A stretch of DNA of 64,000 bases from positions 1 through 64,000 of the forward strand of contig JAKPEO010000086.1 in the NCBI GenBank assembly GCA_029551925.1. The letters are read 5' to 3'. Made by a program: the position numbers and the translations under genes. Positions 1 to 64,000 of this stretch are shown in pieces (position 1 is the first letter of the stretch; each line of letters opens with the position of its first letter). Below the pieces are notes generated by a model. The model did not search any database. It had not been told where the DNA came from and saw only the letters and a program-made list of their open reading frames with translations. The stretch comes from a bacterium (GTDB taxonomy: Bacteria > JAGOBX01).

Positions 1-1073
1 AAAAAAGAAATAATAAAAAACCACCAACCGAAAAATATTTTGCGCGTATGTTGTAAAGAAACCAAAACAATAATAATAATCAAAGGGGTGATAAGTTGAG
101 AAATATTAATTTTAAATTCTGGCGGCGGCGGATATAATCCGGCTAATTTAAAAGGCGCTAATAATTTAACAAAATAAAAAAGTGTGACATACGCCGGATA
201 CTTGATATTTTCGCGAATTGGCACGCTCGGATTTTCAGGATTATGTTCCGGCTGGATAAGTTTGGGCACGCCCATTCCAAAATCAATTTCAGCGAGCAAT
301 TGATTTTCAGGCGGTTTATGTTTTTCGCCCAATAATATCATAAAAAAGAAAAATAGACAGATGACAATAAATGGTATTTTATCAAATATTGATTTTTTTG
401 ATAATTTGCGTTTAATAAGAAAATCTGTTATTACAATAATGCCAGGATATACAATGCCCATTGGTTTTGATATAAGCGATAAAATAATAAATATACACGA
501 TAGAATGTAAATTTTATAATTATCTGTGTTTTGCAAATATTTCAGATAGCAGATGTATGACAGCAGCAAAAAAAATGAATATAATAAATCTTTGCGTTCA
601 GCTACCCACGCGACTGATTCTGTGTGCATCGGATGCGTTGCAAATAATACAGAACAAAAAGCGGCAATAAAAATAGCGCATTTCAAATAATAATCGCGGT
701 TTTCATTAAAATCAATAAGTTGACTGCGTTCGAGCATAACAATAAGAAATACTGACCAGAATACAAGCGCAGTATTGAAAATATGAAATATTATATTTGT
801 AAGATGATAATAATACGGGTCAAGTTGAAAAAAATGATATTCAATCATAAACGATAAAAGCACAAGCGGCTTATATAAATTAAGATGAAAGGAAGTAAAT
901 ATTTTTTTGATAGATTTAAACGATAATTCGCGGATGTCTGGATTATTCATTACATAATTTGCATCGTCCCAATTGACAAAATCATTTTTTAATGCTGGAT
1001 AATATGTAATGCCAGTAATAACTATTATTGCTGCAATCAAAAATAAAATATTTTTTTTGTGATTAGTATTCAT
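1..1073 (-). CDS. TMTC-like multi-pass membrane glycosyltransferase, 5' part (partial)
   Basis: The reading frame opens with ATG at 1073 and runs leftward off the window, giving about 357 residues without a stop. It starts with a membrane segment followed by NDFVNWDDANYVMNNPDI, and about residue 125 has ATHPMHTESVAWVAERKD. Both are hallmarks of the TMTC/DUF1736-type O-mannosyltransferase-like proteins, which are GT-C fold polyprenyl-phosphate-sugar transferases usually ending in TPR repeats. The acidic DD near the first extracytoplasmic loop is the expected catalytic region. The TPR part would lie outside the window. The acceptor protein or glycan is unknown. Identification as this family is firm; the function is inferred. 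Confidence 0.8.
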   Translation of the reverse strand, partial: MNTNHKKNILFLIAAIIVITGITYYPALKNDFVNWDDANYVMNNPDIRELSFKSIKKIFTSFHLNLYKPLVLLSFMIEYHFFQLDPYYYHLTNIIFHIFNTALVFWSVFLIVMLERSQLIDFNENRDYYLKCAIFIAAFCSVLFATHPMHTESVAWVAERKDLLYSFFLLLSYICYLKYLQNTDNYKIYILSCIFIILSLISKPMGIVYPGIIVITDFLIKRKLSKKSIFDKIPFIVICLFFFFMILLGEKHKPPENQLLAEIDFGMGVPKLIQPEHNPENPSVPIRENIKYPAYVTLFYFVKLLAPFKLAGLYPPPPEFKINISQLITPLIIIIVLVSLQHTRKIFFGWWFFIISF

Positions 1074-1248
1074 TTATTTTGAAATTCAATTTTATTATAT
1101 TTTTTTGAATTTTAGTTTATATTATTCTTTATTGAAATCAAGTTAAAAATTGATTTATGTCTTTGTTTTGGTGAGATGGATAAAAAAATAAAAATAATAT
1201 TATTTAGAGAGAAGAAGAAGATTTAACTCAAAAAAAGTAAAAAAAAAA

Positions 1249-2100
1249 TTAACCTAATATGATATTGTCTATTAATCTTACATTACCGACTTTTGCTGCA
1301 ATTAATAAATAACATTTTTCAGTTATTTTTGGAATTTCATCAAATTTTTTTACAGAGCGACAGGCGATATAATCCACGCTAATTTTATCGAATTTTTTTA
1401 TGTAGTTTTGGCAAGCATTTAATAATTTATCTGTTGTAATACTATGATTTTTTAAAAATAACTCCTTTCCTAATTTTAAGGTTTTATTTAATTGCAGCGC
1501 TAATTGATAATCGTCTTTATTTAGGCGCACATTTCGCGAACTTAATGCTAAACCATTTTCATCTCTTATTATTGGCATAATTTTTATTTTGCAATCAAAA
1601 TTAAGATCTTGACACATTTTTGTAAGAATAAATGCTTGCTGCGCATCTTTTTGTCCTAAATACATTATTGTTGGTTGTGTAATATTTAATAATTTAGCAA
1701 CAATAGTAGTAACGCCTCGAAAATGTGTGGGCCTAAATTCGCCTTCTAATATTTTATTATAATTATCAACATCGACAAATGTCGAATATCCAATAGGATA
1801 CATAATTTCATTATTAGGATAAAATAAATAATTTACATTTAATTGATTAATTAACAAATAATCTCTTTTATAATCACGCGGATATATGTTAAAATCTTCA
1901 TTTGCTCCAAATTGCGTGGGATTAACATATATAGAAACAATTGTTATATCATTTTCTTTTTTACTCGCGCGAATTAAAGATAAATGTCCTTCGTGAAGAT
2001 AACCCATAGTGGGAACAAAACCAATTGATTTATTAGATAATTTTATTGTTTTTATTATTTTTTTTAAAGATGATATTGATTTTATAGTTTTCGTTTTCAT
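1249..2100 (-). CDS. panC: Pantothenate synthetase (pantoate--beta-alanine ligase)
   Basis: This enzyme condenses pantoate with beta-alanine using ATP, the last step of vitamin B5 and so of coenzyme A precursor synthesis, in the cytoplasm. The 283-residue protein has the usual length. Residues 29-39 (VPTMGYLHEGH) carry the HxGH nucleotide-binding signature, YLGQKDAQQ follows near residue 147, and GLALSSRNVRL near residue 185 is the KMSKS-like loop. panB and panD are not in the window, so it is an isolated gene. No Shine-Dalgarno is visible before the ATG at 2100. A strong hairpin lies directly upstream and ends rubrerythrin transcription, so panC needs its own promoter or read-through. Confidence 0.96.
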   Translation of the reverse strand: MKTKTIKSISSLKKIIKTIKLSNKSIGFVPTMGYLHEGHLSLIRASKKENDITIVSIYVNPTQFGANEDFNIYPRDYKRDYLLINQLNVNYLFYPNNEIMYPIGYSTFVDVDNYNKILEGEFRPTHFRGVTTIVAKLLNITQPTIMYLGQKDAQQAFILTKMCQDLNFDCKIKIMPIIRDENGLALSSRNVRLNKDDYQLALQLNKTLKLGKELFLKNHSITTDKLLNACQNYIKKFDKISVDYIACRSVKKFDEIPKITEKCYLLIAAKVGNVRLIDNIILG

Positions 2101-2113
2101 AATAAAATTAACT

Positions 2114-2151
2114 AAAAAATATGCCCGTATTTTTTTACGGGCATATTTTTT
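2114..2151 (-). terminator. Rho-independent terminator after rubrerythrin
   Basis: A 16-bp perfect stem (2114-2129 with 2136-2151) encloses a 6-nt T loop. The core is TATGCCCGTA/TACGGGCATA and both outer ends are A6/T6 runs, so it can serve as a terminator in either direction. It lies 18 bp after the rubrerythrin stop codon and before panC, both on the minus strand. Confidence 0.85.
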
Positions 2152-2169
2152 GAAAGAAGAAGAGGTAAA

Positions 2170-2766
2170 TTAATAGTTTTCAGCATATACTTCAAAATAT
2201 GCTTTTGGATGCTGACACGCCGGACATTTTTCAAGAGCATCTGTTCCTTCGTGAATGTATCCGCAGTTACGACATTTCCATCTTATTTTAGTTGATTTTT
2301 TGAACACCTGATTTTTTTCAATATTTTCTGCTAATTTTTTATATTTTTTTTCGTGTTCTTTTTCGACTGTTGCAACCATTCTAAAGAGAGTAGCAATATC
2401 TTTAAAGCCCTCAGCTTCCGCATCGTCAGCAAATTTTGGATATAATTGTACCCATTCTTCATTTTCACCTGCTGCTGCAAACTTTAAATTATTAAGAGTA
2501 TCTCCTAATGCTACTGGATAACTGCCAGTGACAGGTAATACTAATGCATCTTTTGTAACATCAATATATTCTGCGATTTTTTTGAAAAATAATTTCGCAT
2601 GTTCTTTTTCATTATTAGCAGTGTCAATGAATATTTCTTCAATTTGTTTATACCCCTCTTTTGACGCTATTGACGCATAATAAGTATAACGATTGCGCGC
2701 TTGCGATTCGCCAGCAAAAGCATTAATTAAATTTTGCAATGTTTTTGTGCCTTGTAATTTACTCAT
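2170..2766 (-). CDS. rbr: Rubrerythrin
   Basis: Rubrerythrin is a cytoplasmic peroxidase of anaerobes that reduces hydrogen peroxide with electrons from rubredoxin or NADH systems. The 198-residue protein has the classic two-part layout: a ferritin-like diiron domain (residues 1-150) with GESQARNRY, NEKEHAK and VEKEHEK iron-ligand segments, and a C-terminal rubredoxin domain with WKCRNCGY and EKCPACQHP, i.e. two CxxC pairs. An AAGGAG ribosome site lies 8 nt before the ATG. A possible promoter lies about 80-115 bp upstream (TTGATT, 17 bp, TAATAT on the minus strand). Monocistronic, ended by the hairpin at 2114-2151. Confidence 0.97.
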   Translation of the reverse strand: MSKLQGTKTLQNLINAFAGESQARNRYTYYASIASKEGYKQIEEIFIDTANNEKEHAKLFFKKIAEYIDVTKDALVLPVTGSYPVALGDTLNNLKFAAAGENEEWVQLYPKFADDAEAEGFKDIATLFRMVATVEKEHEKKYKKLAENIEKNQVFKKSTKIRWKCRNCGYIHEGTDALEKCPACQHPKAYFEVYAENY

Positions 2767-3367
2767 TTTTTGTTACTCCTTATTTTTTTTTAGAATTTAA
2801 TTAATTATGAGAAAAAGTAAATTTTTTATTTTTTTATATTAAAAATAATTTTATAAAAAATCAAGTAATTTTATATGTTTTCGCTTTTATTTAGGGCGGG
2901 ACAACAATTCACCATAAATTGTTTCAAAAAATAAAAAATATATTGGGCGAAAAGAGAAAAAAGCTGTTTAATTAACAAACGCAGATAAAAATCTATAACG
3001 AATGAGAAGAAGCAAAGATTTTTTTCAAACTCTTTATTTAATTTTAATATTGAATTGTGGAATTTTGATTTTGATTGAGTGAGGTTTGAATTTTTTTGGA
3101 TTAAAAAACAAAAAAACAACTTGATTTTTCAGCTTACGCCGCTTCCTATAAGACATATTATGTAAACTAATTAATTCGCTCAAAATATCCAACTAACTAA
3201 AAAACAAAGCAAAATAAAAAAATAATTTGTTTTTTTATCTTGTAAAATAAAAAATAAATATTAAAATATCTTTATTTAGATTACACATAATTTACTTTTA
3301 TGTTTTTCAAATATGTTTTTCAAAAAAAATTAAACAAAAATTATTTTTTTATTTAGGAGTTTTTTTT
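2767..3367. other. Gene-free 600-bp spacer holding a dif-like site
   Basis: No convincing gene is seen between rubrerythrin and the M48 protease, although they diverge and need only short promoters. The stretch is very A+T-rich with long A and T runs. An 82-codon minus-strand frame at 2871-3119 has biased composition, no ribosome site and no recognisable family. The notable element is the dif-like sequence at 3141-3168. The right end carries the M48 gene's AGGAG at 3356-3360. Confidence 0.6.
3141..3168 (+). other. dif: Putative XerC/XerD dif recombination site
   Basis: The 28 bp read as GCTTCCTATAA (left, XerC-type arm), GACATA (central six) and TTATGTAAACT (right, XerD-type arm). From memory, the Bacillus subtilis dif has arms ACTTCCTAGAA and TTATGTAAACT: the right arm is identical and the left arm matches at 9 of 11 positions. 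The 11-6-11 spacing is exactly that of chromosomal dif sites, where XerCD resolves chromosome dimers under FtsK control. It sits in an unusually long gene-free spacer. A mobile element that uses Xer recombination would carry a similar site, but no such element is seen. Confidence 0.8.
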
Positions 3368-4729
3368 ATGATAAAAAAAATAAATAAAAAATTTGTAGTT
3401 TTGTTTTTATCTTCGCTGACTATTTTATTGATTATTTATAATTGCGCTTATAATCCGGTCACAGGTAAAAAAGAATTGTCATTTATGTCTGAAAGTATGG
3501 AGCAAAAAACCGGTGAACAATATTATCCATTTTACACGCAAGTAAGCAATGGTTTATTTCCGGATAAAGAATTACAGGAATATGTTTCGCAAGTTGGTAA
3601 TAGTTTATTAAATCACCCGCACCGCAGAAATTTCAAATACGAATTTAATGTTATAAATACATCAGTGCCAAACGCCTATGCATTACCTGGCGGCAAAGTC
3701 AGTATTACTCGCGGATTATTAGTAAAAATGCAAAATGAAGACCAATTGGCTGGAGTATTAGGTCATGAAATAGGGCATATAAATGCGAGACATACTGCTG
3801 ACAGATATACAAAAACAATATTAGCGCAAGCAGTATTACTTGCCGGCGCTTATTATTTAGAGAAGAAAAATGTCAAACAAAGCGAAATATATATTGCCGC
3901 AGGATTTTTTGGTTCGCAACTTACATTATTAAAATACAGCAGAGATAATGAACGCGAAGCTGATAAATTAGGCGTAGAATATATGGTAAATTCTGGGTAT
4001 AATCCGCAAGGCTATGTTGAATTAATGGAAATTTTAAAATCATTGCATGATAGAGAACCGTCAAAATTAGAAGCGTTTTTTTCTACGCATCCACTGACAT
4101 CAGAGAGAATTGCTGATGCAAAAAATCTGATTGCTTCACAATATTCTGTTCATTCTTCAACGCGCGATTTAAAAACGCAAGTATTCGCAGAAAAAACTAA
4201 TATTCTAAAATTAACTGAAAAAGCATATTCAACATTTGATGAAGGAATAGCATTATTAAAAAATAAAAATTATAAAGAAGCGGAGAAAAAATTTAACGAT
4301 GCTATAAATCAATACAATAAAGATTCCTTATTTTATTCGTATTTATCTTTTACAAAATCTAAATTAGGAAATTATAGAGATGCTTTAAATGTGGCAGAAA
4401 AAGCTGTGAGTTTGTATCCTGATTTTTATATTGCGCGCTTAGTCAAAGGTATAGCACTGGCAGAATTAAAAGATTACAATAACGCTATAATCGAATTAAA
4501 TCAAGCAAATAATTTAGTAGCAAGCAGCAATGCGACTGCTGCATTTTATCTTGCTAAATCATATGATGAAATAAAGGATATTACAAAAGCAGTGGCATCA
4601 TACAAAAAAGTTTTAGAACTAACAGAAGAGCCGGAAATGGTAAATTACGCTAAATCAAGATTAAGTATATTAGCGCCAGAACCAGCGCCTGCTCCAACTA
4701 CTGCGCCACCAACAAAATCAGCATCATAA
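3368..4729 (+). CDS. M48-family metalloprotease lipoprotein with C-terminal TPR repeats (BepA-like)
   Basis: A periplasmic zinc protease of the type that handles misassembled outer-membrane proteins. The N-terminus has a hydrophobic stretch ending at Cys26 (IIYNCAYNPVTGKKEL); CxxNPVTGxxEL is the usual start of mature M48 lipoproteins, though the lipobox residue before Cys is Asn, which is not canonical. HEIGH at 133-137 supplies two zinc ligands and the catalytic Glu, and NEREADKLG near 194-202 supplies the third ligand. Residues about 285-430 form tandem TPR repeats, followed by a Pro/Ala-rich tail. AGGAG lies 7 nt before the ATG. 453 residues, close to BepA/YfgC size. Confidence 0.93.
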   Translation: MIKKINKKFVVLFLSSLTILLIIYNCAYNPVTGKKELSFMSESMEQKTGEQYYPFYTQVSNGLFPDKELQEYVSQVGNSLLNHPHRRNFKYEFNVINTSVPNAYALPGGKVSITRGLLVKMQNEDQLAGVLGHEIGHINARHTADRYTKTILAQAVLLAGAYYLEKKNVKQSEIYIAAGFFGSQLTLLKYSRDNEREADKLGVEYMVNSGYNPQGYVELMEILKSLHDREPSKLEAFFSTHPLTSERIADAKNLIASQYSVHSSTRDLKTQVFAEKTNILKLTEKAYSTFDEGIALLKNKNYKEAEKKFNDAINQYNKDSLFYSYLSFTKSKLGNYRDALNVAEKAVSLYPDFYIARLVKGIALAELKDYNNAIIELNQANNLVASSNATAAFYLAKSYDEIKDITKAVASYKKVLELTEEPEMVNYAKSRLSILAPEPAPAPTTAPPTKSAS

Positions 4730-4788
4730 AAAAATTAAGAATTAAATTGTTTTTTTATGATTTCGCCTCTTCTCTTTTCTTTTATGCT

Positions 4789-4824
4789 ATTTTAGAATTT
4801 TAGAAATTTCTAAAATTCTAAAAT
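4789..4824. terminator. 36-bp perfect palindrome between convergent genes
   Basis: The sequence is self-complementary over all 36 bp (two 18-bp arms, centre AAATTT at 4804-4809). It lies between the M48 gene (+) and recD2 (-), where a bidirectional terminator is expected, but it contains only four G/C pairs. Its core TTTAGAAATTTCTAAA is shared with the longer palindrome at 8982-9031. Confidence 0.6.
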
Positions 4825-4846
4825 TGTAAATTTGTGTGTGGCTTGT

Positions 4847-7159
4847 TTATTTTTTTAATAATTCAGCGATATACGAATTCCGTTGTTCTGTTAAATTGCG
4901 TTTGATACCTGAATAAAATACAGACAATTTTCCTATAATAATACACATTTTTTTTGCGCGGGTAATGGCTGTATATATTAAGTTTTTATTCAAATTTATA
5001 TAATAATCCGCGCACATCGGCAATATAACGCAATCAAATTCGCTGCCTTGACTTTTATGGACTGTTATTGCATAAGCAAGATAACATTCATCAGCGTCAG
5101 CTGGCGAATAATAGGTTATTAAATCGTCAAATTGCGCAATCATATAAGCTGTATTCAATTCGCCAATATTATTTTTATTAATATAATTTTTTATTAGTTT
5201 TTTATCGTCTGCGCTTTCAATTAATTCGTCAATATTATTTCCAACAGCCAATACTTTCCCAATATCTCCATTCATAATCTGTTTATTATAATTATTTTTT
5301 AATTGTATTATTCTATCGCCTGTCTCATAAATAGCGCTGCCGTATTGAAAATAATATTTTTTATTAGGCTGCTGCTGGTTTTGAATAGCGCTATTTTTTT
5401 TGAGTTCCATATTAATATTATCAACGCCTAATAATCCTTTGTATATCGGCGCCAGTATCTGAATATTATCTTGATGAAATCCGAAATTCGGCAATCTTTT
5501 ATGAAATAATTCGATAATTTCGTTTAAGGTCTCTTTTTTTTCTTCTTTGTTAATCACAAAAAAATCCGATTTTTTGGAATTTTTAATAATTATATTTTGA
5601 TTTTTAATTATATTGTGAGCGTTCAAAATTATCAGCGAATCTTCGTCCTGCCTAAATATTTCTGTGAGTATTCCAACCGCTATTTTTTCTGACTTGATAA
5701 TATCGTTTAATAAATTACCTGCCGAGACGCTCGGCAATTGATTCACATCGCCAATCATTATTAAAATCGTATCGTCATTAAGCGCTTTTAGTAAATTATA
5801 AAACAAATATATATCGACCATACTAAATTCATCTATTATTAAAACATCAACAGGTAATTTATTATTCTCATTGCGCTGAAATCCTTGCTGCGGCGAATAT
5901 TCCAATAATCTATGTATAGTCTGCGCTTGCTCGTATGTTAATTCGCTCAATCTTTTAGCGGCTCTGCCAGTCGGCGAACATAATTTTACTGACATCTTCT
6001 TCTTATTAAATAATTTTACAATAAAATTTGTTATGGTTGTTTTGCCAGTGCCCGGACCGCCGGTTAGCACAAACACTTTATTTAATAACGCTGATTTTAT
6101 AACATTTTTTTGAGTGTCTGATAATTTTATTTTTTCAAGATTTTCAATTTTTTTTATTTCTTCGTTTATCGTAATTTCATCAAATAATATTAACAGCCGG
6201 CGCTGCGCAATTAACGCTTTTAATCTTTCAGATATTCCTCGTTCGCAATAGTAATTCCATTTTAAATAAATTTTATTTTCATCTATTAAAATATCAGCGT
6301 TTGAGATTTTTTCTTTATTTTCTAATAATTCTTTAATTTTGGTCTTTTCAATTTTTAATAATTCATAAGTTTCATTAATAACCTCTTCTTCTATCAAAAA
6401 ACTATGGCCCTTTTCCGCAGCTTCTGTTAAAATATAAAATATCGCATTAATTATTCTTCTGTCGTCGTCTTCACTAAATCCGAGTTTTATTGCAATTTCA
6501 TCTGCTTTTTTAAAACCAATACCTTTTATATCTTTGATTAAAATATACGGATTTTCCTGCAAAATTTTTATTGTGTCATTGCCGTAATTTTTAAATAATT
6601 TATAACTGAATTTTATCGAAATTTTATGTTCTGCAAGAAACAGCATTATATTTTTTATATTTTGATGATTGCGATAGCCATTGATTATTGCGTTCATTTT
6701 GGCATCGCCGATATTATGCACTTCCTTCAATCGTTCAGGAAAATTTTCGATAATCTGCAAGGTTTGCGCGCCAAATACCGCCACGATTTTTTCAGCGGTC
6801 TTTATACCGATATTTTTAATCAGCCCAGACCCTAAATATTTTATTATCGCTTCCGGCGTGGTCGGAGTGAGTATTTCACAATCAGTAAAACAAAATTGCA
6901 GCCCGTATATTTTGTCATTTGCCCAATATCCGTCAAGTTCAAGCTGCATTCCTTCGCACGGCTCAATAACTTTGCCTTTACAAATAACAGAAATATTAGT
7001 AGCTGAAATTAAAAACTTAAAAATTGTAAAATTGTTTTCTTGGTTATAAAAAATTATTTTGTCAATAGCGCCGGAAATTTTTGCGGCTTTTAAAATATTA
7101 TCAGGTATATCGTCTGGACTGACTTTTTCAGAAAAAAAATTTTTAGAGAAATCTAACAT
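4847..7159 (-). CDS. recD2: RecD2-type 5'-3' DNA helicase
   Basis: A superfamily 1B helicase of the RecD2 group, which unlike RecBCD's RecD acts without RecB and RecC and is linked to DNA repair. Order of parts: N-terminal region, helix-hairpin-helix repeats near residues 108-235 (GLIKNIGIKTAEKIV, IKGIGFKKADEIA), Walker A GGPGTGKTT at 367-375, Walker B VLIIDEFSM near 440, GDVNQLPSVSAGN, EIFRQ, and the C-terminal UvrD_C2-like segment AYAITVHKSQGSEFD with LIYTAITRAKK. 770 residues fits the family. It follows clpX by 39 bp on the same strand and is probably co-transcribed. The helicase is unrelated in sequence to the RecBCD nuclease subunits, none of which is here. Confidence 0.93.
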   Translation of the reverse strand: MLDFSKNFFSEKVSPDDIPDNILKAAKISGAIDKIIFYNQENNFTIFKFLISATNISVICKGKVIEPCEGMQLELDGYWANDKIYGLQFCFTDCEILTPTTPEAIIKYLGSGLIKNIGIKTAEKIVAVFGAQTLQIIENFPERLKEVHNIGDAKMNAIINGYRNHQNIKNIMLFLAEHKISIKFSYKLFKNYGNDTIKILQENPYILIKDIKGIGFKKADEIAIKLGFSEDDDRRIINAIFYILTEAAEKGHSFLIEEEVINETYELLKIEKTKIKELLENKEKISNADILIDENKIYLKWNYYCERGISERLKALIAQRRLLILFDEITINEEIKKIENLEKIKLSDTQKNVIKSALLNKVFVLTGGPGTGKTTITNFIVKLFNKKKMSVKLCSPTGRAAKRLSELTYEQAQTIHRLLEYSPQQGFQRNENNKLPVDVLIIDEFSMVDIYLFYNLLKALNDDTILIMIGDVNQLPSVSAGNLLNDIIKSEKIAVGILTEIFRQDEDSLIILNAHNIIKNQNIIIKNSKKSDFFVINKEEKKETLNEIIELFHKRLPNFGFHQDNIQILAPIYKGLLGVDNINMELKKNSAIQNQQQPNKKYYFQYGSAIYETGDRIIQLKNNYNKQIMNGDIGKVLAVGNNIDELIESADDKKLIKNYINKNNIGELNTAYMIAQFDDLITYYSPADADECYLAYAITVHKSQGSEFDCVILPMCADYYINLNKNLIYTAITRAKKMCIIIGKLSVFYSGIKRNLTEQRNSYIAELLKK

Positions 7160-7198
7160 TTTTAGAAGCGTCTATCTTTGTTAGAGAATAAAAAAAAA

Positions 7199-8458
7199 TC
7201 AACTGACTTTTTTTAGGTCTTCTTCTTTTATATTTAAAGTGGTTAATACATATTTTCCGTCTATTACAAATTCTTGTTTCTTTTTGTTTTTAGTCGGAAG
7301 TTGAAACATCGGCTGTTTTAAAAGAGTATCTACCACTCCTCTTAATCCGCGCGCACCAGTCTTGCGTTTTTTGGCTATTTTGATTATCATATTTAATGCC
7401 TCTTCTGTAAATGATAAATCAATATTGTCTAATGCCATTATTTCTTTATATTGTTTGATAATAGAATTTTTTGGTTCAATTAATATTCTTTTATAATCTT
7501 CGTCAGTTAATTCGCGAAATGTAGTAATTATTGGAAATCTGCCGACTAATTCTGGAATAATGCCGAATTTTATTAAATCGTGCGGTTCGACTTGCGAAAT
7601 TATATCAGATATATCGCGCTGTTCGGATTTTGAAATCGGTTTTGCGCCAAACCCCATAGTTTTACTGTGTATTCTACGCTCGATAATTTTTTCTAATCCC
7701 TCAAAACTGCCGCCAGCGATAAACAATATATGCGAAGTATCAACAAGCAATAATTTTTGATGCGGATGTTTGCGACCGCCGTCAGGCGGAACTGTTGCTT
7801 TATAGCCCTCTACTAATTTTAATAACGCTTGCTGCACGCCTTCGCCAGAAACATCGCGTGTAATAGACGGATTTTCAGATTTTCTCGCAATTTTATCTAT
7901 TTCATCAATATATACTATCCCGCGTTCAGCAGTTTCAATATTACCGTCAGCCGCTGTGACTAACCGCGATAATAATTCTTCGACATCACTGCCAACATAT
8001 CCGGCTTGCGTTAAGGTTGTTGCATCGCCGATTACATTCGGAACATTCAATATTTTGCTTAATGTTTTTACTATATATGTTTTTCCTACGCCAGTAGGTC
8101 CTATCATTAAAATATTGCTTTTTTCTATTTCTGTATTATTTATTACAGGATTATTTATTCTTTTGTAGTGATTATATACTGCTACTGCCAATGATTTTTT
8201 CGCTTCTTCTTGACCAATAACATATTGTGATAAAATTTCATATATTTCTTTCGGCAATAAATCAAAATGAAATTTTAGTTTACCACCTAATACAGATAAT
8301 TCCTTTTTTTTTTCTGTTACTATCGAATTACAAACATTAATACATTCTTCACAAATATATACGCCTGGTCCGGAAATTAATATTCCTTCTACTTGTAATT
8401 CACTGCGCTGACAAAATGAACAATATCTTGTATTGCTGTTTTTAGTTTGACGAGCCAT
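7199..8458 (-). CDS. clpX: ATP-dependent Clp protease ATP-binding subunit ClpX
   Basis: AAA+ unfoldase that feeds ssrA-tagged and other substrates to ClpP. Zinc-binding N-domain with Cys13, Cys16, Cys36 and Cys39; Walker A GPTGVGKT at 120-127; pore loop GYVG; Walker [11 protein letters not shown]; sensor-2 box [11 protein letters not shown]. The 419-residue length is typical. clpP, tig and lon are not adjacent, in contrast to the common tig-clpP-clpX order; here it sits between fliE (62 bp upstream) and recD2 (39 bp downstream). An AGGAG lies rather far (15 nt) from the ATG. Confidence 0.97.
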
Positions 8459-8520
8459 AGATAATTTAGATTTCTCCTGAAAGAATATTTTTTTGGTTTT
8501 TTATATGTCAACTTAACAAC

Positions 8521-8841
8521 TTAACGCAGCATTGTTAATTGATTGTAAGCGTTCATCAATAAATTTCTTACTTGCATTGTAAATTCAAGTGCCATATTGG
8601 CTTTTTGCCCGGCAATCATCACATCATGAACATTTGATATTTCTCCGAGCACTAATTTTTTATTTAATTCTTCTGCATGAAATTGCGCATTATTTGTATC
8701 AATCAATTGGTCTTTTAAATACGAAGCAAAACTATTAGTTAATTCCAATCCTTCAGATTTTCGTTTTTCTACTATATCATTTTTCTTTTCAATTTTATCT
8801 ATTAAAGTTTTTGTCGGTTGTAAATCTGTTATTTTCATCAT
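8521..8841 (-). CDS. fliE: Flagellar hook-basal body protein FliE
   Basis: FliE joins the MS ring to the proximal rod in the basal body. The 106-residue protein has the family's conserved C-terminal half: DVMIAGQKANMALEFTMQVR followed by NLLMNAYNQLTMLR, which matches the (E/Q)KAxLxFxxxxxVRNKxxxAYxEIMxM pattern. The start is taken at the first of two adjacent ATG codons, with a GGAG 10 nt upstream. fliE normally precedes fliF in a large flagellar operon; here no other flagellar gene is within the window, so it is a displaced gene apparently co-transcribed with clpX. Confidence 0.85.
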   Translation of the reverse strand: MMKITDLQPTKTLIDKIEKKNDIVEKRKSEGLELTNSFASYLKDQLIDTNNAQFHAEELNKKLVLGEISNVHDVMIAGQKANMALEFTMQVRNLLMNAYNQLTMLR

Positions 8842-8981
8842 AATAAATTACTCCACAAAAATATTTTATGTTATTTTATATTTACAATTTTATTTTGTCA
8901 AATGTTTTTTCAATTTTTGATGAAAATCTAAATATATATTAGATAAATTCAGAAGGCAAAAAAATAAAATAAATATAAATA

Positions 8982-9031
8982 CAAATAGCCAAAGTAAGTT
9001 TAGAAATTTCTAAACTTACTTTGGCTATTTG
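8982..9031 (-). terminator. 50-bp perfect palindrome after the TonB receptor gene
   Basis: Twenty-five bases pair perfectly with the next twenty-five (outer ends CAAATAGCC/GGCTATTTG, centre TTTAGAAATTTCTAAA). It begins 16 bp after the stop of the TonB-dependent receptor, the last gene of the ECF operon, and precedes fliE by 140 bp. A role as transcription terminator fits the place, but there is no clean T tract on the minus strand and a loop-free 25-bp arm is longer than terminators usually have. Confidence 0.6.
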
Positions 9032-9047
9032 CGTGTTTTGGCACCAA

Positions 9048-11045
9048 CTAAAATTTTGTTAAACAGCCGATATAATAACTTCTACCAGCCCCCGGAATAT
9101 ACATCATATCATAATAATCCGTATCAAACAGATTCTGAATATTGAAATAAATACTATATTGTTCTTTAAATGTTTTTTCTATTCTCATATCAGTTAAAAT
9201 ATAATCGTCTAATTTTCTAATTACTGGATTGTTAGGTTGATAAATTTTTCTGTATTCATAATATGTCTGTTTTCCGACATATTTGTTATTCAAATTAATT
9301 TTATAGCCATTATCCAAATAAGATAGTCCCGCATTCGCTTGAACCTTCGGACGATATTCAATATCAGCGCTCGACAATTTATTAGAATCATCGCGCGCTT
9401 TCATTAATGTTATAGAGCCATCAACTGAAAATTTATTAATTTTTTTTAAGCCGGATAATTCTATGCCGTAAATTCTCGCATCAAATTGTATGTATGTTCC
9501 AGTATTATTATTAAATATAATGTGATTATCAATATCATAATAGAATATTCCTAATGATAATTTCCCTTCCTTTATCAAATGTTCCAATAATAAATTTAAA
9601 TTATCTGACTGCTCGGCTTTTAAGTTAGGATTGCCCGGGCTTTGCGCGCCATCTACTCCGCGACTATAAAGATTTTTTAATGTCGGAAATTTCACTTTGC
9701 GAGCATAGGAAAAACTCATATGATTACTATTATCAAAATTATACATTGTAGAAAAATAGGGATTGAATGTCTCTACGCTTTTACCTGTAATAGTATCAAC
9801 AGCATTATTGCTTATTAATTCCTGCGCTGATACTTTATCAAATATATCAATACTTGCGCCTAATTGCAATTTCAAAGAATCAAAATCAATAGTATTCAAA
9901 TTTCCAAACGAATATGCGCGAGATTTGAATGTCAACCACGGTTCTGTGACTTTGCCTTGTTCTGAATGCTTGTCTTCTTTATAATTTAAACTTAATTCTG
10001 TATTTAATTTTTCAAACTTCTTAGATAATGCAATATTAGCGCCCATTAATCTATCGTCATACATCGAAACAGCGCTTAAATAAGTGTCGCCTAAATAGTT
10101 AGTTTTAGTTAAGGTATTATCAAAATTATCTAAGAATATCCGCGTTTTTAAACCGAAACCGTCATCTTCGTATTTATAAATTATATTATATGTTGCGCGT
10201 TCCCAATTTGTCCAGCGCCATTTTCTAAATTGTTCGGTGCAGTTGCTAATATTTGTAACAAAATGCGGCGCCACTCCTAAATCATTATTATAATATTCTG
10301 TTGTAAATCCCACGACAGATTTATTTGATAAATCATATATAGTTTTAAATGAAAATGAACGCTTTATATAATCTGTATTATTTAATTTTTTATCGTCAAT
10401 ATAATGCGTTTGAGTATCGCCAAATAAATTTCTTATCGTATAATTTTCTGAAAGTTTTTGATAGTCTGCGGTATTATAATTTCCTGCAATAAAAAAATTG
10501 AATTTATTTATTTTTTTGGATAAATTAAAATCTATTTTTTTAGAATTTGCCGTGCCGTATTGAAAATTTATATGGCCATTTTTATCTGCGCTTTTTTTTG
10601 TGATAATATTCAATACTCCGGCTATACCCTGACCGCCATAAATTGGCGATGCCGAACCTTTAATTAGCGATGCTTCAGCAATATCAGCAGTCATTATATT
10701 TTGTAAATCTAATACTCCATCATACGGCTGATTTAACGGCATACCGTCAACTAACACTACAATTTGTTCTTGGTCGAGGCCGCGCACATTCAAATAATAT
10801 TCTCTTTTTAAACGCCCTTGTCTAAAAATTGTTGACTGGCTAAATTTAAAAGATTCGCCGATATTTTGAGCATTTAATTCTAAAATTTTGTCTGCTGTAA
10901 TTTTAATAGTCGGCGCGGCGTTTACAACTTCTGTTTTTTTAGCAGTCACAGTAATTTCGCCTAAATCAAATAATTCAATAGCGCTCACGCTATTAACTAA
11001 TAAAGTAAAAAATAACAAAACTCCTAATACTTTAAAAATTTTCAT
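9048..11045 (-). CDS. TonB-dependent outer-membrane receptor (BtuB/CirA type)
   Basis: An outer-membrane beta-barrel that imports a scarce nutrient with energy from TonB. The 665-residue precursor has a signal peptide ending near NSVSA (residue 22), then a TonB-box-like segment LGEITVTA, a plug domain (about 40-150) with RGLDQEQIVVLVDGMPLN and SPIYGGQGIAGVLNIITKK, and a barrel ending in a terminal Phe after NIQNLFDTDYY. The overall look is of vitamin B12 or siderophore receptors, but the ligand is not readable from the sequence. It is the last gene of the operon that starts with a THEP1-type NTPase and includes an ECF transporter, 26 bp after ecfT; the two layers of transport probably share a ligand. 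Confidence 0.93.
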   Translation of the reverse strand: MKIFKVLGVLLFFTLLVNSVSAIELFDLGEITVTAKKTEVVNAAPTIKITADKILELNAQNIGESFKFSQSTIFRQGRLKREYYLNVRGLDQEQIVVLVDGMPLNQPYDGVLDLQNIMTADIAEASLIKGSASPIYGGQGIAGVLNIITKKSADKNGHINFQYGTANSKKIDFNLSKKINKFNFFIAGNYNTADYQKLSENYTIRNLFGDTQTHYIDDKKLNNTDYIKRSFSFKTIYDLSNKSVVGFTTEYYNNDLGVAPHFVTNISNCTEQFRKWRWTNWERATYNIIYKYEDDGFGLKTRIFLDNFDNTLTKTNYLGDTYLSAVSMYDDRLMGANIALSKKFEKLNTELSLNYKEDKHSEQGKVTEPWLTFKSRAYSFGNLNTIDFDSLKLQLGASIDIFDKVSAQELISNNAVDTITGKSVETFNPYFSTMYNFDNSNHMSFSYARKVKFPTLKNLYSRGVDGAQSPGNPNLKAEQSDNLNLLLEHLIKEGKLSLGIFYYDIDNHIIFNNNTGTYIQFDARIYGIELSGLKKINKFSVDGSITLMKARDDSNKLSSADIEYRPKVQANAGLSYLDNGYKINLNNKYVGKQTYYEYRKIYQPNNPVIRKLDDYILTDMRIEKTFKEQYSIYFNIQNLFDTDYYDMMYIPGAGRSYYIGCLTKF

Positions 11046-11071
11046 AAATCTCTGTTCCCCCTTTTAATAAA

Positions 11072-11749
11072 CTAATTTTTTTGATTAAAATAATCTTTGA
11101 TTTTTGCGCTGTCGTAAATATAAGTTCGATTTTTTACAGCGCCAAATTTTTTGATATACGCGTAATTAGTAAGTTCTTCCGCTATTTTCAAAGTCCGAAT
11201 TATAAGCGGAATAATAATAGCAAGTATAGTTCTGCCAAACACTAAATTTTTTAGATTAAATTTCACCCCCCGTCTTTTTTGCAATTCTATAATATTACTC
11301 AATTCCGCGGCAAATATAGGTATAAATCTTATACTCACAGCGCAAATCATAATTATTTTAAACGGCAGAATTTTCCGAAAATAAAATATAAACTGTTGTA
11401 AATTAGTAGTCCTAAAAAACAATGAAAAAGCAGTAAAAAAAACTAACATTTTTAAAAATATCTCAATTAAATATATTATAGATGCGTATCTATAAATCAG
11501 CCAGAGCAGCGCTCCAAACAAAAACAAATAAAATACAAACTTCAAATCTTTAAAAAAATCAATAATCGTAAAATCAGCGATAAAATATAAAATTAGTAGC
11601 GGCGCAAATAATATTATCAATACCAAAAAATTATGATGAAATATATTTGATATAATAATCGCTAATAAAAATAATAATTTTAATATAGCGTTCAATTTAT
11701 GAACGATAGTATTTTTAAATTTATAACTAAAAGCATTATGCCGTAGCAT
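11072..11749 (-). CDS. ecfT: ECF transporter transmembrane coupling protein EcfT (CbiQ family)
   Basis: The T component ties the ATPases to the substrate-binding S protein in the inner membrane. The 225-residue protein has several hydrophobic segments (about 20-125) and then a cytoplasmic coupling part with ELQKRRGVKF, which is the first EcfT xRG motif; the second is reduced to YIKKFG. It overlaps the preceding ATPase gene by 14 bp, a sign of translational coupling. It lies inside the S-AA'-T-receptor operon. Confidence 0.88.
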   Translation of the reverse strand: MLRHNAFSYKFKNTIVHKLNAILKLLFLLAIIISNIFHHNFLVLIILFAPLLILYFIADFTIIDFFKDLKFVFYLFLFGALLWLIYRYASIIYLIEIFLKMLVFFTAFSLFFRTTNLQQFIFYFRKILPFKIIMICAVSIRFIPIFAAELSNIIELQKRRGVKFNLKNLVFGRTILAIIIPLIIRTLKIAEELTNYAYIKKFGAVKNRTYIYDSAKIKDYFNQKN

Positions 11750-13094
11750 TTTTTAATTTTTCGCCTTTTTTAGATTTTTTTAAATCTTCGATATTTATAA
11801 TTCTGTCGCAATATAATTCTAATAATTCTAAATCATTTGACGCTGTTATTATTGTCTTTTGCTGTTCTCTAACCATTTTTTTTAGTTCGTCAAACATATC
11901 TTTTAAATGATAAAAATCCAATCCGCTTGCCGGTTCGTCTAATAAAATAATATCCGGCTCCTGCGCCAGCGCTGATGCTACCGCCACTCTATGTTTTTCG
12001 CCGATACTTAAATGCAGCGGATTCCGCGATGCTAATTTCAAAATATCTAATTTTTTCATAATATTTTCTATTGATTCTTTATCTAATCTGCTGCCGACTG
12101 ATATTTCATCAAAAACAGATTTTTCAAATAATAATCTGTCTGGATTCTGGTCTATGTATGCTGATTTACCGATAATCTCAATCATACCTTGATCGATTTT
12201 CAATATTTCAGCGAGTAATTTTAAAAATGTGGTTTTGCCGCTGCCATTATTGCCTATTATTCCCATTAATTCGCCTTTAAAAAAATCAAAATTTAGATTT
12301 TCAAATATTTTATTTTTTTCATAGCCAAATGAAACATTATTCAATTTTATTATCGCTTCATTTTGAATTTTGCCGTTATTAAAAACAGCATAATTTATTT
12401 TTTTTGAACGAATGCCAGCATTAAAGAGATATTCATAATCATCATTATTAAATGGCGCATTAAAAATTTTGTAATCATAATTATCATTAAAAAACAATAT
12501 TTTATCCGCAATAGGCAATAACGGCGCGATTAAATGTTCGGCGATTATCAGAGTTTTGCCGTTTTTCTTTAATTGATTTAATATGTCAATAAATTTTAGT
12601 TGACATTCTTTGTCAAGCGCTGGCAGCGGCTCGTCAAATAACAAAATATCCGGAGTGGTGATTAATGCAGAAGCAATAGACACCTTCATCTTCTGCCCGG
12701 CTGATAAATCAACTAAGTTTTTCAATAATATTTTTTTTAAATCTAAAATTATTGATATTTCATTTATTTTTTTTACAATTTCATCTGGCGCTATGCCTAA
12801 ATTTTCTAATTCAAATGATAATTCTTCAAGAGCAATATTAGCAAATGAATAGATATGCGGATTTTGAAATACAAATGTCGATGCCCGATTATTTAAAATT
12901 TCGATAATACCAGACATATTAACTTTTATTAAATTCGGACTTATCCCGGAAATAATATTTAATAAAGTAGATTTGCCTGCGCCGGATTTTCCGCAAATAA
13001 TTAATGCTTCACCGTCATTAATTTCAACATTCAAATTATTAATAAGATTTTTATGAGAATTATAAGAACAACTAAAATTTTTAATTTTTATCAT
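11736..13094 (-). CDS. ecfA: ECF transporter ATP-binding protein with two fused ABC domains (A-A')
   Basis: This is the energizing module of an ECF-type vitamin or metal transporter. Two ABC ATPase domains occur in one 452-residue chain. Domain one has Walker A GKSGAGKST near 35-43, signature LSAGQ and Walker B ILLFDEP; domain two has Walker A GNNGSGKTT near 285, signature LSIGE and Walker B IILLDEP. Fused A-A' proteins (YkoD-like) are known for ECF systems. The gene overlaps the S gene and the T gene by 14 bp each, so all three are likely made in fixed ratio. Confidence 0.92.
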   Translation of the reverse strand: MIKIKNFSCSYNSHKNLINNLNVEINDGEALIICGKSGAGKSTLLNIISGISPNLIKVNMSGIIEILNNRASTFVFQNPHIYSFANIALEELSFELENLGIAPDEIVKKINEISIILDLKKILLKNLVDLSAGQKMKVSIASALITTPDILLFDEPLPALDKECQLKFIDILNQLKKNGKTLIIAEHLIAPLLPIADKILFFNDNYDYKIFNAPFNNDDYEYLFNAGIRSKKINYAVFNNGKIQNEAIIKLNNVSFGYEKNKIFENLNFDFFKGELMGIIGNNGSGKTTFLKLLAEILKIDQGMIEIIGKSAYIDQNPDRLLFEKSVFDEISVGSRLDKESIENIMKKLDILKLASRNPLHLSIGEKHRVAVASALAQEPDIILLDEPASGLDFYHLKDMFDELKKMVREQQKTIITASNDLELLELYCDRIINIEDLKKSKKGEKLKNATA

Positions 13095-13647
13095 TTAACA
13101 TTTTATAAACTTCTAAATTTTTCTTTAATCTATCAACAGTAATAATCGCTATAATAGCGCCTAAAATTCCGCCAATCAGCGCATTAAATGCCGGTATCCC
13201 TAAATATGCTAAAATAAAAGGCAGTGTCTTATTTGTATATGCCTTAATTAAAAAACCGCCTATTAAACGGCCGGTTATAGAGCCGGCAATCGCAGAACAA
13301 ATGCCTGCAATGAAAATCCGAAATTTTAAATTTTCCAGCGGCAAAATTCTAATAAAAATATCAAATATGCAAGCATTAAAAAAAATGCCGATTGACGGCG
13401 GAAATTTCACGCCGCTTAATGACGCTAATTTGAATATCGCTGTTAAAAAACCAATAAATGTAATTATTCCATATTTATTGTCAATGCAATAAACAATTGA
13501 TAATATCGGAATAATAAATATTGACATAATTGCGCCGGACGGCAGCGGCGACGCCGGGAGATGATGCAAAAACGGACCGATAACAATTTCTAATGCGCTC
13601 CATAATGCTGTAAATACAGCAATTATTATAACTCGTTTTATATTCAT
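13081..13647 (-). CDS. ECF transporter substrate-binding S component, ligand unknown
   Basis: A small integral membrane protein of about 188 residues with five or six hydrophobic helices, starting MNIKRVIIIAVFTALWSALE, a start typical of S components. It lies directly before the fused A-A' and T genes, which makes the assignment safe, but no ligand signature was recognised. I chose the ATG at 13647, which has AGGAG 7 nt upstream, and not the TTG one codon earlier. Candidates for the ligand are cobalamin precursors, thiamine-like or other cofactors that also need a TonB receptor; this is inference. Confidence 0.8.
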   Translation of the reverse strand: MNIKRVIIIAVFTALWSALEIVIGPFLHHLPASPLPSGAIMSIFIIPILSIVYCIDNKYGIITFIGFLTAIFKLASLSGVKFPPSIGIFFNACIFDIFIRILPLENLKFRIFIAGICSAIAGSITGRLIGGFLIKAYTNKTLPFILAYLGIPAFNALIGGILGAIIAIITVDRLKKNLEVYKMLNDKN

Positions 13648-13692
13648 CAAAAAACTCCTGCAAACTCTTATTAAAAATTAAAAAGCGATTTA

Positions 13693-14133
13693 TTATTTTT
13701 TAATTTTATCTGTCAAGTAAATTTTATTGACATTATTTTTAAAATAATCTATTAATTCATTTGATTCATTGCGCAGCGCGGCAATAATATCATTTTTTTC
13801 ATTTAATAATTTTTTTAATGCCGCACAATATTTCGGCGCTTGTAATTCTAAAAAACCAATTTCGTCAATAACAATAGTTTTATTTTTTACTTTCATTAAT
13901 TTATTAATTATTTCTACGCCGAAGTTTTCAAATACTTCGATTATTGCTGTCATCTTGTTATTTACTATTTTCCCGCATTTTTTCCATTTCAAAATTTTAT
14001 GGTCGCGCATATAGCCAATTATCACGCCTGCCCTTGTTCTGCGCGTAATTAATCCGACAACATTTTTCGGATAATTATTTTTTATAAATGTTGTCTTCCC
14101 GGTTTTTTTATTACCTTGCACACAAATTTTCAT
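13693..14133 (-). CDS. THEP1-like nucleoside-triphosphatase (NTPase_1 family)
   Basis: A P-loop NTPase of the THEP1/COG1618 group, 146 residues, a little shorter than usual. Walker A is GNKKTGKTT at 7-15 and Walker B is TIVIDEIGFLEL, where DEIGxxEL is the group's hallmark. The biochemical role of this group in bacteria is not settled; purified members hydrolyse NTPs slowly. Here it is the first gene of the S-AA'-T-receptor operon (43 bp before the S gene), which links it to uptake or handling of the imported compound. Confidence 0.82.
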   Translation of the reverse strand: MKICVQGNKKTGKTTFIKNNYPKNVVGLITRRTRAGVIIGYMRDHKILKWKKCGKIVNNKMTAIIEVFENFGVEIINKLMKVKNKTIVIDEIGFLELQAPKYCAALKKLLNEKNDIIAALRNESNELIDYFKNNVNKIYLTDKIKK

Positions 14134-14166
14134 TTTTTTTAATTTAATTTTTCAAATAACCACTAT

Positions 14167-14198
14167 CGTTATATTATTAAAAATATAACGCTTGTCAA
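14167..14198 (-). promoter_or_regulatory. Promoter with operator-like inverted repeat for the ECF/TonB operon
   Basis: On the minus strand TTGACA (14198-14193) is followed by 17 bp and AATATA (14175-14170), or 18 bp and ATATAA. The space between and over the -10 is an inverted repeat, CGTTATATT (14167-14175) with AATATAACG (14182-14190). An operator in this place would block RNA polymerase, so the whole uptake operon may be repressed by a ligand-sensing regulator. The repeat does not match a binding site I can name. Confidence 0.55.
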
Positions 14199-14280
14199 GT
14201 TTTTTTTATTTTAGTTTGAGTGCAGGCGTAATTTTTTCAAAAAAAATTGATATTATACAATTATGTTTTTACAAATTGAA

Positions 14281-15393
14281 TTATTTTATACAATACAAAT
14301 GTCCGGGTAATTGACGGACTAAATTTTTTAGTTCTAATTTTGTCAAAACAGCGGCAAGATTATGCTCTGGCATATCCAATGCGTCCGCTAAATCAGATAA
14401 TTTTCTTGGAAGCGGAGTCAAAGTATTTAATACTTTTTCTTCAAATTCTGAAAGTTTTAATTTTTTGGTTGCAATTGACACTTGTTCGACAGTATTAAAT
14501 TCTGAATAATCAGGCCGTAATTCATCTAAAATATCATCTACTGACTGCGTTAATTTCGCTTTTCCTAATTTAATAAGTTCGTTAGTGCCGAAACTATTAA
14601 TACTGCCGATTCTATCTGGTATCGCAAAAACTTCGCGATTTTGTTCGAGCGCCATTTCTGCGGTAATCAACGCTCCGCTTTTTTTGCCTGCTTGCACTAC
14701 TAAAACTCCGAGCGACAACCCGCTGATTATTCTATTGCGCGCCGGAAAATTTTGTTTGGCGGCAATTGTATTCGGCGGATATTCAGTTAAAAATACCACA
14801 TTCGGATTTTCTAAAAATTTATCATAAAAATATCTATGTTCAGCAGGATAAATGCATTTTCTCATTAGCCCTGTGCCGAGCACGCAAATTGTGCGGCCAT
14901 TAGATTTTACCGCTGTATTATGAGCGCAAATATCAATGCCTTTTGCAAAGCCGCTGACAATAGTAAATCCGCAATTACAAAGTTTTTCAGTAAAATTTTC
15001 AGTTACTCCGACAGCGTATTTACAAGCGAAACGCGAGCCAATTACCGCGACGGCATTATTATCTTTTGCAATTAAATTTTGAGTAGTATATAGAATCGGC
15101 GGCGGCATTTCTAAATTCGCTAAATTTTCAGGATAGTCCTTTGCGCCGTAATAAATAATATTAAAATTATGTTTTTTACAAGTTTCTAAAATATCAGAAA
15201 TTTCAGCGGATAATTTTGCGCGCTGAATTTTATAAATTATTTTTGAAGTTATATTATTAATTTTTTTTAATTCTTTTTCTGAAGCGTTAAATACATTTTT
15301 CGGTTCATTAAAATTATCAATCAACTCTTTAAAGCGTTTGCTGTTAATATCGTCAATTGAATATAATAATAATGCCGCTGTAATATTATCCAT
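14281..15393 (-). CDS. dprA: DNA-processing protein DprA (Smf)
   Basis: DprA loads RecA on incoming single-stranded DNA in natural transformation. The 370-residue protein has an N-terminal helical (SAM/HhH-like) region, a Rossmann-like core from about residue 110 with GSRFACKYA, TIVSGFAKGIDICAHNTA, SLGVLVVQAGKKSGALITA and a C-terminal winged-helix domain (about 300-370). Its start overlaps the stop of the upstream TPR lipoprotein (TAATG). comEC and a pilT-like gene elsewhere in the window support a working competence system. Confidence 0.94.
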   Translation of the reverse strand: MDNITAALLLYSIDDINSKRFKELIDNFNEPKNVFNASEKELKKINNITSKIIYKIQRAKLSAEISDILETCKKHNFNIIYYGAKDYPENLANLEMPPPILYTTQNLIAKDNNAVAVIGSRFACKYAVGVTENFTEKLCNCGFTIVSGFAKGIDICAHNTAVKSNGRTICVLGTGLMRKCIYPAEHRYFYDKFLENPNVVFLTEYPPNTIAAKQNFPARNRIISGLSLGVLVVQAGKKSGALITAEMALEQNREVFAIPDRIGSINSFGTNELIKLGKAKLTQSVDDILDELRPDYSEFNTVEQVSIATKKLKLSEFEEKVLNTLTPLPRKLSDLADALDMPEHNLAAVLTKLELKNLVRQLPGHLYCIK

Positions 15394-16166
15394 TATTCGA
15401 AGTTTTGCATTGATTTTTCAATATCAATTTTAGGATTAAACGATTTTGCTTGTTTTTTATATAAATCAGAATTCGCAGCATCATTCACTTTTGAATAAAT
15501 ATGCGCTAAATTCAAAGAAAACTGCGCTTTGAGTTCTTTGCTCGTTGTTTTATTCAACGCTTCTTTTATATAGTTTATCGCTTCAAAATATTCTCCTGAA
15601 TTATAATAATATTTGCCGAGCATCGCAGCAGGTTTATATTCTGTCGCGCCGGCGCGTTCAACTGATTTTTTCATTAGTTCGATTGCTTCGTTTTTTTTGT
15701 CTAATTGATAATAATACAAAATACTCAATGAATACATAATTATCGAATTATCCGGCTGAAAAGATAATGCTTTTTTAAATAAATCTTCAGCTTTAAAACT
15801 AAATGATTTATCGTATTTTCCTTTATACGCATAAGCTACGCCTAAATAATAATTGGCATCTACATCTTCTGGTTTTATTGCGAGCGCTTTTGACAAATAT
15901 TCAATTGCCAAATCATACATTTCTTTTTGTAAAAATTTTATTCCTAATTGTCGAGACAACAGAAAATTTCCTTCAAATGCCGTAAGCATGATAGATGTTA
16001 TTTCATCAAATTCTTTAGCATTTTTTTGGAGAGTGTCGATATCAGCATTCTGCGTTTTTTTCAATTCTTGCAATCTTTCACGGACCGCTGAATAATCGCC
16101 TTTTTTTGAGCAACTAATCGCATTGAAAATCAAAATCATTATAAAAATATATTTGATTTTTTTCAT
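15393..16166 (-). CDS. TPR-repeat lipoprotein
   Basis: The 257-residue protein has a lipoprotein signal (MKKIKYIFIMILIFNAISCS) with Cys near residue 20, then at least four TPR units from about residue 68 (for example EMYDLAIEYLSKALAIKPED and ANYYLGVAYAYKGKYDKSFS). It is likely anchored to the periplasmic face of a membrane as a scaffold. It sits between another lipoprotein and dprA with a 1-nt overlap, which might tie it to pilus or DNA-uptake assembly, as PilF-type TPR lipoproteins are; that link is inference. Confidence 0.8.
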   Translation of the reverse strand: MKKIKYIFIMILIFNAISCSKKGDYSAVRERLQELKKTQNADIDTLQKNAKEFDEITSIMLTAFEGNFLLSRQLGIKFLQKEMYDLAIEYLSKALAIKPEDVDANYYLGVAYAYKGKYDKSFSFKAEDLFKKALSFQPDNSIIMYSLSILYYYQLDKKNEAIELMKKSVERAGATEYKPAAMLGKYYYNSGEYFEAINYIKEALNKTTSKELKAQFSLNLAHIYSKVNDAANSDLYKKQAKSFNPKIDIEKSMQNFE

Positions 16167-16188
16167 AAAAAAATCCCTAATAAAAAAA

Positions 16189-16902
16189 TTATTTAACTGC
16201 TATTTTTTCAAAATATTTATTCAAAATAAGATTATTCAATTCAATAAAATCATCTTTATTTTTAAATTCAATTACTGGTATTCTTTTTTTATTATAAATA
16301 ATTTGAGGCCAGCCGACTACTAATTTATCTTTTTGTTCGCTTATTAAAATATTAGTAATTATTAAGCCCTGTTCAGATACAAGCGTAACAGACGCTTTAA
16401 TCGGCTGCTTGCGTTTCTTAATATTTTTTTTTGTTTTTTTGATTGGCTCCTCTGGAATAATATTTATATCAACTATATGAGGCGTAAATTTCTTATAATT
16501 TTCAGCAAATGTCATATTTGGATTTTTTGAAAATTCAATTAATGTTTTTTTCATTTTTTCAAAAAAATTTTCAATTAATACGCTGTCCGCTGAAATATAT
16601 TTGAATTCTTTTTTTGTATTCGGATTGCGATTGGCAGGCAGCAATAATTTATTACCTTCTAATTCAATAAAATTAATAGTAAAACAGTTATTTAATTCAA
16701 CGGCAAAATAATTATTATTTTTTTTAACAGCGGTAATTACAAATTCATCTTTGATTTTTTTTTCTGAGGTATCTGCAACAGCCGCTAATGTTGACTGATT
16801 ATTCAGCTGTTCGCTTTTTTTTTCTGGTTTTGAACAAGCGCAAAAATATAAAATCATCATCGCACAGAAAATAATTTTAGTGATTTTCATTACGCTAATC
16901 AA
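16189..16902 (-). CDS. Lipoprotein of unknown function
   Basis: I do not recognise a family. The 237-residue protein begins MISVMKITKIIFCAMMILYF followed by CACSKPEKK, a lipoprotein signal (lipidated Cys near 23-25); the second Met (residue 5) is an alternative start. A Lys-rich linker at about 155-170 is followed by a C-terminal region with the segment VVGWPQIIYNKKRIPVIEF. It is the first gene of a three-gene set with the TPR lipoprotein (22 bp gap) and dprA. Confidence 0.65.
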   Translation of the reverse strand: MISVMKITKIIFCAMMILYFCACSKPEKKSEQLNNQSTLAAVADTSEKKIKDEFVITAVKKNNNYFAVELNNCFTINFIELEGNKLLLPANRNPNTKKEFKYISADSVLIENFFEKMKKTLIEFSKNPNMTFAENYKKFTPHIVDINIIPEEPIKKTKKNIKKRKQPIKASVTLVSEQGLIITNILISEQKDKLVVGWPQIIYNKKRIPVIEFKNKDDFIELNNLILNKYFEKIAVK

Positions 16903-17043
16903 ATTAATGCCTCTTCTTCTATTATCAAAAATCTAAATTAAACAATAAGTGTAATAAATAATTTATAAAAATTCAATTGATTTTTCTAAAATTTGATTTA
17001 ATATTTACAACTTAAATTTAATAATAAAAAATAAAGCGTCTAT

Positions 17044-18126
17044 ATGCTAAAAAAAATATTTTTTTTAATTTTTGTAATTTCTATATTATTTGCTTGTCAG
17101 GAAAAAGATCAAAAAAAATCTACTGACAGCGAAAATATCGCTATCCCGCCGCAGCAGATTGAATATTCAAATACGCTTGAAGATACTGATATAATTTTTG
17201 CGTGCAATCAAGATTATTTGCCTGTGTTATTAAAAGCAATAGACGAAAGCAAATACACAATTGATATTGTTCATTTTCAATTAAATCCAGATAGAGTAAT
17301 TTATCAAATATTAGACAAACTCAAAGACGCTGAAAAACGCGGTGTGAAAATACGGATATTATCAGAATCAGAATTAAAAGACAAAACATTAAAATCATAT
17401 CAACGGATAAACAAAACAAATATTCAATACAAATTAGATACAGAGCGGCGCAAAACTCATTGTAAAATGTTTATATTCGATAGAACAGCGGTTTTACTCG
17501 GCTCAACGAATTTAAGTTATCAATCAATTCTAAATAATAATGAAACGAACATTTATATAAAAAATTCCGGATTAGCGAATTATTATACTGAATATTTTAA
17601 TTCTTTATGGCGCGATTCAAATAAAGAGCCGAATTTAGAAAATTTTAAATTAACCAACGCCGAGCCGATTGTCAATCGCGCGTATCTGCCAAAAGTAAAA
17701 GAACTAATTACAAATTCCAAAAAATACATTTATATTTATATGTATGGTTTAAGATTTGACGAGAGTTCAGACGAAAATCCGATAAAACAATTATTAGATT
17801 TATTAATAGAAGCGCATAATCGCGGAGCAGATGTAAAACTCATAACAGAATTAAGCGATTACAATGATTTATTAAATCAATTCAATAATGAAGTAATATC
17901 ATATTTAACAGAAAACGGCATAGAAGTGCGTTATGATCCGAAAGACAAAATCACGCATTCAAAATTAGTTATTATAGACGATAAGGTATTAATCGGATCG
18001 ACCAACTGGGGCTACGGCGCAATGTTTATGTATAACGAAGCGAATATATTATTAGACATTCCAAAAGCGACAAATTATTTTAAAGATTATTTTTTCAAAT
18101 TATGGAATCTGCAAATAAAGCAATAA
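17044..18126 (+). CDS. Phospholipase D-like lipoprotein with two HKD motifs
   Basis: A 360-residue phosphodiesterase-superfamily protein with a lipoprotein signal (FLIFVISILFACQEK, Cys18). Two HxKxxxxD motifs are intact: H139, K141, D146 and H305, K307, D312, each followed by GSTN. Two halves in one chain form a single active site in this superfamily, as in cardiolipin synthase and bacterial PLD-type nucleases. The extracytoplasmic place suggests action on phospholipid or on DNA in the periplasm, but the substrate cannot be told. No Shine-Dalgarno is seen before the ATG. The channel gene follows after 12 bp. Confidence 0.88.
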   Translation: MLKKIFFLIFVISILFACQEKDQKKSTDSENIAIPPQQIEYSNTLEDTDIIFACNQDYLPVLLKAIDESKYTIDIVHFQLNPDRVIYQILDKLKDAEKRGVKIRILSESELKDKTLKSYQRINKTNIQYKLDTERRKTHCKMFIFDRTAVLLGSTNLSYQSILNNNETNIYIKNSGLANYYTEYFNSLWRDSNKEPNLENFKLTNAEPIVNRAYLPKVKELITNSKKYIYIYMYGLRFDESSDENPIKQLLDLLIEAHNRGADVKLITELSDYNDLLNQFNNEVISYLTENGIEVRYDPKDKITHSKLVIIDDKVLIGSTNWGYGAMFMYNEANILLDIPKATNYFKDYFFKLWNLQIKQ

Positions 18127-18138
18127 CCTAAAAAATTA

Positions 18139-19113
18139 ATGAAAGAAAAAATTATTAAAATTATTTTAAAAATAGTTTTATTATTCGCATTAGGCATCGG
18201 CGGTTATATGTATATAGAAAATATGCCATTTTCCGATGCTTTATATATGACAATAATCACAGTCACAACAACCGGTTTATACGCCGGTCAAGCATTATCA
18301 GAGCCGGGCAAATATCTAACTATAATTTTAATAATATTAGGAATAACCATATTTATCCAAAGTATCAATGTATTTGCCTCAACAATATTATTTGAATATT
18401 ATAACAATATCATCAAAAAAAGGAGATTATTAAAAATGATTGACAAATTATCCAATCATATAATTCTTTGCGGCGTCGGCGAACTTGGTTTTGAAATAGC
18501 CTCGGAATTTATCAAAAAAAACGAAAAATTTGTAGTAATAGACATAAATCCAAATGTTCGTCAAAAATTAGAAAATTATTTAGATAATCAATGTTATTTT
18601 ATCGAAGGCGACGCGGCAAACGATGATATTTTAATACAAGCCGGCATCAGCCGCGCAAAATGTTTATTAGCGGCATTAAACGACGATGCGCAAAATACAT
18701 TCACGGTATTAAGCGCACGCGGATTAAACGCAAAAATAAAAATTGTCGCGCGCTGCATATCGCCGAAATCGCGCGCAAAATTACTGCGCGCCGGCGCTGA
18801 TAAAATAATATTGCCAAACTTTATCGGCGCTAAAAGAATGGCTACGATTGCGTTAAGACCGGAAGTTGCTGATTTTGTTGATACATTATTATACGACGAT
18901 CATAATGCGACTATAAGAATAGAGACAATAAAAATTCCAGCGCAATCTATATTAATAAATAAAACATTAAAAGAAATAAAATTGCCTATGCGCACAGGAG
19001 TAATAGTAGTAGCTGTAAAATCATTAGACGGCGAATTTATTTTTAATCCAGCGCATAATACAATAATAAAAGAAAACGATACGCTTATAATATTAGGACC
19101 TGAAAAAAAATAA
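18139..19113 (+). CDS. Two-TM, RCK-domain ion channel (MthK-like) with altered filter
   Basis: A 324-residue protein with two membrane helices around a pore loop (residues 5-90), a TrkA-N/RCK nucleotide-binding domain starting HIILCGVGELGFEIA (GxGxxG) near 109, and a TrkA-C domain from about 240. This is the layout of calcium- or nucleotide-gated potassium channels. The pore loop reads TVTTTGLYAGQALSEPGKYL where such channels have TxTTVGYGD; the GYG selectivity filter is missing. It may be a non-selective or altered channel. Confidence 0.85.
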   Translation: MKEKIIKIILKIVLLFALGIGGYMYIENMPFSDALYMTIITVTTTGLYAGQALSEPGKYLTIILIILGITIFIQSINVFASTILFEYYNNIIKKRRLLKMIDKLSNHIILCGVGELGFEIASEFIKKNEKFVVIDINPNVRQKLENYLDNQCYFIEGDAANDDILIQAGISRAKCLLAALNDDAQNTFTVLSARGLNAKIKIVARCISPKSRAKLLRAGADKIILPNFIGAKRMATIALRPEVADFVDTLLYDDHNATIRIETIKIPAQSILINKTLKEIKLPMRTGVIVVAVKSLDGEFIFNPAHNTIIKENDTLIILGPEKK

Positions 19114-19193
19114 AATTAATATTTGAATTAATATCATCAAATAATTTCGATGAATTTGATAAAAAATATTGCGCTAATAACACTTAAAATTTA

Positions 19194-19222
19194 TTGACAA
19201 AAAAATATAGATATTGTATAGT
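19194..19222 (+). promoter_or_regulatory. Sigma-70-type promoter of the envelope-glycan operon
   Basis: TTGACA (19194-19199), exactly 17 bp, then TATAGT (19217-19222), about 46 bp before the epimerase start. The -35 is a perfect consensus and the -10 matches at four of six positions including the key A2 and T6. It most likely drives the six-gene operon that ends at 25322. Confidence 0.75.
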
Positions 19223-19268
19223 TTTTGTTTTTTAAATTGATTTTTATATATTTTTTTAGGATAATATA

Positions 19269-20237
19269 ATGAATTATTTAATTACAGGCGGCGCGGGTTT
19301 TGTTGGTTCGCATTTAGCAGAAACATTACTCAAACAAGGGCATAAAGTAATTATTATTGACGATTTATCTACTGGTTCGCTTAACAACATCAAATCATTT
19401 GAGAATCACCCAAATTTTACAAAATATATAGATACGATATTAAATGAAAAATTAATGGATAAACTAATAAGCGAAGCGGATTATGTATATCATTTAGCCG
19501 CTGCTGTAGGCGTGAAATATATAATCGAAAATGCCCTTAAATCATTATTAATAAATGTCCGCGGCACTGAAATAATGCTTGAATATTGTCATAAAAACAA
19601 TAATAAACCGCTATTAATAACATCTACATCAGAAGTATATGGCAAAAACGAAAATGCGCCTTTTAATGAAACTGATGATAGCGTGATTGGCTCTACTGCT
19701 ATTACGCGTTGGGGCTACGCTTGCTCTAAAATGTTTGATGAATTTTTAGCGTTCGCATATTATCGCGAGCGCAAACTGCCAGTCACAATCGTGCGATTAT
19801 TCAATACTTGCGGTCCGCGGCAGACAGGACAATACGGTATGGTTATTCCTCGTTTTATAATGCAGGCATTAAAAAACGAAGCAATTACTGTTTATGGCGA
19901 CGGCACGCAGACTCGCAGTTTTACTTCTGTGTATGATGTAGTTTGGGCATTGATAAAATTGTCAGAAACGAAAAATTCATTTGGCGAAATTTTCAATATA
20001 GGCAATAATGATCCGATAACTATTAGAGAATTAGCGGAATTAGTAATAAAATTAACAAACAGCAAATCAAAAATACAATACATAGATTATAAAGACGCTT
20101 TTTCAAGCGGATTTGAAGATATGAAATACAGGGTGCCTGATATTTCCAAAATCAAAAATTTTATCGGATATAACCCAAAAATAAAAATTGTCGAATTATT
20201 AAATTCAGTTATAGAAGAAAAAAAAACATTAATTTGA
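19269..20237 (+). CDS. NAD-dependent nucleotide-sugar epimerase/decarboxylase (SDR family)
   Basis: A 322-residue extended short-chain dehydrogenase. GGAGFVGSH (residues 7-15) binds NAD; STSEVYG and YACSK give the catalytic Ser/Thr and Tyr-Lys; the C-terminal part has RLFNTCGPRQTGQYGMVIPR and YGDGTQTRSFTSVYDV, features of UDP-glucuronate decarboxylase (UXS) and UDP-glucose epimerase relatives. The UXS-like reading would make UDP-xylose from UDP-glucuronate, but the exact product is not certain. First gene of the envelope-glycan operon; 10 bp before the dehydrogenase gene. Confidence 0.85.
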   Translation: MNYLITGGAGFVGSHLAETLLKQGHKVIIIDDLSTGSLNNIKSFENHPNFTKYIDTILNEKLMDKLISEADYVYHLAAAVGVKYIIENALKSLLINVRGTEIMLEYCHKNNNKPLLITSTSEVYGKNENAPFNETDDSVIGSTAITRWGYACSKMFDEFLAFAYYRERKLPVTIVRLFNTCGPRQTGQYGMVIPRFIMQALKNEAITVYGDGTQTRSFTSVYDVVWALIKLSETKNSFGEIFNIGNNDPITIRELAELVIKLTNSKSKIQYIDYKDAFSSGFEDMKYRVPDISKIKNFIGYNPKIKIVELLNSVIEEKKTLI

Positions 20238-20247
20238 GGTGAAGTAT

Positions 20248-21555
20248 ATGACAAACTTATCAAAAAAAATAAAAAATAAAACTGCAAAAGTTGGAATTAT
20301 TGGACTTGGCTATGTCGGACTGCCGTTAGCTGTAGAATTTGCTAAAGCAGGTTTTTATGTGACTGGCATAGATATTTCAAATGATGTAATCTCAAAAATT
20401 TCCAAAGGTATATCGTATATAATTGATGTTCAATCAAGCGATGTGGCGAGATTAGTAAAATCAGGACTTTTACGCGTGACAAATGATTTTTCTGTTATTT
20501 CAGAATTAGACACAATAAATATTTGCGTGCCTACGCCTTTAAGAAAATCAAAGGATCCCGATGTGTCTTTTATAATAACGGCAGTAACAGAAATCCAAAA
20601 ATATATCAGAAAAGGACAATTAGTAATATTAGAAAGTACGACATATCCTGGCACCACAGAAGAAGTAGTCAGACCATTATTAGAAGAAAGTGGTTTAAAA
20701 GTCGGCGAAGATTTCTATTTAGCATTTTCGCCAGAGCGCGTAGATCCCGGCAACAAAAAATATAACACTAAAAATACGCCGAAAGTAGTAGGCGGCACAA
20801 CGCCAAAATGTTGTGAAATAAGCAAATTATTTTATTCACAAGTAATAGATACGGTTATTTCAGTAAGTTCTACGCAGACTGCGGAATTAGTGAAATTATT
20901 AGAAAACACTTTTCGCGCAGTAAATATTGGATTAGTAAATGAAATGGCTATAATGTGCGATAAATTAGGTATAGACATTTGGGAAGTAATAGATGCGGCG
21001 GCAACGAAGCCGTTTGGTTTTATGCCTTTTTATCCAGGTCCGGGGTTAGGCGGACATTGCATACCAATAGATCCATTGTATTTATCGTGGAAAGCAAAAT
21101 TCTATAATTTTACAACGCGCTTTATTGAATTAGCCGACGAAGTAAATAGTTTAATGCCTGATTATGTTATTTCAAAAATTTCGCAAGCGCTTAATGACGC
21201 AAAAAAATGTATCAACGGTTCAAAAATATTAGTAATGGGCATAACATATAAAGCAAATATCAGCGATATGCGCGAATCACCAGCAATTACAATTATTGAA
21301 AAATTAGAAAAACAAAAAGCGGTAATTTCATATAATGATCCTTTTGTGCCTGAAGTGGTAATTGACAATAAATTATATCATTCTGTATCGCTTGATAAAA
21401 ACATCATAAAAAAATTTGATTTAGTTGTTATTACTGCAGGACATTCTGTATATAACTGGTCCAAAATTTTGACTGATGAACAGATTATCGTTGTTGATAC
21501 GCGCAATGCTCTTAAAAACGAGAAAAAAATAAAATGCAAATTGTATAAAATTTAA
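20248..21555 (+). CDS. UDP-sugar 6-dehydrogenase (WbpA/WecC-like)
   Basis: Oxidises a UDP-N-acetylhexosamine or UDP-hexose to its uronic acid with two NAD. About 435 residues: N-terminal NAD domain VGIIGLGYVGLPLAVEFAK, ESTTYPGTTEE, the middle domain with AFSPERVDPGNKK and the catalytic-loop segment PGPGLGGHCIPIDP, which gives the active Cys. It resembles UDP-N-acetyl-glucosamine/mannosamine dehydrogenases more than UDP-glucose ones. The ATG at 20248 is preferred to the GTG at 20239, because the GTG lies inside the ribosome site GAGGTGA. Confidence 0.92.
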   Translation: MTNLSKKIKNKTAKVGIIGLGYVGLPLAVEFAKAGFYVTGIDISNDVISKISKGISYIIDVQSSDVARLVKSGLLRVTNDFSVISELDTINICVPTPLRKSKDPDVSFIITAVTEIQKYIRKGQLVILESTTYPGTTEEVVRPLLEESGLKVGEDFYLAFSPERVDPGNKKYNTKNTPKVVGGTTPKCCEISKLFYSQVIDTVISVSSTQTAELVKLLENTFRAVNIGLVNEMAIMCDKLGIDIWEVIDAAATKPFGFMPFYPGPGLGGHCIPIDPLYLSWKAKFYNFTTRFIELADEVNSLMPDYVISKISQALNDAKKCINGSKILVMGITYKANISDMRESPAITIIEKLEKQKAVISYNDPFVPEVVIDNKLYHSVSLDKNIIKKFDLVVITAGHSVYNWSKILTDEQIIVVDTRNALKNEKKIKCKLYKI

Positions 21556-21576
21556 TAATGATTTTACAATATATTA

Positions 21577-22668
21577 ATGTTTGATTATTTAGAAGTATTA
21601 TTAGATTATTTCAAAAGATATAAATTCTTATATAACTATGGTTTGATTCCGAGCGCTGTATGTGCGTTTATTTGCGCTATAATATCAACGATAATAGTAA
21701 AGAAAATCGCGGTTTTTTTTAATATTGTAGATATTCCAAACGCCAGAAAAATCCATACTAAACCAATACCATTATTAGGCGGAATAGCGATATTTTCTGG
21801 CTTTATAATTTCTCTGTTATTTTATAATTACAAATACGGCGCTTTGATAATATTCGATTTCAAATTTATAATTATTTTAGCTACTGCGGTTTTTATGCTT
21901 ATTATCGGAATAATAGACGACATAAAACATTTAAAACCGCTGACCAAATTAATATGTCAAATAATCGCAGCGATTATAGTCGTATTTATTGCAGGAGTAA
22001 AAATTGATTTTTTTCGCTATAATATTATTAATCTAATTATAACTATTTGTTGGATTGTTATAATTACTAATTCTTTTAATTTATTAGACAATATGGACGG
22101 CTTATCAGCAGGCATTGCGGCAATATCATTATTTTTATTTTTTATAATTGCCATCACTCAAAATGAATATAATAATGCTTTAATATGTTTATTGTTGAGT
22201 TTCAGCGCTGCCGGTTTTCTTTTATTCAACTATAATCCTGCTTCTATATTTATGGGGGATGGCGGCAGTTTATTTTTAGGTTTTTTTGTGTCTGTTATTG
22301 CTATCAATAATAGTTATCTTAAATTCTCGCTATTAACGCGGCTGCCAATATTAATACCTGTATTGGTTTTGTTCATTCCGCTATACGATACGCTGTCAGT
22401 TATCTTTATTCGCAGAAAATTAGGAATATCTATATTCAAAGCAGATAAACGGCATTTTTCACATAGATTAGTAAATTTAGGGCTCTCGCAACGCGCCGCT
22501 GTATTAATAATATATTTAGCGACTTTATCAACAGGTATAACTGCTACATTATTAACAAAATTAACGCTCATTGACGCCATAATAATTATTCTACATACAT
22601 TTATGGTATTCGGTATAATAGCTATTCTTGAATGGTATAGTTTCAAAAAAAATGATAATAATATATAA
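21577..22668 (+). CDS. Polyprenyl-phosphate HexNAc-1-phosphate transferase (WecA/TagO type), copy 1
   Basis: An integral membrane enzyme that starts a lipid-linked glycan by moving a sugar-1-phosphate from its UDP donor to undecaprenyl phosphate. 363 residues and about ten hydrophobic helices. IIGIIDDIKHL carries the Asp-Asp pair, NLLDNMDGLSAG the second motif, NYNPASIFMGDGGSLFLG the third, and RHFSHRLVNLG the His motif. Within the glycan operon it would supply the first sugar. A second member of the family is at 54928-55992. Confidence 0.9.
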   Translation: MFDYLEVLLDYFKRYKFLYNYGLIPSAVCAFICAIISTIIVKKIAVFFNIVDIPNARKIHTKPIPLLGGIAIFSGFIISLLFYNYKYGALIIFDFKFIIILATAVFMLIIGIIDDIKHLKPLTKLICQIIAAIIVVFIAGVKIDFFRYNIINLIITICWIVIITNSFNLLDNMDGLSAGIAAISLFLFFIIAITQNEYNNALICLLLSFSAAGFLLFNYNPASIFMGDGGSLFLGFFVSVIAINNSYLKFSLLTRLPILIPVLVLFIPLYDTLSVIFIRRKLGISIFKADKRHFSHRLVNLGLSQRAAVLIIYLATLSTGITATLLTKLTLIDAIIIILHTFMVFGIIAILEWYSFKKNDNNI

Positions 22669-23542
22669 TCTTTTCATTCTTGCGAGACCTAAACAATGGC
22701 TCAAAAATATTTTTGTTTTTGCAGCTTTGATTTTTGCTGTAAAATTTTTTGATTTATCCGCTATATTAAAAACAATTTTGGGATTTATAGCATTTTGTTT
22801 GACTTCAAGCAGTATCTATATAATTAATGATATATGCGACAAAGAAAAAGATAGATTACACCCCCAAAAAAAAAATCGACCACTTGCAGCGGATAAAATA
22901 TCAGTCAATCAAGCATTAATTTTTTCGATTGTTTTATTAATAATCGGATTAATTATCGGCTATTTAGTTAGTCCTACCACCAAATATTTTCTATATTCAT
23001 TATTATTCTATTTTGCTATTACTTGCGCTTATTCGTTTTATCTAAAAAATTTTGTGATATTAGATGTAATAATTATCGCTATCGGCTTTGTCATTCGCGC
23101 AATTGCTGGCGCTTTTATTATTAATGTAGAAATATCGAACTGGCTGTTGCTTTGTTCATTTTTACTGGCATTATTAATAGGTTTTGGCAAGCGGCGCAAT
23201 GAATTAATTACATTAGGCGAAAATGCTAATAGTCACAGAAAAAATTTAAAAGAATATACGACGACAATAACAGATTATTTTATTTTAATAATTTCAAGCG
23301 CCGCAATTATAGCGTATTCGTTGTATTGTATGTCAGAACGCACGCGTCAGCAATTTCACACAGACAATTTAAAATATACTATTCCATTTGTAGTATATGG
23401 AATATTACGATATATTTATATCATCATTTATAATAACGAAGGCGGCGAACCCGAAAATTTATTATTAAAAGATAAAGGTCTGCTTATAAATTTTTTATTG
23501 TGGACAATCTCAATTATTTTAATTATTGCATTATATAGATAG
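22652..23542 (+). CDS. UbiA-family phosphoribosyl/prenyl transferase (DPPR synthase-like)
   Basis: A membrane prenyltransferase of about 296 residues. The motifs NDICDKEKDR (NDxxDxxxD) and GFGKRRNEL are those of the decaprenyl-phosphate phosphoribosyltransferase branch (Rv3806c-like), which moves phosphoribose from PRPP to a polyprenyl phosphate for arabinan-type glycans, and differ from quinone-pathway UbiA. ATG 22652 is chosen; a TTG eight codons earlier would lie deeper in the wecA-like gene. Neighbours are glycan and lipid-carrier genes, not quinone genes. The exact lipid and sugar are inferred. Confidence 0.82.
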   Translation: MIIIYNLFILARPKQWLKNIFVFAALIFAVKFFDLSAILKTILGFIAFCLTSSSIYIINDICDKEKDRLHPQKKNRPLAADKISVNQALIFSIVLLIIGLIIGYLVSPTTKYFLYSLLFYFAITCAYSFYLKNFVILDVIIIAIGFVIRAIAGAFIINVEISNWLLLCSFLLALLIGFGKRRNELITLGENANSHRKNLKEYTTTITDYFILIISSAAIIAYSLYCMSERTRQQFHTDNLKYTIPFVVYGILRYIYIIIYNNEGGEPENLLLKDKGLLINFLLWTISIILIIALYR

Positions 23543-23550
23543 GGAATGAT

Positions 23551-24651
23551 ATGAAAAAATATTTTAAATTAATATTCGGAATTTTAATTAGCATATTTTT
23601 TATATATCTTTCAATGAAAAATGTTGATTTTATAGAAGTATGGAAATCATTCAAACAAGTAAATTTTCTATATTATCTTTTAATAGCGCCTTTGTATTTA
23701 TCTGTATATTATTTAAAAACATTGCGCTGGAAAATATTATTGCACCCTTTAAAAAAAATTAGTTTTAGAAATTTATATCCGATTATTTGGATTTCATTTA
23801 TGTTATTAATAATTCTGCCCGCGCGATTAGGCGAATTTGCGCGCGCTTATCTGATTGGCGATAAAGAAAAAATCAGCAAAACCAGCGCATTTTCAACTGT
23901 AGTGATTGAACGAATATTAGACGGCTGCGCTTCGATATTGTTATTTCTAATCGCCGTGATAATTTCTCCGCAAAGCGCATTGGCAAAAATAACATTTGAA
24001 AATATGCCGGCGCTCTCAAGGACCAGCGAATTTCTATTCGGCTTTTTTTTTGAAATCGCTAAAAATTCGAATAACACAATAGACCTATCATTTCCAATTA
24101 TAAATTTAGTATATTTAGTTTCAATTTTTTATATTGCCGCTTTAATGTTTGTTGTGCTTTTAAAAATATTCAAAACGCATACGATAGCAATTACTTTAAA
24201 ATTTTTGTTTTTCTTGCCAAAAAAAATAAAGCAAAAAGTAGAAAAAATATTATTATCATTTATTCAAGGATTAGAAGTCTTTTCAAATTTTAAATCATTA
24301 TTGAATTCAATATTATATTCGCTGTTAATATGGTTTATTTGCGGACTTTATACTTATTTGATGGTTTTGAGTTTTGGTATAAAAATAGATTTTTATATAG
24401 CATTCATAATTTTAGGATTTACTATTATCGGAGTAATGATACCGGCTGCGCCCGGATTTATCGGCACTTATCATTATATGACAATGATAGCGTTCAAATA
24501 TTATTCAATAGCAAACTCGAATCTTGCCGCAAGTTTTGCGTGGGTGTCTTGGGCTATTGGCACGCTGCCGATAATATTAGGCGGATTATATTATCTAAAA
24601 AAAGAAAAACTTACAATAAAAAGTATTAAGGAACATTCGCAGGAAATATGA
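23551..24651 (+). CDS. Lysylphosphatidylglycerol synthetase TM-region/flippase-like protein
   Basis: A 366-residue multi-pass protein of the UPF0104/LPG_synthase_TM family (MprF N-terminal part without the synthetase). The diagnostic patch LLIILPARLGEFARAYLIG (about 87-107) is followed by ERILDGCASILLF, and the second half has VMIPAAPGFIGTYHY. Members act as flippases or in lipid-linked sugar handling. Here it lies between the UbiA-like gene and a HAD phosphatase whose start overlaps its stop (ATGA), so it could move the lipid-linked pentose across the membrane; this is inference. Confidence 0.85.
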   Translation: MKKYFKLIFGILISIFFIYLSMKNVDFIEVWKSFKQVNFLYYLLIAPLYLSVYYLKTLRWKILLHPLKKISFRNLYPIIWISFMLLIILPARLGEFARAYLIGDKEKISKTSAFSTVVIERILDGCASILLFLIAVIISPQSALAKITFENMPALSRTSEFLFGFFFEIAKNSNNTIDLSFPIINLVYLVSIFYIAALMFVVLLKIFKTHTIAITLKFLFFLPKKIKQKVEKILLSFIQGLEVFSNFKSLLNSILYSLLIWFICGLYTYLMVLSFGIKIDFYIAFIILGFTIIGVMIPAAPGFIGTYHYMTMIAFKYYSIANSNLAASFAWVSWAIGTLPIILGGLYYLKKEKLTIKSIKEHSQEI

Positions 24652-25322
24652 GCAAAAAATTATTATTATTTGATGTTGACGGCACATTAGTAAAATTAGA
24701 CGGCGCTGGTTTACGCGCGCTTGACAAAACTTTTTTTAAAATTTTCGGCATCAAAGACGCGGTATATAAAGTAAATTTTTACGGCAAGACAGACCCGAAA
24801 ATTTATGAAGATATAATGACTATCGCAAATCTGCCGCTAAAACTATTAGACGAAAAAAAAAAGGAAATTTACGAAAAATACATTTATCATTTAAAATATG
24901 AAATCAGTATATTTCCGCATAATCCAGTCATCACAAATGTAATAGAATATCTTGAAAAAATAACAAATAATGACAATTATATTATCGGATTATTAACAGG
25001 CAATATAGAAGCCGGCGCTTATATAAAAATCGGACGGTGGGATTTGACTAAATATTTTTCGTTTGGCGCATTCGGCAGCGATTCCAAAATTCGTTCAGAA
25101 TTAGTAAATATTGCGGTTGCGCGCGCAAAAAAAAAATTTAATATTCAGCATTTTGACAAAGATAATATTTTTATTATCGGCGATACTCCGCTTGATATTC
25201 AATGCGCGAAAGATAATAATGTCAAAGCGGTTGCAGTAGCGACCGGCAAATATTCAATTGGCGAATTAAAAGAATATCAGCCGGATATTCTTATTAATTC
25301 GCTAATCGAACTTGACATTTAA
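24648..25322 (+). CDS. HAD-family phosphatase (phosphoglycolate phosphatase-like)
   Basis: A 224-residue cytoplasmic HAD hydrolase with motif I LLLFDVDGTLVK (nucleophile Asp near residue 8), motif II GLLTGN, motif III Lys in the SDSKIR region, and motif IV IIGDTPLDIQCAKDN. It resembles Gph/PPase subfamilies; the substrate is unknown. Translationally coupled (ATGA) to the flippase-like gene and downstream of the DPPR-synthase-like gene, so a phosphate-removing step in lipid-pentose synthesis is possible. It converges on acn with a 4-bp overlap of stops. Confidence 0.85.
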   Translation: MSKKLLLFDVDGTLVKLDGAGLRALDKTFFKIFGIKDAVYKVNFYGKTDPKIYEDIMTIANLPLKLLDEKKKEIYEKYIYHLKYEISIFPHNPVITNVIEYLEKITNNDNYIIGLLTGNIEAGAYIKIGRWDLTKYFSFGAFGSDSKIRSELVNIAVARAKKKFNIQHFDKDNIFIIGDTPLDIQCAKDNNVKAVAVATGKYSIGELKEYQPDILINSLIELDI

Positions 25323-27220
25323 TTTTTCTGCGATGCTACAAATTTCAATACTCCGCCGGCTTTAATCATCAGCGCTTCGCGTTTTGTTAAATCGTGTTTA
25401 GCTGAAATAGTAGAATTTTTAGTAATATTTTTTATTGTTACACTATAATTCTCAACTAAATCAGTAACATCTATTTCCAAAATATCGTCTTTATCAATTA
25501 AATCAGTATTGCATATTATAGGGACAATACCGGTATTAATTAAATTCGAGCGGTGAATACGAGCAAATGATTTTGCTAATACTGCCTGAATGCCTAATTC
25601 GTTCGGAGCGAGCGCAGCGTGTTCGCGCGATGAGCCCTGTCCGTAATTTTCGCCGCCAATAATAAATCCGCCGTTATTTTCACGGCAGCGTTTCGGAAAT
25701 TCTGCATCAATATAATAAAAAACAAACTCAGAAATTTTGGGCAGATTACTGCGCAAATGTTGTGTTAATGGACCAGCCGGCAGAATATCATCAGTCGAAA
25801 TACCGTCGCCTACTTTAATTAATGCTGTCCCTTTTAAAATATTAGGCAGCGGCTGATTTTGTTTGAGCGCCGCGATATTAGGTCCGCGCAACACTTCGCG
25901 GCTGTCTTCAAACGGCTGCACTATAAGCGAATCGTCAATTACAAAACTTTCAATTTTTATTTCTGGAATAGTATATTTCCGCGGGTCTGCAATTTTTCCT
26001 TCAAGCGCTGAGGCCGCGGCTATTTCCGGACTGCATAATGCAATGCGGCAATCTTTGCTGCCGCCACGACCGAACCAGTTGCGATTAATAGTCCGCAAAC
26101 TCAAATGATGATAGCCCGGCACAAATCCTACTCCTATACAAGCATTACAGCCCGGGTCTATTATCCGCGCGCCGGCATCAATTAATTTCTTGATGCTGCC
26201 GTCATTCATCAAAGTTTGTAAAACTTGTTTAGAGCCAGGCGATACGATAAAATCAATATTTTTACTTATTTTTTTGCCTGCTACTATTTCTGCCGCTATT
26301 TTTAAATCATACACGCTGCCGTTTGTGCAAGATCCGATAAATACTTGGTTTATGGGAGTGCCTGCAACTTCATCTATTAATTTCACATTATCTGGCGAGC
26401 CGGGCATCGCTATCTGCGGAGTTAATGCAGATAAATCTATATCGATAATTTTATAATATTCGGCATCAGCATCAGGTTCAAGCGGTTGCCAATCTTTTTC
26501 GCGCCCTTGCTTTTTCAAAAAATCTTTTGTTATTTCGTCAGATGGAAATAAACTCGTAGTAGCGCCTGTTTCCGCCCCCATATTAGTAATAGTTGCGCGC
26601 TGCGGAATTGACAGAGTTTTCACGCCTTCGCCTGAATATTCTAAAATACAGCCGACGCCGCCTTTAACAGATAGTTTTTTCAAAACTTCAAGAATTATAT
26701 CTTTTGCTGATACTGCTTTATTCAGTCTGCCAGTAAGATTAATTTTTATTACGCGCGGTACACGCAAATAAAAAGCGCCGCCGCCTAATGCTACTGCTAC
26801 ATCTAATCCGCCTACACCTATGCCCATCATTCCTAAACCGCCGGCTGTTGGAGTATGACTATCAGAGCCGAGCATTGTTTTGCCGGGAGCGCCAAAACGC
26901 TCATAATGAACTTGATGACATACGCCATTTCCAGCTTTTGAAAAATATGCCCCGTATTTTGATGCGATTGTCTGTAAAAATAAATGGTCATCTGATGATT
27001 CGCCTTTAAAACTTAATGATGTATGGTCGCAGTAAGATACAGCTTTTTCACAACGAATTTTGTCAATACCGAGCGCTTCAAATTCGAGCCACGCCATTGT
27101 GCCGGTACTGTCCTGCGTTAAACAATGGTCTATTTTTATTGCTATTTCTTCGCCGAAATTTATAGAATTTCCTTCGACTAAATGTTCTTTAAAAATTTTT
27201 TGCGAGATAGTTAATCCCAT
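25319..27220 (-). CDS. acnA: Aconitate hydratase (short, about 630-residue type)
   Basis: Interconverts citrate and isocitrate in the TCA cycle with a [4Fe-4S] cluster. The 633-residue chain has the LeuC-like part first, with iron-sulfur Cys in IGSCTNG (near 298) and GCNACIG, and the LeuD-like swivel domain at the end with GGENYGQGSSREHAALAP. This short type is found in many anaerobes and deep-branching lineages. AGGAGG lies about 11 nt before the ATG. It stands alone; the long 5' side (27221-27416) is a 196-bp spacer where its promoter must lie. Confidence 0.93.
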   Translation of the reverse strand: MGLTISQKIFKEHLVEGNSINFGEEIAIKIDHCLTQDSTGTMAWLEFEALGIDKIRCEKAVSYCDHTSLSFKGESSDDHLFLQTIASKYGAYFSKAGNGVCHQVHYERFGAPGKTMLGSDSHTPTAGGLGMMGIGVGGLDVAVALGGGAFYLRVPRVIKINLTGRLNKAVSAKDIILEVLKKLSVKGGVGCILEYSGEGVKTLSIPQRATITNMGAETGATTSLFPSDEITKDFLKKQGREKDWQPLEPDADAEYYKIIDIDLSALTPQIAMPGSPDNVKLIDEVAGTPINQVFIGSCTNGSVYDLKIAAEIVAGKKISKNIDFIVSPGSKQVLQTLMNDGSIKKLIDAGARIIDPGCNACIGVGFVPGYHHLSLRTINRNWFGRGGSKDCRIALCSPEIAAASALEGKIADPRKYTIPEIKIESFVIDDSLIVQPFEDSREVLRGPNIAALKQNQPLPNILKGTALIKVGDGISTDDILPAGPLTQHLRSNLPKISEFVFYYIDAEFPKRCRENNGGFIIGGENYGQGSSREHAALAPNELGIQAVLAKSFARIHRSNLINTGIVPIICNTDLIDKDDILEIDVTDLVENYSVTIKNITKNSTISAKHDLTKREALMIKAGGVLKFVASQKN

Positions 27221-27416
27221 AAAATTATAATCCTCCTAATATTTTTATAATTTCCGCAATTACCAATTTCTCAATCTTTATATAATATTTTTTTTAATAT
27301 TTCAAGTTTTTATTTTATTGATGTTTTTATAGGCGCGTGGCGATTAAAAGTTTCAAATATTTTTAACAATATAAAAACAAAAACGATTAAAAATATAAAT
27401 CTTTACAGGCAGTATT

Positions 27417-28589
27417 TTAATCTACAATTATTCTCGGCAATACTTGATTTATTCTTGTTACTATTTCATAATTTATTGTTCCGCAAATTGCCGCGATATT
27501 TTCCGCTGATATTGTCTCATCTGCTGAACTGCCTAATAAAATCACTTCGTCTTCTAATTGAGCATCTTCTATATGCGTGATATTTACCATTGTAATATTC
27601 ATACATATTCTGCCTATTATTGGCGCGCGGCGATTGCGTATTATTACAAATCCCTGATTAGATAATTTTCTGTCATAACCGTCATAATAACCTACTGGCA
27701 AAATCGCAATTTTAGTTGGCGTAGTTGTTTTATATGTGCAGCCGTAGCCAATATATGAATTTACAGGCAGTTGTTTTATCTGCGCAATTTTGGTCTTAAA
27801 TGTAAGAACCGGCTGCAAATTCAACATTTCTCTGCCTTCTATCAAACAACTTAAATAAGTTTCTTTTGAAGGCCAGAGCCCGTATAATCCAATACCAGGT
27901 CTAATCATATTAAAGTATGTATCTGAAAATAAAATACACGCGGCAGTACAAGCTGTATGTTTTATCGGAATATCTATTCCTTTTTGCTTGAATAATTCTA
28001 CAAATTCTTTGAATTTATTTAATTGATATTTATAATATACATGATTAGTAGTGTCTTCGATATTAGCAAAATGCGTTGAAATACCTTCTAATTTTATATA
28101 CTTGCTATTTTTAAAAAATAAAATGAAATTTGGCAGTTGCTCTTCTGTTATTCCTTGTCTGCCTGTGCCGGTCTCAACTTTTATATGGACATTTAATTCT
28201 ATTTTATTTTTTTCGGCAAGTTGATTTAATTTTTCTAATGTTTCAATATTATAAACTATTATTCTAACATTCGGATAATTCACTATATTATTTAAGGCAT
28301 TTAACGGAGTATATCCTAATACAATTATTGGTTTGGTAGTTTTTAATTTATTAACTATTTCTATTGCTTCCCACAGAGCATTCACACCAAAAAAATCAAT
28401 ATCATTTTCAATTATCTGCGCTGTTTCTATCAAGCCATGCCCGTAGGCATTAGATTTGATTACTCCGCAAAATTTAATATTTCGATTAAAAATATTTATA
28501 TTTTTTTTTAATTCATTTATATTATTTTTTAATGCGCTTCTGCTTATTTCTACCCACACAGGATATAGTGATTTATCTGTTGTTGACAT
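27417..28589 (-). CDS. alr: Alanine racemase
   Basis: PLP enzyme making D-alanine for peptidoglycan. The PLP lysine is in FCGVIKSNAYGHG (about residue 41) and the catalytic tyrosine in SYIGYGCTYKT (about 255); RPGIGLYG is also kept. About 390 residues. The ATG at 28589 is preferred, since GAGGAG lies 10 nt upstream; an in-frame TTG at 28607 falls on that ribosome site itself. Between it and ftsK lies a palindromic repeat (28635-28672). Confidence 0.95.
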   Translation of the reverse strand: MSTTDKSLYPVWVEISRSALKNNINELKKNINIFNRNIKFCGVIKSNAYGHGLIETAQIIENDIDFFGVNALWEAIEIVNKLKTTKPIIVLGYTPLNALNNIVNYPNVRIIVYNIETLEKLNQLAEKNKIELNVHIKVETGTGRQGITEEQLPNFILFFKNSKYIKLEGISTHFANIEDTTNHVYYKYQLNKFKEFVELFKQKGIDIPIKHTACTAACILFSDTYFNMIRPGIGLYGLWPSKETYLSCLIEGREMLNLQPVLTFKTKIAQIKQLPVNSYIGYGCTYKTTTPTKIAILPVGYYDGYDRKLSNQGFVIIRNRRAPIIGRICMNITMVNITHIEDAQLEDEVILLGSSADETISAENIAAICGTINYEIVTRINQVLPRIIVD

Positions 28590-28634
28590 AAACCAAATTC
28601 TCCTCAAAAATATTTATAAAATTCATTCAAGCCA

Positions 28635-28672
28635 GCATTTGCGTTTGCGTATTTGCGCAAATACGCAAATGC
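28635..28672. repeat. Palindromic repeat, copy A (between ftsK and alr)
   Basis: The 26-bp core 28644-28669 is perfectly self-complementary (TTTGCGTATTTGC then its complement GCAAATACGCAAA). An outer GCAT/ATGC pair (28635-28638 and 28669-28672) extends the stem past a bulge on the left. It has the same plan as copies at 31438-31463 and 50976-51001 and differs from the latter at six places that form three base pairs. Confidence 0.75.
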
Positions 28673-28706
28673 CATTTTTTCAAACAATAAATTTTAAATA
28701 ATTTTA

Positions 28707-31370
28707 TCAATATATCTTCGCTTGTTCTGAATCAGCCGACCAGCCCTTTTGCCTTAAATAATCTTCCTTTGCGATAAGTATCTGTCGCGGCTGTGGTCCC
28801 ATACTCGGCCCCACTACTCCTTTTTTTTCTAATAAATTCATAAGTTTTACAGCGCGATTATGACCGACGCGCAATTTCCGCTGTAATAATGCAACTGAAC
28901 CTTGTCTGCTTAAAACTACTATTCTTTCTGCTTCCTCTAATAATTCATCTTCACCTGAATTTTCAGAAGCATCATATTCATCATTTTCAGTTTCATCGTT
29001 TTCTTCGGTATCAATATTGAACATATCTTCTTCTTGAGAATATTCAAATTTTCTCTGACTCTGTATAAAATTAATCACTCGTTCAATTTCTTCATCGCTT
29101 ACATATGCGCCTTGCACGCGCACCGGTTTTGGAAATGCTTGCGGCTTATATAACATATCGCCGTTTCCTAATAATGATTCAGCGCCAATTTGGTCTAATA
29201 TCGTGCGCGAATCAACGCTGGACGAGACTTGAAAAGCTATTCTCGACGGAAAATTTGCTTTAATTAAGCCGGTTACAACATCAACTGATGGACGCTGCGT
29301 AGCTAAAATTAAATGTATTCCAACAGCGCGAGCCATTGCCGCAAGCCGCGATATTGCCGCTTCGCAATCTTTTCGCGCAAGCGCCATTAAATCCGCTAAT
29401 TCATCAACTATAATAACAAGAAACGGCAATTTTTCATCGCTCATAGCATTATATCTCAAAATATCGCGCGCGCCGATTTTTTGTAATTTTTGATAGCGTT
29501 CTGTCATTTCTTTTATCGCCCAATTAAATGCGCGCGCCGCTTTCTTCATATCAGTCACAACCGGCGCTATTAAATGCGGCAATTCGCTATACGGTTTGAA
29601 TTCCACCATTTTTGGATCAATTAAAATTAATTTTAATTGATCAGGCGATAATTTCATTATTAAACTAATTATAATTGTATTCATACAAACTGATTTTCCT
29701 GAACCAGTAGCGCCGGCAACTAATAAATGCGGCATCTTCGCTAAATTCGCTATTACAGGTTTGCCTAAAATATCTTTGCCTATCGCCATTTTCAAAGGCG
29801 CTTCATTTTTTACAAATTCATCTGATTCAATTAATTCGCGCAGCGATACTAACGCCGCTTTTTTATTGGGGATTTCAATACCGACAGCTGATTTACCGGG
29901 AATCGGTGCTACTATACGAATTGATTTTGCCGCTAATTGCAGTTTAATATCGTCATGACGCGTCGCTATTTTATTTACAGGCACTCCCGGCGCTGGCAAG
30001 ACCTCATACATCGTAACAGTAGGGCCAACATTATAATCCGTCACTTTTGCATCGATTTTAAATGCATCAAATGTGTCTTCCAATTTTGAGATTATATCTC
30101 TTATCTCTTCTTCTGGCACAAAATATGTGGTATTAGCCGGACGATTTAATAATTCTATCGGCGGCAGTTCAAAGGGCGGCAATTCCTTTTTGGCTGTCAT
30201 ATTAGATAATGCTTCTTCTACGTCTACTTCATTTGTATGCGCTATTTCTTTTTTTTGTATTATAAATTCTTCCGGCTGCTCTTCTTCATCTTCATAAATC
30301 TCTGCGCTGTAATTATTTTTTTGAATTTCTGCTACGGCTATTTCTTCCGGTTCATCATCATCTGCGGATTCTTTAATATCTTCTGTTTCTGAACTTTGTT
30401 CTTGCTGCTTTTTGCGAGCGATTATATCTTCGCGCTCTTCAAGTTCTTTGGCTATTGCTTGCTCAACTGAAATTTTATACGATTTATCATTATCATCATC
30501 TTCGTCTTTGACTGCTGCAATTTTTTGCTCGTTTTCTTCTTTTTTTTCCTTTATAGATACTCCTATTTTTTCTTGCAACTGCTCTTTTAAGGTCTTGGCT
30601 GGTTTATTAGTTTCTTCTTCTTTTTTAGTTATTTTTACTTTTAAATTTTCGATATTTTTAGTGGTCTCTTGCTGTTTTTTTAATTCATTTTTATCTTTAT
30701 AATTTTTAAAACTTTCTTTTAATGCTATAAATATTTTTTTTATACCGCTCCATATTTTTTCTAAAAATTTCAAACCGATAATTTTCAAAAAATTAATGAA
30801 TTTCAAAAAGCCAATTGCCAAATATTTCCATATAAATAATGCGCCTTCAATAAAAGATAATTTAGTCAACAGTACAACTGAAAATGATAATAACGCAAGA
30901 ACTAACAAATATACGCCAAATCCAATATAATGTTTTATTTTAAAAAACAATATTCCGATGAAACCGCCGGCAACTAATTCTCTGCGAATTTCTTTATTTG
31001 CACTTTCTGGAATTATAATTTCAAATATCGCAGAAAATGCAATAATTATAAAAAATATCGCTATTAATTTTACTATTAAATGTTCAGCTATTCTCTTATC
31101 TTTAAATTCAAAGACGCCCCAGATTATAAAAAAAATCGGTATTAAATAACTGCTTTTCCCAAACACTGTAAATATCGCTTCGGCAATATTTGCGCCAAAT
31201 ACTCCCATCAGATTTTTATATTCATAATCAGGTAAGCCCGCTTGACTTGTATAATCTACAATGTTAAAAGATAAAATACTCAACAATAAAATAATCGCTA
31301 AAAAACAAACTAATACTCCTATAATTTCATTGATTTTTTTTTCTTCTTTTAAATAATCCCACAAACTCAA
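28707..31370 (-). CDS. ftsK: DNA translocase FtsK/SpoIIIE
   Basis: A septal DNA pump that clears the chromosome at division and activates XerCD at dif. 887 residues: four or five N-terminal membrane helices (up to about 185), a long charged Glu/Lys-rich linker (about 210-400), the RecA-like motor with Walker A AGATGSGKS near 556-564 and LVIIVDELADLMA, and a C-terminal winged-helix gamma domain (SVALLQRKLRVGHNRAVKLM, then GVVGPSMGPQPRQIL) that reads orienting DNA motifs. The start is TTG at 31370, with GGAGG 10 nt before; the nearer ATG is out of frame. Confidence 0.96.
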   Translation of the reverse strand: MSLWDYLKEEKKINEIIGVLVCFLAIILLLSILSFNIVDYTSQAGLPDYEYKNLMGVFGANIAEAIFTVFGKSSYLIPIFFIIWGVFEFKDKRIAEHLIVKLIAIFFIIIAFSAIFEIIIPESANKEIRRELVAGGFIGILFFKIKHYIGFGVYLLVLALLSFSVVLLTKLSFIEGALFIWKYLAIGFLKFINFLKIIGLKFLEKIWSGIKKIFIALKESFKNYKDKNELKKQQETTKNIENLKVKITKKEEETNKPAKTLKEQLQEKIGVSIKEKKEENEQKIAAVKDEDDDNDKSYKISVEQAIAKELEEREDIIARKKQQEQSSETEDIKESADDDEPEEIAVAEIQKNNYSAEIYEDEEEQPEEFIIQKKEIAHTNEVDVEEALSNMTAKKELPPFELPPIELLNRPANTTYFVPEEEIRDIISKLEDTFDAFKIDAKVTDYNVGPTVTMYEVLPAPGVPVNKIATRHDDIKLQLAAKSIRIVAPIPGKSAVGIEIPNKKAALVSLRELIESDEFVKNEAPLKMAIGKDILGKPVIANLAKMPHLLVAGATGSGKSVCMNTIIISLIMKLSPDQLKLILIDPKMVEFKPYSELPHLIAPVVTDMKKAARAFNWAIKEMTERYQKLQKIGARDILRYNAMSDEKLPFLVIIVDELADLMALARKDCEAAISRLAAMARAVGIHLILATQRPSVDVVTGLIKANFPSRIAFQVSSSVDSRTILDQIGAESLLGNGDMLYKPQAFPKPVRVQGAYVSDEEIERVINFIQSQRKFEYSQEEDMFNIDTEENDETENDEYDASENSGEDELLEEAERIVVLSRQGSVALLQRKLRVGHNRAVKLMNLLEKKGVVGPSMGPQPRQILIAKEDYLRQKGWSADSEQAKIY

Positions 31371-31430
31371 TTTATCATTGCCTCCGTAAAATTTATAAAA
31401 ACCATAATTTCATTTTTAAAAATATTTTAC

Positions 31431-31470
31431 TGCTGTATGTGCGAATGTGCGTACATTCGCACATACAGCA
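31431..31470. repeat. Palindromic repeat, copy B (upstream of ftsK)
   Basis: An 18-bp perfect stem (31431-31448 with 31453-31470) around a 4-nt loop GCGT. Its inner 26 bp (31438-31463, TGTGCGAATGTGC followed by GTACATTCGCACA) match the copy at 50976-51001 at 25 of 26 positions; the single difference is in the loop. It lies 61 bp upstream of the ftsK start. Confidence 0.8.
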
Positions 31471-31533
31471 TATTATACATTTTTTTTTACAAGGTTGTTA
31501 TTATAATCTTTTTATTATCAAAGTCAAGAAAAT

Positions 31534-31586
31534 AAAAAAATCAATCGCCCTTTTAGAAAATTTTAAAATTGTCGATTGATTTTTTT
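31534..31586 (-). terminator. Terminator after the peptide-type binding protein gene
   Basis: A 14-bp perfect stem (31534-31547 with 31573-31586; AAAAAAATCAATCG and its complement) closes a 25-nt loop. On the minus strand the stem ends in a T7 run, 28 bp past the stop codon of the binding-protein gene. It closes the valS-thiD2-binding protein operon. Confidence 0.8.
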
Positions 31587-31613
31587 ACAGTATTAGCAGT
31601 ATTTTGATTTATA

Positions 31614-33368
31614 TTATTCAGTATATTTTATTTCAAATTTTTCAGGCGGTAATGCCTCCGGCGGATTCGCTGACATTGCATCTTTTAATTCTAAATTTTT
31701 ATCTTCGTCATACCACCAATATATATATGCCGACCGTTCATCGCCATATTTTGACAGAACATTTTTCGGTTTGCTGAATTTATTCCAATACAACAATCGA
31801 GTATAATTTATGTTCCATAACAAAATATACGGATGTTCGTTAAATATTATTTTATCTATCTCACGATAAATTCTATTGCGTTCATTAATATCAAATATTA
31901 CACGCGATTTTTCTATTAATTCATCCACCTTCGCATTTTTAAAACCAGTAATATTATTGCCCTGTATTCTGTCCGCTTCTTTTGAATGCCACATACTTTC
32001 AGGGTCTTTAAATAATCCGCTGCTCCACGAAGCCCAAGTCATATCAAATTTAAAAGTATCCATTCTTTTTGCCCATTCAGCAAAATCAACAAGCGTAATT
32101 TTCAAGTTTATTCCTACTTTTTTCAAATCTTCGGCAAATATATTTATAAATTTCTCCAATGATTTATCGCGTATCAAAAATTCAAATTCTAAATACTTTC
32201 CGCCCTTCATCCTTCTACCGGTCTTATCCACCTTCCAGTCCGCATCATCTAATAATTTTTTTGCTTTTTCTATGTCAAATTCTATTAATTCGTTTTGACA
32301 AATATTTTTTTTGCCGTCATACAAATCTTCAAAATACGAACGATGTAAAAAATATTGATTAAACATTAATTTTTCATTCATCATTTTTCTATTAATCAAA
32401 TGCGCTAACGCCTTACGCACACGCACATCAGAAAATATCTCGTTTCGCATATTCATTGCCCAGCCCTGAAATCCTATCGGATTAAAATTTACTACCTTCT
32501 GTTTGACTATCCAATTTTTATCAAAACGGTCGCCCGTAGTTTCATTAACCCAAATTCTCGAAGTATAAACCGGATATATATCTATCTGTCCTTTTTTGAA
32601 AAGTTCAAATGCATCATCAGGATTTGCTACTATTCGCCAATTTATAACCTCAAAATTATAAATGTTTTTCATATCAGCAAAATTACGCTGCCACCAATCT
32701 CTGCGCCGCTGTAATGTTATCATTATCCCTTCATTTATTTTTTGGATTCTATATGGTCCTGATACAACAGGAAATTCAAAATTGATTTTATTGAAATCTT
32801 TATCTTTCATATTATGTTCGGGTAAAATACTCAATGAACTCAATTCTAATAAATTTTTCCAATGTTTTTCTTTCGCTGTAAATTTTATAGTATAAGTATC
32901 AATAATAATCGGCGGGTCAAAAATTTCGAGCCCTGTTTTATGCGGACCTGTGAGATTTTTCGGGTCCATAATAGTATCAAAAGTAAATTTTACATCAGCG
33001 GCAGTTATTGATTTGCCGTCGCTCCATTTAGCGTTTTTATCAATCATAAAATAATAAGTCAGCCCGTCATCAGACACAGCCCATCTATCCGCAATGCCCG
33101 GTGTAAATTCCGAAGTAATTGGGTCGATATTTAACAGCGAATCAAACAGCATACCAAATATCATCGCTGAAAATGTGTTATTATCCAAATAATAATTTAA
33201 TGATTTTGGCGACTGCCCGCCGTATAAATTTACAATTCCGCCTTTTATTGCTTGCGGGTCAGCTGATTTATTCGCTTTGCGTCGAGGCGCTTGCCATTTT
33301 ATATTTGTTGCGTTGACAATATTAGCAAATATCAAAATCAAAAAAAATAAACAACTAATCTTTTTCAT
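31614..33368 (-). CDS. ABC-type peptide/solute-binding protein (SBP family 5), orphan
   Basis: A 584-residue periplasmic protein with a signal peptide ending near NIVNA (about residue 21). The family-5 signature is present (LAPGIADRW-like segment EFTPGIADRWAVSDDGLTY followed by FMIDKNAKWSDGKSITAADV) as well as NPDDAFELFKKGQIDIYP and a C-terminal WSSGLFKDPESMWHS. It looks most like YejA-type oligopeptide or microcin-uptake proteins. No permease or ATPase genes are next to it; it is coupled (ATGA) to the thiD2-like gene and lies behind valS, so its partners must be elsewhere. Confidence 0.9.
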   Translation of the reverse strand: MKKISCLFFLILIFANIVNATNIKWQAPRRKANKSADPQAIKGGIVNLYGGQSPKSLNYYLDNNTFSAMIFGMLFDSLLNIDPITSEFTPGIADRWAVSDDGLTYYFMIDKNAKWSDGKSITAADVKFTFDTIMDPKNLTGPHKTGLEIFDPPIIIDTYTIKFTAKEKHWKNLLELSSLSILPEHNMKDKDFNKINFEFPVVSGPYRIQKINEGIMITLQRRRDWWQRNFADMKNIYNFEVINWRIVANPDDAFELFKKGQIDIYPVYTSRIWVNETTGDRFDKNWIVKQKVVNFNPIGFQGWAMNMRNEIFSDVRVRKALAHLINRKMMNEKLMFNQYFLHRSYFEDLYDGKKNICQNELIEFDIEKAKKLLDDADWKVDKTGRRMKGGKYLEFEFLIRDKSLEKFINIFAEDLKKVGINLKITLVDFAEWAKRMDTFKFDMTWASWSSGLFKDPESMWHSKEADRIQGNNITGFKNAKVDELIEKSRVIFDINERNRIYREIDKIIFNEHPYILLWNINYTRLLYWNKFSKPKNVLSKYGDERSAYIYWWYDEDKNLELKDAMSANPPEALPPEKFEIKYTE

Positions 33369-33811
33369 TTTTTTACTCCGACTTTTTTTCTTGAAATTTT
33401 CAAAATTATATTTTTTTCAAATGTATATAATTCAAATCTATTTTTTTTTAAGTCAACTGACAGCGACGAATCTATTAATTTTGAATATTCTTCTAATACT
33501 CGCAATGATTCCTGCGCTCGCTTAAAATTTGAAAATAAAATTTCTAATACATCAGTTTTATTCAATTCTTCAGTAGTAGAATATTTTGCGCCTATATCTT
33601 TATCTGAATCACGATTTTTTAATAATTTAATTTTATCGATTTTTTTTATAACATCTATCAATCTATGCCTGATTTTTTTTAATTGCAATTGCGCTTGTTT
33701 ATTTATCTCAATAAATCGAAAATATTCTTCTATCACTCTCAAACCTTCAAGCGCTCTGTTCATATTCGCATCGATTATGCGATAAATTTTTTTTTTCAGT
33801 TTTTCAGACAT
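33365..33811 (-). CDS. ThiD2-like domain protein (stand-alone), thiamine synthesis
   Basis: The 148-residue chain matches the domain often fused to the front of thiamine-phosphate synthase (ThiE), known as ThiD2 and described as a hydroxymethylpyrimidine phosphate kinase. Its two hallmark helices are seen: IIDANMNRALEGLRVIEEYF (about 12-31) and NFKRAQESLRVLEEYSKL (about 93-110), with RDSDKDIGAKYST between. Here it is alone, without ThiE. It lies 11 bp after valS and overlaps the binding-protein gene by 4 bp. If active it would phosphorylate HMP-P; other thiamine genes are not in the window. Confidence 0.75.
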   Translation of the reverse strand: MSEKLKKKIYRIIDANMNRALEGLRVIEEYFRFIEINKQAQLQLKKIRHRLIDVIKKIDKIKLLKNRDSDKDIGAKYSTTEELNKTDVLEILFSNFKRAQESLRVLEEYSKLIDSSLSVDLKKNRFELYTFEKNIILKISRKKVGVKK

Positions 33812-33822
33812 TTTTATGGTGT

Positions 33823-36477
33823 TTATTTTAATTTATTAAGCGCTGCTTTGTAATCATTAATAAGCGTTTCATACTCGCTTTTTTTCTTCTGCTCTTTTTC
33901 TATTACTGCTTTCGGCGCTTTTTCTAAAAATTCTTGATTTTCGATTTTTTTGATTATCTTAGCGAGTTCGTTTTGCGCTTTTACAATCAAATTGTTTAAT
34001 TTTTCGCGTTCTGCGGCAATATCAATTTTTTTGTCAGCATCAACAAAAATATTTATATTCGGCAACGCCGCTGCGCCATAAGTATCATCAGCGACAAAAT
34101 CATCTAATATTTTTAGTTCTTCAACTTTCGCCAATAAAATTATATAGTCGCAATAGTCGTTTATTAATGATTTTTTATTATGGTCTTTTATTACTAAAAA
34201 CACATTCACTTTTTGAGAAGGCGGCACATTCATCTGATTTGCGATGTTACGAATATTAGTTATAATATCAATAATTAAATCCATTTGATTAACAGACGAA
34301 TCATTAATATAATTTTCATTTATTTTAGGCCATTCAGAAATCATTATGCTTTCAGCATCGCGATAATTTTGCGGTAGTTTCTGCCAAATTTCTTCTGTTA
34401 TAAACGGCATAATAGGATGCAGCAATTTCAAAAAACTATTAAGACATTCTAATAATACAGTCATCTTGATATTTTTTTCCTCAATAGCGCCATTAAACAA
34501 AATCGGCTTTGATATTTCAATATACCAGTCGCAATATTTTTTCCAGAAGAAATCATAAAGAGCGTTCGCCGCTTCATTAAAACGATAATTGTCAAATGTT
34601 TCATTTACTGTTTTTATTGTTAAATTTAATTCACGCAGAATCCATTTATCAGCAAGCGATAATTTTTCATAATCTAATTTTTCAAGCAGCGTAATATCAT
34701 CTGAATAATTCATAAATACAAAGCGCGAAGCGTTCCATATTTTATTAAGAAAATGCCGATACCCCTCTAATCTGCTATATGATAATTTTATATCGCGGCC
34801 TTGCGCGGCTAATGCAGTCAATGTAAAACGCATTGCATCGCAACCGAAATCTTTAATTAATTCTAATGGATCAATTGCATTTCCTTTTGATTTACTCATC
34901 TTTTCGCCGGTCTCGGTTCTTATTAACGCGTGAATATACACATCTTTAAACGGCACATCGTTCATAAAATGAAGCCCCATAATTATCATACGAGCGACCC
35001 AGAAAAATATTATATCAAATGCAGTTGAAAGAACAGAAGTCGGATAAAATAATTTTAAATCTTGCGTATCATTAGGCCAGCCCATAGTAGAAAATGGCCA
35101 TAACGCCGAAGAAAACCAAGTATCCAGCACATCTTCATCTTGCTTTAAATTTTGAGAGTTGCAGATTTTACATTTTAACGGCGTTGTCTTGCTGACGATT
35201 ATCTCGCCGCAATCTTGACAATACCAAACTGGTATTCTATGTCCCCACCATATCTGACGAGAGATACACCAATCTCGCACATTTGAAAGCCAGTCAAAAT
35301 AAGTATTTTCCCAATGTTTAGGATGAAACACTATTCTGCCGTCTTTTACCGCTTGTATCGCCGGCTCTGCTAATGGGCGCATCTTGACGAACCATTGCTT
35401 AGAAATATACGGCTCGATTACAGTTTGACATCTATAACAATGTCCGACTTTATGTTTATACGGCTCGATTTTTATTAAATAGCCCTGCTCTTTTAAATCA
35501 TTAATAATCTGTTTACGCGCTGCGAATCTATCCAATCCTTGATATTTTCCGCCATTTTCATTTATATGAGCAGTGGCAGTCATTATATTTATTTCTTCTA
35601 AATTATGCGTTTTGCCTAATAAAAAATCATTCGGGTCGTGAGCCGGCGTAACTTTAAGCGAACCAGTGCCGAATTCCGGGTCAACATATTTATCCGCTAT
35701 TACTTTCAATTCGCGACCTACTAATGGCAATATTACGCTTTTGCCGATATATTTATGATATCGTTCATCTGACGGATGCACAGCAACAGCGGTATCGCCG
35801 AGCATTGTTTCAGGACGCGTGGTGGCAATTGTCAAATATTCAGCGCTGTCTTTAAAAAAATATTTTATATAATAAAAAGCGCCGTCTAATTCTCTATGCT
35901 CGACTTCGTCATCTGCTAATGCCGTGCCGCACCGCGGACACCAATTAACTATATAATTTCCGCGATAAATTAACTTTTCATTATACAATCTGACAAATAC
36001 TTCTTTTACCGCTTCTGACAGCCCTTCGTCCATAGTAAATCGCAATCTTGACCAATCGCACGATGCGCCTAATTTCTTTAATTGCGCTATTATTCTATCT
36101 CCGTATTCTTTTTTCCATTCCCATACTTTTTCAATAAATTTCTCGCGACCTAAATTATGACGATTTAATTTTTGTTTTAATAATGATTTTTCAACTACAT
36201 TTTGAGTGGCAATGCCAGCATGGTCTGTGCCCGGTAGCCACAATGTATCAAAGCCCTGCATTCTTTTATAACGAGTGATAATATCTTGTATAGTATTATT
36301 AAACGCGTGCCCTATATGTAATTGCCCTGTGACATTCGGCGGCGGAATAACAATAGAAAATTGTTTTTTTGTTTTATCCGCTTTAGCGATAAAATATCCG
36401 CTTTCTTCCCAGATTTTATACCACTTATTTTCCGCTATTTCTGCTGAATAACTTTTTGATAATTCTATTCTCGACAT
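33823..36477 (-). CDS. valS: Valine--tRNA ligase
   Basis: Class I aminoacyl-tRNA synthetase, 884 residues. PPPNVTGQLHIGHAFNNT (near 45-62) contains the HIGH motif, EKMSKSKGN (about 528-536) the KMSKS loop, TTRPETMLGDTAVAVHP is the editing domain, and the Zn-like CPRCG and CQDCGEIIV segments are kept. A C-terminal coiled coil arm (about 815-884) is as expected. The gene heads the valS-thiD2-binding protein set. Confidence 0.98.
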   Translation of the reverse strand: MSRIELSKSYSAEIAENKWYKIWEESGYFIAKADKTKKQFSIVIPPPNVTGQLHIGHAFNNTIQDIITRYKRMQGFDTLWLPGTDHAGIATQNVVEKSLLKQKLNRHNLGREKFIEKVWEWKKEYGDRIIAQLKKLGASCDWSRLRFTMDEGLSEAVKEVFVRLYNEKLIYRGNYIVNWCPRCGTALADDEVEHRELDGAFYYIKYFFKDSAEYLTIATTRPETMLGDTAVAVHPSDERYHKYIGKSVILPLVGRELKVIADKYVDPEFGTGSLKVTPAHDPNDFLLGKTHNLEEINIMTATAHINENGGKYQGLDRFAARKQIINDLKEQGYLIKIEPYKHKVGHCYRCQTVIEPYISKQWFVKMRPLAEPAIQAVKDGRIVFHPKHWENTYFDWLSNVRDWCISRQIWWGHRIPVWYCQDCGEIIVSKTTPLKCKICNSQNLKQDEDVLDTWFSSALWPFSTMGWPNDTQDLKLFYPTSVLSTAFDIIFFWVARMIIMGLHFMNDVPFKDVYIHALIRTETGEKMSKSKGNAIDPLELIKDFGCDAMRFTLTALAAQGRDIKLSYSRLEGYRHFLNKIWNASRFVFMNYSDDITLLEKLDYEKLSLADKWILRELNLTIKTVNETFDNYRFNEAANALYDFFWKKYCDWYIEISKPILFNGAIEEKNIKMTVLLECLNSFLKLLHPIMPFITEEIWQKLPQNYRDAESIMISEWPKINENYINDSSVNQMDLIIDIITNIRNIANQMNVPPSQKVNVFLVIKDHNKKSLINDYCDYIILLAKVEELKILDDFVADDTYGAAALPNINIFVDADKKIDIAAEREKLNNLIVKAQNELAKIIKKIENQEFLEKAPKAVIEKEQKKKSEYETLINDYKAALNKLK

Positions 36478-36626
36478 TTTTAATTTTAAAACCTCTGTTT
36501 CTTATATTTTTTAATAATTCTTATTATAAAATTTTTGAGTTTTTTAATATAATTTTATAATCTCTAATTGTCAATAAAAAAATAAAAACATTATGGAAAT
36601 TTGCAAGATTTAAAATTTTAATTTTA

Positions 36627-38126
36627 TCATCTTTTATTATTTGAAATCTCGTTCGTGATTATGTGCGATTTTAATATTGAAAACATCAACAACACGCAAA
36701 AGAAAATAAAATAATAAAATAATAATTGTTTAACGGTAAATCGATATTCTAAAAAAATTTTAAGATTAAAATTTGAAAATGCGTCTGACATTCTGATGAT
36801 AATATCAATCAGCGCCGAATTAATAATGCCGAACAATCGCGCTATCGCAATTGAAAAAATTGATATTAGTAATGAAATAATGCCAATTGGCAAAATAAAG
36901 GTAAGCAAATACGGAACAAAGAGATTCAATAAAATACCATAAATCGGAATAATTTTAAAATAATACGAAGCAATCGGCAGAGTCAATATTTGTATAAATA
37001 CGCATATAAAAAAAGTCGTAATAAAAATATTATTTATTTTGCTTTCTTCTAAAAATTCTAATGCGATTACTATCCCAGCGACAGCAGTAAAACTTAATTG
37101 AAAACCGATTTGAAAAATTACTAATGGCTCGAATACCACAAAAAAAATAAAACTTACAAATAAAATATTCGGCAGATAGATTTTTTTATAACATAATTTG
37201 CTAATACCAAAAAGTGTAAACATTATTGCTGCGCGCACAGCGGACGCTGGAAAATTCACCCAACTTACAAAAAGCCAAATTATAATAATTGAAGATAAGT
37301 ATTTGATGCTATTTGACAATTTAGAAAATAAAAAAACAAATACCGCGGCGATTATGCCTATATGTAAACCGCTAATCGCTAAAATATGAGCAATTCCCGT
37401 TTTTTGAAATGTCGCTAATAAAATATCATCTAAAATATTGGTATTGCCTGTGAATATCGCAAAAAAAATATTGCTATACGGATAAGGCATAATTTTTAAA
37501 AGTTTGGAATATGTCCAATAATTTAATTTTCTAAAAAAATTATTTGCGAATTTTATCTGGATTATTTGCGAGTAATCAATATATGAATAACCGATTAAAT
37601 TTTTATAACAGTTATTGACAAAATTTATTTTTTCATTTTGTTTGATTTTGATGATGCTAGTGTTAAAAATTAAAATATCGGCATTTATAAATTCTGCGAT
37701 ATTAGGAATATTATATACAATTATCTGCAAATCTAAATTTGTAATTTGATTATTTATTAATATATTTTTTAAAATAATCTTTGTTGAACTTGAATTTATT
37801 ATTTCTATTTTTTTGATTTTTCCAGAAATTTGATAGTCGATTTTTTTGTAAATTTTTTGAGTATTTAATTTTTTACTATAACTATCTAATTGCATTAATA
37901 TATTTTTTTGCTGATAAAAATATACAAGCAAAATCAATATTAAAAAAAATACATTTTTTTTACGATTAAAAAAAGCAAAAAATACAAACAAAATAAAGAT
38001 ATAAAAAAAATTTAAGTTTATAGATATAGCCTGAAAAAAATATATCTGGATACTTGCGATAGTTGCAAAAATCAAAGTAATAACAAGTAATAGACTATAA
38101 AGTTGAATAATTTTTTTGATATTCAT
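36627..38126 (-). CDS. comEC: ComEC/Rec2 competence-domain membrane protein, short form
   Basis: Forms the inner-membrane channel for single-stranded DNA in transformation. 499 residues with an N-terminal hydrophobic and OB-like region (about 1-200) and the competence domain with GIAHILAISGLHIGIIAAV (about 240) and NFPASAVRAAIMFTL. The C-terminal metallo-beta-lactamase-like domain of many ComEC proteins is absent, as the protein ends after the membrane part. Such short forms are known. It lies 11 bp after the MATE gene at the end of the envelope-gene run. Confidence 0.9.
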   Translation of the reverse strand: MNIKKIIQLYSLLLVITLIFATIASIQIYFFQAISINLNFFYIFILFVFFAFFNRKKNVFFLILILLVYFYQQKNILMQLDSYSKKLNTQKIYKKIDYQISGKIKKIEIINSSSTKIILKNILINNQITNLDLQIIVYNIPNIAEFINADILIFNTSIIKIKQNEKINFVNNCYKNLIGYSYIDYSQIIQIKFANNFFRKLNYWTYSKLLKIMPYPYSNIFFAIFTGNTNILDDILLATFQKTGIAHILAISGLHIGIIAAVFVFLFSKLSNSIKYLSSIIIIWLFVSWVNFPASAVRAAIMFTLFGISKLCYKKIYLPNILFVSFIFFVVFEPLVIFQIGFQLSFTAVAGIVIALEFLEESKINNIFITTFFICVFIQILTLPIASYYFKIIPIYGILLNLFVPYLLTFILPIGIISLLISIFSIAIARLFGIINSALIDIIIRMSDAFSNFNLKIFLEYRFTVKQLLFYYFIFFCVLLMFSILKSHIITNEISNNKR

Positions 38127-38136
38127 TTATAAAAAT

Positions 38137-39585
38137 CTAATCAATTATTTCAGGCGCTGTTTCAATAAAACCCGACGTTGTATTTATCTCGATTAAATTT
38201 ATATTTTTCCAGTTGCCGTTCAAATAACGCAATAAATAAATAATGCTCAAAAGTATCGAAAAAATAATAAAAATCCACCAAACCTGAATTGCATTAAATT
38301 TTAGATACTCAACTGCAATAAATGTCGGAAGAGTAAGTAATAACCAATGCGCTAATATAGAACTAATCATAATAAATTTTGTATCGCCCGCGCCGCGTAA
38401 AGCGCCGGAAAATATTACAAGCAACACATCAGCATAAATATATATTGTAATTAATCTCAACATCGCAGCCGACAAATTTGAAATTTTTAAATATTCTTGA
38501 TTATTAGATTTTGTAAATACGCTGACTAACAATTCCGGAAAAAATAGATAAAAAAAAGTCATAATAGAAACAGATAAAAAACTTATTTTAAGCGAAGAAT
38601 ATATAGATATCTCGGCTTTACGAATCTGTTGAGCACCTAAATTTTTACCTACTAAACTTGTTGTAGCGATTGATATTCCGATTAATGGCAAAAAAGTTAT
38701 TAAATTCCAACTGAATGTAATATTTACTGCTGCTTGTTCAATTATGCCGATACTACCTATTAAAAAAATAAATACATTAAATGATAAAATATTCAGAAAA
38801 AATTCTATGCCTGAATGTCCGCCGTATATAAATAATTTTTTAAAAATTTCGCTGTTGAATTTATAATTTTTTCGAGTGTCAAATTGTCGAATATATTCGT
38901 CAGACCAAAATGTTTTGATAAAAAAATAAAAAGTGACCATAGTTGCTATCACAGATGCTACAGCTGCACCGATTATTCCAGCGCCTTGAAAATTTAAAAT
39001 CGAATTGCGCGGCAGCCCAAAAATCAATAAATAATTAAGCGGAATATTTAAAAGCATTCCAGTTAAATTAGAATACATAACTATTTTTGTGTTTCCAATA
39101 CCTGCGAAAAACGCAGACAGCGCATTATTCAAAAGCATAAAAATTGCGCCGATCATTAAAATCGTAAAATACGGTTTGGCATATTGAAAAATTCGAGCGT
39201 CCATTTTCAAAAATCGAAAATATAAAAAGCCCAGCGGTATAGTCAATAATAATATGAAATAAGCGAATAGTGCTATATAAAATCCTTGCCAGAGAGTAGC
39301 GCTGCAATTTTTATATTGCTGCGCGCCGTAATATTGCGAGACCAACGCTGTAATAAAATTCAATACTCCAAAGAATAAAGATGAAAATGTAAATACTGTA
39401 AGTCCGGTTGGCATTGACGCTGCAAGCGCGCCAACTGACACTCGCGATAAAAATAATCTATCGCAAAATAAAATAAGCGAATGACTCGATGAACTTATAA
39501 TCATTGGCAGCGCTAATTTAAAAACAGTTGCCACATTGCAATCGCTGTAATCTTCAAGTTTATTTTGATGATTTATTGACTTCAT
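38137..39585 (-). CDS. MATE-family multidrug/toxin efflux transporter
   Basis: A twelve-helix exporter of the MATE (NorM/MepA) family, about 482 residues. LALPMIISSSSHSLILFCDRLF and the repeat-half partner near residue 250 are typical. The ATG at 39585 is preferred to the TTG at 39594. It overlaps the previous glycosyltransferase-like gene by 26 bp and lies among glycan genes, so a lipid-linked sugar cargo cannot be excluded, though the sequence looks like an ordinary drug or cation antiporter. Confidence 0.9.
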   Translation of the reverse strand: MKSINHQNKLEDYSDCNVATVFKLALPMIISSSSHSLILFCDRLFLSRVSVGALAASMPTGLTVFTFSSLFFGVLNFITALVSQYYGAQQYKNCSATLWQGFYIALFAYFILLLTIPLGFLYFRFLKMDARIFQYAKPYFTILMIGAIFMLLNNALSAFFAGIGNTKIVMYSNLTGMLLNIPLNYLLIFGLPRNSILNFQGAGIIGAAVASVIATMVTFYFFIKTFWSDEYIRQFDTRKNYKFNSEIFKKLFIYGGHSGIEFFLNILSFNVFIFLIGSIGIIEQAAVNITFSWNLITFLPLIGISIATTSLVGKNLGAQQIRKAEISIYSSLKISFLSVSIMTFFYLFFPELLVSVFTKSNNQEYLKISNLSAAMLRLITIYIYADVLLVIFSGALRGAGDTKFIMISSILAHWLLLTLPTFIAVEYLKFNAIQVWWIFIIFSILLSIIYLLRYLNGNWKNINLIEINTTSGFIETAPEIID

Positions 39586-41089
39586 ATATCTCAATTGTAT
39601 CAGTTTTTAAAATATTTTTTTTTGCAGTTTGATAAAATTCTGCTGACCATAAACTTTTATTATTTAACGCAATAATATAATCATAATCTTGAAAATTTAC
39701 AATTATAAATTCAATATTAAAATTTAAATCTCTGCGCAATAGATTTATTGATTGGAGATAATATGCTGTTTTTGGTTCGTGTCCAATTATTGCGACTCTT
39801 GCGCTGTATCGAAAATTTTTATTAATAAATTCTAATATATCCAGTGTCAGCGATTCGCCCCAAGTATCTATCTGCAATCCAAAATTTTCCGCTTGTTTTA
39901 ATCCGCCGCCTTTCAAAAAAATATTAAAATGACTGCCTATATGTGGATGCGTATGAACAAATGAAAACAACGAAATTACAAAGAAAATCACTACAATTAT
40001 TTTAGGATAAAATTTCTTAGGTTTTTGAAAAATTTCATTTATAAAAAGCGCTGCAATTATATTTAGAAAAGGCAGAGCAGTAGAAAATAACCGCGTTTTA
40101 TTGTAAGTCGGGATTGCCGGTCGTAAAAACAAGAAAATCGAGAGCCCCGCAAAACACAAAATCAAAAAAATTTTTTTATTAAAAAATTGTTTTGTCAGCA
40201 AAAGCCAAACAGCGCCAAAAATACTGAAAATTACTGTAATTTCAGCGAAATTCACAAAAAAATAAAATATCGGATAATGAAATGGAGTTGGATTAGTATT
40301 CGGCGAATATACTTTAAAAAAATAATATTCATACGCTTGAAAATGTTTTAAATGAAAAATTAGATAATTTTTGTAATTAATCAAAGTATTATGCCAGAGA
40401 AACGGATAAAATAATATAACAGAAAAAATACCGATAATCAATGCGATTATCAAATATTTCAATTTTTCGCGTTCAAATAATATCGAAGTAATAAAACAAA
40501 TAAAAATAATAATTATTGAATTTAATTTTGTGCATAATCCGAAGCAAAATGCAAAAATCAGAAAAATAAAATATATATTTTTTTTAGGCGTGTCGTAAAA
40601 ATATGCAGCGGCAATAAATAGCGATATTGCCATTATCGGAAAATCCAAAGTGCCGCAAACCAAATAAAATATAAATGTCGGATTAATCAAATTAAGAATT
40701 AAAAAATATATAAAGACATCCATGCCAAAATTTTTAAAAATTAAATAATATGAAGCGATAAAAAAGATAACAAGAAAAATCAGATTTCCAAGCCGAAAAT
40801 TATGATATGGAATATTATAAAATTTAATAAATTTATAGCAAAAACCTTGAAGCCAGCGAGTAAGCGCAGGATGATTAGTCCAATCAATTAATTCAAAATA
40901 ATGCTTTTGATATTTTGCGCGGTCATTAAAAAAATATTTTATTAATCTAAAATGATTTTGCGATGATATTAAATAATCCGGCTCGTCCCAAGCCATTCCT
41001 ATTTTTTTTACATAGAAATCAAATACAAAAAAATATGAAATTATAAGAAATACACAAACAATTTTTTTAACCAATATATTTATAATCAT
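39560..41089 (-). CDS. GT-C fold membrane glycosyltransferase (GT39-like)
   Basis: About 509 residues with ten or more hydrophobic helices. The first outer loop has GMAWDEPDYL, the acidic motif used by PMT/ArnT-type polyprenyl-phosphate sugar transferases, and LIDWTNHPALTRWLQGF resembles their second loop. The last 90 residues form a soluble periplasmic part. It is likely to add a sugar to an outer-core or cell-surface glycan. The ATG at 41089 is used; a TTG four codons earlier is also open. Follows the GT9 gene by 24 bp. Confidence 0.8.
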   Translation of the reverse strand: MIINILVKKIVCVFLIISYFFVFDFYVKKIGMAWDEPDYLISSQNHFRLIKYFFNDRAKYQKHYFELIDWTNHPALTRWLQGFCYKFIKFYNIPYHNFRLGNLIFLVIFFIASYYLIFKNFGMDVFIYFLILNLINPTFIFYLVCGTLDFPIMAISLFIAAAYFYDTPKKNIYFIFLIFAFCFGLCTKLNSIIIIFICFITSILFEREKLKYLIIALIIGIFSVILFYPFLWHNTLINYKNYLIFHLKHFQAYEYYFFKVYSPNTNPTPFHYPIFYFFVNFAEITVIFSIFGAVWLLLTKQFFNKKIFLILCFAGLSIFLFLRPAIPTYNKTRLFSTALPFLNIIAALFINEIFQKPKKFYPKIIVVIFFVISLFSFVHTHPHIGSHFNIFLKGGGLKQAENFGLQIDTWGESLTLDILEFINKNFRYSARVAIIGHEPKTAYYLQSINLLRRDLNFNIEFIIVNFQDYDYIIALNNKSLWSAEFYQTAKKNILKTDTIEIYEVNKSSK

Positions 41090-41113
41090 AAGATATATCA
41101 ATAACCTCTTCTG

Positions 41114-42325
41114 CTATTTTGTTGCTGTTGATTTAATAATCATATCAAATAATTCATTAGATGAATAATCATTTACGCAACGGTTATTTTTACAAGCGCT
41201 CACTCTATAATTAAAAATATTTATACAAGGACTACAATTGTAATTTTTAAAAAGTATAGTGGCATTATCGCTTAATGGTCGATATAATACTGGCGTTTCA
41301 GGTCCGAAAAAAACAAAGGATTTTATATTAGTCAATGCTGAAAAATGCGCGGCGCCGCCGTCATTAGTAACTAATATTTTTGCTATATGCATTAATTGTA
41401 TTAATTCTAATAATGTAGTTTTTCCAGTAAAATCAATACAGCGTTCATTATTAATTTTATTTTTTAAATTTTGATTTTGCGCTGTTGCGGTTTTTGTGCC
41501 GGTTAATATTACAATGGCATTATCAATATTTTTTAATAATAATTTTATTAATTCTGCATAATTATTATAATCCCAGCCGCGCAACGGTATTTCTTCACCG
41601 GACGGACTTATTACAATCAATATAGTATTTCCATTATAATTATGATAACATTCTGAAATTTGTTTTTTTAATTTGGATACAATATTGTTATTTATTGGTA
41701 TTTCTGGTAATTCAATTGTTTGTGTTATTGATTTTTTTAATTGCGGTATTTCGTTATTATCGTTAAAAATAGTTTGTATCAATGCTAAATAATTTTCAGA
41801 AATATGCTGATAATAATTAAAATTTGTTTTTATAGTTAATATCTTGCCGCGATATAAACCTTCTACATTATACATATAAAAACCTGCAATATCAGTCGGA
41901 TTAATTAAAAAACTATAAATCATCGAAAATCTCGAAAACATCTCTAAATCAATAATCAAATCGATTTTTTTTTTGCGAAAATAGAAAATTGTTAAAATTG
42001 TATCTTTCAAAAATTTTAGTAAATTATCGCTTGAAATTGTGATTATATTATCGTCTGGTATAATATTCAAAATTTCTATTGATTCGCGATTTTTTGTAAA
42101 AGTAAGAAAATAAATATTTGCAGTTGGACTTTGAGTTTTTAGATATTTTATAGCAGTATAACTCAATAATGCGCTGCCCATTTCAGGCAATTCGATTATC
42201 AGAATATTTTTGTATGATTTTGTTTTGCATTTGAATAATTTTAAAATTCTATTTGCAATTGAACAAACAAAACACAAGGGGATGCCAAAATTTTTATCAA
42301 TAAACCGCATTAATTCAATATTCAT
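41114..42325 (-). CDS. Glycosyltransferase family 9 (heptosyltransferase-like)
   Basis: Transfers an ADP-heptose or similar sugar to a lipopolysaccharide core in family members. The 403-residue protein ends with the family signature: DFTGKTTLLELIQLMHIAKI, VTNDGGAAHFSALTN and VFFGPETPVLYRPLS. A Cys-rich patch (CSPCINIF...CKNNRC) near 370-388 is a common feature of a GT9 subgroup. N-terminal segment with NILIIELPEMGSALLSY is the usual start. Part of the surface-glycan run. Confidence 0.9.
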   Translation of the reverse strand: MNIELMRFIDKNFGIPLCFVCSIANRILKLFKCKTKSYKNILIIELPEMGSALLSYTAIKYLKTQSPTANIYFLTFTKNRESIEILNIIPDDNIITISSDNLLKFLKDTILTIFYFRKKKIDLIIDLEMFSRFSMIYSFLINPTDIAGFYMYNVEGLYRGKILTIKTNFNYYQHISENYLALIQTIFNDNNEIPQLKKSITQTIELPEIPINNNIVSKLKKQISECYHNYNGNTILIVISPSGEEIPLRGWDYNNYAELIKLLLKNIDNAIVILTGTKTATAQNQNLKNKINNERCIDFTGKTTLLELIQLMHIAKILVTNDGGAAHFSALTNIKSFVFFGPETPVLYRPLSDNATILFKNYNCSPCINIFNYRVSACKNNRCVNDYSSNELFDMIIKSTATK

Positions 42326-42337
42326 AAATTCAATTTA

Positions 42338-43588
42338 TTAGTTAATCAAACTTTTAAAATAAATATCTAATTTTTCTGATATTCCGCGCCAATCATATTT
42401 TTCATACACTAATTTATTAGCATTTTTTCCGACAACTTCACGCAATTCTTTATTTTTATATAAAGTAATTATTTTATTTAATATTTCATCAGCAGTATCA
42501 GCAATAACTATATTTTCATTATCTTTGCAGTCTATGCCTTCTGCGCCGATTGTAGTTGACAATATACATTTGCCCATTCCCATTGCTTGCAAAATTTTCA
42601 AACGCGATCCGCCGCCGATTCTTAATGGCACAATAAAAAGGTCGGAGTTATATATATATGGTCGAACATCATCAACATAACCTGTCACTACTACATTTTT
42701 ATCTTCATTCAATTTTGTCAAATCAGGATACGGATTTTTACCTACCACATACAATATAATATTCGGTATATTCTTTTTTAATTGCTCAAATACATTATAA
42801 TAAAAAAATAAAATAGCGTCAGTATTCGGATAATGCGTAAATGAACCAGTGTAAACAAGCGTAAAATTTTTTTTATTATCTATATTTTGTGGTGGTGCAG
42901 AAGCAGAAAATTGCAAATTAAAATCTTCTAAATCTACGCCGTTCGGAATAATGACAATATTATTGTTAACAATGCTTTTCTCAATAACCTGTTTATCTCT
43001 ATCAGACACAACAATAATATTTTTTATATTTTTCCAAATAGAATTTTCATATTTTTTCAGTTTCTCTATTTCTAAATAATTGCGCAACCACCATTTAGAA
43101 ACTTGTAAATCGCTTGAAGTTTTATTGGTAGATATATACCTTTTAAAAATTTCCGATTCTATATTATGTTCGGATAATACAAATTTTGTTGATTTTAATT
43201 TTGATATATGCGGCAATATATACTGCGCGGCATATAGTTGTTCAGCGCAAATAATATCATATTGATTTTCGCTAATATATTTTTTCACTAATTTTTCTAA
43301 TTCGGCATTATAGCGTTTAGTAATTAAATCTGGCGGATTAAATAATGCTCGTTTAGTTTTTGAAATTAAATCAGAATTACGCGGCGGCGGCGAATGTAAT
43401 ACAACCTCGATTTTTTCATAATATTCTTGCAAGATTTTTAAATATTTAATTTCATTATTCGAATATATCAAAGACAAAAAATGGATAGTATTTTTTTTTG
43501 ATAAATTTTTTAAAAGATTAAATATTCTGATTTTTCCGCCTTCATCTTGCGGATATGGCAAATACGGCGTAATATACAAAATTTTCAC
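42338..43588 (-). CDS. Glycosyltransferase family 4 (group 1)
   Basis: A GT-B retaining glycosyltransferase, 416 residues. N-terminal half starts KILYITPYLPYPQDEGGKIR; the C-terminal donor-site half has TLVYTGSFTHYPN, VTGYVDDVRPYIYNSDLFIVP and GGGSRLKILQAMGMGKCILS with the EX7E-like region near the end of that segment. The start is GTG at 43588, overlapping the acyltransferase stop (GTGA). It acts with the neighbouring GT9 and GT-C genes on surface glycan. Confidence 0.92.
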   Translation of the reverse strand: MKILYITPYLPYPQDEGGKIRIFNLLKNLSKKNTIHFLSLIYSNNEIKYLKILQEYYEKIEVVLHSPPPRNSDLISKTKRALFNPPDLITKRYNAELEKLVKKYISENQYDIICAEQLYAAQYILPHISKLKSTKFVLSEHNIESEIFKRYISTNKTSSDLQVSKWWLRNYLEIEKLKKYENSIWKNIKNIIVVSDRDKQVIEKSIVNNNIVIIPNGVDLEDFNLQFSASAPPQNIDNKKNFTLVYTGSFTHYPNTDAILFFYYNVFEQLKKNIPNIILYVVGKNPYPDLTKLNEDKNVVVTGYVDDVRPYIYNSDLFIVPLRIGGGSRLKILQAMGMGKCILSTTIGAEGIDCKDNENIVIADTADEILNKIITLYKNKELREVVGKNANKLVYEKYDWRGISEKLDIYFKSLIN

Positions 43589-44160
43589 TTTATCAATCGC
43601 TCTTTAATTTTCTTTGCTGGCGCACCAGCATAAATAGAATACGGTTCTACATTAGAGTTTACAATTGACCCAGCAGCAATAATAGAGCCCTCTTCTATCA
43701 CCACTCCCTGTAAAATTACAGAATTAGCGCCTATCCAAACATTATCTTTTATTATTATCGGTTTAATAATCGCTTCAAAATCTGGCGAATATGGATTATG
43801 CGATTCTGTTATCAGCGAACAATTATAAGCAATCGCTACTCTATTGCCTATTTCTATTTTAGAGTAAGCGGACATTAAACATCCGTAATTTATAAAACTG
43901 TCATCGCCGATAGTAATATTATGCGGACATATAATCGTCACGCCGTTATAAATAAACGAGCGTTTTCCAATTTTCAAACCGGCTAATTTATATGCGAATT
44001 TCCGAAATTTATTAATTATTGAATTGTGCCGCACACCGCGCGGCAGATATTTTACTGTCTCACAAATAAACTCTGCTATTCCATCTTTTAATGAACGCTG
44101 ATAAACATTATGCCACGCGTCTTTTGAATAAGTTAATTTATTTTGTTGTGAATTTTGCAT
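43585..44160 (-). CDS. Hexapeptide-repeat acetyltransferase (left-handed beta-helix)
   Basis: 191 residues of the WbbJ/LacA-type acyltransferase group. The left-handed beta-helix is visible as repeated I-x-G-x-x-x units (KIGKRSFIYNGVTI, ITIGDDSFINYGCL, IEIGNRVAIAYN, IIKDNVWIGANSVILQGVVI, IEEGSIIAAGSIV) from about residue 75 on, and the catalytic His lies in LITESHNPY. It probably acetylates a sugar of the surface glycan. It is between aroC and the GT4 gene. Confidence 0.92.
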   Translation of the reverse strand: MQNSQQNKLTYSKDAWHNVYQRSLKDGIAEFICETVKYLPRGVRHNSIINKFRKFAYKLAGLKIGKRSFIYNGVTIICPHNITIGDDSFINYGCLMSAYSKIEIGNRVAIAYNCSLITESHNPYSPDFEAIIKPIIIKDNVWIGANSVILQGVVIEEGSIIAAGSIVNSNVEPYSIYAGAPAKKIKERLIK

Positions 44161-44170
44161 AATTAAACAA

Positions 44171-45343
44171 TTAGTTGTAAAAACTGAATTTATATTTTTT
44201 TTCTAATAATTTTAATTTATCAAAATAGCGTTTCCTAATTAATTTTATGTTATCATAACCAAATTCTTCAAGTATTATATTAAACAGTGTAAGCGCTGTA
44301 ACCGCTTCCGCTACTACGCCAGCCGCGGGCACAACACAAACATCAGAACGTTCAACTATTGCTTTTTTTATTTTACAATCTTCTAAATCAACAGATTGCA
44401 AAGCGCTCATTAATGTAGGTATCGGTTTCATTGCTGCGCGAAATACTATATTACAGCCATTGCTCATACCGCCTTCGATACCACCGGCATTATTTGATTT
44501 TCTAATAATTTTTTTTTGTTTTGATAAATCAAATTCATCGTGGAATTGCGAGCCGAATTTTCGCACACCATCAAAACCAGCGCCAAATTCTATTCCTTTA
44601 ATCCCTTGTATTGCTAAAATCGCAGCTGCTAATTTAGCATCTAATTTATTTGTATATTGAATAAAACTTCCTAATCCAGGTATAATATTTAACGCTATTA
44701 CTTCAAAAATACCGCCGAGCGTATCGCCGCGTTTTTTTGTTTTTTCAATCAAATCAATCATTTTCTTTTCAACAATTTTATCAATACATCGTAAAACTTC
44801 GTCATTATATATTTTTTGCAAATCGTCAAGTGTATAACTTTTATTTATAAAGATATTTCCTATTGCAATAGTATGACTGAAAATTTCAATTTTAAAATTT
44901 TCTTTCAATGCTGATTTTATTAGTGCGCCGGCTGCGGTCTGCGCCGTTGTCTCGCGAGCGGATGCGCGCTCTAAAATATTGCGAATATCGTCATCGTAAT
45001 ATTTCATTAAACCGGCATAATCAGCATGTCCCGGACGCGGCATTGTCAATTTCGGAATTTTATATTTTTTTAATACAGCCATTTTTTCAGTCCAATTCTG
45101 CCAATCTTTATTTTTGATTTTCATTGTCAGCGGCGCGCCTGTCGTTTTACCAAAACGCGCGCCTGACACTATTTCCGCCTGATCCGTCTCGATTTTCATT
45201 CTTCCGCCGCGACCATAGCCGGATTGACGACGTTTTAATTCGTTATTTATGTAATCAATATCAATCGCTATTCCAGACGGAATTTGATTTAAAATAACAG
45301 TTAATTCTTGTCCGTGAGATTCACCTGATGTTAAATATATCAT
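44171..45343 (-). CDS. aroC: Chorismate synthase
   Basis: The last shikimate-pathway step, from EPSP to chorismate with reduced FMN. 390 residues; GESHGQELTVIL (residues 7-18) is the first FMN/EPSP signature, RPGHADYAGLMKY and ERASARETTAQTAAGAL the next ones, and GGIEGGMSNG near 290 the third. No other aro genes lie nearby. It is downstream of the STAS gene (14 bp) and upstream of the acyltransferase (10 bp). Confidence 0.97.
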   Translation of the reverse strand: MIYLTSGESHGQELTVILNQIPSGIAIDIDYINNELKRRQSGYGRGGRMKIETDQAEIVSGARFGKTTGAPLTMKIKNKDWQNWTEKMAVLKKYKIPKLTMPRPGHADYAGLMKYYDDDIRNILERASARETTAQTAAGALIKSALKENFKIEIFSHTIAIGNIFINKSYTLDDLQKIYNDEVLRCIDKIVEKKMIDLIEKTKKRGDTLGGIFEVIALNIIPGLGSFIQYTNKLDAKLAAAILAIQGIKGIEFGAGFDGVRKFGSQFHDEFDLSKQKKIIRKSNNAGGIEGGMSNGCNIVFRAAMKPIPTLMSALQSVDLEDCKIKKAIVERSDVCVVPAAGVVAEAVTALTLFNIILEEFGYDNIKLIRKRYFDKLKLLEKKYKFSFYN

Positions 45344-45357
45344 ATTCTTCCACTACC

Positions 45358-45684
45358 TTATTCCACTACCGGCAATGCTTTTTTTATTTTTGTAATTTCA
45401 AATATTTTGTTTACAGGTTCTGTAAGATTTGTAATTTGCCAATATTTTAATCTTTCCGTTTTTTCAAATTCAGCTAATAAATTTAATAGCATTCCAATAG
45501 ATGTAGAAGTTATCAAATTTACATTTTTTAAATTAAATATTACTTTTATGCTTTCTTTCACATACGATTTTATTACAGTCTCAAATAAAAAAGAATTATA
45601 AATATTAATTGTATCGCAGCGCGGCACAATTTCTATACAACCGCCATTTTTCGGTAAAACATAAGTTTCATATAATTTTTCCAT
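45358..45684 (-). CDS. STAS-domain protein (anti-sigma factor antagonist-like)
   Basis: A 108-residue single-domain protein of the SpoIIAA/STAS fold. The switch segment reads VNLITSTSIGMLLNLLAEFE (about 54-73), where family members have DSSGIGxL with a phosphorylatable Ser/Thr; here T/S residues occupy the site though the Asp is replaced. Partner kinase or sigma genes are not in the window. Leads the aroC-glycan operon with a GGGAGA ribosome site. Confidence 0.78.
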   Translation of the reverse strand: MEKLYETYVLPKNGGCIEIVPRCDTINIYNSFLFETVIKSYVKESIKVIFNLKNVNLITSTSIGMLLNLLAEFEKTERLKYWQITNLTEPVNKIFEITKIKKALPVVE

Positions 45685-45818
45685 AAAATATTATCTCCCT
45701 ATTTTTTTGTTTTAATAATATACTAATTTTATTTTTATAAAAATCAATCAATAATTAAAAATTGACAAAATTGCAAATTTAATATACTTTGTGTTGACAT
45801 TTTTTTATTATTAAAAAT

Positions 45819-47435
45819 ATGAAAAGAACACTTGGCATTATTTCTATTTTTCTTTTATTTTTTTATTCTTTGCCGTTATATTATTACAAAAACTATTTGC
45901 CTTCGCACGATGAACGATTTATTATAAACCTAACATTTTCTCTTCCTTTAAATAATTTTTTGCCGCCTGTCTATTATTATGGTCCGATACAATTATATTT
46001 TCTATTAATCAGTTATTCGCCACTTGTTATTTTTGGTTATATTTTTAAAAATAATGGTATTGATTATGTAAAACATTTGTTTGTTAATGACTTTCAAATT
46101 TTGACGCTAATAGGGAAATTAACTTCTTTACTTTTTTTTGTAATTGCGCTCTTCATAATTTTTTTTATAGCAAAAGAAAAAAAATGGAAACCAATAACTT
46201 TATTATTTTTGATATTGTCATTTTTCTTCCTTCATCCATTATATATTTCGATGACTACAATAAAAAATGAAGCGCTGCTATTTTTTCTAATATTTTTATT
46301 TATCTATATTAATATAAAATTAAAAAATACACATAATATTAATTATCTTTATTTTTTAGCGATTATATCAGCCGCGCTTTTTATTGCTAAATACAATATG
46401 ATTATCTTATTAATTTTTCCAATAATTACTTTTTTACCAATATCTAAAATAAAAAAAAAATTCATTACTAATTTTTTTAAATTTCTAATGTTTTTTTTAT
46501 TATTTACAATTTTATTTATGCCTGCATTTTTATTTGATTTTAGAAGATTTTTTGAAGATTTTATTTATATCTTCAAAATTGTAAATATTGAACATATTGG
46601 TTGGCAACAAACGACTAAATTATCTGAAAGTATATATCTTACATTAAATTTATTTTTTGCCAATTTACCTATTACATTTATTTTTTTATTACCTTGTATT
46701 TTTATCTATGAAATTATTATAAAAAAAAAATACAATAATATATCTTATTATGCAACATTAATAATATATTGTATTTTTCTATTAAAATGGAAATATAGAC
46801 TTCCGCATTATGTTATTCCTATTATTCCTTTTATTTTGATAATTATTTTTGATTTTATAAATAATCTTGAAAATAAATTAATATTGATTTTCATTGCCAT
46901 TACATTAATTAGTTCATTTTCGGCTTTTCGCAAAAATTTGAATTATATTCAATCACTAAAATTTAAAGATATTAGAATACTCGCAAAAGAATACATTGAA
47001 AATACAATACCAGAAAATAGCAGAATATTATTAGAAGATAGATTCGATTATTCTCCGTATATTTTGCCGAGCGCAGCGCCGCAAGAATATGACGCAATCA
47101 ATCCAGCGCGCGAAAAAATAAAACAAAAATATTTTGAATTATTAATTCAATATGGCGCAGGCAAAAAATACAATATTATTTTTATAAATGTGCCGTTAGA
47201 AGGACAGCGTCTTTTAACTTTTAAATTTCCGACATTAGAATATCTGCAAAATAATTGCGATTATATAGTTATCAATGAAGCGTATAGTTATAGATTCCGC
47301 GACAGCAAAGATTCAAAAAATAATTTTATGAACGACGCCTATAAATTTTATTTTGAAACTCTAAAAAATTTTGAAATAATATCAGAATTAAAAAATTCAA
47401 CGGGTACAATTAAAATCTACAAAACGCGAAAATGA
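45819..47435 (+). CDS. GT-C-like multi-pass membrane protein
   Basis: 538 residues with about eleven hydrophobic helices, then a soluble C-terminal part (about 390-538). LPSHDERFIINLTF (about 29-42) puts an acidic DE in the first outer loop, as in PMT/GT39 glycosyltransferases. Exact family is uncertain. TTGACA (45762-45767) followed by TATACT (45783-45788) is a candidate promoter with a short 15-bp spacer; a second TTGACA at 45794-45799 would place the -10 on the start codon. No ribosome site is seen. It overlaps the radical SAM gene by 4 bp. Confidence 0.72.
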   Translation: MKRTLGIISIFLLFFYSLPLYYYKNYLPSHDERFIINLTFSLPLNNFLPPVYYYGPIQLYFLLISYSPLVIFGYIFKNNGIDYVKHLFVNDFQILTLIGKLTSLLFFVIALFIIFFIAKEKKWKPITLLFLILSFFFLHPLYISMTTIKNEALLFFLIFLFIYINIKLKNTHNINYLYFLAIISAALFIAKYNMIILLIFPIITFLPISKIKKKFITNFFKFLMFFLLFTILFMPAFLFDFRRFFEDFIYIFKIVNIEHIGWQQTTKLSESIYLTLNLFFANLPITFIFLLPCIFIYEIIIKKKYNNISYYATLIIYCIFLLKWKYRLPHYVIPIIPFILIIIFDFINNLENKLILIFIAITLISSFSAFRKNLNYIQSLKFKDIRILAKEYIENTIPENSRILLEDRFDYSPYILPSAAPQEYDAINPAREKIKQKYFELLIQYGAGKKYNIIFINVPLEGQRLLTFKFPTLEYLQNNCDYIVINEAYSYRFRDSKDSKNNFMNDAYKFYFETLKNFEIISELKNSTGTIKIYKTRK

Positions 47436-48862
47436 AAAAAATATTATTTTTACAAGAATTAGAATTTGAATTTTTAGGCGTGATGTATATATCCGCAGTA
47501 ATAAAAAATGCCGGGCATAATTGTAAACTTTTATTTCTTAATAGAATTAAAAATCTCGATGATGAAATAAAAAAATATCAGCCGGATATTGTTGCGGCTT
47601 CAATAATGACCGGTATTCATAAAAATATTATTTCAGCATTTGCTCAAATAAAAAAAAATAATCCGAATATAATAACATTAGCGGGCGGGGCTCATACAAC
47701 TTTTTTTCCAGAATGTATCAGTAATCCAGCAATTGACGCCATATGTCTCGGCGAAGGAGAAAAATCAATAAAAACATTTTTAGATGAATTAGATAATATC
47801 AAAAAAAATAATATTCCAGATATTCCCAATTTTTATATAAAATCCAAAGATGGCGAAATAAAAAAATGTTCGCAGTTTAATAAATATATTTTGAATTTAG
47901 ATGAACTGCCTTTTCCTGACAGAGAAATATATTACGAACATAAATTTATGTATAACATACCGACGCGCTCTGTAATAGCAGGTCGCGGCTGTCCTTATAA
48001 ATGCGGATTCTGTTTTAATGAAAAATACACAGAATTATTCGGCAAAAAGCAATATTGTCGTTTCCGCTCTCCGCAAAATATAATTAGCGAAATGAAATTA
48101 ATCTTATCGCGATATCCGACAAATTCTTTTCATTTTATGGATGATACTTTTATAATGAACAAAAAATGGCTATTAGAATTTTTAGAAATTTATCGTAAAG
48201 AAATAAATATTCCATTTATCTGTCTAGGGACAGCAAATGCAATTGACAAAGAAATAGCATTATCTTTAAAAAAATCTAATTGTCATTCTATATTCTTTGG
48301 AATTGAAGCAGGGAATGAAGATTACCGCATTAAAATATTAAATAAACCAATTAAAAATTCAGATATTATTAATACTGCTAAAATATTAAAAAAGTATAAA
48401 TTACCATTCAAGGCATTTAATATATTGGGTTTTCCAGGCGAAACATTAGGACAATGTTGGGAAACTGTTAAATTAAATATTCAAATAAAAACAGATTATC
48501 CGTGGTGCGCTTTGTTTGCGCCGTATCCTGGCACAAAACTTTGCGAATATGCAATACAATTAGGCGAATTACCGAAAAATTATTCACCTGATGAAATACC
48601 CATATCGTTTCATCAGCGCTCAATTTTAAAAAATCAAGACATCAAAAAAATCGAAAATCTACATAAATTTTTTCAAACTGCCGTTCTTCTGCCATTTACA
48701 ATGCCATTAATAAAATTACTCATTAAATTCCCTGCGAATAAATTATTTGATTATTGGTTTGGATTAATTTATTTTTTAGTATATTACCGTGCAGAAAAGA
48801 GAAATTTTACTAAAACTTTAATGTTCGGTCTAAAAAATTTAAAATTTTTAATCAAAAAATAA
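47432..48862 (+). CDS. B12-binding-domain radical SAM protein
   Basis: 476 residues: an N-terminal Rossmann-like B12-binding-type domain (about 1-130) with ITLAGGAHTTFFP, then a radical SAM barrel with the [4Fe-4S] Cys triad C187, C191, C194 in GRGCPYKCGFCFNE. HFMDDTF and FFGIEAGNEDYR are typical of the BchE/hpnP-like class. The substrate is unknown; as the gene is coupled (ATGA) to a GT-C-like protein, a lipid or sugar methylation is possible. Confidence 0.88.
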   Translation: MKKILFLQELEFEFLGVMYISAVIKNAGHNCKLLFLNRIKNLDDEIKKYQPDIVAASIMTGIHKNIISAFAQIKKNNPNIITLAGGAHTTFFPECISNPAIDAICLGEGEKSIKTFLDELDNIKKNNIPDIPNFYIKSKDGEIKKCSQFNKYILNLDELPFPDREIYYEHKFMYNIPTRSVIAGRGCPYKCGFCFNEKYTELFGKKQYCRFRSPQNIISEMKLILSRYPTNSFHFMDDTFIMNKKWLLEFLEIYRKEINIPFICLGTANAIDKEIALSLKKSNCHSIFFGIEAGNEDYRIKILNKPIKNSDIINTAKILKKYKLPFKAFNILGFPGETLGQCWETVKLNIQIKTDYPWCALFAPYPGTKLCEYAIQLGELPKNYSPDEIPISFHQRSILKNQDIKKIENLHKFFQTAVLLPFTMPLIKLLIKFPANKLFDYWFGLIYFLVYYRAEKRNFTKTLMFGLKNLKFLIKK

Positions 48863-48895
48863 AAAAAATAAATTTTAAAAATTTTCAAAAAAAAC

Positions 48896-48970
48896 TTGAC
48901 ATTTTTTTTTATTAATGTTAAATTTGCTGGCTAAATAAAAGCATGTCTATTTTTGCTGCTTATTTAGCCA
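48896..48970 (+). promoter_or_regulatory. Promoter and leader stem-loop of the PLD3-like gene
   Basis: TTGACA (48896-48901), 17 bp, then TAAATT (48919-48924). Just after it TGGCTAAAT (48928-48936) pairs with ATTTAGCCA (48962-48970), so the transcript would start close to a stem-loop, with a leader of about 95 nt before the ATG. A strong AGGAGG at 49013-49018 lies 7 nt before it. Confidence 0.6.
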
Positions 48971-49025
48971 AAAAACAATTTAAGAAATTAATTTATATTT
49001 TGTGATTTTTAGGAGGATTTATTAA

Positions 49026-50183
49026 ATGAGTAAAAACGATACTTTGGAATTTGTGCAAACAGTTCCGTGGGAAACAAATCTTGAAGAACAAGGAATGCGT
49101 CATTCATTAGAGGTATTTCTTGATTTAATCAACAATGCAAAAAAAACATTGGACATCGGGCAATTCTACATTTTCAGTTTGAAAGGTCAACCAATGGAAC
49201 AAGTATTGGATGCGCTTGTAAAAGCGGCGGATGAGCGCAAAGTAAAAATTCGTATGGTAATCGACAAATTCTTTTATGGAATGTATCCGCAAGGCGCTGA
49301 TATGTTAAATCAGCATAAAGGCGTAGAAGTGCGGACAATTGATTATTCATCTACAACAGGCGGAATAATGCACGCTAAATATATAATTGCTGATGATGAG
49401 CATGTATATGTTGGCAGCACAAATTTTGACTGGTTATCATTAACAAATGTTCACGAAATCGGCGTAAAAGTTTCAAATAAGGGCTTTGCCGCTATTGCAA
49501 AAAAAGTATTTGAAACTGACTGGGAAATTTGCAAAACAAACAAAATGCCAAAATTCAAAGGCGAACGCCAAGAATTGCCTGTGTTTGAAGTAGTATATCA
49601 TGATGAAACAGTAAAAATTTCACCGGTCGCATCGCCTGCTGTGCTTACTCCAAATGAATGCGGAGTAGAAATTGACCATATTGTAAAATATATTGATTCT
49701 GCAAAAAATAGCGTGTTTTTAAATGTTATGGAATATTCGCCCAAAAGTCAATATCGTCCGGAATTATATAATGGCGCTTATGATGACGCATTCAGACGCG
49801 CTGCTGCAAGAGGCGTACAAATAAAAATATTAGTAAGTGATTGGTGTTTGCATGAACCAAATTTAAGTTATATAAAAAGTTTATCTTGCTTGCCAAATAT
49901 TGAAGTAAAAATTTTTACGATTCCGCGATTAAAAGATCGATACCTACCATTTGCACGTGTGCAGCATTGTAAATATTTAATTATTGACAAAGCGCGAATG
50001 TGGATGGGCAGCAGTAATTGGGAACCTGATTATTTTTCACACACTCGTAATTTCAGCTTGTTAATAGAAGGATTTAAACCTATTAGATCAATGCGGCAAA
50101 TGTTCTTGAATAGTTGGACTTCTAATTATGCGGAATTTTTAGATTTAAATAAAGTATATAGAAAACCATATATTTTAGATTAA
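49026..50183 (+). CDS. PLD3/PLD4-like phospholipase D superfamily protein
   Basis: 385 residues with two HKD motifs: H116, K118, D123 and H314, K316, D321. The order and wording follow animal PLD3/PLD4 and poxvirus K4: GIMHAKYII then VYVGSTNFDWLSLTNVHEIGV, later SVFLNVMEYSPKSQY, RGVQIKILVSDWCLHEP, PFARVQHCKYLI and MGSSNWEPDYF. Known PLD3/4 are 5' exonucleases of single-stranded nucleic acid. No signal peptide is seen, so this one looks cytoplasmic. It has its own promoter, a strong AGGAGG and a terminator, so it is a well-expressed single gene. The substrate is inferred. Confidence 0.85.
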   Translation: MSKNDTLEFVQTVPWETNLEEQGMRHSLEVFLDLINNAKKTLDIGQFYIFSLKGQPMEQVLDALVKAADERKVKIRMVIDKFFYGMYPQGADMLNQHKGVEVRTIDYSSTTGGIMHAKYIIADDEHVYVGSTNFDWLSLTNVHEIGVKVSNKGFAAIAKKVFETDWEICKTNKMPKFKGERQELPVFEVVYHDETVKISPVASPAVLTPNECGVEIDHIVKYIDSAKNSVFLNVMEYSPKSQYRPELYNGAYDDAFRRAAARGVQIKILVSDWCLHEPNLSYIKSLSCLPNIEVKIFTIPRLKDRYLPFARVQHCKYLIIDKARMWMGSSNWEPDYFSHTRNFSLLIEGFKPIRSMRQMFLNSWTSNYAEFLDLNKVYRKPYILD

Positions 50184-50206
50184 TTTTTAAAAAATTACCG
50201 ATTATC

Positions 50207-50253
50207 AAAAGCAATTAGTAATTGATTTTTTCAGTTGCTAATTGCTTTTTTTT
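50207..50253 (+). terminator. Terminator after the PLD3-like gene
   Basis: AAAAGCAATTAGTAA pairs with TTGCTAATTGCTTTT with G-T tolerance, followed by a T8 run, 24 bp past the stop codon at 50183. Confidence 0.85.
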
Positions 50254-50290
50254 ATTTTTAAGATTTTGAATTTTTAAGGAGAAAAAAAAG

Positions 50291-50965
50291 ATGCTAACTC
50301 GAAAAGTCGTAAAAGAAAAATCATCAAAAACTAAAACAGTAATATTTTATGAAAATGATAAAGAAATAGCGCGCGCAGAATATGATAAAGATTGGAATTT
50401 ATTAAAAAAACAAGGAACAATAAAAGACGGCGTATATATCCAATTTTTTGCAGATAGTAATAAAAAAGAATGGGAATGGACATATAAATACGAAAAAATC
50501 GAAGGAAAAGTAATACAATATTATAAAACAGGAGAGAAACATTGGGAAGATAATTATGTTAACGGCAAACAAGAAGGCAAAAGTATCGGTTATTATGAAA
50601 ATGGAAAATTAAAATATGAAAATAATTATCAAAACGGTAAAAAAAATGGCGCATTCAAAAAATATGCAGAAGATGGCACGCTGATATTTGAAAAAAACTA
50701 CAAAGACAATATCAGACACGGAATAACGCGCAAATATTTTGAAAATGGTAATTTACGCGAAGAGACAAATTATGTTGAGGGCGAAAAACACGGAATAAGC
50801 AAACGATTTTATGCAACTGGCGTAATACGCAGAATCAAACATTACAAAAACGGCGTGCAGTCTGGATTATATCAAAAATTCGATACAGCAGGCAATTTAA
50901 AGAAAGAAACATACATTACAAAAAAATCAGTCGATGATGACAATGATAAAGAAATAGCGAGTTAA
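50291..50965 (+). CDS. MORN_2-repeat protein (YwqK-like)
   Basis: 224 residues made largely of about seven copies of a 20-22-residue unit such as YYENGKLKYENNYQNGKKNG and YFENGNLREETNYVEGEKHG, the MORN_2 variant seen in YwqK-type proteins. No signal peptide. Function in bacteria is mostly unknown, although some are toxin-antitoxin partners; no toxin gene lies beside it. AAGGAG is 9 nt upstream. Its last codons take part in the outer arm of the palindromic repeat at 50953-51010. Confidence 0.85.
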   Translation: MLTRKVVKEKSSKTKTVIFYENDKEIARAEYDKDWNLLKKQGTIKDGVYIQFFADSNKKEWEWTYKYEKIEGKVIQYYKTGEKHWEDNYVNGKQEGKSIGYYENGKLKYENNYQNGKKNGAFKKYAEDGTLIFEKNYKDNIRHGITRKYFENGNLREETNYVEGEKHGISKRFYATGVIRRIKHYKNGVQSGLYQKFDTAGNLKKETYITKKSVDDDNDKEIAS

Positions 50966-51010
50966 TATGAGTATCTGTGCGAATGTGCGCACATTCGCAC
51001 ATTCGCTATT
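50953..51010. repeat. Palindromic repeat, copy C (between convergent genes)
   Basis: The 26-bp core 50976-51001 is perfectly self-complementary (TGTGCGAATGTGC then GCACATTCGCACA). An outer stem AATAGCGA (50953-50960) with TCGCTATT (51003-51010) encloses it. It lies between the convergent MORN_2 gene and queE, as expected for a shared terminator, and its core matches the copy upstream of ftsK at 25 of 26 positions. Confidence 0.8.
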
Positions 51011-51027
51011 ATTATAACTAATCCAAA

Positions 51028-51753
51028 TCACAATAATTCCAAAAATTTATGCGTCTGCGGAATAATACGACAGTCGCTAAATTTTTGCATCAATAATTGT
51101 TGTATTTTTATTATTTTTTTAGCTGACACTTTAATTTTATTTTCTTTTGTAGTTATCGGCTGTATGACAATAGGTATATAATTAGGGATTCCAAATTCTA
51201 AAAAAATCTTTAAATCATCATCTGATAAATCATCAGATACTACAATTTTTATATACAAATTTTTTTCAAGAGCAATATTGATAAATTCCTTATACACAGA
51301 ATAATCTATTGATTGCCGCACTACTGAATTAAATTTAAAATCCATAGATATAATATCAACAAAATCAATAATTTCCAAAAGCGCTGCTGGCAATGTTCCG
51401 TTAGTTTCTAAAAAAATATTTTTGTTTTTAATATGCGATAGAAATTCTCTTAAAAAATTAATTGCTAAAAGCGGCTCGCCGCCAGTCAAAGCAATTGAAT
51501 GATAATAATTATTCTCAAAACAACCGATAAACTCGTATAATTTTTCGATACTCACAGGATTTTGAAAAATTTGATAGTTATCTTGCGATTTATATAATTT
51601 TCCAGTCTTTGTATTTTTAATCAGCGTATCGCAATAATAACAATTAAGATTGCAATTTGCAAATCTAATAAATAATTGCGGATAGCCAATGTATATACCT
51701 TCCCCCTGTATAGATAAAAATATTTCTACAACATCAGCCTTAATTTTATTCAT
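51028..51753 (-). CDS. queE: 7-carboxy-7-deazaguanine synthase QueE
   Basis: Radical SAM enzyme that contracts 6-carboxytetrahydropterin to CDG in queuosine/7-deazaguanine synthesis. 241 residues. EIFLSIQGEGIYIGYPQLF is the QueE start, and the iron-sulfur triad is in FANCNLNCYYCDT (CxxxCxxC, about 34-41). ALTGGEPLLA follows. It is 22 bp after queD and is the last gene of gdh-queD-queE. Confidence 0.95.
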   Translation of the reverse strand: MNKIKADVVEIFLSIQGEGIYIGYPQLFIRFANCNLNCYYCDTLIKNTKTGKLYKSQDNYQIFQNPVSIEKLYEFIGCFENNYYHSIALTGGEPLLAINFLREFLSHIKNKNIFLETNGTLPAALLEIIDFVDIISMDFKFNSVVRQSIDYSVYKEFINIALEKNLYIKIVVSDDLSDDDLKIFLEFGIPNYIPIVIQPITTKENKIKVSAKKIIKIQQLLMQKFSDCRIIPQTHKFLELL

Positions 51754-51775
51754 TTTTTGTTGTTTTAGAAAAAAA

Positions 51776-52147
51776 TTAAAAATCTGCGGCGCCGCGATAT
51801 GTTATATAAGAATTAGGTCCTTCATATAATTTTATTTCAAATAATTTAACATTGTCAGTAGTAAATTCTGTAATTAATTCAGACCATATCCATTCGCAAA
51901 TATTTTCCGCTGTCGGTTGATTTATTATTTCATTCAAATATCGATGGTCTAGTTTATCAATAATTTTTTTATTAACTATCTCTTTAATTAAATTAAAATC
52001 AAATGCCAGACCGTTGTTTTTATCTTTTGAGCATTTTAATGATACTTCTAAATTATAAGTGTGCCCGTGAACATTTTCACAGGCACCTTTATAATTTAAT
52101 AAATTATGGGCAGAATCAAATTTAAAAATTTTAGTTACTAAAAACAT
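51776..52147 (-). CDS. queD: 6-carboxy-5,6,7,8-tetrahydropterin synthase QueD
   Basis: Converts dihydroneopterin triphosphate to 6-carboxytetrahydropterin, the substrate of QueE. 123 residues. The zinc His set is in KFDSAHNL and CENVHGHTYNLEV (His15, His29/31-type), and Cys before the HGH is the catalytic one. The late Glu is in KLYEGPNSY. 23 bp after gdhA and next to queE; queC and queF are not in the window. Confidence 0.95.
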   Translation of the reverse strand: MFLVTKIFKFDSAHNLLNYKGACENVHGHTYNLEVSLKCSKDKNNGLAFDFNLIKEIVNKKIIDKLDHRYLNEIINQPTAENICEWIWSELITEFTTDNVKLFEIKLYEGPNSYITYRGAADF

Positions 52148-52170
52148 AATTTCACTTTTTAAAATAATTT

Positions 52171-53436
52171 TTATGGATAAATTCCTCTGTGTTTCATTGC
52201 TTCTGCAACGCGTGAAACCGCGACAATATATGCGGCACGCCGAAAATCTACTTTATGTTTGTCTTTTTTATGGCAAACATATTCAAACGCAGAATCCATT
52301 ATCTGTTTTAATTTTGTATTCACTTCTTCTTCTGTCCAAAAATATTCTTGATTGCCTTGCACCCATTCAAAATACGATACAACCACTCCGCCAGCATTAG
52401 CTAAAATATCAGGCATAACTATTATATTTTTAGAATTCAATATTTCATCAGCTTCCGGTGTAGTCGGACCATTCGCGCCTTCAACAATAATCTTAGCTTT
52501 AATTTTATCTGCGTTTTCTGTTGTAATCTGATTTTCTAACGCCGCAGGTATTAATATATCACATTTTAAAGTCAATAATTGTTTATTAGAAATTTTTTCT
52601 GATTGAGGAAAATCTTCAACATAACGATTTTTGGAGGCATATTCTAATAATTTCGGAATATTCAATCCATTAGAATTATAAATGCCGCCCTTTACATCGC
52701 TAACAGCAATTATTTTTGCACCCAAATCATACAATAATTGTGCGGCAACTGAACCAACATTACCAAAACCTTGTATTACTACATTTAGTCCCTTAATATC
52801 TTTATTTAATTTTTTTAATATATTCATACAAGTAAAAGTTACGCCGCGCCCTGTTGCCTCGCGTCTACCTAATGACCCGCCTAAACTTATCGGCTTGCCA
52901 GTCACGACGCCAGGTATCGCAAATTCGTGATTCATACTATAAGTATCCATAATCCAGCCCATTATCTGCGCATTAGTATTAACATCAGGCGCAGGCACAT
53001 CTTTTGATGGGCCAATTATTATTGATATTTCATTTGTAAATCGCCTGGTGATTCGCTCTAATTCACGAATAGTTAATTTATCTGGATCGCAGACGACTCC
53101 TCCTTTTGCGCCGCCATAAGGAATATTTACAACCGCTGATTTCCAAGTCATCCACATTGCTAATGCGCGAACTTCATCTATTGTTACTTCTGGATGAAAA
53201 CGAATGCCACCTTTATAAGGTCCGCGAATATCATTATGCTGAACGCGATAGCCAGTAAATACTCTCAAATTGCCGTCATCCATTTTCACTGGCACAGACA
53301 CTGTTAATTCGCGTCGAGGATGACGCAGATATTCTAATTCGCTCTCTGATAACTTGATAATTTTTGCAACATTTTCTAATTGCTTCAATGCCGAATGCCA
53401 CGGGTTGTCCTGAATATATTTTTTTTTATTTTTCAT
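52171..53436 (-). CDS. gdhA: Glutamate dehydrogenase (Glu/Leu/Phe/Val family)
   Basis: Interconverts glutamate and 2-oxoglutarate plus ammonia. 421 residues, the size of the hexameric clostridial/archaeal type. GPYKGGIRFHP and the catalytic Lys in VNIPYGGAKGGVVCDP, then the NAD(P) domain VVIQGFGNVGSVAA. A strong AAGGTGGTG ribosome site precedes the ATG. Probably co-transcribed with queD and queE; the pairing is unusual. Aconitase elsewhere in the window supplies the path to 2-oxoglutarate. Confidence 0.95.
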   Translation of the reverse strand: MKNKKKYIQDNPWHSALKQLENVAKIIKLSESELEYLRHPRRELTVSVPVKMDDGNLRVFTGYRVQHNDIRGPYKGGIRFHPEVTIDEVRALAMWMTWKSAVVNIPYGGAKGGVVCDPDKLTIRELERITRRFTNEISIIIGPSKDVPAPDVNTNAQIMGWIMDTYSMNHEFAIPGVVTGKPISLGGSLGRREATGRGVTFTCMNILKKLNKDIKGLNVVIQGFGNVGSVAAQLLYDLGAKIIAVSDVKGGIYNSNGLNIPKLLEYASKNRYVEDFPQSEKISNKQLLTLKCDILIPAALENQITTENADKIKAKIIVEGANGPTTPEADEILNSKNIIVMPDILANAGGVVVSYFEWVQGNQEYFWTEEEVNTKLKQIMDSAFEYVCHKKDKHKVDFRRAAYIVAVSRVAEAMKHRGIYP

Positions 53437-53619
53437 TTTACACCACCTTATTTTTATTTAATTGATTAATATTATACTTCCATTTTTATTTTTTAGTCAA
53501 TAATTTTTTTTATTAAAAAACCGTTTATCAAAAACCAAAAAAAAATATTGATAATATTGGAATTTTATAATATGATTATTTTCAAAAAAAATTAATAATC
53601 AATAGCAATTTTATAAACT

Positions 53620-54714
53620 ATGGACTATACATTTGTTGATTTATTGAAATTAATGATTCAATATAATGCTTCTGATCTGATTATCAAAGTTGGCTCGTCT
53701 CCTGTATTACGCATTAACAAATCATTAGTAAAAACAGAAATGGATATACTTACTTCATCAGAAACAGAAGAATTAACAAAACAGGCATTAACACCAGAAC
53801 AATTTAATGAGATAAAGATAAAATATGAAAAAGATGCCGCATATTCATTAGGCGCTGAAGGCAGATTTAGAATCAATGCGTTTTTACAGCAAGGTAATTA
53901 TGCAATGGTAATAAGAATGATAAAGGCTGATGTGCCGCGTCTTGAAGATTTACGAATGCCAGAAATACTTTATAATATCGCTCTTGTCGAACGCGGATTA
54001 ATATTAGTTACAGGCACAACAGGTAGCGGTAAATCCAGTACAGTCGCAGGTTTAATAAATTATATGAATGAATATTTAAACAAACATATCATCACATTAG
54101 AAGACCCGATTGAATTTGTGCATAAAGATAAAAATTGTATTATCACTCAGCGTGAAATAGGTTTTGATACTGCTGATTTTCATACTGCGCTTGTTGCGGC
54201 AATGCGTCAAAATCCAGATATAATATTAATCGGAGAGATGCGCGATTCAGATACTGTTGACGCTGCGTTATCCGCAGCTGAAACTGGACATTTAGTAATC
54301 AGCACTCTGCATACTGTCAATGCCGCTCAAACAATATCGCGAATATTAGAATTTTATCCAAAAGAACAGCACGATCAAATTAGAGCGCAGCTTGCTGAAT
54401 ATCTAATTGCGACAATTTCGCAAAGATTAGTGCCGCTTATTGATAATAGCGGCGTAGTGCCAGCGGTGGAAATTATGATACAAAATCCGATGATAAAAAA
54501 ATTAATAATAGAAAATAGAATTGAAAAATTAAAATCAGTTATACATCAAGGAAAAAATGAAGGTATGCAAACATTCGACCAATCATTGGTAGAATTATTT
54601 AAAAAAGGGCTGATTTCAGAAAACGACGCAAAATCAAGATGTTCTAAACCATCGAATTTCAAATTGTATTGCGAAGGTCATTTTCCTGATGTTGATATTG
54701 GCATTATTTCATAA
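53620..54714 (+). CDS. pilT: Type IV pilus retraction ATPase PilT/PilU family
   Basis: A hexameric motor that retracts type IV pili for twitching and DNA uptake. 364 residues. The N-terminal part has ASDLIIKVGSSPVLRI; Walker A is GTTGSGKSS at 132-140; Asp box ITLEDPIEFVH; Walker B region MRQNPDIILIGEMRD; His box GHLVISTLHT. The C-terminal AIRNLIRE motif of PilT is degenerate here (IENRIEKLKSVIHQG), which is nearer to PilU. No Shine-Dalgarno is seen. With dprA and comEC it supports natural transformation. Confidence 0.9.
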   Translation: MDYTFVDLLKLMIQYNASDLIIKVGSSPVLRINKSLVKTEMDILTSSETEELTKQALTPEQFNEIKIKYEKDAAYSLGAEGRFRINAFLQQGNYAMVIRMIKADVPRLEDLRMPEILYNIALVERGLILVTGTTGSGKSSTVAGLINYMNEYLNKHIITLEDPIEFVHKDKNCIITQREIGFDTADFHTALVAAMRQNPDIILIGEMRDSDTVDAALSAAETGHLVISTLHTVNAAQTISRILEFYPKEQHDQIRAQLAEYLIATISQRLVPLIDNSGVVPAVEIMIQNPMIKKLIIENRIEKLKSVIHQGKNEGMQTFDQSLVELFKKGLISENDAKSRCSKPSNFKLYCEGHFPDVDIGIIS

Positions 54715-54753
54715 AAATAACTTTTAATAAAATCTACAAAAGGCGGAAAAAAT

Positions 54754-54924
54754 ATGGAAAATAACAATTCAAAATTCGACAAATTTATAAACGACAATAT
54801 CGGTTATCTGCTTATTATTTGTATTTTTATTGTGATTTTTTTAGCATATATTGTAGAAAAAAAGGGAGATAAAAATAATATATTAATTCGTTGGCAAAAA
54901 CAACAGACATCTAATATAAAATAA
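54754..54924 (+). CDS. Small single-pass membrane protein, 56 residues
   Basis: A short frame starting ATG at 54754 with AGGCGG about 8 nt upstream and ending TAA at 54924. It encodes a polar N-terminus (about 16 residues), one hydrophobic helix (YLLIICIFIVIFLAYIV, about 18-34) and a basic C-terminal tail; the inside/outside charge suggests N-out. It fills the gap between the pilT-like gene and the second WecA-like gene, with 3 bp to the latter's start. No family recognised. Function might relate to the pilus motor or to the transferase. Confidence 0.6.
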   Translation: MENNNSKFDKFINDNIGYLLIICIFIVIFLAYIVEKKGDKNNILIRWQKQQTSNIK

Positions 54925-54927
54925 AAA

Positions 54928-55992
54928 ATGTCAGGGCTATCAGAAATTTATTTATTATTTTTAGCGCTATTAAGCATAGCTTCTTTTCTTTTGACTGCGC
55001 TGTTTACGCCGATAATGCGAAAATATGCGCTTAATCACGGCATTGTAGATTATCCAGACTTTAAAATCAAGACACATTCTGAAATCAAACCATATTTAGG
55101 CGGCGTAGCGATATTTTTCGCTTTATTCTTGGCAATTGTATTTTTAAGTATTTTAACATTAAAAAAATTCTATCCTTTTTTTAATCTAACATTTAAACAA
55201 CTTGTATTGATATGGCAGATATTTTTTTGCGCGACAATAATAATGATACTTGGCTTAATTGACGATGTGAAAAATTTATCGCCTTATACTAAATTAATAG
55301 CGCAAATTATTGTGGCAATAATTATAGTTCGCAGCGATATTCAAATCAAAATAAAATATTTTCCTGATTGGATTAATGAAGTTTTAAGTATATTATGGAT
55401 AGTCACGATGACTAATGCGTCAAATTTAATAGATATTATGGATGGCTTATGTTCGGGCGTAATTGCTATTGCATCATTTACATTTTTAATTGCAGGATTA
55501 ATCACAAATAATATTGTAGTATCACTATTAGTAGCGATAATATTCGGAAATTGTATCGGTTTTTTATTATTTAATTTTAAAAATGCGTCAATTTATTTAG
55601 GCGATGCAGGTAGTTTGATGCTCGGCTTTTTAATGGCAATAATTTCAATTCTAATGAGTTATACAGAGCGCAATCAATTGGGATTACTATTGCCTTTTGT
55701 AATTCTTGCTGTTCCTCTATATGATTTAATTTTAGTTTGCTATTTCAGAATTAAAGCCGGCAAATCACCTATACGTGGCAGTAAAGACCATTTCGCATTG
55801 CGTTTAAATTTTTTGGGATTTACCAAAACCGAAACTGTAAAACTAATCTACCTAATAAATATCACGCTTTCAATATTTGCAATTTTAATTTTACAATCTA
55901 ATTTAATCAAAGCGCTGATTTTGTTTGTTAATATTTTAATTATCGGTTTGATTTTCGCTAAATTATTAGATAAAATCAAAATTCCAGAATAA
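54928..55992 (+). CDS. Polyprenyl-phosphate HexNAc-1-phosphate transferase (WecA/TagO type), copy 2
   Basis: 354 residues with ten or so membrane helices and the same motifs as the copy at 21577-22668: LGLIDDVKNLSPYTKL, NLIDIMDGLCSG, NFKNASIYLGDAGSLMLG and KDHFALRLNFLG for the His motif. The two paralogs differ widely enough to be separate genes; probably they begin different surface glycans. Lies 3 bp after the small membrane protein, so co-translation with it is likely. It converges on acpS with 6 bp between stops. Confidence 0.9.
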   Translation: MSGLSEIYLLFLALLSIASFLLTALFTPIMRKYALNHGIVDYPDFKIKTHSEIKPYLGGVAIFFALFLAIVFLSILTLKKFYPFFNLTFKQLVLIWQIFFCATIIMILGLIDDVKNLSPYTKLIAQIIVAIIIVRSDIQIKIKYFPDWINEVLSILWIVTMTNASNLIDIMDGLCSGVIAIASFTFLIAGLITNNIVVSLLVAIIFGNCIGFLLFNFKNASIYLGDAGSLMLGFLMAIISILMSYTERNQLGLLLPFVILAVPLYDLILVCYFRIKAGKSPIRGSKDHFALRLNFLGFTKTETVKLIYLINITLSIFAILILQSNLIKALILFVNILIIGLIFAKLLDKIKIPE

Positions 55993-55998
55993 TAAAGA

Positions 55999-56373
55999 TT
56001 ATTCTAAAACCACAACTGCCGCGGCAATATCGTCCGTATGCGTAATTGAAATATAAATATTATTGCACTGCAATTCATCAAAAGATAATTTGGCTTTATT
56101 GTAAAGATTGACATACGGTTTTTGCGTATAGGAATTTAATATTTCTATATCTTTAAACCATACGCCTTGTCGAATACCAGAACCAATTGCTTTCATAAAC
56201 GCTTCTTTTACCGCAAATTTTCCGGCAAAATGTTCAAAATTATTTATATGTTTATTACAATATTCTATTTCTTGTTCTGTAAAAATTTTATTTAAAAATT
56301 TCTCGCCGAAATTTTCATAACCGTCAATCAATCGTTGAATCTTAACAATATCAATGCCGAGTCCTTTAATCAT
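55999..56373 (-). CDS. acpS: Holo-[acyl-carrier-protein] synthase
   Basis: Adds 4'-phosphopantetheine from CoA to acyl carrier protein. 124 residues. KGLGIDIVKIQRL (Asp ligand near 8) and HFAGKFAVKEAFMKAIG (Glu ligand near 58) are the metal- and CoA-binding motifs, and ISITHTDDIAAAVVV is the C-terminal signature. It is 70 bp after mtnA, but a hairpin lies between. panC at the left end feeds the same cofactor. Confidence 0.95.
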   Translation of the reverse strand: MIKGLGIDIVKIQRLIDGYENFGEKFLNKIFTEQEIEYCNKHINNFEHFAGKFAVKEAFMKAIGSGIRQGVWFKDIEILNSYTQKPYVNLYNKAKLSFDELQCNNIYISITHTDDIAAAVVVLE

Positions 56374-56426
56374 TTTATTGATTTTCCTTTAAAAAAAATC
56401 GCGAATTTGCGCAATCGCATAATCAA

Positions 56427-56460
56427 AATTGAATAATGATTATTCAATCATTATTCAATT
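56427..56460 (-). terminator. Hairpin overlapping the mtnA stop codon
   Basis: AATTGAATAATGA (56427-56439) pairs perfectly with TCATTATTCAATT (56448-56460) around an 8-nt loop. The stop codon of mtnA (56444-56446) lies in the loop. It has no G/C-rich core or clean T tract, so it may be an mRNA-end stabiliser or weak attenuator before acpS. Confidence 0.5.
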
Positions 56461-57484
56461 TATCTACAAATGGATAAAAATAAACCTTTTTTTCAGTTAT
56501 AATAGCAGTGATATTTTCAGCTGGCGTCACATCAAATGCTGGATTAAATACCTTTACATTTTGCGGCGCTATTTGCACATTAAAAGGTCTAATAACTTCA
56601 TCAACGCTGCGCTCTTCAATCGGGATCATACTGCCATTTTTTATAGACAAATCTAATGTTGACGACGGCGCAGCAATATACATCGGAATATTATGATATT
56701 TCGCAAGTATCGAAAGAGAATATGTGCCTATTTTATTTGCGGTATCGCCATTTGCCGCGATTCTATCAGCGCCTACAATCACACAATCAATTTTTCCTTG
56801 ACTCATCAACCAGCCAGCCATATTATCGCATATCAAAGTAGTGTCAATGCCATTTTCTACTAATTCATAAGCGGTCAATCTTGAGCCTTGTAATAATGGG
56901 CGTGTTTCATCAGCATAGACTTTAATTTTTTTTGATTGTTCTGCAGCAGTATAAATAACAGCAAGCGCAGTGCCGTAACCGCTCGTAGCCAAGCCGCCGG
57001 CATTACAATGCGTCAGTATAGTCATTCCATCTTTAATCAGCGCTGCGCCGTTTTTTCCTATTTTTTTAGACATTTCTAAATCTTCTTCATAAATAGCAAT
57101 GCTTTCTTTAATTAATAATTTTTTTAGTTGTTCAATACTTTTATTTTTATTATTTTGCGCAAATTTAATCATTCGATTAACAGCCCAACTTAAATTTACT
57201 GCTGTCGGTCGCGCGGCGCTAATTTCATCTGCTGCAATTTTTAATTGATTATAAAACTCATCGAAATTTTCTGCCGCTATATTTTGCGCGGCTAATGATA
57301 CAGCCATTGCTCCGGCAATACCAATAGCCGGCGCGCCGCGCACCTGCATTGTTTTTATCGCTGCTATTATCGCTTGATAATCTTTACAATAAATATTTTC
57401 ATATACTATCGGTAATTTCGTCTGGTCTATTAATTTTACTAAACCATTTTCCCATTTTACTGGCGTAATCCTATCTATATTCAT
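56444..57484 (-). CDS. mtnA: S-methyl-5-thioribose-1-phosphate isomerase
   Basis: Isomerises methylthioribose-1-phosphate to methylthioribulose-1-phosphate in salvage of methylthioadenosine. About 346 residues. The active-site segments VRGAPAIGIAGAMAVS, LTHCNAGGLATSGYGTALAV and VGADRIAANGDTANKIGTY are intact (Cys in HCN, Asp in GAD). The ATG at 57484 has GGAGT 7 nt upstream; the in-frame TTG at 57502 would overlap the moxR stop. The partial amidohydrolase at the right end may act on a related nucleoside. Confidence 0.95.
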   Translation of the reverse strand: MNIDRITPVKWENGLVKLIDQTKLPIVYENIYCKDYQAIIAAIKTMQVRGAPAIGIAGAMAVSLAAQNIAAENFDEFYNQLKIAADEISAARPTAVNLSWAVNRMIKFAQNNKNKSIEQLKKLLIKESIAIYEEDLEMSKKIGKNGAALIKDGMTILTHCNAGGLATSGYGTALAVIYTAAEQSKKIKVYADETRPLLQGSRLTAYELVENGIDTTLICDNMAGWLMSQGKIDCVIVGADRIAANGDTANKIGTYSLSILAKYHNIPMYIAAPSSTLDLSIKNGSMIPIEERSVDEVIRPFNVQIAPQNVKVFNPAFDVTPAENITAIITEKKVYFYPFVDKLNND

Positions 57485-57498
57485 TTTGTTTACTCCAT

Positions 57499-58485
57499 TC
57501 AATTAATTTCTGATTTCAAAAATTCAATAATTTCTGAAACCGTAATATTTTCTGCTAATGCATTAAAATTTAATAAAACTCTATGCGCTAAAATATTTTC
57601 TAAATAATTTAGAATATCATCTTTAACACAATACATTCTGCCATTTAACAAAGCATTAGCTTTGGCTGATAATGTTAAATATTGCGAAGCGCGAGGACCA
57701 GCGCCCCAACTAACATTTTTCTTAATTATATCAAATTCAGATGTTTCCGGTCTTGTCGAGCGAACCACTTTTAAAATATAATCTATTAATTCATCGGAAA
57801 TCAATATATCTCGCACTATTTCCTGCGCTTCAAGTATTTCTTCTTTTGACAGCGTATTATTAATTTGCGTGTGAATGTTATATGTGGTGTTTTTTACAAT
57901 TAACCGTTCTTCGTCAAATGACGGATAATTAATTTTTATACTAAACATAAATCTATCTAATTGTGCTTCTGGTAATGGATAAGTCCCTTCCTGTTCAATA
58001 GGATTTTGCGTGGCTAATACTAAAAACGGCCTATCAAGTTGATATTTTACGCCATTAATAGTAATTGATAATTCCTGCATCGCTTCAAGCAAAGCGCTTT
58101 GAGTTTTTGGCGGCGTCCTATTAATTTCATCAGCTAAAAGTATATTAGCGAATATAGGCCCTTTATTAAATGAAAAATAACGAGCGCCTGTTTCCTTATC
58201 TATTTGTAAAATTTCCGAACCGAGAATATCAGCAGGCATTAAATCCGGAGTAAATTGCACGCGTTTAAAATCTAATGCTAATGCTTCAGCTATGGTTTTA
58301 ACTAACAGCGTTTTACCTAATCCCGGGGCGCCTATCAATAAACAATTACCTGCACATAATAACGCTGTAATTATAGCGTCAATTGTTTTTTGCTGACCTA
58401 CTATATTTTTTTTTATTTCTGATTGTAATTGCTCACGCAATTTTACGACTTTATCAATTATTATTTTTTTCTCTTGCTTTTCCAT
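57499..58485 (-). CDS. MoxR-family AAA+ ATPase
   Basis: A chaperone-like ATPase of 328 residues. Walker A is LLIGAPGLGKTLLVKT (about 46-61), Walker B NILLADEINRTPPK, and ATQNPIEQEGTYPLPEAQLDRF is the sensor-1/VLL helix-type region that marks MoxR. The usual partners (a DUF58 protein and VWA proteins) are not beside it; downstream are mtnA and acpS. Start 85 bp from the divergent HD-GYP gene. Confidence 0.93.
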   Translation of the reverse strand: MEKQEKKIIIDKVVKLREQLQSEIKKNIVGQQKTIDAIITALLCAGNCLLIGAPGLGKTLLVKTIAEALALDFKRVQFTPDLMPADILGSEILQIDKETGARYFSFNKGPIFANILLADEINRTPPKTQSALLEAMQELSITINGVKYQLDRPFLVLATQNPIEQEGTYPLPEAQLDRFMFSIKINYPSFDEERLIVKNTTYNIHTQINNTLSKEEILEAQEIVRDILISDELIDYILKVVRSTRPETSEFDIIKKNVSWGAGPRASQYLTLSAKANALLNGRMYCVKDDILNYLENILAHRVLLNFNALAENITVSEIIEFLKSEIN

Positions 58486-58569
58486 TTTTTTATTAATATA
58501 ATAAATAAATCATGTGTGATTATATATCTTCCTTAAATAAAAAACAAATATTATTTTTAGGTTTTTAAA

Positions 58570-59763
58570 ATGAAAATTAGATTCGATTTAAAAAGATTTG
58601 TTGAAGCATTGTTTTTAGCGCTGGATTTTGCAGAATTAGATTATTTTAAAATTAATCTTAACCATTCGCGTCGCGTAGCGTATATCTCATTAATGATTGG
58701 AAAAAAAATAGAATTAGAAGAAAGTTTTTTAAAAGATTTATATATATTAGCTGGTTTGCACGATAATGGCGTAACTCTTCAGTCTCTGCATTTGAATAAT
58801 AGAGATTTTGAATTTATGCCCGCGCATTGTTTGCAAGGCGAACGAAATCTAAAAAATATGCCGTTTATTAATAATTGCGAAAATATAATAAAGTATCATC
58901 ACGAAAACTACAATGGGTCAGGAACATTTAGATTAAAAGGCGGAGAGATTCCGTTATTATCGCAAATTATAAGTTTTTCAGATACTCTTGACAGAACTTT
59001 TAATTTGACAAATATTCCTTATAATCAACGAACAGAAATAAAAAATTTTGTTAAGCAAAACAAAAATATTTTGTTTAATCCGATGATTTCAGATGCGTTT
59101 TTAGACTTGGCAAAAAACGAACGAATCTGGGCAGATTTGAATTTTAATAATATTTCATATATATTAGATAGAATTGCTCCTGAAATAACATACGAATATG
59201 AATGGGCTGTCATCATAAAATTATCTGAAATTTTTATGAAAATAATAGATAGTAAATCTAAATTTACTTTTAGGCATTCGCTTGGAATCAGCGAAAAAAC
59301 CAAGAAAATGTGCGAGTTTTATAATTTTTCCGAAATAAACAAAATTAAAATGATAATCGCGGCGAATCTTCACGATTTAGGAAAATTATATATACCAAAC
59401 GCAATACTTGACAAACCGGGATTATTGAATCTTTTTGAATTTCAAGAAATGAAACAACACACTTATTACACTAAATTAGCGCTCGAAAAAATTCCGGAAT
59501 TTCAAGATATTGCTAAATGGGCAGCTAATCATCACGAAAAATTAAACGGGTTGGGTTATCCAGAAGGGCTGACAGCAGATGAATTGGATTTTCAATCAAG
59601 AATTATAGCAGTCGTAGATATATATCAAGCATTAACAGAAGAACGGCCTTATCGCAAATCATTAGAACATAAAAAAGTCATAGAAATAATGCAAGAAATG
59701 GCAAATAAAAATTTTATCGATAAAAAAATATTATCGGATTTAGACGAAGTGATATTGTCATAA
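58570..59763 (+). CDS. Tandem HD-GYP-type phosphohydrolase
   Basis: 397 residues with two HD-GYP-like halves. The second half is complete: LHDLGKLYIPNAILDKPG (H268, D269), HHEKLNGLGYP (321-331) and IIAVVDIYQALTEERPYR; such domains hydrolyse cyclic di-GMP. The first half keeps LHDNGV (H64, D65), KYHHENYNGSGTF (110-112) and QIISFSDTLDRTF but lacks the YP of GYP. No receiver or membrane part is present, so the input signal is unclear. No second-messenger synthase is in the window. Confidence 0.88.
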   Translation: MKIRFDLKRFVEALFLALDFAELDYFKINLNHSRRVAYISLMIGKKIELEESFLKDLYILAGLHDNGVTLQSLHLNNRDFEFMPAHCLQGERNLKNMPFINNCENIIKYHHENYNGSGTFRLKGGEIPLLSQIISFSDTLDRTFNLTNIPYNQRTEIKNFVKQNKNILFNPMISDAFLDLAKNERIWADLNFNNISYILDRIAPEITYEYEWAVIIKLSEIFMKIIDSKSKFTFRHSLGISEKTKKMCEFYNFSEINKIKMIIAANLHDLGKLYIPNAILDKPGLLNLFEFQEMKQHTYYTKLALEKIPEFQDIAKWAANHHEKLNGLGYPEGLTADELDFQSRIIAVVDIYQALTEERPYRKSLEHKKVIEIMQEMANKNFIDKKILSDLDEVILS

Positions 59764-59791
59764 TTTATAAATACAATTTTTAATTTTGATT

Positions 59792-61093
59792 TTAGCCAAT
59801 TAATTGCGGTAAAAAAGTAGCAATCTGCGGAAACAAAAATAATAATACGCAGCAGACAAAAAGCGCCAGAAGCATAGGCAGCACACCGATGAATATATCT
59901 TCTAATTTTATTTCTTTTGCTACTGCATGCACTATATATACATTTATTCCTACTGGCGGAGTAATCACGCCCATTTCAGTGACCAGCACAATCATTATTC
60001 CAAACCATATAGGATCAAAACCAAGAGTCTGAACAACAGGAAAAAATATTGGCACTGTCAGCATTATCATCGCCAGCGAATCCATAAAACATCCGCCGAA
60101 AATATAAATAATAATTATCAATATCATAATCACTATTGGCGGCAAATTTAAAGTTGCTATCCAGCCAGCAGTATCAAAAGGCAAACGCGTAACCGCTAAA
60201 AATTTTCCAAATATTTCAGCGCCTAATACGATAGTCATTATCATACAACTTATTTTCGCAGTGTCAGCAATAGATTTTTTTATAATTTCAAAATTAACTT
60301 GCTTTCTAAACATTGAAATTATTATAGTCAAAAATGCGCCTACTGCCGCGGCTTCGGTCGGCGTAAAAAATCCTGCGAATAATCCGCCCATTATCAAAGC
60401 GAATATAACAAAGGTTTCTATTACTTCCGACAATGATTTTATTTTTTCTTTAAATGTTGACCGTTCAGCCGCAGGCGCTAATGACGGATTGATTTTTACG
60501 CGGACATAAATAACTAAAATAAACAGAAAACTTAAAATTATTCCTGGAATAATTCCAGCGGCAAATAATTTGCCGATTGACTGCTGCGTCATTATGCCAT
60601 AAATAATCAATATAACGCTCGGCGGTATTAAGATACCCAAACTTCCAGCGGCAGCAACAGTGCCAGCCGCTAATCTTATATTGTATTTATAATGTTTCAT
60701 TTCCGGTAATGTAACAGTAGCCATTGTCGCCGCAGCAGCGTTAGTTGACCCACAAATCGCTGAAAAACCAGCGCACGCCGCTACTGTAGCCATTGCTAAT
60801 CCACCAGTGCGATGCCCAAACCAAACATATGCTGATTTAAAAAGTCCTTTGCTTATGCCTGTATAAAACGCTATCTGTCCCATTAAAACAAATAATGGTA
60901 TTACTGTCAAACTATACGATGAATATATATCCCAAGTAGTTAATGCGAGCATACTCAACGCCGCATTAAAATTTACTATCACAGCATAGCCCAAAAATCC
61001 AACTAATCCCATTGCCAGCCCAACAGGAATATTGGAAAATAACAAGACTATTAATATTACAAAACCGATTATTCCAATTTCAAAAGGCGTCAT
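59792..61093 (-). CDS. dctM: TRAP transporter large permease (DctM)
   Basis: The twelve-helix translocating subunit of a sodium-driven tripartite carrier. 433 residues. GAAAICGSTNAAAATMATVTLPEMK-type region (AICGSTNAAAATMATVTLPE, about 110-130), GILIPPSVILIIYG and VTEMGVITPPVGINVYIVH are the usual DctM signatures. It overlaps dctQ by 14 bp. Ligand follows the DctP protein, which cannot be read. Third gene of dctP-dctQ-dctM. Confidence 0.95.
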   Translation of the reverse strand: MTPFEIGIIGFVILIVLLFSNIPVGLAMGLVGFLGYAVIVNFNAALSMLALTTWDIYSSYSLTVIPLFVLMGQIAFYTGISKGLFKSAYVWFGHRTGGLAMATVAACAGFSAICGSTNAAAATMATVTLPEMKHYKYNIRLAAGTVAAAGSLGILIPPSVILIIYGIMTQQSIGKLFAAGIIPGIILSFLFILVIYVRVKINPSLAPAAERSTFKEKIKSLSEVIETFVIFALIMGGLFAGFFTPTEAAAVGAFLTIIISMFRKQVNFEIIKKSIADTAKISCMIMTIVLGAEIFGKFLAVTRLPFDTAGWIATLNLPPIVIMILIIIIYIFGGCFMDSLAMIMLTVPIFFPVVQTLGFDPIWFGIMIVLVTEMGVITPPVGINVYIVHAVAKEIKLEDIFIGVLPMLLALFVCCVLLFLFPQIATFLPQLIG

Positions 61094-61577
61094 TTTTTTT
61101 TACAATTCCATAAATATTTTTTAAACTATCTATTATCTCTACTATACACACACAATAAACACCAATACTCATCGCATAAATAAAATAATAATAAGGTAAT
61201 TTTAAGGTAAGCGATACTTCTCCTTTTGTCGCTAATCTACCAGCATACAAAAATAATTGATTTGCTAAATAATATAGAAAAATCAAACTTAAAATATTAG
61301 TTAAAATCGCTATTAATTTTTGTGAAATATCAGGTAATAATCTTGTCAGCAAATTAACTGAAATATGCCCTTTTTGCAAAGTAGTATATGATAATGCAAA
61401 TGTAATGCTTATTGCCCCAAAAAATGAAACTAATTCGTATGCGCCTAATAATGGATAACGAAATCTGCGCATTATTACATCCGCAACTGTTATGAGCATC
61501 ATAAAAAAAATCGCTGCGCCAGCAATATAATATAATATTGTTGATAACCCTTCAATTGCCTTGTTAATTGTTTTCAT
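61080..61577 (-). CDS. dctQ: TRAP transporter small permease (DctQ)
   Basis: 165 residues and four membrane helices. MLITVADVIMRRFRYPLLGAYE (about 22-43) and LSYTTLQKGHISVNLLTRLLP are typical of DctQ, which steadies DctM. No ribosome site is seen; its translation may depend on the upstream hairpin region at 61591-61630. Overlaps dctM by 14 bp. Confidence 0.92.
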   Translation of the reverse strand: MKTINKAIEGLSTILYYIAGAAIFFMMLITVADVIMRRFRYPLLGAYELVSFFGAISITFALSYTTLQKGHISVNLLTRLLPDISQKLIAILTNILSLIFLYYLANQLFLYAGRLATKGEVSLTLKLPYYYFIYAMSIGVYCVCIVEIIDSLKNIYGIVKKNDAF

Positions 61578-61590
61578 AAACTTATAAAAA

Positions 61591-61630
61591 AATATGCAAT
61601 CCGATTATTTGCATAACCGAATTGCATATT
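61591..61630 (-). promoter_or_regulatory. Intercistronic hairpin between dctP and dctQ
   Basis: AATATGCAATCCG (61591-61603) pairs with CGAATTGCATATT (61618-61630), 12 of 13 pairs. It lies 43 bp past the dctP stop. Such hairpins stabilise the upstream binding-protein mRNA or partly stop transcription, which would give more DctP than permease. Confidence 0.6.
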
Positions 61631-61672
61631 TGGTAATAATTAAAATCTAAAAAAAATTAATTTTCAAAATAA

Positions 61673-62704
61673 TTATTCCGGGTATTTTTTCAAAATATCT
61701 TGTAAGGTCGCAATAAATTTACTGCCTTCCGGAGTATTTTTAATATAATCATCAATTACAGATTTTACGCTTTTCACCCATTTTTCCTGTTCTTTTGCGT
61801 CGAGAGTAATAATCTGATTTTTCAATGATAATGTGTATTCTCTACCTTCTGCATCAATAGCATCCCACGCTTCGCCGTGTTTTACTATCCATTCTTTACT
61901 TACTTCTTCAAATATTTTTTGAATGTCTGGCGGCAGCGAATTCCATTTATCTTTATTCATTATTACAAACATTGCAGTAGTATAGCCGATAGCATTGCAA
62001 TCTGTCGTAGATTTTATTACTTCTGCTTGTTTCCAGCCCTTTAATACTTCAATCGGTCCGAATGTGCCTTCTACTACTTTCTTTTGTAATGCTTCATAAG
62101 TCTCGCCTTGCTGCATCGCTACTGGCACTGCGCCTAATGCTTTTACTATATCTGCGCTTAATCCTGTTGCGCGAATCTTCATTCCCTTCAAATCTTTTAA
62201 TGATTTAACAGGTTTAATAGTATGCAATAATCCCGGTCCGTGAGAATGAACATACAATAATTTTACGCTCATTAATTCATCTGGTTTTGTAGCTTCAATA
62301 TAATCATTTGCCGCTTGTGTCGCTATTTTGCCATTCTTATACCCCATCGGCAAATCGAGCGCCGCTGTTATCGGAAATCTACCGCGAGTATAAGCAAAAC
62401 AAGACATTCCCATATCAGATATACCTTGTTCTACGCCTTCAAATACTTGCGGCGCTTTTGTCAATGTCCCGCCTGGAAACAATGTAATTTCTACTCTGCC
62501 GTTTGTGCGTTGTTTAATTTCATCAGCGAACGCTTGCGCTAATTCAGCTTGCTTATGCGTAGGTGGAAAAAATACGCTGTAAGTTAATTTAATTGTTTGG
62601 ACTTGTTCTGACGGCGCAGCCGCTTCTTCTTTTTTTGCGCAGCCGCTAAAAATAACAACTAATGCTAATGCGGCAACAGCCAAAACTAACATAAATCTTT
62701 TCAT
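61673..62704 (-). CDS. dctP: TRAP transporter substrate-binding lipoprotein (DctP)
   Basis: 343 residues. The signal MKRFMLVLAVAALALVVIF ends in SGCAKKEE, a clear lipobox with Cys22, so this DctP is a lipoprotein and not free in the periplasm. The fold signature includes FADEIKQRTNGRVEITLFPG (about 63-82) and DLKGMKIRATG with the conserved Arg that binds a carboxylate. GRVAVGPxE-type segment is VVEGTFGPIEVLKGW. AGGGGG lies 6 nt upstream. Ligand unknown. Confidence 0.94.
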   Translation of the reverse strand: MKRFMLVLAVAALALVVIFSGCAKKEEAAAPSEQVQTIKLTYSVFFPPTHKQAELAQAFADEIKQRTNGRVEITLFPGGTLTKAPQVFEGVEQGISDMGMSCFAYTRGRFPITAALDLPMGYKNGKIATQAANDYIEATKPDELMSVKLLYVHSHGPGLLHTIKPVKSLKDLKGMKIRATGLSADIVKALGAVPVAMQQGETYEALQKKVVEGTFGPIEVLKGWKQAEVIKSTTDCNAIGYTTAMFVIMNKDKWNSLPPDIQKIFEEVSKEWIVKHGEAWDAIDAEGREYTLSLKNQIITLDAKEQEKWVKSVKSVIDDYIKNTPEGSKFIATLQDILKKYPE

Positions 62705-62736
62705 ATAAAACCCCCTAAAAAAAAAATTGAAAAAAT

Positions 62737-62764
62737 ATTATAAAAAAAACAAATTCAAAGTCAA
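62737..62764 (-). promoter_or_regulatory. Promoter of the TRAP operon
   Basis: On the minus strand TTGACT (62764-62759), 16 bp, then TATAAT (62742-62737), a full -10 consensus, 32 bp before the dctP ATG. The -35 belongs to an inverted repeat with the amidohydrolase promoter's -35. Confidence 0.75.
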
Positions 62765-62820
62765 TAAAAAAATTATGTTTTTTATTTTTTTATTGACTAT
62801 TGAAAAATATAATATAAAAT
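62759..62820 (+). promoter_or_regulatory. Promoter of the amidohydrolase with inverted repeat across the divergent region
   Basis: On the plus strand TTGACT (62793-62798), 16 bp, then TAAAAT (62815-62820). AGTCAATAAAAAAA (62759-62772) is the exact reverse complement of TTTTTTTATTGACT (62785-62798), so the two -35 boxes are arms of one 14-bp inverted repeat with a 12-bp centre. The pair of promoters points in opposite directions. Confidence 0.65.
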
Positions 62821-62859
62821 ATTTTCGCTTTTTATTTTTTTTTAGAGGTGAAAAAGAAA

Positions 62860-64000
62860 ATGTCAAAAAATAAAGATACTTTTAAATTAGTGCGCGGTAG
62901 ATTTGTAATACCTATAAGCGATAAATTAGGAAGAAACAAAGTTATTGAAGACGGTTATGTCCTAATAAAAAATGATAAAATTTTTAAAGTCGGAAAATAC
63001 ACTGATGTTATTGGTAAATCTATAATTGAAAAATACAGTGGTGTATTAGAAATCATCGGCTGCTCAAAAAAATCAAACTTTACTACAAAAGATATAATAA
63101 AACATAATTGCGCAATATTGCCCGGCTTTGTCAAAGCGCATGGGCACGATCACGAATCGCCAATAATCGGTATTGCAAAAGATGTGCCGCTTACTCCGTG
63201 GCTTGATAAAGCTGTGAATTTATTTACTGGTTTTATGAACGAAAAACGCAAATTTTTAGAAAAAAAATTCGGAGATTCACCAAACTATATAACCTACATA
63301 AAAGCGCGGCTCGACGATATTCATTACGGAATTACTGCGTCAATGGTTCATCATTGCAATCATAACAAATACAGAGTTGAAGAAATCGTGCGCGCAAATA
63401 TTAAAGCCGGCACAAAAATGATTGTAGCTGTCGGCAGCCAAGATCAGCATTACGATAATAGAATTTTAGACATACCGGCTGATATAGCGATAGAGCGGCT
63501 CGATAATTATATTAAGTTATATGGAAACGCCGAACGCACAATTATTATTCCTGGACCAGATCAAGATTTTTCTAATTCGCCGACATTATTACGAAAACTT
63601 AAAGATTGGGCAAATGCGCATAATTCGCTGATACATATTCATAGTTCAGAAGAGCCGAATACTACGCGTTGGTTTACGCAAACAAATAAAATGACGCCTG
63701 TTGAAATGTTTAATTCTATAAATTTTTTAGATGAAAACACTATTGTCGCTCATCAAGTAAATTGCACGGACAATGATTTAGAAATATTAGCAAAAACAAA
63801 AACAAAAGTAGTGCATAATCCATTAGCTAATACTATATTGGGTTCCGGTATGCCGCCAATCATCAAAATGCTCGAAAAAGGCATAAAAATCGCTATTTCA
63901 ACAGACGGGTCTGGCAGCGCTGATAATCAATCAATAATATCAGCAGCGCGTTTAGCGTCACAATATCAAAAAGCGCTTCATCAAGATGCTACGTTACTGC
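62860..64000 (+). CDS. Amidohydrolase (nucleoside/guanine deaminase-like), 5' part (partial)
   Basis: The frame opens with ATG at 62860 (AGAGGTG 8 nt upstream) and runs off the window after 380 codons. The metal-dependent amidohydrolase pattern is clear: PGFVKAHGHDHE with H94 and H96, LIHIHSSEE with H261, VAHQV with H298, and ISTDG with D349. It is nearest to the MtaD/SsnA/TrzN group (methylthioadenosine or S-adenosylhomocysteine deaminase and relatives). The divergent TRAP operon and mtnA nearby hint at a purine or methylthio compound; this is inference. Confidence 0.88.
   Translation, partial: MSKNKDTFKLVRGRFVIPISDKLGRNKVIEDGYVLIKNDKIFKVGKYTDVIGKSIIEKYSGVLEIIGCSKKSNFTTKDIIKHNCAILPGFVKAHGHDHESPIIGIAKDVPLTPWLDKAVNLFTGFMNEKRKFLEKKFGDSPNYITYIKARLDDIHYGITASMVHHCNHNKYRVEEIVRANIKAGTKMIVAVGSQDQHYDNRILDIPADIAIERLDNYIKLYGNAERTIIIPGPDQDFSNSPTLLRKLKDWANAHNSLIHIHSSEEPNTTRWFTQTNKMTPVEMFNSINFLDENTIVAHQVNCTDNDLEILAKTKTKVVHNPLANTILGSGMPPIIKMLEKGIKIAISTDGSGSADNQSIISAARLASQYQKALHQDATLL

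Follow-up and report, generated by a model that had tools for sequence, protein, structure and literature searches.

The stretch of DNA analyzed here, hereafter called the window, is 64,000 nucleotides long and represents bases 1–64000 of contig C67 (69,992 bases) in a metagenome bin. Close to its left end lies a 28-bp sequence, GCTTCCTATAAGACATATTATGTAAACT, which was read directly from the plus strand and consists of two 11-bp arms that flank a 6-bp center (GCTTCCTATAA-GACATA-TTATGTAAACT). This sequence is located in a spacer that is the longest in the window if an 82-amino acid open reading frame (ORF) with a TTG start and no Pfam match is ignored. A first-pass annotation of this DNA had described a 28-mer with the 11-6-11 plan of dif in the longest gene-free spacer of the window; the sequence is present exactly as described and, with the 82-amino acid ORF set aside, so is its setting. 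The gene for the DNA translocase FtsK, which occurs as a single copy in the assembly, lies 25.5 kb from the site. Table 1 lists the coordinates of these features.

Table 1. Features of the window that bear on the probable dif site.
Feature	Position	Strand	Basis
5' part of 735-codon gene (membrane protein, TPR repeats), continues into contig C95	3..1073	-	Terminal overlap and open frame
Intergenic spacer around the probable dif site, 601 bp	2767..3367	.	ORF gaps
Probable dif core, 28 bp, 11-6-11	3141..3168	+	Direct read; unique at ≤3 mismatches; 35.7 bits
XerC-type arm GCTTCCTATAA	3141..3151	+	9 of 11 positions shared with B. subtilis dif
Central region GACATA (strand exchange by analogy)	3152..3157	+	Position between arms
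XerD-type arm TTATGTAAACT	3158..3168	+	11/11 identical to B. subtilis dif
FtsK DNA translocase: 4TM, alpha, motor, and gamma domains	28707..31370	-	Pfam; genome searches

The site closely resembles dif of Bacillus subtilis, a single-copy, 28-bp element of the same 11-6-11 design, for which CodV and RipX correspond to XerC and XerD; 24 of 28 positions are equal to those of the B. subtilis sequence ACTTCCTAGAATATATATTATGTAAACT as printed in PMC3025954. The four differences spare the XerD arm and are divided equally between the XerC arm and the center, which confirms against the published sequence the earlier reading of an unchanged XerD arm and two differences in the XerC arm. Comparison with the E. 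coli dif sequence reveals that 19 of 28 positions are shared. A survey that predicted dif sites in 16 phyla on the basis of sequence, single copy number, and nearness to the shift-point of GC skew (PMC3025954) apparently did not cover the present lineage; these properties are shared by the site.

The whole assembly (2,962,522 bases in 131 contigs, 86.3% complete) contains only one place that matches the full 28-mer with three or fewer mismatches, which answers the question raised by the first-pass annotation as to whether other copies exist. When the spacer between the arms was left free, one further match with exactly three mismatches was found on contig C121 and appears chance-like. The site scored 35.7 bits with a position weight matrix built on 33 dif-like sites in other genomes, a value that is partly circular because these training sites were selected for likeness to the site (three or fewer arm mismatches); this circularity does not affect the comparison with B. 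subtilis dif. The runner-up in 917 kb of the same genome scored 12.4 bits, and the highest score among 60 million simulated positions was 19.8 bits. The two-arm pattern with a free spacer found matches in 40 of 98 mostly unrelated genomes, and many of these are clear dif sites. One unrelated genome (G021) carries three dif-like sites with differing centers on its contigs C42, C53, and C12, which are possibly attachment sites of elements that use Xer recombinases.

The search for dif was extended to the sister genome G001 and to three further genomes. G001 is the sole other member of the family among the genomes compared, the remainder being related at the level of domain only; it is also incomplete and yielded no convincing dif. 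Matches in G001 and G098 were at chance level only, and no dif was found upstream of the M48 peptidase gene on the short G001 contig that carries it. The same search revealed two perfect dif sites in the Aminicenantes genome G100. These sites (C138:4184-4209 and C176:58-83) are identical and one is at a contig end, as might result from an element or from duplication in the assembly.

The window begins at the start of C67, 3.1 kb left of the probable dif site, and the left replichore is therefore out of view. We noticed that bases 1–19 of the window are the reverse complement of bases 1–19 of contig C95 (104 kb) and that the match runs to the very end of either contig. Reverse-complemented C95 followed by C67 forms a 174-kb join in which a single uninterrupted gene of 735 codons crosses the joint; its product contains membrane segments in the N-terminal region and TPR repeats in the C-terminal region. 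The terminal overlap and the open frame across the joint led us to take C95 and C67 as neighbors. The overlap itself is short, A-rich, and of low complexity, and the join rests on this overlap together with the open frame. No Pfam domain that spans the joint was found in the 735-codon gene product, which also had no match in a plasmid search.

In the 174-kb join, cumulative GC skew climbs from 0 to about 3,950 across C95, remains flat between approximately −12 kb and +5 kb in window coordinates, and then declines, reaching about 2,390 by the right end. The probable dif site lies inside this plateau. A mean-shift fit places the switch in skew at window −4.3 kb with a bootstrap interval of −10.3 to −0.3 kb, which leaves the site itself outside, and a broken-stick fit places it at −8.3 kb. 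The first-pass annotation had anticipated a skew extreme near 3.15 kb; this held to the extent that the plateau of the join, which is not the whole replicon, includes the site, but the estimated switch is 7–11 kb to the left, near the site and not at it. Positions of dif correlate with the shift-point of skew and need not equal it (PMC3025954). In the join, 71 of 92 ORFs to the left and 34 of 53 to the right are oriented toward the site. The excess of minus-strand genes to its right, originally given as 34 of 52, is also evident when ORFs of at least 100 amino acids are counted (34 of 50).

Gene strand by itself can produce skew. GC skew of the plus strand at third codon positions was +0.127 left and −0.032 right of the site in plus genes and +0.033 left and −0.163 right in minus genes; in intergenic DNA, skew was +0.089 on the left versus −0.087 on the right. 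The shift within all three classes indicates that the difference between the two sides is not due to gene strand. Among 22 contigs or joins (1.24 Mb), a strong switch in sign after correction for gene strand was found only in the C95-C67 join, for which z on the weaker side was 7.9 compared with 2.1 for the next, values that assume independent sites and are usable for ranking only. The other sampled contigs (1.07 Mb) showed no skew switch comparable to that of the join; on C36, the sign of raw skew follows blocks of genes, and a single sign is obtained once gene strand is corrected. The earlier proposal that the window may hold the replication terminus is supported by a plateau that contains the site and by a switch that survives correction. 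Because the assembly is a fragmented and incomplete metagenome bin, it may lack a better dif, and the skew extreme applies to the join and not necessarily to the whole replicon.

The genome encodes the recombinases for which the first-pass annotation had suggested a search. A model search of the genome identified XerD on contig C92 (358.8 bits, above the XerD cut-off) and an XerC-like recombinase on C110, for which the best model is XerC with a score of 324.6 bits, slightly below the XerC cut-off of 335.15; the latter protein exceeds the general cut-off for tyrosine recombinases. Inspection by eye showed that both proteins retain the catalytic residues typical of tyrosine recombinases (R, K, HxxR, H, and Y). 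A further Xer-like recombinase at C50:1926-2718 is split into two adjacent pieces in different frames and may be a broken integrase gene. FtsK includes a gamma domain that aligns with those of E. coli and Pseudomonas aeruginosa FtsK. Residues that read the FtsK-orienting motif (KOPS) have been named as N1296, R1300, and E1303 (PMC2533119); the alignment with E. coli FtsK reveals that N1296 is kept, whereas R1300 and E1303 are replaced by K and N, respectively. The gene set is the same as that of the dif/XerCD/FtsK system of E. coli. B. subtilis differs in that it has the pair SpoIIIE and SftA (PMC5357621), whereas the present genome has one FtsK.

From the sequence of the 28-mer, the lack of a second copy in the assembly, the set of genes encoded, and the switch in strand composition around the site, we consider it very probable that the 28-mer serves this bacterium as its chromosomal dif and lies in the region of the replication terminus. 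By analogy with the known systems, XerC would bind the left arm and XerD the right arm. When sister chromosomes have fused as a dimer, FtsK at the septum would pump DNA toward the terminus, pair both copies of dif, and activate XerD; XerC and XerD would then swap strands across the 6-bp center to yield two monomers. Such a site would place the replication terminus in an uncultured, deep-branching lineage with very few relatives among the genomes compared and extend the known dif/XerCD/FtsK system to a little-known group of bacteria, the biology being otherwise ordinary. The analysis also indicates that an adjoining contig, together with skew corrected for gene strand, allows a dif call to be tested even in a fragmented metagenome bin.

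A site of this type could instead be a pdif of the plasmid type or a dif-like attL or attR left by an element that uses host XerCD, an IMEX phage for example; these elements use the same type of arm (PMC4246890 and PMC11705084), and the contig breaks off 3.1 kb to the left of the site. We regard this explanation as improbable, inasmuch as an integrated element needs two flanking copies and the assembly has one, and a skew switch is unexpected at an attachment site of either kind. Moreover, the neighbors that were tested (genes for panC, rubrerythrin, M48 peptidase, recD2, clpX, and fliE) are of ordinary kinds, and no mobile element was recognized beside the site. That the 28-mer is a functionless chance match can be regarded as next to negligible. 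In this AT-rich genome, loose patterns find frequent matches: a pattern of invariant positions with up to two mismatches found 24 matches in the window versus 26 expected from shuffles, which renders weak matches uninformative. The site, however, fits this pattern with 0 mismatches, exceeds the best simulated position by 16 bits, and lies at the sole strong skew switch that was found.

Given a G-rich leading strand, a skew maximum corresponds to the terminus; with a C-rich leading strand, the switch would mark the replication origin. The 16S rRNA gene is on the minus strand of C4, for which corrected skew is −0.075, and fusA is on the plus strand of C37, for which it is +0.146; each occupies the G-rich strand, as does the majority of genes, and the placement of these two genes is consistent with a G-rich leading strand. 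Contig C70, which carries dnaA, has corrected skew near zero and no clear switch; the origin was consequently not located, which leaves room for the origin reading, and polarity rests on the two genes together with general gene orientation. An origin at this position would make the lagging strand the home of most genes, including 16S rRNA and fusA; dif is located close to the skew shift-point of the terminus (PMC3025954). We therefore judge an origin to be very unlikely here and retain the terminus as the explanation of the switch. In addition to the DnaA on C70, a second DnaA-like protein is encoded at C30:9703-11007 and scores 301.8 bits, which is below the DnaA cut-off.

The first-pass annotation had also raised the question of whether FtsK-orienting motifs change polarity at the site. 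In the 174-kb join, AGAAGAAG points toward the site 35 times and away from it once; other words score as high, and the word itself is no more than a candidate for the FtsK-orienting motif of this genome. A systematic scan likewise placed AGAAGAAG and words that overlap it near the top, with other words similar. In approximately 1.03 Mb of contigs oriented by skew, a procedure that favors any G-rich word, the sense strand of leading genes carries AGAAGAAG at 3.6 times the density found on that of lagging genes, and intergenic copies of the word favor the G-rich strand by 15 to 1. Counter-oriented genes of the join alone contain too few copies to separate the motif from coding effects. The E. 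coli motif GGGNAGGG occurs once in the join, and GAGAAGGG, another known FtsK-orienting motif, is absent from it. GAAGAAG, which points toward the site 49 times and away 4 times in the join, is the KOPS of Lactococcus lactis (PMC6466248). L. lactis has a single recombinase, XerS (PMC5052618), whereas the present genome has an XerC/XerD pair. One could tentatively imagine that an A-rich motif, either AGAAGAAG or GAAGAAG, orients FtsK in the manner of L. lactis alongside a normal XerC/XerD pair, which would match the altered KOPS-reading surface of the gamma domain (the replacements of R1300 and E1303); we consider this possible, though somewhat doubtful.

The M48 peptidase encoded beside the site has its nearest relative in named genomes, with 56% identity, in G001, which was deposited under the name Candidatus Dependentiae bacterium Go_SlDig_bin_425; a protein of MAG bacterium Yes70-08 follows (49%). 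The G001 bin of 3.8 Mb seems large for Dependentiae, and the deposited label may be wrong. Elsewhere in the window, a gene of the aconitase family at positions 25319–27220 has a GC content of approximately 40% compared with roughly 30% in the surrounding DNA and was possibly acquired.
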